From positions 1 through 22,186 of the IMG/VR virus record IMGVR_UViG_3300046010_005167: a DNA stretch of 22,186 bases; one strand, 5' to 3'. The notes under the pieces are model-generated. The model saw nothing but the letters and a program-made list of their open reading frames with translations. It was not told the origin of the DNA and ran no database searches. Below, one piece after another: positions 1 through 22,186 of the stretch. The translations under genes and the position numbers were made by a program. The DNA comes from a virus. Every line of letters starts with the position of its first letter. Positions within the stretch are counted from its first letter, which is position 1.

Positions 1-723
1 ACCACGAATTTTTATTTCAATAATTTTCAAAACTCTCAAGAGCAACTTCTGCTAGAGAGTTTAATTATTGAGTCAATTAAAATCTACGGTGAGGATATGT
101 TCTATCTTCCTAGAACTTTGAACAATAAAGACGAAGTATACGGGACGGACGACAACTCATCATATGACGAAGCAATTCTTGTTGAATTGTATATCAAAAA
201 CGTTGACGGTTTCGGCGGTGACGGCAGTTTCATGTCTAAATTCGGTTTAGAAATTCGTGATCAAGTAACATTAACGATTGCAAAGCGTGTCTTTGAAGAT
301 GAGATTGGTATCGCTAGAGATTTCATTCGTCCTCGTGAAGGTGATTGCATTTACTTCCCGTTGAACAGAAAAATTTTCCAAATTAAGTATGTTGACAACA
401 AACCTATCTATTATCCGCTAGGTGCATTGCAAATGTTTGATTTGACTTGTGAATTGTTCGAATATTCAGGCGAACAGTTCAATACAGGCATTCCCGAAAT
501 TGATGACATTCAAGACAAATTGTCTCTCAACATTTATGATTACGGTGTTCTCACCGAAGACAATTTCATGCTTGCGACTGAGGATGGGGATTACATAGTC
601 ATGGAAACATTCAACATGAACACTATAGATCCTAATGCAGACAATGATTTCATCGAAAATGAGGCATCGCAATTCCTCGACTTCAGTGAACGTGATCCGT
701 TCTCGGAAAATGGAGTTTACTAA
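1..723 (+). CDS. 14: Neck protein gp14 (5' end outside window)
   Basis: The reading frame is open from base 1, so the gene starts upstream of the window and 240 residues are visible. The first ATG inside (97) is internal: the residues before it continue the family pattern, an N-terminal FYFNNFQNSQEQLL-type stretch followed by IKIYGEDMFYLPRT. The ending FSENGVY and the position directly before gene 15 fit gp14. By T4 knowledge gp14 forms the neck with gp13, closes the packaged head and receives the tail. The stop codon overlaps the start of gene 15 (TAATG), suggesting translational coupling. No signal peptide or membrane segment is seen. Assignment rests on motif recall plus synteny. Confidence 0.88.
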   Translation, partial: TTNFYFNNFQNSQEQLLLESLIIESIKIYGEDMFYLPRTLNNKDEVYGTDDNSSYDEAILVELYIKNVDGFGGDGSFMSKFGLEIRDQVTLTIAKRVFEDEIGIARDFIRPREGDCIYFPLNRKIFQIKYVDNKPIYYPLGALQMFDLTCELFEYSGEQFNTGIPEIDDIQDKLSLNIYDYGVLTEDNFMLATEDGDYIVMETFNMNTIDPNADNDFIENEASQFLDFSERDPFSENGVY

Positions 724-1565
724 TGTTCGGGCATACTTTTTATTTCAGCACAATGCGAAAATATGTGATCCTTTTCGGGACGCTATTCAATGACGTTCAT
801 ATCACTCGCACAAACTCAGCAGGTCAAACAACTCACCTATTGAAGGTTCCTCTTGCATACGCCGCAAAAGAAAAGATGTTGACTCGTCTTGAAAACGATC
901 CTGAAATTCAACGTGAAGCAGCAGTTATCCTTCCTCGCATGTCATTTGTCATGGAAGGTGTCACATACGATAGCACACGGAAATTGAATACTCTCGGCAG
1001 GATTGCCGTGAAGGATCCGAGCAATCCCAACAAAATGAAGTATCAATATAATCCTGTTCCATATAATTTCAATTTTAAGTTATACGTTTACGTAAAAAAT
1101 GCAGAAGACGGAACAAAAATTATAGAGCAAATTCTGCCGTTCTTCACTCCTGATTGGACATCCACGGTCGCATTGATTCCTGAAATGAGTGTGAATATGG
1201 ATATTCCTGTTGTGTTAAATAACATACAGATTGAAGATACATATGATGGCAACTTCAAAGAAAGAAGAGCCTTAATTTGGACTCTTGATTTCACATTGAA
1301 AGGATACATCTATGGGCCTGTTAAAAAATCGAATATTATCAAATTTTCCAACACCAATTTCTACATTGCAGAAAGCGGTGATACGGATCTTGGAAGCATT
1401 GTTGGTAACAGCACTCCTAATGATCGTGTTACTGTTGCTCCGGGGCTTGACGCTAACGGAAATCCTACAACTAATTCTTCACTAACTATCGACAGAAATC
1501 TAATAGAGGCAGATGATGATTACGGGTTTGTCACAGACATCGCCGGCATAATTCTATCTGAATAA
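723..1565 (+). CDS. 15: Tail sheath stabilizer / tail terminator gp15
   Basis: A 280-aa protein, close to the roughly 270 aa of T4 gp15. The N-terminus has the family signature of an aromatic-rich start, then MRKYVILFGTLFNDVHI (residues 11-27), then KVPLAYAAKEKMLTRLENDP. In T4 gp15 forms a ring at the head-proximal end of the contracted or extended tail and joins it to the neck proteins. The start ATG shares its A with the stop of gene 14, and gene 16 begins five bases after the stop. No promoter is visible in front, so it is presumably read from an upstream late promoter together with 14, 16 and 17. Confidence 0.93.
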   Translation: MFGHTFYFSTMRKYVILFGTLFNDVHITRTNSAGQTTHLLKVPLAYAAKEKMLTRLENDPEIQREAAVILPRMSFVMEGVTYDSTRKLNTLGRIAVKDPSNPNKMKYQYNPVPYNFNFKLYVYVKNAEDGTKIIEQILPFFTPDWTSTVALIPEMSVNMDIPVVLNNIQIEDTYDGNFKERRALIWTLDFTLKGYIYGPVKKSNIIKFSNTNFYIAESGDTDLGSIVGNSTPNDRVTVAPGLDANGNPTTNSSLTIDRNLIEADDDYGFVTDIAGIILSE

Positions 1566-1569
1566 CTTA

Positions 1570-1980
1570 ATGGCAAATAATGATACTATAGGTAAAGCTC
1601 TTGATATGGCGCCAATGCCAGAGCAACCTAAAATAGTTTTGGGCACTGTCGCAATTGACGATAATAACGACTACGAATATGCGCGTCAAAACATATATTC
1701 CGTTATTGAGACAGGTGCGAATGCGTTAGACGAGCTCGCGCAAGTCGCAGCCCAAACCCAACATCCCCGTGCATTCGAGGTTCTTGCGACTATGGTGAAA
1801 ACATTGGTCGATGCAAACAAGGATTTGTTGAATCTCAGAAAAACAAAAATTGAGATTCAGAAATCAATTGAAGGACCTGTTGATGGTCTCGGCGGAAACA
1901 AAGTTCAAAATAACTTGTTCGTAGGTTCTACTGCAGAGCTTCAGAAATTTCTGAAGGACATGAAGAGTAAACCTGAATGA
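1570..1980 (+). CDS. 16: Small terminase subunit gp16
   Basis: A 136-aa, mostly helical protein placed directly before the large terminase. It is somewhat shorter than T4 gp16 (about 164 aa). A central stretch (about residues 38-100) is rich in Ala, Leu, Gln and charged residues and fits the coiled-coil oligomerisation core of small terminases. The small subunit binds the packaging substrate and regulates the gp17 ATPase and nuclease. No good Shine-Dalgarno precedes ATG 1570, so translation is probably coupled to gene 15, whose stop lies five bases upstream. The stop overlaps the start of gene 17 as ATGA. The call is mainly from position, size and composition. Confidence 0.85.
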   Translation: MANNDTIGKALDMAPMPEQPKIVLGTVAIDDNNDYEYARQNIYSVIETGANALDELAQVAAQTQHPRAFEVLATMVKTLVDANKDLLNLRKTKIEIQKSIEGPVDGLGGNKVQNNLFVGSTAELQKFLKDMKSKPE

Positions 1981-3635
1981 ATGATGATGTAGAATACGTA
2001 AATTACAAAGGATATAACGGAAACGTAAATCTCAAGCGTGCCGGTGTCGGTATTGACTGGACACCTGAAATGCTTGCTGAGTATATGAAGTGCTCTACTG
2101 ATCCTGTATATTTTTGCAGAACCTACATGAAAATTATACACGTTGACAAAGGTCTTGTCAACTTCGATCTTTATGATTACCAAGAAAACATGTTGACGTC
2201 TATGGCGGAAAATCGCTATACGATTCTCGCAACTGCTCGTCAAATCGGAAAATCGACAACCACCTGTGCGTTCATTCTTTGGTATATCATATTCAATCCT
2301 GAAAAAACTGTTGCGTTGCTTGCAAACAAAGGTGACACTGCTAGAGAAATTCTAGGCAAGGTTCAACTCGCATACCAACATTTGCCGAAGTGGTTGCAGC
2401 AAGGTGTTGTCGAATGGAACAAAGGTTCGTTTGTTCTAGAAAATCAATCTCGTGTCATCGCAGCAGCAACATCATCTGACTCTATTCGTGGTTACGCAAT
2501 CAACCTATTGTTTATTGACGAAGCAGCGTTTATTGAAAATTGGGATGAGTTCTTCAACTCAACCTTTCCCACTATTTCTTCCGGGGAAACTACTAAGGTT
2601 GTGTTGGTGTCTACGCCGAATGGTATGAACCACTTTTACAAAACGTGGGACTACGCACTCCAGGGCAAAAACGAATACAACCCGATCAAAGTTATGTGGT
2701 ATGACGTTCCGGGTCGTGATGACTCATGGAAAGAAAAAACACTCGCAGCAATGTCATTCGACTACGAAAAGTTCTCACAGGAACACGAAGTCGAATTCTT
2801 AGGTTCGTCTGGCACACTGATTGCTGGATGGAAATTGAAAGAATTGGTTGTGAAACCTGCACTGTTTGCTCGTAATGGTATGTATATCTACGAAGAAAAA
2901 CAACCAGGAAAAGTTTACGTTTGCGTTGTTGACGTTTCACACGGAAAAGGTCTTGACTATTCTGCGTTCCATATTGTTGACGTTTCGCAGATGCCATACA
3001 AACAAGTTGTTGCGTTCAGAAACAACACGATTAGTCCTATCGAATACGCTGAAACTGTTGCCCGTGTATGTAGAATGTATAATGAAGCAGCAGTCCTTGT
3101 CGAAACTAACGACATAGGTGGTCAAGTTGTAGATAGCATATATAATGATTACGAATATGAAAACATACTTTACACTGCAGCATCAGGTCGTGCAGGTAAG
3201 CAAATTTCAAATGGTTTTGGTTCACAGAATGCTGAAAGAGGTGTAAGGACAACCAAAGTCATAAAATCAGTCGGTTGTTCTCTGTTGAAACTTCTGATTG
3301 AACAAAACCAACTTATAATAAATGACCACAATACGATACTTGAGTTGACAACCTTTTCTCGCAAAGGTAGTAGTTATGAAGCAGAGCCAGGAAATCATGA
3401 TGACTTAGTCATGCCTTTGGTTTTGTTTGCATGGATGTCTGATCAAAATTATTTCAAAGAAATGACAGACATCAACACACTACAAAAATTGCGTGAAAAA
3501 TCTGAAGAAGAATTGATGAGTGACTTATTACCTTACGGGTTTTTAGACGATGGGAATGACAATGAAGCTGTAAATGAATTAGGTATTGACGTAGAGTCAC
3601 CTCATTGGATGCGTATAGCTAGTATGTGGGATTGA
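1977..3635 (+). CDS. 17: Large terminase subunit gp17 (packaging ATPase-nuclease)
   Basis: A 552-aa DNA-packaging motor. The N-terminal ATPase has the adenine-proximal YDYQ region (about 66-69), Walker A ARQIGKST (87-94, Lys92), Walker B LLFIDE (177-182, Asp181/Glu182) and the coupling motif STPNG (212-216). The C-terminal RNase H-like nuclease shows the expected acidic residues: Asp319 in VVDVSHGKGLDYSAF, Glu376 in VETND and Asp475/476 in GNHDDLV. All key residues are intact, so the enzyme should be active. It translocates DNA into the prohead through gp20 and cuts concatemers at headful. The start overlaps gene 16 (ATGA). T4 gp17 is longer (610 aa). The downstream late promoter starts 13 bases after the stop. 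Confidence 0.97.
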   Translation: MNDDVEYVNYKGYNGNVNLKRAGVGIDWTPEMLAEYMKCSTDPVYFCRTYMKIIHVDKGLVNFDLYDYQENMLTSMAENRYTILATARQIGKSTTTCAFILWYIIFNPEKTVALLANKGDTAREILGKVQLAYQHLPKWLQQGVVEWNKGSFVLENQSRVIAAATSSDSIRGYAINLLFIDEAAFIENWDEFFNSTFPTISSGETTKVVLVSTPNGMNHFYKTWDYALQGKNEYNPIKVMWYDVPGRDDSWKEKTLAAMSFDYEKFSQEHEVEFLGSSGTLIAGWKLKELVVKPALFARNGMYIYEEKQPGKVYVCVVDVSHGKGLDYSAFHIVDVSQMPYKQVVAFRNNTISPIEYAETVARVCRMYNEAAVLVETNDIGGQVVDSIYNDYEYENILYTAASGRAGKQISNGFGSQNAERGVRTTKVIKSVGCSLLKLLIEQNQLIINDHNTILELTTFSRKGSSYEAEPGNHDDLVMPLVLFAWMSDQNYFKEMTDINTLQKLREKSEEELMSDLLPYGFLDDGNDNEAVNELGIDVESPHWMRIASMWD

Positions 3636-3647
3636 ATCTAGTGCATT

Positions 3648-3655
3648 TATAAATA
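3648..3655 (+). promoter_or_regulatory. T4-type late promoter of gene 18
   Basis: Exact TATAAATA, the T4 late-promoter -10 consensus, 42 bases before the chosen gene 18 start and in an intergenic gap. A transcript from here would have a leader of roughly 35 bases. It would be read by host RNA polymerase carrying gp55, which is encoded at 16057-16632. Confidence 0.88.
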
Positions 3656-3686
3656 AAGAGAATATCTTATAATAAACCTTTGAAAA

Positions 3687-3691
3687 AGGAG
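3687..3691 (+). promoter_or_regulatory. Ribosome binding site fixing the gene 18 start
   Basis: AGGAG preceded by a run of A, with a six-base spacer to ATG 3698. It excludes the in-frame TTG at 3680, which lies upstream of this site. Confidence 0.85.
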
Positions 3692-3697
3692 AATCCT

Positions 3698-5998
3698 ATG
3701 TCATTCCAAATAAGTGCGGGCATCAATGTTAGTGAAGTTGACTTAACTACTATTGTTCCTGCGGTGTCAACGACAGATGGCGCTATTGCAGGTGTCTTTC
3801 GTTGGGGACCTGTAGAACAGAGAGTGTTGATAGACAACGAAAACTCTCTAGCAAGTCGTTTCGGTAAACCTACAAATTTAAATGCAGAAACATGGTTGAC
3901 TGCTGCTAGCTTTTTGAGCTACGGAAATCGCTTGCATGTTTCTAGAGCTGCAAACACAACAGGCACATCACCTATTGCAACTTCTGCAACAGTTTCTTTA
4001 AACCAAGCAAACGTAACAGTTGCTAGCACCACAGGCATTACTAATGGCATGGTTGTTGTTGCGTCTACTAATAACTCGATAGCAGCGGGCACCAGAGTCG
4101 TTAACGTAGTTAACAGCACAGTATTCGTGCTAGCTTCAAACTCTGCAGCAGTTTTGGGCTCAACAGGCGGAACAATCCAACTTGCAAGCGACACTGCTTT
4201 CACTGCAATTGCAAACAGCGGTTCTGTTGCAAACCTATCAGGTCAAATCGTCAAAAACCGTGAAGATTTTGACGCAAAAGATATATCATCATACGACACT
4301 GATGTGCATTTTGTTGCAAGATTCCCAGGTGAAATCGGTAACAGTTTGAGAATTTCTGTCTGTGCTGATGCGGTCGGATACACATCCGCAATCGACATTT
4401 CAAATAGCACTTATGCAGTTTCTAACGGAACAACTACAAAATCTACTGTAGTGACTGCTCCTGTAAATAGCACAAATGCTACAGTTACTGTTACAGTAGC
4501 ATCAACTGATTTTGCTTCTTCTAATACAGACGCGAACACAACCGTATGGTCACTTTACAATTCATTGAACTTGACAGATAGAGTTGAAGTAGGAACGCAG
4601 AAATTGAAAATTGCGTCACTATCTTCACCGAGTGTTTCTGGTAACACCACTAACGCAGTTGCTACATTTACTATGACATTTGATGAACCTGTCAAGCAAA
4701 TTTCAAACGTAACCATCAATACCACACTAAATCGTTTCTGGGAATTCTATAATACATTTGACACCGCGCCTGCTAAGTCCGAATACCAATTGAATTTCGG
4801 AAATACAGCAGTTAACGCTGATGAAATGCATGTGGTTGTTGTTGACGAAATGGGTAAGGTCTCAGGTGTTCCTGGAACCATCCTTGAAGTTTACAGCGGA
4901 ATTTCTCGTGCGACAGATTCAAAGACAATTGATGGTGCTGCAAACTACTATAAAGACATCATAAATGAAAATTCTGCATATGTATATGCAATCAATGATT
5001 TGTCAGGCGCTGCATCAGATACAGCTTCACAATTGAGATCAACAACTGTTGACGTTGCGAGTTATAACTTCGTAATGGGCAGAGACGGCGCAGATGAATC
5101 TACAATCAGTTTGACCAATCTTGCTAGATCATATGATCAATTCTTGTCACCAGAAGATGTTGACATTTCATTGATCTTGACTGGTAAGACGATTGACAAC
5201 TCAGGTCAACTAGCAAATTATCTAATCGACAATTTAGCTGAAGTCAGAAAAGATTGTGTTGTTTTCGTTTCTCCGCCAAAGTCAGATGTTATCGGCAAAA
5301 CAGGAAGCGAAGCCGCTGATGCGATTGTTACAACAAGAAATAACCTCCGTTCAACATCATACGCTGTATTGGATTCAGGTTACAAATACATGTATGATCG
5401 CTATAACGATTTGTATCGTTGGGTTCCTTTGAACGGTGACATTGCAGGTCTATGTGCAAGAACTGATATTACGAATGATCCGTGGTGGTCACCTGCAGGA
5501 TTGAACAGAGGTCAAATTAAAAATCTCGTCAAACTTGCATACAACCCATCTAAAGCAGATCGTGACACGCTATACAAAAATGGTGTAAACCCTGTCGTGA
5601 CATTCCCAGGTCAAGGCACACTATTGTATGGTGACAAGACTCTTCTAGGAAAATCTTCTGCGTTTGACAGAATTAACGTGAGAAGATTGTTTATTGTTCT
5701 AGAAAAGGCAATTTCTCGCTCTGCAAGAAGCACTTTGTTTGAGTTCAACGATGTATTCACTCGTTCACAATTCAAAAACTTGATAACACCTTATTTGGCA
5801 GATGTTCAGGGTCGTAGAGGTATCACTGATTTCTTGGTTGTCTGTGACGAAACAAACAACACACCTGAAGTGATTGATCGTAACGAATTTGTAGGTGACA
5901 TCTACATTAAACCTGCTCGTTCCATCAATTTCATTCAGTTGAACTTTGTTGCTGTTAGAACAGGTGTTGCATTCTCTGAAGTCGTCGGACAATTCTGA
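3698..5998 (+). CDS. 18: Tail sheath protein gp18
   Basis: A 766-aa contractile sheath subunit starting MSFQISAGINVSEVDLTT. A longer in-frame start at TTG 3680 is rejected because AGGAG lies downstream of it. The sheath core is recognisable at the N-terminus (GINVSEVDLT, then GAIAGVFRWGPVEQ) and in the C-terminal 250 residues (PDF-like WWSPAGLNRGQIKN, GQGTLLYGDKTL, RRLFIVLEKAISRS). It is clearly longer than T4 gp18 (659 aa). The extra length sits in two Ser/Thr/Asn/Val-rich blocks at about residues 85-175 and 240-330, probably surface domains of the sheath. It is expressed from the late promoter at 3648 and followed after two bases by the late box of gene 19. Confidence 0.95.
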   Translation: MSFQISAGINVSEVDLTTIVPAVSTTDGAIAGVFRWGPVEQRVLIDNENSLASRFGKPTNLNAETWLTAASFLSYGNRLHVSRAANTTGTSPIATSATVSLNQANVTVASTTGITNGMVVVASTNNSIAAGTRVVNVVNSTVFVLASNSAAVLGSTGGTIQLASDTAFTAIANSGSVANLSGQIVKNREDFDAKDISSYDTDVHFVARFPGEIGNSLRISVCADAVGYTSAIDISNSTYAVSNGTTTKSTVVTAPVNSTNATVTVTVASTDFASSNTDANTTVWSLYNSLNLTDRVEVGTQKLKIASLSSPSVSGNTTNAVATFTMTFDEPVKQISNVTINTTLNRFWEFYNTFDTAPAKSEYQLNFGNTAVNADEMHVVVVDEMGKVSGVPGTILEVYSGISRATDSKTIDGAANYYKDIINENSAYVYAINDLSGAASDTASQLRSTTVDVASYNFVMGRDGADESTISLTNLARSYDQFLSPEDVDISLILTGKTIDNSGQLANYLIDNLAEVRKDCVVFVSPPKSDVIGKTGSEAADAIVTTRNNLRSTSYAVLDSGYKYMYDRYNDLYRWVPLNGDIAGLCARTDITNDPWWSPAGLNRGQIKNLVKLAYNPSKADRDTLYKNGVNPVVTFPGQGTLLYGDKTLLGKSSAFDRINVRRLFIVLEKAISRSARSTLFEFNDVFTRSQFKNLITPYLADVQGRRGITDFLVVCDETNNTPEVIDRNEFVGDIYIKPARSINFIQLNFVAVRTGVAFSEVVGQF

Positions 5999-6004
5999 TA
6001 AATA
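5997..6004 (+). promoter_or_regulatory. Late promoter of gene 19 (GATAAATA)
   Basis: GATAAATA overlaps the last two bases of gene 18 and lies 24 bases before ATG 6029. It matches the late consensus except for the first base, which also varies at 13142. Confidence 0.72.
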
Positions 6005-6028
6005 AAAGAAAAGGAATAGGAGAACAAC

Positions 6029-6634
6029 ATGCCTTTTAACATTAACACATTCAGATCACAAGGTCTTGTCAATGGCGGCGCTCGTCCGTCATTGTTCGAC
6101 GTTGAAATTAGTTATAATGGGTTAGAGCAATTGAAGTTTGTCGCAAGGGCTTCACAATTGCCTGCTATGACTATCGGTGACATTCAAATTCCTTACTTCG
6201 GAAGAAAAATCAAGTTGGCGGGTGACAGAACATTCGCTGACTGGTCTATCACTGTTATGAACGATGAAGATTTCAAAGTTCGTGCCAGATTCGAAGAATG
6301 GTCAAACAGAATTAACACTCTCGTCACAAACGTAAACGCTGCGGGTGCAAGCCCTCTACTTTACAAATCTACTGCGATTGTAAGACAGTATTCAAAGGCT
6401 GGTAAGTCTGGCGAAAATATCGGTAAGCCGATTCGTTCTTATAAATTCATCGGCATTTTCCCGACTCAAATTGACGCAATCAATCTTGATTGGGAAACAA
6501 CAAACCAGATTGAAACTTTCGACGTTACATTCTCATACGACTGGTGGGAACCATACACTGAAGAAAATACCACAGGCGCAGTCCCATACAATATTAGTCA
6601 GCCAGGTCCTGGCTTCTCTACTTCTCGTAGCTAA
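6029..6634 (+). CDS. 19: Tail tube protein gp19
   Basis: A 201-aa inner tail-tube subunit, longer than T4 gp19 (163 aa). The match is strong: ARPSLFDVEISYNG near residue 18, the block GRKIKLAGDRTFADWSITVM (about 58-77), then STAIVRQYSKAGKS and the C-terminal pattern LDWETTNQIETFDVTFSYDWWE. Hexameric rings of this beta-barrel protein stack inside the gp18 sheath. The extra length is mostly an N-terminal extension and a C-terminal tail (EPYTEENTTGAV to the end). AGGAG stands 7 bases before the ATG. The gene has its own late box and is followed by a strong terminator, so it forms the end of the tail transcription unit. Confidence 0.96.
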   Translation: MPFNINTFRSQGLVNGGARPSLFDVEISYNGLEQLKFVARASQLPAMTIGDIQIPYFGRKIKLAGDRTFADWSITVMNDEDFKVRARFEEWSNRINTLVTNVNAAGASPLLYKSTAIVRQYSKAGKSGENIGKPIRSYKFIGIFPTQIDAINLDWETTNQIETFDVTFSYDWWEPYTEENTTGAVPYNISQPGPGFSTSRS

Positions 6635-6679
6635 TTAAAATTTAGCCTCTGATATGAACTAACATTTTTGTTTATACGA

Positions 6680-6711
6680 GGGGCTATCATGTCCGCATGA
6701 TAGCCCCTTTT
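6680..6711 (+). terminator. Rho-independent terminator after gene 19
   Basis: A perfect 12-bp stem, GGGGCTATCATG (6680-6691) against CATGATAGCCCC (6696-6707), with a four-base loop TCCG, followed by TTTT at 6708-6711. It ends 17 bases before the gene 20 start. The opposite strand has no T-run after the stem, so it works in one direction only. Confidence 0.94.
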
Positions 6712-6728
6712 AATTTGAAGGAAATTAA

Positions 6729-8339
6729 ATGGCCAGCTTATTTGGTTTTGAAATTAGAAGAAAACAGGAAACAAGTGACCTGCCATCTTTTACTCCCGAG
6801 TATAAGGATGACGGGGCAGTTGTCGTTGCTGCTGGTGGCCAATATGGAACATACATTGATCTTGATGGCACTGTTAGAACAGAAGCAGAATTAGTATCTA
6901 AATATCGTGAAATGGCCCAACAACCAGAAATTGATTCTGCTATTGAAGACATTGTAAACGACTCGATAGTCAATGAAGAAAATGTCAAAACAGTTGAATT
7001 GGTTTTAGATGATGTTAAAATTGCAAACAACGTCAAAAAAGCTATCACAACTGAATTTGATAATATATTGAATTTGCTAGATTTCAACAAATATTCATAT
7101 GACATTTTCAAAAAATGGTATATTGATGGTCGACTATATTATCATGTTATTATTGATGACAAGAAACTCAATGACGGTATCAAAGAACTCAGATACATTG
7201 ACCCGAGAAAAATCAGAAAAATTCGTGAAATTTCAAAAAAACGCGACAAATCTGACCCCAACGCATCCCCCATTCAGAAAACTGCCGCCGAATACTATGT
7301 CTATAATGACAAAGGATTTCAAGCACGTGCAGGTGCTCAAGCAGCAATGGGATCCACAAACGGTTTGCGTATTGCGAAAGACTCAATCGTTCATGTCACA
7401 TCAGGTTTAACTGATCGTGATGGCACAATGGTTTTGAGTTACATGCACAAAGCAATCAAACCGATGAACCAACTCCGTGCATTAGAAGATGCAACGTTAA
7501 TCTATCGTTTAACTAGAGCGCCTGAGCGTTTGATTTTCTACGTTGACGTAGGTAACCTTCCGAAAATGAAGGCAGAACAATATTTACGTGACATGATGAC
7601 TCGCTATAAGTCACGCCTAGTTTACGATTCTAATACTGGCGAAATCCGTGATGATCGCAAAATGATGACCATGACAGAGAATTATTGGATGGCTCGTCGT
7701 GAAGGTGCGCGAGGAACGGAAATCACATCATTACCTGCAGGTCAGAATCTCGGGGAATTAGAGGATGTTAAATACTTCCAGAGAAGATTGTTCAGATCAC
7801 TCAATGTTCCTTTCAGCAGATTAGATCCTGAGTCACAATACCAACTCGGTCGTGCATCAGAAATAACTAGAGAAGAAGTTAAATTTGCTAGATTCATTGA
7901 TCGTCTCCGCGCAAGATTCTCAGATTTGTTTATTGGTTGTCTTGAAAAGCAATTAATTTTGAAAAAAATTATGACACCTGAAGAGTGGGATGATTTTTCA
8001 AAACAATTTAGATTCAAGTTTGCTCGTGACAGTTTCTTTGCCGAATCTAAAGAGATGGAAATTCTCAATGATCGTATTAACGCATTGAATAACATTTCAC
8101 CTTATGCAGGAAAATACTACTCACATGAATGGATTCGTAAAAATGTCCTTCGTCAAACTGATGACGAAATTGAAGAGATTGATGAGCAAATTCAACAAGA
8201 AATGAACAATCCTCAATACCCACAGTTGGGCCCGGATGGACAACCAATAGAACAACAACCCGAGGAAGGTCCGACAGAAACACCGAGCGGCGCGTCAATG
8301 CCTCCGCAAGCGCCAACTCAACCACAATTAGGAGTTTAA
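6729..8339 (+). CDS. 20: Portal vertex protein gp20
   Basis: A 536-aa portal subunit, close to T4 gp20 (524 aa). Family blocks include QQPEIDSAIEDIVNDSIV (about 64-81), ELRYIDPRKIRKIRE, and the highly conserved run TGEIRDDRKMMTMTENYW followed by RRGARGTEI-like, LPAGQNLGELEDVKYF and SLNVPFSRLDPE. The last roughly 50 residues are Pro/Gln/Glu-rich and probably disordered. Twelve copies form the channel at one vertex; the portal nucleates the prohead and docks gp17 and then the neck. GAAGGAAA upstream is a moderate ribosome site. No late box lies between the terminator at 6680-6711 and this gene, unlike genes 18, 19, 22 and 23. Its stop is close to gene 67, with AGGAG inside its last codons. Confidence 0.97.
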   Translation: MASLFGFEIRRKQETSDLPSFTPEYKDDGAVVVAAGGQYGTYIDLDGTVRTEAELVSKYREMAQQPEIDSAIEDIVNDSIVNEENVKTVELVLDDVKIANNVKKAITTEFDNILNLLDFNKYSYDIFKKWYIDGRLYYHVIIDDKKLNDGIKELRYIDPRKIRKIREISKKRDKSDPNASPIQKTAAEYYVYNDKGFQARAGAQAAMGSTNGLRIAKDSIVHVTSGLTDRDGTMVLSYMHKAIKPMNQLRALEDATLIYRLTRAPERLIFYVDVGNLPKMKAEQYLRDMMTRYKSRLVYDSNTGEIRDDRKMMTMTENYWMARREGARGTEITSLPAGQNLGELEDVKYFQRRLFRSLNVPFSRLDPESQYQLGRASEITREEVKFARFIDRLRARFSDLFIGCLEKQLILKKIMTPEEWDDFSKQFRFKFARDSFFAESKEMEILNDRINALNNISPYAGKYYSHEWIRKNVLRQTDDEIEEIDEQIQQEMNNPQYPQLGPDGQPIEQQPEEGPTETPSGASMPPQAPTQPQLGV

Positions 8340-8345
8340 TGTATC

Positions 8346-8684
8346 ATGAGTGATAAATATAACATTGAAGATATTATCAATTTTTCAGCGACGGAAAACC
8401 CTTTGAATGTCAAGCAAGCAGTTGATTCATTGATGTTGTCAAAGATTCATGCTGCTATTGAAGGCAAGAAAAGAGAAGTCGCAATGTCTATGTTCGGCGG
8501 CGAAGGTAAAGAAGAAGCCGGATGGGACGATGAGAAATGGGAAGATGATGAAGAAGATGAAATAGAGGACGATGAAGAGTTCGACATTTCTGATGATGAC
8601 CTTGATGATCTATTGAGTGATTTAGACGATATTGACGATGTAGACCTTGAAGATGACGAAACTTCGGATTCAGAGGAAAAATAA
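8346..8684 (+). CDS. 67: Prohead core protein gp67
   Basis: A 112-aa protein in the position of T4 gene 67, directly after the portal gene. The N-terminal half carries a short helix-forming part, SLMLSKIHAAIEGKKREVAMSMF (about 28-50). This resembles the LIKEEKIAIARNFL part of T4 gp67 and is followed, as there, by a very acidic tail of Asp/Glu with few other residues (about 56-112). T4 gp67 (80 aa) is a minor but essential core component cut by gp21. The start is ATG 8346 after AGGAG (8330-8334). A closer ATG at 8339 opens only four codons. The strong acidity would balance the basic neighbour at 8687. Confidence 0.85.
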   Translation: MSDKYNIEDIINFSATENPLNVKQAVDSLMLSKIHAAIEGKKREVAMSMFGGEGKEEAGWDDEKWEDDEEDEIEDDEEFDISDDDLDDLLSDLDDIDDVDLEDDETSDSEEK

Positions 8685-8686
8685 AA

Positions 8687-9604
8687 ATGGCAAAGTCATT
8701 AGACAACATTCTAGGTGGTTATACACCTAAAGCAAAGGGCGAACAAGAATTCGTCGCAAAACACGAAATTAAAGTCACGCCAGATGCTAACAAGAATGGC
8801 GATGATGTATTTAAGGCCTCGAAGGTAAAAACTGTCAAGCGTTCTCCTGAACGTCACGGCTATGATAAACCGCAGGACGAAAAAGTCCATGAGGAAATCA
8901 TGACTTCTGCGGACAAGAAAAAAGAAAAGAAGTTGAAAGCAAAGTATGATGACTCAGGAATGAAGTCGTCAATGCAAAAGCAATACGGCGCTGAAAAAGG
9001 CAAGCAAGTTTACTTCGCAACCATTCGCAAGCAAGCAATGGAAGCTGTTGAAGTCACTGAAGGTTTGAAGTATGCACAAGTCGAACCCAAAGACGTAAAA
9101 TCAGTTCTAGCAGCACATCGCGCAACTGGCGAATCTGCTCGTCATATGGGTGACGGTAAAATTGCATATTCTGGTAAAAAACTTGTAACTTCACAAAATG
9201 AAGCAGTTGAAGTCGAGGAAGAAAAGAAGGGTCTTTATTACTACGTCAATCGTCGTAAGAGACTAGGTATCAGCAGACCCGCAGGTCACCCAAAGGCTCC
9301 GACCGCACAAGATTTCAAAAACGCAGCAAAAACTGCAAAGGAATCTGTTGAACTTGATGAAGGCGTTGCACAGGACGCATACAACACTCACCACAAGCGC
9401 GCAATGAAAGCAGTTGAAGACCTTGCAAAACATTTGATGAAGCACAAAGCAAACTGTGACAAATCAGACAGCAAATGGGCACATTCTGACAACCTATGGC
9501 AAATGAAAAACATGTCTACTCAACTAGAGGACATGGTTCATAATATTGCTTCACAGAATGAACAATCTGCAGAACGCGACAAAAATATGATTGGTAGGAT
9601 CTAA
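8687..9604 (+). CDS. Modular lysine-rich prohead protein in the gene 68 position
   Basis: A 305-aa basic protein between gp67 and the protease region, where T4 has core gene 68 (141 aa). It looks built from blocks. Residues 1-117 are Lys-rich and hold a QKQYGAEKGKQVYFATIRKQ motif (97-116). Residues 127-170 are a short block. Residues 181-217 have GLYYYVNRRKRLGISRPAG. Residues 227-305 are helical and His/Lys-rich. The blocks are separated by three similar acidic links, MEAVEVTEG (118-126), NEAVEVEEE (171-179) and KESVELDEG (218-226). The first and third end in V/L-x-E-G, like gp21 cleavage sites. A role as prohead core or internal cargo cut during maturation is inferred. Homology to gp68 itself is not shown. 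GAGG lies 10 bases before the ATG. Confidence 0.6.
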   Translation: MAKSLDNILGGYTPKAKGEQEFVAKHEIKVTPDANKNGDDVFKASKVKTVKRSPERHGYDKPQDEKVHEEIMTSADKKKEKKLKAKYDDSGMKSSMQKQYGAEKGKQVYFATIRKQAMEAVEVTEGLKYAQVEPKDVKSVLAAHRATGESARHMGDGKIAYSGKKLVTSQNEAVEVEEEKKGLYYYVNRRKRLGISRPAGHPKAPTAQDFKNAAKTAKESVELDEGVAQDAYNTHHKRAMKAVEDLAKHLMKHKANCDKSDSKWAHSDNLWQMKNMSTQLEDMVHNIASQNEQSAERDKNMIGRI

Positions 9605-9606
9605 TC

Positions 9607-9972
9607 ATGCCGATCATCAATAATAAAAAAGGTTTATCTGCAGTCGTTCATTTGACTTCAAATGCGACAATCACTATTGCTGGTAACAGTTCTGTTAGCA
9701 ACGTTGCAATCGGTGATGAAACAGTAGTCGGCGCATATATTTCTCAAATCTGGTATGGCTCCGCAAACGGAGCGACTGGTTATTGGGAAGTCAAAAGAGG
9801 GTCAAACACTGTAGGTGTTTTCTCCGGAACAGGTTACATGGATTTTGCTGGCAACGGTATTGCGTTAAACAATGATTCTACCGCGACGCTTGTTGCTAAT
9901 TTGAATTCTGCTGCTGCAGGATTTATCGTTGTTGAATTGACAAAAAATCCTACAACTAGCGTTTATTCATAA
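9607..9972 (+). CDS. Small beta-rich virion protein, possibly capsid decoration
   Basis: A 121-aa protein I cannot place in a named family. It is rich in Gly, Ser, Thr, Asn and Val with alternating hydrophobic residues (TITIAGNSSVSNVAIG, GYWEVKRGSNTVGVFSGTGY), which suggests a small beta sandwich. It has no signal peptide, membrane segment or cysteine. It lies between the gene-68-position protein and the prohead protease, inside the head operon, and starts two bases after the previous stop with a weak AGGAT site. The context and fold type suggest a capsid surface or head-fibre component. That is inference only. Confidence 0.5.
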   Translation: MPIINNKKGLSAVVHLTSNATITIAGNSSVSNVAIGDETVVGAYISQIWYGSANGATGYWEVKRGSNTVGVFSGTGYMDFAGNGIALNNDSTATLVANLNSAAAGFIVVELTKNPTTSVYS

Positions 9973-9983
9973 GGTATAAAGAC

Positions 9984-10655
9984 ATGAAGTTAATTTTAGA
10001 AGATATCGAAGATGTAAAGTATATCACCGAAAAGCGTGAAGACGGTAAGAAGAACCTATACATTGAAGGTATCTTCATGCAGGGTGGTATCAAAAATCGT
10101 AACGGAAGAATCTATCCTGTTGACGTTTTAGTCAATGAGGCGACCCGCTACACTAAATCATTGGTTGAAGCAAAACGAGCATATGGTGAACTAGGTCATC
10201 CTAACGGTCCTTCAATCAACCTTGATCGCGTTTCACACAGAATAGTTGAATTGCGTCAAATTGACAAAACCGGAAATATTTACGGAAAAGCACAGATCCT
10301 CGACACTCCTATGGGCAACATTGCTCGTGGTATTATCGAATCTGGCGGTTCTCTAGGTGTATCATCTAGAGGCATGGGAAGCATCAAAGAGAGCAACGGC
10401 ATCAAAGAAGTGCAATCTGACTTCTTCCTTGCAACGGCAGCTGATATTGTTGCAGATCCTTCTGCACCCGACGCTTTCGTCCAAGGCATCATGGAAGGTG
10501 TCGATTGGGTTTGGGATAATGGCATCCTGAAAGCACAGCAAATCGCTGCACACACGCAGCGTGAAATCAATGAGGCTTCTTCATCAAGAACATTGACTGG
10601 TGATAGAAAACTTGAAATTTTTGAGGCATTCTTGGACCGTTTGGTGCAGAAATAA
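9984..10655 (+). CDS. 21: Prohead core protease gp21
   Basis: A 223-aa serine protease of the T4 gp21 family (T4: 212 aa). The N-terminal half has GIFMQGGIKNRNGRIYP (29-45), and the catalytic His is expected in GELGHPNG (His72). The nucleophile Ser is in GVSSRGMG (Ser127 or 128), followed by DFFLATAADIVADPSAPDAF, typical of the family. It is made as a zymogen inside the prohead, cleaves gp22, gp67, gp23 and itself, and is then degraded. A site Ile195-Asn-Glu197 before Ala198 near the C-terminus fits the (I/L)-x-E rule and may be its own processing site. AAGGT lies eight bases before the ATG. The gene ends before the late promoter of gene 22. Confidence 0.95.
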   Translation: MKLILEDIEDVKYITEKREDGKKNLYIEGIFMQGGIKNRNGRIYPVDVLVNEATRYTKSLVEAKRAYGELGHPNGPSINLDRVSHRIVELRQIDKTGNIYGKAQILDTPMGNIARGIIESGGSLGVSSRGMGSIKESNGIKEVQSDFFLATAADIVADPSAPDAFVQGIMEGVDWVWDNGILKAQQIAAHTQREINEASSSRTLTGDRKLEIFEAFLDRLVQK

Positions 10656-10673
10656 TCTCTAATCAATCAATTT

Positions 10674-10681
10674 TATAAATA
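10674..10681 (+). promoter_or_regulatory. T4-type late promoter of gene 22
   Basis: Exact TATAAATA in the gap between genes 21 and 22, 31 bases before ATG 10713. The scaffold is needed in high copy, which fits a dedicated late promoter. Confidence 0.88.
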
Positions 10682-10712
10682 ACTAAAACGTCAAATCAAA
10701 AGGAGCATTATA

Positions 10713-11681
10713 ATGCTAAGCAAGCAAGAAAAAGACCTTATTGAAAAGGTTGTTTCTGGTGGTGGAGCTACTGGCCAGTCAATGACAGCTGATCCTACTG
10801 GTTCTGTTGCACAGGCACCAGGCAATTCAAAGAAGCAAGGCGATTCTATGCCTAAGTCACAAAATCCCGCAGGAACCGGTGTCGAAGAAACCGATCCTGA
10901 AAATAACGTTAAGCCAACTGGCGACATGTCAGCGCAAAACAAGGCATCTGTAGCAATGAAAGGTTCTGCAGTGAAAGAAGATCTCGCAGGTATTTTCGGA
11001 GACTCATTGACCGAAGAGCAACTAGAAAAAGCATCTGCATTGTTTGAAGCAGCAATCGCAATCAAAGTTGCACAAATCGAAGAAGATTACGCAGTAGCAC
11101 TTGATGAAGAAGTTGCAGATGTCAAAGCGGCATTGACTGAACAAGTCGATCAGTATTTGTCATTCGTTGCTGAAGAGTGGATTGCAGAAAACGAAGTTGC
11201 AATTGAATCTTCATTGAAGAACGAATTGACCGAAGAATTCATCGAAGGCCTAAAGAACCTATTCGCTGAGCACTACATTGATGTTCCTTCTGACAAGATC
11301 GACGTTCTAGAATCATTGGCGTCAGAAGTCGAAGAACTCAAATCACAACTAAACAATGAGATCAATGAAAAGATTGAACTCAAGAATACCATCAACTCAT
11401 ATTCATTGAAGGACACCTTTGCAGAAGTTTCTGAAGGTCTAACATTGACTCAAGTTGAAAAGTTCCGTGTAATCGCAGAGAGCCTAGAATTCAATGGCGA
11501 CCTAGATTCATACAAGGGCAAACTAGAAACTATCAAAGAGAACTATTTCTCTGGTAAACCAGTCGCTACTTCAAACATTCTAACCGAAGAATTTGAAAGT
11601 GACAGCTCATCTGCAGCACCTGCTGTAACTGGCGAGATGGGTAAATACGTATCAGCTATTTCAAGAACGCTTAAGAAATAA
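10713..11681 (+). CDS. 22: Prohead scaffold protein gp22
   Basis: A 322-aa acidic, largely helical core protein, slightly longer than T4 gp22 (269 aa). Residues 15-75 are a low-complexity Gly/Ser/Pro/Gln-rich linker absent from the T4 layout. The family core is the helical stretch with AEEWIAENEVAIESSLKNEL, FIEGLKNLFAEHYIDVPSDK and a following coiled coil (SEVEELKSQLNNEINEKIEL). It forms the inner core around which gp23 assembles and is destroyed by gp21. Glu-rich sites such as LFE before Ala and VSE before Gly could be cut. AGGAG (10701-10705) lies seven bases before the ATG. It has its own late promoter, and gene 23 follows behind another. Confidence 0.94.
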   Translation: MLSKQEKDLIEKVVSGGGATGQSMTADPTGSVAQAPGNSKKQGDSMPKSQNPAGTGVEETDPENNVKPTGDMSAQNKASVAMKGSAVKEDLAGIFGDSLTEEQLEKASALFEAAIAIKVAQIEEDYAVALDEEVADVKAALTEQVDQYLSFVAEEWIAENEVAIESSLKNELTEEFIEGLKNLFAEHYIDVPSDKIDVLESLASEVEELKSQLNNEINEKIELKNTINSYSLKDTFAEVSEGLTLTQVEKFRVIAESLEFNGDLDSYKGKLETIKENYFSGKPVATSNILTEEFESDSSSAAPAVTGEMGKYVSAISRTLKK

Positions 11682-11686
11682 TTTGA

Positions 11687-11694
11687 TATAAATA
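11687..11694 (+). promoter_or_regulatory. T4-type late promoter of gene 23
   Basis: Exact TATAAATA, 36 bases before ATG 11731, in the short gap after gene 22. It is followed by AAAC and a GGGAG ribosome site at 11716-11720. Confidence 0.9.
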
Positions 11695-11730
11695 AAACTA
11701 TCAAGAAAACCGAAAGGGAGTTAAAACAAC

Positions 11731-13080
11731 ATGAATATGTTAGCTGAGGAAATCTCAAAGAAGTGGGCACCTGTGCTTGAACACACAGAACTCACACCTA
11801 TCAAAGACGCTCACCGTAGAGCAGTTACCGCTCAACTTCTAGAAAACACTGAGCGTGAACTTCGCGTTACTGCAGGCTACAACCAGCAACTAAACGAAGC
11901 AGGCATTCCTGTAAACGCAATGGGCGGTTCATCTTCTGATGCATCTACCGGCGCAATCGACACTTTCGACCCAGTGCTTATCTCATTGGTTCGTCGTGCG
12001 ATGCCTAACCTAATCGCATACGACATCTGCGGCGTTCAGCCAATGACTGGTCCTACTGGACTTATCTTCGCTATGCGTTCACGTTATGCAAACCAGACCC
12101 ACACTGAAACCTTCTACAACGAAGTTAACACTGCGTTCTCTACTGTTGCTTCTGGTGCAAACACCATCGGTAACAAGCACGTAGGTCAGTTCCCTGGCGA
12201 TTCTAACACCACTGCACTTTCTGCTGTCAACACCTACAACTACGGTGCTGGTATGTCAACTGCACAAGCAGAAGCACTTGGTACTGATTCTAATGCTGCT
12301 TTCGCAGAAATGGCATTCTCAATCGAGAAGGTCACTGTCACTGCAAAGAGCCGTGCATTGAAAGCAGAATACACCATGGAACTCGCACAAGACTTGAAGG
12401 CAGTTCATGGTCTTGACGCAGAGTCAGAACTATCTAACATTCTTTCTGCTGAAATTCTTGCAGAAATCAACCGTGAAGTAGTTCGCACAATCAACCTAAC
12501 CGCAGTTGCAGGCGCACAAGACAATACCACAGCAGCTGGTATCTTCGACCTTGACACCGACTCAAATGGTCGTTGGTCAGTTGAAAAGTTCAAGGGCTTG
12601 ATGTTCCAACTAGAGCGTGAAGCGAACCAGATCGCTAAGCAAACTCGTCGTGGTAAGGGTAACATCCTACTCTGCTCTTCTGACGTTGCATCAGCACTTC
12701 AGATGGCAGGCGTGTTGGATTACACACCAGCTCTAAACAGCAACAACCTACAAGTTGACGATACTGGAGCAACCTTCGCAGGTGTTCTAAACGGTCGTCT
12801 ACGTGTTTACATCGACCCATATGCAATCGGTGGTAACTATGCAACAGTAGGCTACAAGGGTTCTAGCGCATTCGACGCTGGTCTCTTCTACTGCCCATAC
12901 GTTCCGCTACAAATGGTTCGTGCAGTCGATCCTGCAAGCTTCCAGCCAAAGATCGGCTTCAAGACACGTTATGGCATGGTTGCAAACCCATTTGCACAAG
13001 GTGCTAACGTTGGTTCAGGCGCATTGACTTTCAATACAAACGTCTACTACCGTCGTTTGATCGTCAACAACCTAATGTAA
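11731..13080 (+). CDS. 23: Major capsid protein gp23
   Basis: A 449-aa HK97-fold capsid subunit of the short type (T4: 521 aa). An N-terminal propeptide is followed by Leu-Asn-Glu56 before Ala57, matching the FLAE/A cleavage context of T4 gp23, so the mature form probably starts at Ala57. The next block, RRAMPNLIAYDICGVQPMTG (about 90-109), is a gp23 hallmark. Further blocks include AFSIEKVTVTAKSRALKAEY, GLDAESELSNILSAEILAEINREV and GNYATVGYKGSSAFDAGLFY. GGGAG lies ten bases before ATG 11731, which favours it over ATG 11737. Codons ending in C (AAC, TTC, GAC, ACC) are more frequent than in the replication genes, fitting high expression. A strong terminator follows. Confidence 0.98.
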   Translation: MNMLAEEISKKWAPVLEHTELTPIKDAHRRAVTAQLLENTERELRVTAGYNQQLNEAGIPVNAMGGSSSDASTGAIDTFDPVLISLVRRAMPNLIAYDICGVQPMTGPTGLIFAMRSRYANQTHTETFYNEVNTAFSTVASGANTIGNKHVGQFPGDSNTTALSAVNTYNYGAGMSTAQAEALGTDSNAAFAEMAFSIEKVTVTAKSRALKAEYTMELAQDLKAVHGLDAESELSNILSAEILAEINREVVRTINLTAVAGAQDNTTAAGIFDLDTDSNGRWSVEKFKGLMFQLEREANQIAKQTRRGKGNILLCSSDVASALQMAGVLDYTPALNSNNLQVDDTGATFAGVLNGRLRVYIDPYAIGGNYATVGYKGSSAFDAGLFYCPYVPLQMVRAVDPASFQPKIGFKTRYGMVANPFAQGANVGSGALTFNTNVYYRRLIVNNLM

Positions 13081-13111
13081 TAAAAAGATTCGGGAATACC
13101 GAACTTACTAG

Positions 13112-13137
13112 GCGAGGGAGAAATCCCTCGCTTTTTT
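13112..13137 (+). terminator. Rho-independent terminator after gene 23
   Basis: An 8-bp GC-rich stem, GCGAGGGA (13112-13119) against TCCCTCGC (13124-13131), with a GAAA tetraloop and six T (13132-13137). A weaker 5-bp hairpin, TTCGG/CCGAA (13089-13103), stands just before it. Confidence 0.95.
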
Positions 13138-13141
13138 CGTT

Positions 13142-13149
13142 CATAAATA
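13142..13149 (+). promoter_or_regulatory. Late promoter of the tube-like gene (CATAAATA)
   Basis: CATAAATA starts four bases after the T-run of the terminator and lies 20 bases before ATG 13170. The first base differs from TATAAATA, as at 5997. Confidence 0.7.
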
Positions 13150-13169
13150 TTGTCAAAGGAGATATCATC

Positions 13170-13694
13170 ATGAGTGTTTTAGATTACACCCCTACGAATA
13201 AAAACTTCTTATCACCGTTAGGTTTCAAGTTCTATATACAGAAATTGCCTAATGTGAACTTCTTTGTTCAAAAAGCGACTATACCTGGGTTGGCAATGGG
13301 TGGAACTCCTATGGCAGCAAACCCGATGGTTTCTATTCCATATTCAGGTGAACATCTACAGTATAATGAATTTCAACTGACTTTCAGAATTGATGAAGAT
13401 ATGAAAAATTATCTCGAGATTCACAATTGGTTGCGTGGGTTGGGTTTTCCAGAAGATTTTTCTGAATACAGAGCAATACAAAATGAGGATCAATTTCTCG
13501 GCGGCGGGTTGAAAACTAGTGCAACTTTTATCATAACTAGTAATGGCAAATCACCGAACATTGAATGCGTGTTTGAAGATATATTCCCTATTTCATTATC
13601 AGACGTTGTGTTCAATACCACTGACGAAACTGTGAACTATATTGAAGCAACTGCAACGTTCAGATACACGCAATATAAAATTTCTGCCTTGTAA
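13170..13694 (+). CDS. Tail-tube-family protein (gp19/gp54-like)
   Basis: A 174-aa protein with the general layout of T4-like tail tube proteins: FLSPLGFKFYIQKLPNVNFF (residues 13-32), a KATIPGL loop, IPYSGEHLQYNEFQLTFRID, then DMKNYLEIHNWLRGLGFPE and a C-terminal beta region (NYIEATATFRYTQYKI). It is not a duplicate of the gp19 at 6029 in detail. Tail completion (gp3-like) or tube initiator (gp54-like) roles are alternatives I cannot separate by reading. A gene of this type directly after gene 23 is characteristic of cyanophage-branch genomes. AAGGAGAT lies seven bases before the ATG, and a CATAAATA late box precedes it, so it belongs with the structural genes. Confidence 0.72.
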   Translation: MSVLDYTPTNKNFLSPLGFKFYIQKLPNVNFFVQKATIPGLAMGGTPMAANPMVSIPYSGEHLQYNEFQLTFRIDEDMKNYLEIHNWLRGLGFPEDFSEYRAIQNEDQFLGGGLKTSATFIITSNGKSPNIECVFEDIFPISLSDVVFNTTDETVNYIEATATFRYTQYKISAL

Positions 13695-13716
13695 TTTCAA
13701 ATAGTTATGTTATAAT
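13689..13716 (+). promoter_or_regulatory. Sigma70-like extended -10 promoter for uvsY operon
   Basis: TTGTAA (13689-13694), a 16-base spacer, and TATAAT (13711-13716), with TG one base upstream (13708-13709) forming an extended -10. The -35 overlaps the stop of the preceding gene. The expected leader is about 20 bases and contains AGGAG at 13731-13735. No late box is present here, so uvsY-uvsW-orf138-55 are likely early or middle genes. Confidence 0.75.
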
Positions 13717-13741
13717 AACTTCTCAACACTAGGAGTTATAG

Positions 13742-14176
13742 ATGAAGTTAGAACGTATTTTTGAAGAATGGGAAAAAGATTCTGAGTTCGACAAAACCGA
13801 ATTAGGTGACGAATCTCTAAAGGTTGCAAAACTGCATCATAAGTATTATAGAATGCTAACACAAGAACGCATCACTAGAAGGCAACTTGAAGCAGACCTC
13901 AAAATTCTAAAACTCGAAAAACACGAATTTTACACTCAAGGTCCATCAAAAGAAAGCATGGATCGCGGATGGGTTATGCCGCCCATCGGTAAAGTGATCA
14001 AATCCGAAGTCGGCAATTATATGGACGCTGACAGAGACATTATCGACATTTCACTTAAAATTGGCATACAATCAGAAAAGATAGATTTCTTAGAATCAAT
14101 AATAAAGACACTCCTCAATCGTGGATACAACATTCGTGCTGCAATCGACTGGGAGAAATTCAAAATGGGTGCATGA
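13742..14176 (+). CDS. uvsY: Recombination mediator UvsY
   Basis: A 144-aa protein (T4 UvsY: 137 aa). The start MKLERIFEEWEKDSEFDKTEL, the heptad-like middle (QLEADLKILKLEKHEFYTQG), the SMDRGW element (about residues 76-81, like FSMDRYEKS in T4) and the end ESIIKTLLNRGYNIRAAIDW match the family. UvsY loads the UvsX recombinase onto gp32-covered single-stranded DNA; neither partner is in this window. AGGAG is six bases before the ATG. The stop overlaps the uvsW start as ATGA, indicating coupling. Confidence 0.92.
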   Translation: MKLERIFEEWEKDSEFDKTELGDESLKVAKLHHKYYRMLTQERITRRQLEADLKILKLEKHEFYTQGPSKESMDRGWVMPPIGKVIKSEVGNYMDADRDIIDISLKIGIQSEKIDFLESIIKTLLNRGYNIRAAIDWEKFKMGA

Positions 14177-15612
14177 TGAAAATATTAAAATACAATGACG
14201 TTTATATGAAAATTGATTGTGAAGCTGATGTTGCATATGAACTATCAGAGTATTTTACATTTTTCGTCCCAGGATACAAATTCATGCCTGCCTACAAAAA
14301 TAAAATGTGGGACGGCAAAATTCGTTTGTTCAATCCTATAACCAAACTAGTATATGCAGGTGTCATCAATCACATCATAAAATTTTGTAAAGAAAGAGAA
14401 TATGATTTAGAAATTTGTGATGATTATACTGCAAATGCGTTTTCGTTAATTGAGTCGAAAGAATTTATAGAATCGTTAGAGGCACCAAGTCACATTGAAA
14501 TTCGTGATTATCAAGTGTCTGCGGTTGCTCATTGTATTAGAGATAACAGAGCACTCATGGTGTCGCCGACTGCATCAGGTAAGTCGTTCATCATTTATTG
14601 TTTGATGCGATACTACAATAGAAGAACACTGATCGTAGTTCCTACAACTACACTTGTGCATCAAATGACTAGCGACTTTGCGTCATATGGGTATGACACA
14701 GATTCATATGTGCATAAAATCTTTTCAGGTCAAGAGAAAGACACGGGACAGCAGGTCGTTATCACTACTTGGCAGTCTATTTACAAACTTCCGAAGAAAT
14801 GGTTTGAAAACTTCGACGTTGTATTTGGAGATGAAGCACATACCTTCAAAGCAAAATCATTAACAGACATTATGACTAAACTCGAGACATGCAAATATCG
14901 TTTCGGGTTCACGGGAACGCTGGATGGAACAGAAACACACAAACTTGTGCTTGAAGGTTTGTTCGGTCCGGTGCGTAATGTCATCACGACTTCAGAATTA
15001 ATGGAACAAAAACATGTCAGTGAATTGAGAATCAAAGCATTAGTTTTGAAATATTCTGATGAAGTTCGTAAACTTATGAAAGGTAAGACATATCAAGAAG
15101 AAATGGATTATCTCGTAACCAAAGAAGCGAGAAACAAGTTCATACGAAATCTTGCGTTGTCTCTTGATGGACACACATTACTTTTGTTCCAATATGTTGA
15201 CAAACATGGAAAAGTGTTGTATGATATGTTAAAGACATCGGATAAACCCGTATATTTTGTGCATGGCGGTGTTGATGGTGAAGAACGTGATAGAATCAGA
15301 AAAGAAGTTATCAATTCAGATTCAAGTTTAATCATCGCATCTTACGGAACATTCTCTACGGGTATTAATATACCGAACATCGAAAACATAATCTTTGCGA
15401 GTCCTTCTAAATCTAGAATCCGCAACCTACAAAGTATCGGTCGTGGTTTAAGGAAATCAGAAGGCAAAGACATGGCGACGTTGTTTGACATTGCAGATGA
15501 CTTGACATGGAAATCATATAAAAATCACACAATAGGTCACTTCGTAGAACGTATTAAAATATACAATGACGAAAAATTCAACTACAAAATTTATTATGTG
15601 GAGTTAAAATGA
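14173..15612 (+). CDS. uvsW: DNA/RNA helicase UvsW
   Basis: A 479-aa superfamily 2 helicase (T4 UvsW about 500 aa). Residues 1-95 match the small N-terminal DNA-binding domain (KIDCEADV, PGYKFMPAYKNKMWDGKIRL). The motor has RDYQ (111-114), Walker A SPTASGKS (131-138), DEAH (220-223), GFTGTLDG (245-252) and the arginine-finger motif QSIGRGLRKS (420-429). UvsW unwinds R-loops and branched intermediates and helps the switch from origin- to recombination-dependent replication. Two adjacent ATG codons (14173 and 14176) could start it; the first overlaps the uvsY stop. All catalytic motifs look intact. The next gene overlaps its stop as ATGA. Confidence 0.96.
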   Translation: MMKILKYNDVYMKIDCEADVAYELSEYFTFFVPGYKFMPAYKNKMWDGKIRLFNPITKLVYAGVINHIIKFCKEREYDLEICDDYTANAFSLIESKEFIESLEAPSHIEIRDYQVSAVAHCIRDNRALMVSPTASGKSFIIYCLMRYYNRRTLIVVPTTTLVHQMTSDFASYGYDTDSYVHKIFSGQEKDTGQQVVITTWQSIYKLPKKWFENFDVVFGDEAHTFKAKSLTDIMTKLETCKYRFGFTGTLDGTETHKLVLEGLFGPVRNVITTSELMEQKHVSELRIKALVLKYSDEVRKLMKGKTYQEEMDYLVTKEARNKFIRNLALSLDGHTLLLFQYVDKHGKVLYDMLKTSDKPVYFVHGGVDGEERDRIRKEVINSDSSLIIASYGTFSTGINIPNIENIIFASPSKSRIRNLQSIGRGLRKSEGKDMATLFDIADDLTWKSYKNHTIGHFVERIKIYNDEKFNYKIYYVELK

Positions 15613-16025
15613 AACTCAGAGTGTATCACGCAAAACTTGTTAACGGTGAAGATATTCTAGGATATTATGACGGTGAAATGGGTGACTCAGGTCATCGGTT
15701 TTATGACCCGATGGTTATCGAGGAAAGAACAAACCCGAACACGGGAAACGCCGTCATGGTATTAAATCAATACGCACCTTACGGAGTTAGGGAAGAAATT
15801 CTTCTTCCCGCTTTGCATGTGCTGTTTGTAACACCTGTTTCGGAAGAATACGAGAATTATTATCGCATTTCTAAAACATACAACAAAAAGTATATCTATC
15901 CTGCTCAACTGAAAGAGATGAAAAAAGTGACTGAAGCGATGGAAGAAGTGCTATTTAATAAAGAATCTAAAACTAAATTAGTTAGAATCAGAGCACCTAA
16001 GAGTTCTAATTCATCATTTCATTAA
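15609..16025 (+). CDS. Conserved phage protein, possibly Sm-like
   Basis: A 138-aa protein. The first roughly 90 residues follow a pattern I associate with small Sm-like proteins of T4-like phages: KLVNGEDILGYYDG, then FYDPMVIEER, then a loop, then REEILLPALHVLFVTPVSEEYENYY. The remaining 50 residues are Lys-rich and helical (LKEMKKVTEAMEEVLF). The family assignment is from memory of the pattern and is weak; an RNA-binding role would be a guess. The start overlaps the uvsW stop (ATGA) with GGAG five bases upstream. It sits between a helicase and the late sigma factor in the same operon. Confidence 0.6.
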   Translation: MKLRVYHAKLVNGEDILGYYDGEMGDSGHRFYDPMVIEERTNPNTGNAVMVLNQYAPYGVREEILLPALHVLFVTPVSEEYENYYRISKTYNKKYIYPAQLKEMKKVTEAMEEVLFNKESKTKLVRIRAPKSSNSSFH

Positions 16026-16042
16026 CCACATAGTGATTATAC

Positions 16043-16047
16043 AGGAG
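16043..16047 (+). promoter_or_regulatory. Ribosome binding site fixing the gene 55 start
   Basis: AGGAG nine bases before ATG 16057. An in-frame GTG at 16033 lies upstream of it and would add eight residues without a ribosome site. Confidence 0.8.
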
Positions 16048-16056
16048 CCCTACATC

Positions 16057-16632
16057 ATGTCAACCAAAAAACGTGTCAGAAATCATTATGTCAATAACAA
16101 ACTGTTGCTCGAAGAAATGATCAAGTATCGTGAAAAGGTTTTGGCGTCAAAAGAAAACGGCACCCAGAAACCTCAGATTACAAACTTCATCGGTCAATGT
16201 TTGATGTTGATTGCTCAACGTGTTTCACACAAACCGAACTTCTCAAACTACTCCTATAGAGAAGAAATGATTTCTGATGGGATTGAAAATTGCATCATGT
16301 ATATTGACAACTTCGATCCTGCGAAATCTTCTAATCCGTTTGCATACTTTACTCAAATCATACATTTTGCGTTCATTCGACGTATTCAAAAAGAAAAGAA
16401 ACAACAATACATCAAGATCAAAAACATGCAAAATAGTTTTGTATTCAGTGAGTTGCAAGATTCACTAGCACATGATAATGATGGTGGGGGTATGAACAGT
16501 AACTTCTTTGATAACGAAATCACTAGCGAGTTCGTGCGTTCATTCGAATCTAGTTTAGAGAAAAAGAAAACGGCAGCAGCAGCGAAGCAAGGTGTAGAGA
16601 AGTTCATGAACCCGGTTGACGAAACAGAATAA
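16057..16632 (+). CDS. 55: Late transcription sigma factor gp55
   Basis: A 191-aa protein (T4 gp55: 185 aa). It begins like the T4 protein with NHYVNNKLLLEEMIKY. It contains IGQCLMLIAQRVSHKPNFSNY, the strongly conserved EEMISDGIENCI followed by NFDPAKSSNPFAYFTQI, and a basic stretch RRIQKEKKQQ, corresponding to sigma region 2. gp55 directs host RNA polymerase to TATAAATA boxes, of which this window has three exact copies and two one-base variants. The C-terminal end VEKFMNPVDETE does not show a clear copy of the SLDFLYE-type clamp-binding tail of T4. It probably lies in the uvsY transcription unit, 31 bases after orf138. Its last codons contain the -35 box of the gene 47 promoter. Confidence 0.94.
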   Translation: MSTKKRVRNHYVNNKLLLEEMIKYREKVLASKENGTQKPQITNFIGQCLMLIAQRVSHKPNFSNYSYREEMISDGIENCIMYIDNFDPAKSSNPFAYFTQIIHFAFIRRIQKEKKQQYIKIKNMQNSFVFSELQDSLAHDNDGGGMNSNFFDNEITSEFVRSFESSLEKKKTAAAAKQGVEKFMNPVDETE

Positions 16633-16643
16633 CATGTTATGAT
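16616..16643 (+). promoter_or_regulatory. Sigma70-like extended -10 promoter for gene 47 operon
   Basis: TTGACG (16616-16621), a 16-base spacer, and TATGAT (16638-16643), with TG at 16635-16636 one base upstream of the hexamer. The -35 lies inside the last codons of gene 55. The core TGTTATGAT and the following ACTAGG and TAGGAGTT resemble the uvsY promoter-leader. It would drive 47, 46 and the genes to folE. Confidence 0.78.
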
Positions 16644-16669
16644 GTGTCAAACTAGGTATAGGAGTTTCA

Positions 16670-17728
16670 ATGAAAATTGCTTTAATAACAGACACTCACT
16701 GGGGTATCCGTGGGGACGTTGTGGCGTTCCACGATTATTTCAAGCGATCTGTTGACGAGTTCTTCCTTCCGGAACTCAGAAAAAGAAATATTAAACAAAT
16801 TGTGCATTTGGGTGACTTGGTTGATCGTCGTAAGTTCATCAACTATATGACCGCCCATAGGTTGCGTAAAGATTTCCTAGAGCCTGTCAACAACGAATTT
16901 CAGTTGGACATTATCATCGGGAATCATGACACTTACTATAAAAACACGAATGAACTAAACGCCTTGCGTGAAATCGTCATGGGTAAGTATAACAACATCA
17001 ACGTTTACAGTAATTCCCATGTGAGAGATTTTGATGGTGTTGAGGTGCTGTATGTTCCGTGGATTTGTGACGATAACTCTAAGCAAACAATCGAAATGAT
17101 TGAAGCAACCAATGCACAGATATGCTTTGGTCACCTCGAACTTACAGGTTTCGAAATGTATAAAGGTCATATGTCCGACCATGGTCATGGGCATGAACTG
17201 TTCGATAAGTTTGACGTTGTTTGCAGTGGTCATTATCATCACAAATCTGATAACAAAAACATCCATTACCTCGGTGCGTTTGCAGAGTTTACATGGACAG
17301 ATTATGACGACCCTAGAGGGTTCCATGTATTCGACACTGAAACCCGTGAACTAGAGTTCATTCAAAATCCTTTCAAAATGTTTTTGAAGATATGGTATGA
17401 CGATATAAACAAAAACATTGACGAAGTAATACTACATAATCACGATGTAAAGGGTAAAATCGTCAAAATCATTGTGAAGAACAAAACAAACCCATATTGG
17501 TTTGACTTGTTCATCGACAAAATTGAAAACAATGCTCCGATGGACATGCAGGTAATTGAAGATAACTTGCAATTAGATTTGGAGAATGATGACGTTGTTA
17601 GTGAAGCAGAAGATACGATTTCTATTTTCAAAAACTACATTGGTCAACTCAATTTAGAGGGAACCAAGAAAGAAAAACTTGAAAAGACAATCGTTGAACT
17701 ATATCAAGAGGCAATCGCTATTCTATGA
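16670..17728 (+). CDS. 47: Recombination nuclease subunit gp47 (Mre11/SbcD family)
   Basis: A 352-aa metallophosphoesterase (T4 gp47: 339 aa). Metal-binding motifs are complete: DTHWG with Asp8 and His10, HLGDLVDRR with Asp49, IGNHDTY with Asn85 and His86, then CFGHLELTG and CSGHYHHKSD. With gp46 it makes the Mre11-Rad50-like complex that resects DNA ends for recombination-dependent replication. AGGAG (16660-16664) lies five bases before the ATG. The stop overlaps the gene 46 start (ATGA), so the two subunits are coupled. It is the first gene behind the promoter at 16616. Confidence 0.97.
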   Translation: MKIALITDTHWGIRGDVVAFHDYFKRSVDEFFLPELRKRNIKQIVHLGDLVDRRKFINYMTAHRLRKDFLEPVNNEFQLDIIIGNHDTYYKNTNELNALREIVMGKYNNINVYSNSHVRDFDGVEVLYVPWICDDNSKQTIEMIEATNAQICFGHLELTGFEMYKGHMSDHGHGHELFDKFDVVCSGHYHHKSDNKNIHYLGAFAEFTWTDYDDPRGFHVFDTETRELEFIQNPFKMFLKIWYDDINKNIDEVILHNHDVKGKIVKIIVKNKTNPYWFDLFIDKIENNAPMDMQVIEDNLQLDLENDDVVSEAEDTISIFKNYIGQLNLEGTKKEKLEKTIVELYQEAIAIL

Positions 17729-19437
17729 TTTTATTCAAAAAAATACGATGGAAGAATCTGTTATCAACAGGTAACATCTTTACTGAACTAGACCTTCTAG
17801 AAAACAAAACAACTCTTATTGTCGGTGAAAACGGCGCAGGTAAATCAACTATTCTTGATGCTCTGTCTTTCGGTTTGTTCAATAAACCTTTTCGGAAGGT
17901 CAATAAACCTCAACTGTTGAACAGCATCACGAAGAAGGATTTGGTTGTCGAGATTGAATTTCAAATCAATCAAAACAACTACAAAGTTGTTCGCGGCATC
18001 AAACCTAACATCTTTGAATTGTATCGTGATGGTAAACTGCTCAATCAAGACGCTGCAGCACGCGACTATCAAGAAGTTCTAGAAAAACAAATTCTGAAAA
18101 TCAACCACAAGTCATTCTGTCAAGTGGTTGTTCTTGGTTCGGCGTCATTTGTTCCGTTCATGCAGTTGCCTGCACAATCACGTAGAGAAATAATTGAGGA
18201 TCTCCTAGACCTTCAAATTTTCACATCTATGAATTTGTTGTTAAAGGAAAAGGTATTGACCAATTCGACCGCAATCAAGGATTGTGAAAGCGACAAAAAG
18301 ATTCTTAAAGCAAAACTTGATTTCTTTCAGAAACATCTTGAAAGTGTGCAGACGAATAATGTTCTGCTGATTGAAGAAAAGCAAAGCAAGATTGATTCTA
18401 CTGGCAAATTAATTGACGATGCAAATGTAGAGATTGATGAAATAATCTCCGCAAGCGATGCATTGAAAGAAAAATTGTCTGATCAACACACAATGAAAGC
18501 AAGGTTGCAAAAACTAGATCAACTGAAAACGCAACTCAAATCAAAGATTGACAATGCGTCAAAAACTATCAACTTCTTCCATGACAATGATAATTGCCCC
18601 ACATGCAAGCAAGGTATTGATCATGACTTTAAAACTGAAACGATCAAAACCAAAAGCACACAAATCACCGAAGTTGAAAATGGGTTGAACAAACTAGAAG
18701 AAGAACGTTTAAAAGTCCTGAACAAATTAGAAGAATACAGTAAGATAAATAATGATCTTCATGACTTGAATTTGAAACTTTCGCAACTAAATACTAAGAT
18801 CTCTGGTTGGAATGATAATATCCGTGAATGGACGAAAGAAATCAAATCAATTCAAGAGAAATCTCAAACATCACAAAACGTCCAAGACATCGAACAAATC
18901 AAAAAAGATTTGAAAGACATTGAAATCAACTTCAATGAACTGCATGATGAAAAGGTTGTATTAGCGACTGCTGCATCAATTCTAAAAGATGGCGGCATCA
19001 AAGCAAAGATAATCAAACAATATATTCCGATCATCAATAAGTTCATTAATAAGTATTTGACTTCGATGGATTTCTTTGTTAACTTCGAATTGAATGAACA
19101 ATTTGACGAAACAATCAAATCTAGATTCCGTGACGAGTTCAGTTATGCATCGTTCTCAGAAGGTGAAAAGATGCGTATCAACCTTGCGATTCTATTTACT
19201 TGGAGAGCAATCTCTAAACTTCGCAATTCGATCAACACGAATCTGCTCATTATGGATGAAGTGTTTGACAGTTCACTTGACAGTAATGGGACCGATGAAT
19301 TTTTCAAGATCCTGCAATCACTAACTGCAGACACTAATACGTTCATCATCAGTCACAAAACTGATCAGTTGTATGACAAGTTTGAGAAAGTCGTTAAGTT
19401 CGAAAAACATAAAAACTTCTCTAAAATGGCAGCGTAA
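17725..19437 (+). CDS. 46: Recombination ATPase subunit gp46 (Rad50/SbcC family)
   Basis: A 570-aa SMC-like ATPase (T4 gp46: 560 aa). It has Walker A GENGAGKST (34-42) and a Q-loop region near SFCQVVVLGS (about 130-139). Two coiled-coil arms (about 175-285 and 305-410) flank a zinc hook CPTC (291-294). The ABC signature FSEGE (477-481), Walker B LLIMDE (507-512) and H-loop His544 follow. Everything needed for ATP-driven clamp action with gp47 is present. The arms are much shorter than in cellular Rad50, as usual in T4-like phages. Gene 47 overlaps its start, and AAGGAG of the next gene begins within its stop region. Confidence 0.97.
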   Translation: MILFKKIRWKNLLSTGNIFTELDLLENKTTLIVGENGAGKSTILDALSFGLFNKPFRKVNKPQLLNSITKKDLVVEIEFQINQNNYKVVRGIKPNIFELYRDGKLLNQDAAARDYQEVLEKQILKINHKSFCQVVVLGSASFVPFMQLPAQSRREIIEDLLDLQIFTSMNLLLKEKVLTNSTAIKDCESDKKILKAKLDFFQKHLESVQTNNVLLIEEKQSKIDSTGKLIDDANVEIDEIISASDALKEKLSDQHTMKARLQKLDQLKTQLKSKIDNASKTINFFHDNDNCPTCKQGIDHDFKTETIKTKSTQITEVENGLNKLEEERLKVLNKLEEYSKINNDLHDLNLKLSQLNTKISGWNDNIREWTKEIKSIQEKSQTSQNVQDIEQIKKDLKDIEINFNELHDEKVVLATAASILKDGGIKAKIIKQYIPIINKFINKYLTSMDFFVNFELNEQFDETIKSRFRDEFSYASFSEGEKMRINLAILFTWRAISKLRNSINTNLLIMDEVFDSSLDSNGTDEFFKILQSLTADTNTFIISHKTDQLYDKFEKVVKFEKHKNFSKMAA

Positions 19438-19447
19438 GGAGTAACCC

Positions 19448-19630
19448 ATGGAATACGGAATAAAACTAGGTGATGGATCTTGGATGCAATTTCTCAGTGA
19501 ATATCACAACAACAAAAAGGCGTTGACTTTCAGATCGCATGAAGAAGCGGAAATATACGCACAGAATATTGAATTGAGAAACTTTGTTATTGAGGCATAT
19601 GATGATTCTAAATCTTCTGCAAGAAAGTGA
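19448..19630 (+). CDS. Small protein of unknown function (60 aa)
   Basis: A 60-aa protein with a good ribosome site, AGGAG six bases before ATG 19448, directly after gene 46. Its N-terminal pattern, YGIKLGDGSWMQFLSEY, then an ALTFRSHEEAEIYAQN helix-like part and NFVIEAYDD, suggests a compact folded domain rather than a random frame. I do not recognise a family. The last 29 bases overlap the likely start of the deformylase-like gene in another frame, which implies coupled translation. It has no membrane segment or cysteine. Confidence 0.62.
   Translation: MEYGIKLGDGSWMQFLSEYHNNKKALTFRSHEEAEIYAQNIELRNFVIEAYDDSKSSARK
19592..19595 (+). promoter_or_regulatory. Ribosome binding site deciding the deformylase-like start
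   Basis: GAGG six bases before ATG 19602 and three bases before ATG 19599. It favours 19602 and excludes the in-frame TTG at 19584. It lies inside the end of the 60-aa gene. Confidence 0.55.
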
Positions 19631-20225
19631 TCCTAGGTTGAAAGAAGGGGCAACGATCAAATTTGACGTTGCCAATCCTCCGATTAATCAAATTGATTGG
19701 AAACCGATTGACCCTGTAAAACTCGCAATTGATCTGACAGAAACAATGCTAAATGGCAATGGTATGGGGTTGTCAGCGCCTCAGGTTGGTATTCCGTTCA
19801 ATGTTTTCGTCATCAAATCAAATCCTGTGATCGCAGTTTTTAATCCTAAAATCGTTGACAAAAGCACAGAACAAATTTATCTTGAAGAAACGTCCTTGAC
19901 AACTCCAGGATTATCTGTTAAAATCAAACGACCTAAGAAAATCAAAGTTCGTTACACTATGCCCAATGGTGAAACAGTGACTGAAATTTATGATGGATTG
20001 ACTTCTCGTATTTTCCAGCATCAAATGGATTATCTTGAAGGTGTGCTGTTTACGCAACGTGCGTCACTTTATCACAGAGAAAAAGCGTTTAAAGATCAGA
20101 AAAAACTTTTAACTTCGCTAAATAAACCGAAACCTCAACTAATACTTAATAACAATGCCCATGTAGGAGGAAAACCATGGCAAGATACGTCTCAACAAAA
20201 ACCTATAAGCAAATTGGTCCTGTAG
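19602..20225 (+). CDS. Peptide deformylase-like protein with degenerate active site
   Basis: A 207-aa protein starting MILNLLQESDPRL, as many deformylases do. Motif 1 is intact: GMGLSAPQ (54-61). Motif 2, normally EGCLS with the metal-ligand Cys, reads ETSLT (96-100), so Ser98 replaces Cys. Motif 3, normally HExDH, reads HQMDY (140-144): the catalytic Glu is Gln and the second metal His is Tyr. Only His140 remains of the metal site. The rest of the fold still looks good (VFNPKIV, RPKKIKVRYT, YLEGVLF), with no stop or frameshift, so it may be a conserved pseudoenzyme rather than a decaying gene. The C-terminal tail past about 165 is unusual, and its last 49 bases overlap queD. ATG 19599 is an alternative start. 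Confidence 0.85.
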   Translation: MILNLLQESDPRLKEGATIKFDVANPPINQIDWKPIDPVKLAIDLTETMLNGNGMGLSAPQVGIPFNVFVIKSNPVIAVFNPKIVDKSTEQIYLEETSLTTPGLSVKIKRPKKIKVRYTMPNGETVTEIYDGLTSRIFQHQMDYLEGVLFTQRASLYHREKAFKDQKKLLTSLNKPKPQLILNNNAHVGGKPWQDTSQQKPISKLVL

Positions 20226-20635
20226 CATACCGCCAATGGCGTGCTGACAGTCATTGTAACCTGATCCACGGTTATGCACTTTCATTCCATTTAGAATTTG
20301 AATCTGATACACTCGATGCCCGCAATTGGGTGGTCGACTTCGGAGGATTGAGACCACTCAAGGGTATGCTTGAAGATTGGTTTGACCATACACTTCTAGT
20401 TGCAGAAGATGATCCAAAGAAAGAAGATTTACTCGAACTAGGCAAGAAAGGTCTTGCGAAAATCACACTAGTTGAAAAGACAGGGTGTGAAGGTATCGCA
20501 GATTTCCTATATGACTACATCAATGAACAGTTCCTTCCCACCTATGGTTGGGGTGGCAGAGTTTGGTGTTGCAAAGTCGAAGTTCGTGAAACTGATGCAA
20601 ATATGGCAATGAGAGTGGGTCACCGCGGTGAGTAA
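20177..20635 (+). CDS. queD: QueD-like 6-carboxytetrahydropterin synthase
   Basis: A 152-aa member of the QueD/PTPS family. Seen: SHCNLIHGY (25-33) with the catalytic Cys27 and His31, FDHTLL with Asp70/His71, CEGIADF with Glu105 and VEVRET with Glu136, all at family positions. Two expected zinc-ligand His are Tyr here: AYR (Tyr18) instead of AHR, and HGY (Tyr33) instead of HGH. This may mark a phage subfamily with another metal site or a different activity. In the known pathway QueD turns the FolE product into 6-carboxytetrahydropterin, which QueE uses. A perfect AGGAGG (20165-20170) lies six bases before the ATG. It overlaps the deformylase-like gene by 49 bases and queE by 8. Confidence 0.85.
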   Translation: MARYVSTKTYKQIGPVAYRQWRADSHCNLIHGYALSFHLEFESDTLDARNWVVDFGGLRPLKGMLEDWFDHTLLVAEDDPKKEDLLELGKKGLAKITLVEKTGCEGIADFLYDYINEQFLPTYGWGGRVWCCKVEVRETDANMAMRVGHRGE

Positions 20636-21476
20636 AATTAAAGTATCGGAGCTATTTTATTCTCTCCAAGGTGAAGGAAAATACATCGGTGTCCCATCAA
20701 TTTTTCTCCGCACTTTCGGATGTAATTTCACATGCGATGGATTTGGAATGCGCCGATTTGAAAAGAGTGTTGAGAGATTCAACGTCAATCCTGACAACTA
20801 CAGCGATTACAAGCAACTACCTCTCGTCAATACAGGATGCGACTCGTATGCATCATGGGACCCGAGATTCAAACACCTTTCCCCTATGCTCACTGTCGAA
20901 GCAATCGTGGACGAAATGCAGCGGTTACTCCCGGACAACAAGTTCGGTCGTGACCAGCACCTCATCATCACTGGCGGCGAACCCCTACTTGGGTGGCAAA
21001 AATCTTTCCCGTCTCTCATTGACGAAATCATCAACCGAAAGATGGGTCTCACTGACATTACCTTTGAAACTAATGGAACCCAGACATTACATTCTGACTT
21101 CCATGAATACTTGACAAACCTTTCAGATCATGTTAAAGTAACATGGTCGGTATCTGCTAAGTTGACAGTTTCTGGTGAAGCATGGAATGAGGCAATCAAA
21201 CCTGCTGTTGTCAGTAACTACATGACTGTCCGCAAAAGCGATACCTATTTGAAATTTGTTGTTGCCAATATTGATGACATTAACGACGTGCATCAGGCAG
21301 TAGCAGAATACAAAGATTACGGTGTCGATGTGCCTGTTTATTTGATGCCTGTTGGCGGAACAAACAACACTTACATTATGAACGAGCGTGCAGTTGCAGA
21401 TTTCTGCAGAGACAATGGATTCAGATTCAGTCCTCGCATTCAAGTGCCGCTCTACAAAAACGCATGGGGAACCTAG
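20628..21476 (+). CDS. queE: QueE-like 7-carboxy-7-deazaguanine synthase (radical SAM)
   Basis: A 282-aa radical SAM protein with a GTG start (20628) inside the end of queD. The N-terminus is typical of QueE: VSELFYSLQGEGKYIGVPSIFLR. The iron-sulfur cluster region reads GCNFTCDGFG, giving Cys32 and Cys36. The third Cys of a CxxxCxxC motif is missing at 39; the next candidate is Cys71 in VNTGCDSYASWD. So the site is split by an insert of about 34 residues. The SAM-binding GGEP motif (ITGGEPLLGWQ, about 113-123) and TFETNGTQ are present. QueE converts 6-carboxytetrahydropterin to 7-carboxy-7-deazaguanine, the precursor of preQ0. The folE start follows the stop by one base. Confidence 0.88.
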   Translation: MSKIKVSELFYSLQGEGKYIGVPSIFLRTFGCNFTCDGFGMRRFEKSVERFNVNPDNYSDYKQLPLVNTGCDSYASWDPRFKHLSPMLTVEAIVDEMQRLLPDNKFGRDQHLIITGGEPLLGWQKSFPSLIDEIINRKMGLTDITFETNGTQTLHSDFHEYLTNLSDHVKVTWSVSAKLTVSGEAWNEAIKPAVVSNYMTVRKSDTYLKFVVANIDDINDVHQAVAEYKDYGVDVPVYLMPVGGTNNTYIMNERAVADFCRDNGFRFSPRIQVPLYKNAWGT

Positions 21477-21477
21477 A

Positions 21478-22155
21478 ATGATTTCTAAAGTTATCAAAGA
21501 TCGTATCGAAACTTCTGGCGGACGCTACTTTGCGTCTGACAACATTTCACAGTATATTAATCCAGAAGAACATGATATGTTGATCGCGGAGTTGACTGAT
21601 AAGTTCAATAGTGTTCTGGATTCATTGATTATTGATCGTGCAAAGGATCCGAACTCACAAGGGACCGGTAAACGTCTAGCAAAGATGTATGTCAACGAAA
21701 TCATGGCGGGTCGATATGAACCGCAACCTGATGTTGCAGCATTTCCTAACGATGGTTACAACAAATATACAGGTATGCTTGTTGTTCGTTCTGAAATTAA
21801 ATCTCTTTGTTCACATCATCACCAACCTGTCAAGGGTGTTGCATATATCGGAGTCATTCCAGGTGAAAAAGTCATCGGTTTGTCTAAATACAGTAGAATC
21901 GCACAATGGTGTGCAAGACGAGGAACCTTGCAGGAAGAACTGTGCAACGAAGTCGCCAACCAAATTCGTAAAGCAACTAGCAGTGATGACATTGGTGTTT
22001 ATATCGCTGCTACTCATGGATGCTGCGAAAATCGCGGTATTATGGCACACTCTTCATTGACGCAAACGACTGTATTACATGGTGCGTTCCATCAACCTGA
22101 TGTGAAAAAAGAATTCTTCGATTCTATAAAACTACAAGAAATGCATATCAAGTAA
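21478..22155 (+). CDS. folE: GTP cyclohydrolase I (FolE)
   Basis: A 225-aa enzyme starting MISKVIKDRIETSGG; an in-frame extension into queE is rejected because this ATG directly follows the queE stop. The type I cyclohydrolase core is clear: MLVVRSEIKSLCSHHHQPVK (100-119), GEKVIGLSKYSRI (129-141), LQEELCNEV (151-159) and ATHGCCENRGI (178-188). Zinc ligands Cys111, His114 (or 113) and Cys182 are present. The usual CEHH reads CSHH, a Glu-to-Ser change. The enzyme opens GTP to dihydroneopterin triphosphate, the first step for QueD and QueE, so the three genes form one pathway. The remaining 31 bases of the window contain no recognisable feature. Confidence 0.92.
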   Translation: MISKVIKDRIETSGGRYFASDNISQYINPEEHDMLIAELTDKFNSVLDSLIIDRAKDPNSQGTGKRLAKMYVNEIMAGRYEPQPDVAAFPNDGYNKYTGMLVVRSEIKSLCSHHHQPVKGVAYIGVIPGEKVIGLSKYSRIAQWCARRGTLQEELCNEVANQIRKATSSDDIGVYIAATHGCCENRGIMAHSSLTQTTVLHGAFHQPDVKKEFFDSIKLQEMHIK

Positions 22156-22186
22156 TTTTATACCAGTCGATATATTTTTCACTCCT

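Follow-up and report, generated by a model that had tools for sequence, protein, structure and literature searches.

P0001, a 305-amino-acid (aa) protein encoded in the window (the whole 22,186-nucleotide stretch of viral DNA analyzed here), is a string of small modules joined by conserved acidic links. It belongs to a family that occupies the gp68 slot of the head gene cluster and gains and loses whole modules at these links. P0001 may well be a cargo protein of the prohead core, not homologous to gp68, whose mature form would remain in the head as a multidomain internal protein. Internal head proteins and the capsid-targeting sequence (CTS) are already known; searches of Pfam, PHROGs, NCBIfam, the isolate records covered, and the literature consulted returned no large uncultured family of strung, shuffled modules at the gp68 position.

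The family is a would-be counterpart of the T4 internal proteins in abundant aquatic T4-like phages, which are known mainly from environmental sequences. At a fixed position of the head cluster, whole modules turn over while neighboring genes stay 80 to 95% identical, and this turnover readily supplies candidates for injected domains. The link motif, together with the cleavage site model described below, also provides a handle on whether head proteases make peptide cocktails.

Head gene cluster surrounding P0001

The cluster in the window reads TerL, sheath, tube, portal gp20, gp67 homologue, P0001, small beta protein, gp21, gp22, and gp23, and the nearest isolates by DNA are Kyanoviridae. The genes from the gp67 homologue onwards are as follows.

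8346..8684, + strand: gp67 homologue, 112 aa, acidic-tailed, directly upstream of P0001
8687..9604, + strand: P0001, open ORF with an ATG start, 305 aa, net charge +12, pI 9.3
9607..9972, + strand: small protein, 121 aa, beta-rich by sequence, between P0001 and gp21
9984..10655, + strand: gp21 prohead protease (Pfam Peptidase_S77, E value, 1.6e−34; phrog_207, E value, 5e−76)
10713..11681, + strand: gp22 scaffold (Pfam T4_CASP, E value, 1e−54)
11731..13080, + strand: gp23 major capsid protein (Pfam Gp23, E value, 2e−152), predicted maturation site QLNE56|A57

The 112-aa ORF was identified as a gp67 homologue when a profile of 57 slot ORFs was compared with a set of six gp67 sequences (E value, 5e−7; hhalign probability, 92.4%). 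As the order in T4 is gp20-67-68-21-22-23, P0001 sits in the gp68 slot, sharing with gp68 its location between gp67 and gp21. Despite this likeness in position, P0001 was rejected as a gp68 homologue: the N- and C-terminal blocks of its family gave hhalign E values of 0.17 and 0.34, respectively, against a gp68 profile, comparison with T4 gp68 alone gave a probability of 8%, and the Arg/Lys-rich C terminus of gp68 is absent. A search for a gp68-like ORF within the window found none. P0001 overall had no match in Pfam, PHROGs, or NCBIfam except a weak one to phrog_16028 for module B, and the 121-aa small beta protein was without a match in Pfam and PHROG searches. In two other loci (L004, 5627 to 7258, and L016, 2875 to 4512), a protein of ∼545 aa takes the place of the small beta protein, separating the slot gene from gp21.

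Elsewhere in the window (20177 to 22155), PTPS/QueD-like, radical-SAM (QueE-like), and GTP cyclohydrolase I genes lie in series, with a peptide deformylase gene immediately upstream. This series suggests 7-deazaguanine synthesis, possibly for DNA modification.

Modular architecture of P0001

Alignments of relatives and block profiles divided P0001 into the following segments.

8687..8896, + strand: conserved N-terminal block (N-block), residues 1 to 70, common to the family
8897..9043, + strand: module A, residues 71 to 119 (...QYGAEKGKQVYFATIRKQAM), movable, in 21 proteins of differing architecture
9038..9064, + strand: link 1, MEAVEVTEG, residues 118 to 126, counterpart IEEG in L003
9062..9196, + strand: module C, residues 126 to 170, missing from L004, L180, and L184
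9197..9223, + strand: link 2, NEAVEVEEE, residues 171 to 179
9224..9340, + strand: module B, residues 180 to 218, net charge +9, precisely missing from L003
9338..9364, + strand: link 3, KESVELDEG, residues 218 to 226, the only P0001 link with Leu/Ile at P3
9365..9562, + strand: module D, residues 227 to 292, predicted helical hairpin

An earlier note on this DNA had described basic blocks of differing composition joined by three similar acidic links. The links are present at exactly the residues it gave, the block it quoted (QYGAEKGKQVYFATIRKQ) spans residues 99 to 116, and two of the links do literally end in Val/Leu-x-Glu before Gly (VTE|G and LDE|G). Net charges agree with basic blocks (N-block, +4; A, +5; C, +4; B, +9) and acidic links (−3, −5, and −3), although module D, at +1, is only weakly basic.

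The structure model of the whole protein was poor (pLDDT, 55.9) and of low confidence over most of its length, including links 2 and 3 and the segment after link 1. Module A alone was predicted as a three-helix domain (AlphaFold2 pLDDT, 85; pTM, 0.67); a known fold was rejected, with no match in a PDB search and with other phage hypothetical proteins as the top BFVD matches. Copies of module A in most of the other proteins share 65 to 79% identity with it; the module is also found in cyanophage proteins whose genes neighbor those for primase, cytidylyltransferase, and RNR. Module B is a freestanding gene of ∼50 aa (phrog_16028) in many phages, lying among head genes, and between head and tail genes, in the two T7-like cyanophages examined. 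Module D adjoins other modules in six relatives (L135, L136, L146, L171, L180, and L184).

Two further modules of the family were compared with known domains. Module F was considered as DUF6321, but in the Sf-CH8 protein DUF6321 spans residues 330 to 400 (Pfam) and module F residues 275 to 314, so these are different domains. Module I (HKIDANKNGKVDAHDF), at approximately residues 70 to 103 of the slot protein in L207, L160, L044, and their relatives, has the look of an EF-hand/dockerin-type calcium loop, at scores below the Pfam cutoffs.

The slot family and its module shuffling

Relatives were gathered from IMG/VR using three queries, namely, P0001 itself, gp21, and the N-block. With the N-block, at least 373 related IMG/VR loci were identified, compared with 0 of the 50,697 isolate records searched. 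From the relatives gathered by the three queries, 52 complete, nonredundant family proteins of 121 to 800 aa were retained. Of 67 loci, 65 have the portal gene immediately upstream, and gp21 is located downstream in 59 of 64. All share an architecture of a common N-block, a variable number of small modules, and an optional C-terminal block; the L138 protein consists of N- and C-blocks only. The pI exceeds 8 in only 40% of the family, so the description "basic DNA-binding cargo" is not true of all members. In L201 (3733 to 4113), the reading frame of an L193-type slot gene breaks after residue ∼110 in an apparent frameshift, reflecting either biology or an assembly error. One record encountered, L212 (Limnohabitans phage DC33; PQ492659.1), is a 39-kb genome recorded as Inoviridae and looks misclassified.

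Block profiles resolved the module string of P0001 as A-C-B-D, that of L003 as A-C-D, and those of L004, L180, and L184 as A-D, with the gp21 of L003 being 91% identical to that of the window. DNA alignment of these relatives placed the ends of the missing blocks inside links. In L003, the beginning of link 2 runs straight into the last part of link 3 (AACGAATCTGTTGAA|GAACTAGATGAAGCT), and in the L001/L003 comparison the join at module B falls inside a link; L004 carries one merged link, ESVEEIDEG. Modules also differ in order: L017 has A-E, L009 and L020 have E-A, and L016 has E-H-A, while E-F in L167 is F-E in L187 and L204. Block G is present in one to four copies per protein. Module strings differ in 21 of the 27 phage pairs whose gp21 identity is 80% or higher. 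With whole modules gained and lost at the links, and with blocks recurring elsewhere, the modular build with movable domains proposed earlier is confirmed, and the domain-level search suggested at that time for the same blocks in other orders was positive (A-E/E-A and E-F/F-E).

The mean charge is clearly basic for modules A, B, C, F, G, J, K, and M, acidic for E, and near neutral for D. Given the latter two, a single "DNA condensation" role misfits the module set as a whole.

Conservation of the acidic links

Compared pairwise, the three 9-residue P0001 links have 6, 5, and 4 residues in common. When P0001 was shuffled, at least as many similar 9-mer triples arose in 11% of shuffles, and within P0001 alone the link repeat is thus near chance. 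Likewise, [LIV]xE was not enriched in P0001 (4 seen; 3.6 expected). The longer motif E-x-[LIV][DE]E was seen twice against an expectation of 0.08 (P = 0.004), and across the 52 relatives it was seen 111 times compared with 11.1 ± 3.6 in shuffles; it is these family counts, rather than P0001 alone, that make the motif solid. Overall, 78% of links lay within 8 aa of a module edge compared with 28% of random positions, a partly circular count as the module seeds were partly cut at links. The idea that links serve as DNA recombination seeds kept alike by codon was rejected: identical codons made up 61.6% compared with 57.7% expected, indicating little homogenization.

Links compared with gp21 cleavage sites

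T4 gp21 cuts after L/I-x-E (PMC9026906). Its specificity in the present group was read from the conserved gp23 maturation site (FLTE65|A66 in T4 and QLNE|A here). In 95 relatives, P3 of this site was Leu in 90, Ile in 2, Met in 2, Phe in 1, and Val in none, with Ala at P1′ in 58, and none of the 62 distinct gp23 sites had Asp or Glu at P2. The links (n = 75) carried Leu, Ile, or Val at P3 in 42, 25, and 8 cases, Asp or Glu at P2 in 54 and 17 (71 of 75), and mostly Leu at P1′, compared with mostly Ala in gp23. None of the P0001 links resembles the cut site of the window's own gp23: P3 is Val in links 1 and 2, and link 3 (LDE|G) fits L/I-x-E but carries Asp at P2, a residue absent there from the 62 gp23 sites. 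A site model derived from gp23 scored −2.9 at Glu125 and −0.1 at Glu225, both lower than the top-scoring sites in the portal (3.2) and in the tail tube (3.2); the T4 portal is known to be uncut (PMC5694885). Across the family, the model counted 42 sites compared with 40.8 in shuffled sequences, i.e., no excess, although a model trained on one substrate leaves room for cutting at weaker sites. T4 gp21 cuts core proteins at many places. By the L/I-x-E rule alone, the links of L003 and L004 (IEE|G, LDE|A, and IDE|G) do qualify.

The links are conserved and acidic, yet appear unlike the known gp21 site of the group. The earlier proposals that they are gp21 sites, and that P0001 is a cleavable polyprotein, found no support from sequence given their acidic P2, the low model scores, and the lack of gp23-type sites in excess. 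A further conserved protease-like site (ALRE|A or ALRE|S) precedes the maturation site in the gp23 propeptide of many relatives; the gp23 of the window (ELRVTAG; 11731 to 11898) is without this site.

Capsid-targeting-like starts

Family proteins commonly start with sequences such as MAKTLKDFLE or MKTLKQILE, resembling the targeting heptads of T4 IPI and IPIII (MKTFKEF and MKTYQEF). With only the T4 heptads as reference, the median BLOSUM score of starts was 17 in the family compared with 1 for 384 background ORFs (P = 4e−26, with relatives being nonindependent). Scores of at least 16 were obtained by 31 of 52 family proteins and 6 of 384 background ORFs. P0001, with a degenerate start (MAKSLDNILG), scored only 5, a value matched or beaten by 31% of background ORFs, while L003 scored 12 and L004 17. 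The first [LIV]xE of P0001 is at residue 69, and no targeting-sequence cut site was found near residues 10 to 19; start cut sites of the L/I-x-E type are present in L004 (ILE|V) and L042 (IIE|L). Slot proteins of other loci that lack the N-block start alike (MKTYSEFMEA, MRTFKSFIQ, and MKSFKQFNEE). The earlier designation of P0001 as a prohead protein is thus backed by its head-cluster context and by the CTS-like start across the family but not by its own weak start; taken together, these sequence features suggest that P0001 probably enters the phage head during head assembly.

Three small, very basic slot proteins were also observed in L072 (3065 to 3678), L073 (1004 to 1620), and L074 (4705 to 5004), with strongly CTS-like starts (MKTYSEFMEA, MKTFKDFLDE, and MLSFKEFIAE, respectively).

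Linked-module proteins of cyanophages

S-CREM2 gp160, P-TIM68 AIR93496, and S-T4 AXQ70535 resemble the family in having modules (A, F, G, K, and M) and acidic links. They differ in being encoded near primase, cytidylyltransferase, or RNR genes, outside the head cluster, and in lacking the N-block; the S-CREM2 slot itself holds no P0001-type gene, only a 61-aa ORF. In gp160, modules K and M are joined by KKEETEISEGKK, and the acidic link reads ISE|G, with Ser at P2. This protein was found in virions with 7 peptides (13.1% coverage) in one study, whose authors warn of possible copurification (PMC10665884).

Cyanophage cytidylyltransferases have a T4-type targeting start with a gp23-like cut site, reading MKNFSSFLTE|A in L129 (S-CREM2; 20609 to 21469), MKSFTSFFTE|A in L121 (1710 to 2915), and MKSYKEFLSE|A in L039 (2464 to 3591). 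Such a start would explain the reported presence of this enzyme in virions of S-CREM2 (PMC10665884) and S-SM1 (PMC3037559). Near its N terminus and before K and M, gp160 (L129; 24343 to 25236) also carries a copy of the mature major capsid N-arm (GATGFTGAAAPEGPVAGYDPLMG compared with GADGFTGAAAPGGPNAGFDPVMIG).

Possible role of P0001 and alternative explanations

P0001 would be made with the other head proteins and would enter the growing core via its N-block, which begins with a T4-like targeting sequence in most relatives. Between this block and the optional C-block, small and mostly basic modules in changing series would be held by flexible acidic links, and recombination in or beside the links could add, remove, or reorder them. 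We infer that the protein is incorporated into the core with its modules riding in the head and that the mature form most likely survives in the virion with the DNA and may be delivered into the cell. Module turnover would then reflect selection on what the particle carries, for which T4 IPI is the precedent. Besides the synteny and the family starts, this reading draws on the virion detection of gp160, on the targeting starts of the cyanophage cytidylyltransferases, and on freestanding module B genes among the head genes of T7-like cyanophages; the weak start of P0001, the poor model of the whole protein, the pI range of the family, and the single-study basis of the gp160 detection speak against it.

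The cleavable polyprotein, in which gp21 cuts after Glu125, Glu178, and Glu225 to free small basic peptides and shuffling alters the peptide cocktail, is unlikely. It gains from the [LIV]-x-E in each link, from the L/I-x-E fit in L003 and L004 noted above, and from the strong conservation of links at module edges, largely in low-confidence and probably flexible stretches of the model; the ISE|G link of a virion protein, gp160, and the separate encoding of module B as a peptide in other phages point the same way. These points are countered by the acidic P2 and by the Val at P3 in two P0001 links, both foreign to gp23 sites, by the mostly Leu P1′, and by the site count being close to that of shuffled sequence. 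A rather unlikely version would have a large group of uncultured T4-like phages pack an exchangeable peptide set as one chain, with gp21 tolerating an acidic P2 of a kind absent at gp23 and recombination at links rewriting the set between close relatives; if so, the peptide set would be rewritten in the way of antidefense effectors.

It is doubtful that P0001 is an expendable core filler like T4 gp67 and gp68, which would shape the core and be degraded by gp21, its fragments leaving before packaging and its sequence nearly free. In T4, both gp67 and gp68 are cleaved into small peptides, which are presumably lost from the head, and gp68 is nonessential (PMC9958956). This precedent, the length range of the family, and the placement of P0001 in the gp68 slot beside a gp67 homologue, in a window without a gp68-like ORF, are consistent with filler. 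However, filler would not need modules that are conserved in sequence, confidently folded, and recurrent elsewhere, as exemplified by module A; in L074 and L102, a slot protein of this kind coexists with a distinct gp68-like basic ORF, and gp23-type sites are not in excess. Highly improbable is a nonhead protein that is expressed late, acts in the infected cell, and lies in the cluster by chance, its links being plain spacers. Modules encoded near primase, RNR, and cytidylyltransferase genes and the weak targeting signal of P0001 would suit such a protein, but 65 of 67 loci preserve the slot, and S-CREM2 virions yielded proteins, including a modular one, whose genes adjoin that for the cytidylyltransferase.

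Comparison with known systems

The T4 internal proteins are the classic example of packaging into a phage head followed by delivery into the cell along with the DNA, and at least one of them (IPI) counters a bacterial defense system. P0001 and its family resemble IPI, IPII, IPIII, and Alt as probable core cargo of a gp21-bearing phage, in family starts like MKTFKEF and MKTYQEFIAE|A, and in fast turnover between close relatives. P0001 differs from them in lying inside the head cluster, in its strung modules, in its degenerate start, and in having no L/I-x-E near residue 10. One of the T4 proteins, IPI, is an injected inhibitor of a restriction enzyme (PMC9026906, PMC9958956). The available parts of two papers on phiKZ and SPN3US (PMC5694885, PMC10052503) describe a gp21-like protease that cleaves head proteins at numerous positions and common N-terminal propeptides, the cleavage there removing propeptides, and contain no description of shuffled module strings. 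The small basic peptide of phrog_16028 matches module B (∼45 to 68% identity over the matched part) but is encoded by its own ∼50-aa gene, unjoined to other modules, and in two T7-like phages lies beside capsid, portal, or tail-tube genes.

What the first reader, a model, noticed from the sequence alone, without database searches (positions are those of the whole stretch)
19602..20225. Deformylase homologue with a dismantled metal site but an intact frame
Peptide deformylases bind metal through Cys of EGCLS and the two His of HExDH, with Glu as catalyst. Here these read ETSLT (Ser98) and HQMDY (Gln141, Tyr144). Each change needs only one base (TCC at 19893, CAA at 20022, TAT at 20031). Motif 1 and the fold pattern are kept, and the gene has no stop or frameshift. 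Loss of three of four key residues with fold conservation suggests a pseudoenzyme, perhaps binding nascent N-termini, the ribosome or the host deformylase.
Basis: partly seen in the sequence, partly recalled or inferred. Interest (0 to 1): 0.75.

Follow-up and report, generated by a model that had tools for sequence, protein, structure and literature searches.

The report
Phage deformylase with dead active site
A T4-like bacterial virus carries a protein that folds like peptide deformylase, the enzyme that trims the start of new bacterial proteins, but it has lost residues that hold its metal and do the chemistry, and related viruses have lost them several times while keeping the rest of the protein.

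Summary
Window 19602-20225 encodes a 207-residue peptide deformylase (PDF) homologue with Cys98->Ser, Glu141->Gln and His144->Tyr, plus Gly97->Thr in motif II. It is no assembly error: two further contigs carry the identical gene. It is not random decay: 2 of 27 other conserved positions differ, close to intact relatives (mean 1.0-1.5). AlphaFold gives a confident PDF fold (pLDDT 91.9).

The window is not alone. Of 203 distinct phage PDFs collected, 19 lack at least one of five key residues; of 50 found through the neighbour gene gp46, 8 do. A tree blind to those residues needs 10 changes, 3 forced by strongly supported branches. Most measurable pairs inside broken clades show purifying selection (dN/dS 0.04-0.09, one 0.26). 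No second PDF lies on 28 contigs with a broken gene, all fragments. All 19 keep a basic C-terminal segment.

Best reading: a non-catalytic PDF kept for binding, perhaps at the ribosome exit. The pseudoenzyme part is well supported; the binding role is inferred. Inactive 'type 3' PDFs are known in cells: a new variant of a known kind.

The parts
19602..20225 (+). pseudo-peptide-deformylase gene, 207 aa (ATG at 19602; an ATG also lies at 19599)
19683..19706 (+). about 8-residue insertion (INQIDWKP) absent from the six relatives aligned
19761..19784 (+). motif I GMGLSAPQ, intact (Gln61 kept)
19884..19901 (+). motif II EETSLT: Gly97->Thr, metal ligand Cys98->Ser
20013..20042 (+). motif III FQHQMDYLEG: catalytic Glu141->Gln, metal ligand His144->Tyr, His140 kept
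20067..20123 (+). basic C-terminal helix, residues 156-174 in the model; the basic segment is kept in the 19 broken and 155 intact phage sequences measured
20124..20225 (+). C-terminal tail, low confidence from residue 181 (pLDDT 63-66), its end overlapping queD by 49 bases
16670..17728 (+). gp47-like nuclease (calcineurin-like phosphoesterase), syntenic neighbour
17725..19437 (+). gp46-like SMC/AAA protein, syntenic neighbour
19448..19630 (+). 60-aa ORF between gp46 and the PDF, matched in L026, L015, L118 and L119
20177..20635 (+). QueD-like gene (PTPS family)
20628..21476 (+). QueE-like radical SAM gene (Pfam Radical_SAM 28.2 bits, just under its cut-off of 29.5)
21478..22155 (+). FolE-like GTP cyclohydrolase I gene

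Best explanation
The gene is the phage's ordinary gp46-adjacent peptide deformylase turned pseudoenzyme. Shown by sequence: it has the PDF fold signature and genomic place, but lacks two of three metal ligands and the catalytic glutamate. Inferred: it cannot bind the catalytic metal and does not deformylate. Shown for sister lineages: such dead PDFs persist under purifying selection. Inferred, most likely mechanism (about 0.3 on its own): the kept basic C-terminal helix docks the protein beside the ribosome exit tunnel, where it holds or shields formyl-Met nascent ends, or blocks the host's deformylase, during infection. The pseudoenzyme part on its own stands at about 0.85.
For: Metal and catalytic residues replaced. 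4 of 6 catalytic-site positions but only 2 of 27 other conserved positions differ; intact relatives average 1.5 (155 sequences, weighted), or 1.0 in the 122 with over 42% identity to the window. AlphaFold model pLDDT 91.9, pTM 0.81, VIA Z 24.4 to 1lme and 24.0 to the phage S-SSM7 PDF 3uwa. 19 of 203 distinct phage PDFs broken; 8 of 50 in the gp46-seeded set. Trait-masked tree: 10 changes, 3 forced by starred branches. Ser98 is TCC in the window and L235 but AGC/AGT in L061, L042, L098, L021, L253 and L288, so there were separate origins. NG86 dN/dS inside broken clades: L061-L096 0.049, L098-L099 0.067, L192-L193 0.089; L257-L267 0.085. Same place after gp46 as in intact orthologues (35 of 38 loci compared have a gp46 match upstream). 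Basic C-terminal segment kept in 19 of 19 broken (net charge +4 to +9; 155 intact, median +7); in E. coli PDF this region's helix binds the ribosome (PMC5591237, section 3).
Against: No assay. The window gene has no diverged close copy, so selection on it after the loss is not measured; pairs with L026, L015 and L119 have saturated dS (NG86 dN/dS 0.15-0.29 against 0.078 for intact L119-L015). The PDF has drifted faster than its neighbours in this lineage: WIN-L026 gp46 79% but PDF 57%; L119-L015 gp46 77%, PDF 82%. That fits relaxed constraint as well as a new role. Some other broken proteins also differ at more of the 27 other conserved positions than intact ones usually do (clade A 4-5, L253 4, L288 6; intact 95% quantile 4). 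The basic segment is equally present in intact PDFs, so it does not single out a ribosome role, and the same paper says the E. coli helix can be removed without loss of activity (section 10). T. brucei type 3 PDFs with altered motifs are reported active (PMC12690207, passages).
Confidence: 0.4

Rival explanations
1. Slow decay. The phage no longer needs a deformylase, the active site eroded first, and the gene will be lost; the frame stays open because the gene overlaps and may be translationally coupled to queD.
For: Faster drift of PDF than of neighbours in the window lineage (WIN-L026 gp46 79%, PDF 57%). WIN and L026 share Glu->Gln but lost different ligands, as erosion after one key hit would give. 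A 49-base overlap with queD. In several broken proteins further conserved positions changed too.
Against: In the window gene losses are concentrated in the active site. Broken clades A, B (L192/L193) and D diversified after the loss with NG86 dN/dS 0.04-0.09 in most measurable pairs, one pair 0.26. In clade A faster drift than neighbours is not clear: gp46 68-82% with PDF 76-86%, and its intact sisters show PDF no better conserved than gp46 (88-93% against 90-93%). No broken copy with a stop or frameshift turned up, though the search favours open frames.
Confidence: 0.25
2. Partner subunit. The dead PDF pairs with an active PDF (host's or the phage's own) and modulates its activity or substrate choice.
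For: Two alphaproteobacterial genomes encode one protein with an N-terminal dead PDF domain (ASIS, HQ[MI]DY: the same Cys->Ser, Glu->Gln, His->Tyr, with Gln->Met in motif I) fused to an intact PDF domain, and these are the only two PDF matches in each genome.
Against: No second PDF on 28 contigs with a broken gene, all fragments. The fusion's domain arrangement could not be modelled (pTM 0.47, 10 sequences). PDFs are mostly described as monomers (recalled).
Confidence: 0.15
3. Altered enzyme. Ser98, His140, Gln141 and Tyr144 make a different metal site or a metal-free site that still works on formyl-Met or another acyl group.
For: Recurrence of Ser98 with Tyr144 in separate lineages (window; clade A) and of Ser/Tyr with Glu mostly kept in an alphaproteobacterial paralogue family. 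Gln61, Glu96 and Arg110 are kept in the window protein.
Against: Other lineages broke the site in unlike ways (QSQGQ, QSQQF, QCHSY), which suits loss better than one new chemistry. Clade A puts Phe/Tyr at the Gly54 position, which could crowd the pocket.
Confidence: 0.12

Closest known systems
Phage and bacterial peptide deformylase (PF01327, PHROG 2890)
   Same: fold, motif I, place after gp46/gp47 in T4-like phages
   Different: two metal ligands and the catalytic Glu replaced; 100.8 bits, just under the TIGR00079 cut-off of 103.95
Type 3 PDFs (archaea, trypanosomatids, some bacteria such as S. aureus and S. pneumoniae second PDFs)
   Same: PDF homologues with substituted motifs, reported weakly active or inactive (PMC5591237 section 3; PMC12690207 passages)
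   Different: here it is viral and nested among intact phage PDFs; no type 3 sequence was put in the tree
Type 4 marine phage PDFs such as S-SSM7 (3uwa)
   Same: virus-borne PDF fold, Z 24.0
   Different: those reported keep all motifs and have short C-termini (PMC5591237 section 10); this one keeps a C-terminal helix and lost the site
Alphaproteobacterial paralogue with GANM-like / xSLS / HExDY motifs (seen here, unnamed family)
   Same: Cys->Ser and His->Tyr at the same positions
   Different: Gln->Met in motif I, Glu mostly kept, and in the Rickettsiales-order copies a His/Cys-rich tail; bacterial; the phage protein keeps Gln61 and lacks that tail

Membership tests
Peptide deformylase homologue (Pfam PF01327) | score over the curated cut-off | tested here: met
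   107.4 bits against 22.8
Peptide deformylase homologue (Pfam PF01327) | PDF fold | tested here: met
   model pLDDT 91.9; best Z 24.4, 145 residues, 1.4 A to 1lme
Active peptide deformylase | motif I (G-Phi-G-Phi-x-A-x-Q) | tested here: met
   GMGLSAPQ
Active peptide deformylase | motif II EGCxS with metal-binding Cys | tested here: not met
   ETSLT
Active peptide deformylase | motif III HExDH with catalytic Glu and two His | tested here: not met
   HQMDY
Active peptide deformylase | NCBIfam equivalog TIGR00079 cut-off | tested here: not met
   100.8 against 103.95 bits
Active peptide deformylase | bound metal and deformylase activity | not testable with these tools
   needs protein
Type 3 PDF | substitutions in conserved motifs | tested here: met
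   motifs II and III
Type 3 PDF | clusters with archaeal/trypanosomatid type 3 sequences | not tested
   no type 3 reference in the trees; the window groups with phage PDFs L015, L119 and L026 (support 90)
Type 4 viral PDF | short C-terminus without the third helix | tested here: not met
   helix 156-174 in the model
Pseudoenzyme kept by selection | purifying selection after loss of catalysis | tested here: inconclusive
   met for sister broken clades A, B (L192/L193, 4 differences) and D; the window lineage has no close diverged copy

The most novel reading that the evidence does not exclude
T4-like phages repeatedly turn their deformylase into a ribosome-docked decoy that keeps the start of new proteins formylated or displaces the host deformylase. 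Phages and alphaproteobacteria converged on the same Ser/Tyr dead site, so dead deformylases would be a general regulatory part of N-terminal processing.
Probability: 0.2. Interest if true: 0.82.

Novelty: new variant of a known kind. Interest (0 to 1): 0.62.

Why it matters
Why phages carry deformylases is an open question, and a 2017 study reports strict conservation of the motifs in viral PDFs and notes the suggestion that all putative phage PDFs may be active (PMC5591237, sections 3 and 10). A recurrent, selected loss of the active site would show that part of what these proteins do needs no catalysis, and it gives matched intact/dead pairs in the same genomic place to test that. It also warns against counting every phage 'peptide deformylase' as an active auxiliary gene.

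Tried and rejected
Sequencing or assembly error: rejected; identical gene in L001 and L002, and other broken genes recur on separate contigs (L257=L258, L267=L268, L253=L254=L255 over the domain compared; L020, L021 and L121-L123 the same protein).

Window gene as a singleton oddity: rejected by the census. L089 (only His->Phe) and L032 (Cys, both His and Glu kept; Gln61->His and Asp143->Gly) are weak members of the 19; without them 17 remain. Sequences under 125 aa or cut off before a motif were dropped before the count of 203.

Pooled hypergeometric p: computed but not used as proof, because broken genes were selected for catalytic changes; the informative figure is the low number of other changes in the window gene. 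The 33 conserved columns were themselves defined on the intact sequences, which favours the intact set.

dN/dS by ML or YN00: unstable at saturated dS; one ML pair gave 0.795 (L061-L042, where NG86 dS was undefined) and YN00 failed for many pairs. I rely on unsaturated pairs and on L061-L096 (NG86 dS 1.5).

One search found L182, L192 and L193 by their motif, so they are not part of an unbiased rate; the 8 of 50 (seeded by the window's own gp46, window included) is the least biased. Three further gp46-set sequences were dropped as cut off before the motifs, and 8 of the 80 gp46 loci held no PDF match.

The idea that every broken PDF drifts faster than its neighbours: not borne out in clade A. 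Fusion-protein structure: low confidence (pTM 0.47), not used. Records at least 90% complete with a broken PDF: none among those searched. Literature: the listings (open-licence library only) and the passages and sections read of two papers show no dead phage PDF; other papers were seen as listings only.

Full report
WHAT IS THERE. The window is a 22,186-base virus record with T4-like genes: UvsY, UvsW, a weakly matched sigma-like protein, gp47, gp46, then a 60-aa ORF, the PDF homologue, QueD, QueE and FolE. The PDF gene, 19602-20225, is open over 207 codons. It matches PF01327 at E 6.9e-31 and solved PDFs at E down to 2.1e-22. Against them, motif II reads ETSLT and motif III HQMDY: the metal ligand Cys is Ser98 (TCC), the catalytic Glu is Gln141 (CAA), the second metal His is Tyr144 (TAT), and Gly97 is Thr (ACG). 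Motif I, the first His, Glu96 and Arg110 are kept. The gene is identical in two other contigs.

FOLD. AlphaFold with an alignment of 91 sequences, the window included, gives pLDDT 91.9 and pTM 0.81. The 50 best solved matches shown are PDFs by title: Z 24.4 to T. maritima 1lme, 24.0 to phage S-SSM7 3uwa. A helix at 156-174 follows the core; the last 27 residues are low-confidence, and the end of the gene overlaps queD by 49 bases.

IS IT RANDOM DECAY? Among 155 intact phage PDFs, 33 columns are at least 85% conserved: six in the catalytic site (Gln, Gly, Cys, His, Glu, His) and 27 others. The window differs at 4 of 6 and at 2 of 27; intact sequences differ at 1.5 of 27 on average (weighted), or 1.0 for the 122 with over 42% identity to the window. 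So in the window gene the loss is concentrated in the active site. Several other broken proteins differ at more of the 27 (clade A 4-5, L253 4, L288 6), some of these changes lying in or beside the motifs (Gly54, Gly56, Leu99, Pro102).

HOW COMMON. Five PDF-seeded viral scans, one motif-pattern scan, one scan seeded only by the neighbour gp46 and three isolate phages gave 203 distinct phage PDF domains; 184 keep Gln/Cys/His/Glu/His and 19 do not. In the gp46-seeded set 50 distinct sequences reach through the motifs and 8 are broken (window included; 3 cut-off sequences dropped). Patterns, in the order Gln61, Cys98, His140, Glu141, His144: QSHQY (window, L061, L096), QSHHY (L042, L098, L099), QCHQY (L182, L192, L193), QCHSY (L257, L279, L267), QSQQH (L235), QCQQH (L026), QSQQF (L253), QSQGQ (L288), HSQEH (L021), HCHEH (L032), QCHEF (L089). 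Clade A below means L061, L096, L042, L098, L099; clade B L192, L193; clade D L257, L279, L267.

HOW OFTEN LOST. A tree of 174 sequences (before) with the six motif positions blanked needs 10 changes of state for the 19 broken rows; strongly supported branches alone force 3. The closest intact kin of clade A (L055, L101, L103) keep Cys/His/Glu/His with motif II already EMCM, so Gly97 went first there. Ser98 is TCC in the window and L235 but AGC/AGT in the six other Ser98 genes sampled, so at least two, probably more, origins.

PLACE. In 35 of 38 loci compared, broken and intact, a gp46 match lies upstream of the PDF, usually adjacent or within about 1.2 kb (4.4 kb in L007); the other three stretches show no gp46 (L192, L059, L089). 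So the broken gene is the orthologue, not an extra copy. PF01327 found exactly one match in each of 38 records searched, 28 of them with a broken gene, the longest 98,764 bases; none is complete, so an unlinked second PDF is not excluded.

SELECTION. Within broken clades, NG86 dN/dS: clade A 0.037-0.068 in the six pairs where dS is defined (L061-L096 0.049 at dS 1.5; four pairs undefined), L192-L193 0.089 (4 base differences only), and L021-L032 0.145, a pair whose split predates part of the loss; clade D L257-L267 0.085, L279-L267 0.077, L257-L279 0.262. Intact pairs: 0.041-0.060 for L055/L101/L103, 0.046 for L074-L111, 0.064-0.089 for L071/L107/L108. Clades A, B and D share their losses, so these figures measure selection on the dead protein. 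Against this, in the window lineage the PDF has drifted faster than its neighbours (WIN-L026 gp46 79%, queE 83%, PDF 57%; intact L119-L015 gp46 77%, queE 86%, PDF 82%); in clade A such a contrast is not clear. The window has no close diverged copy, so selection on the window gene itself is inferred from site pattern only.

MECHANISM. All 19 broken proteins keep a basic C-terminal segment (net +4 to +9; 155 intact, median +7); it is helical in the window's model, the only one made for a phage protein. In E. coli PDF this helix binds the ribosome by the exit tunnel, and earlier viral PDFs were described as lacking it (PMC5591237, section 3); the same paper also cites that the helix can be removed without loss of activity (section 10). 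My best guess is a ribosome-docked, non-catalytic PDF that shields formyl-Met ends or displaces the host enzyme. Each of those steps is inference. Rivals: slow decay, partner subunit, altered enzyme.

BACTERIAL PARALLELS. A motif scan of bacterial genomes (91 stretches) held two with a PDF match, both alphaproteobacterial: one ORF with a dead N-terminal PDF domain (ASIS, HQ[MI]DY) fused to an intact one, and these are the only PDF matches in each genome. Searching the same order then showed a standalone paralogue with GANM-like, xSLS-like and mostly HExDY motifs and a His/Cys-rich tail; among 30 loci fetched from the class, 6 are of this kind (L419-L423, L425) and 24 have intact motifs. I found no description of it in the listings.

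AGAINST KNOWN KINDS. It is a PDF homologue by family and fold, but fails the defining motifs II and III of an active PDF. It resembles type 3 PDFs in kind (PMC5591237 section 3, PMC12690207 passages), but sits among phage PDFs in the tree. Phage PDFs were reported to conserve the motifs (PMC5591237 section 10). Hence: new variant of a known kind.

Noticed in passing
L328 6824-7819 (+); L345 2655-3653 (-): Alphaproteobacterial proteins of ~333 aa: dead PDF domain (HQ[MI]DY, ASIS) fused to an intact PDF domain, the only PDF matches in each genome.
   Followed up: partly
L390-L403, L405, L407-L410, L412, L414, L417, L418; L419-L423, L425: Alphaproteobacterial PDF paralogue (first group from the order of the L328 genome, titled Rickettsiales) with GANM-like motif I, Cys->Ser, His->Tyr and Glu mostly kept (Lys in L391, L412); copies of the first group end in a tail like PPHxHxxxCxH. 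By hand count at least 39 of 174 genomes of the order have a QHxxDY-type motif inside a listed PDF match. The L402 copy is interrupted by one stop.
   Followed up: partly
window 20177-20635: The QueD-like protein reads HGY where canonical QueD has HGH (recalled); all 37 other phage homologues compared read HGY too, so this is a conserved phage subfamily, perhaps with an altered zinc site.
   Followed up: partly
window 20177-20225: The PDF reading frame runs 49 bases into queD, and an AGGAGG just before queD lies inside PDF codons; in L026 the PDF frame ends before queD.
   Followed up: no
window 19448-19630: A 60-aa ORF between gp46 and PDF is matched at 40-50% in L026, L015, L118 and L119; no Pfam match.
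   Followed up: no
L015, L118, L119 against window queD: queD is only 45-46% identical to the window's although gp46 is 71-73%, while L026 queD is 86%: the queD gene looks exchanged between phages.
   Followed up: no
L035, L055, L101, L103, L071, L107, L108: Phage PDFs with intact Gln/Cys/His/Glu/His but the motif II Gly replaced by Arg, Met or Val; they sit next to broken clade A and may be intermediates.
   Followed up: partly
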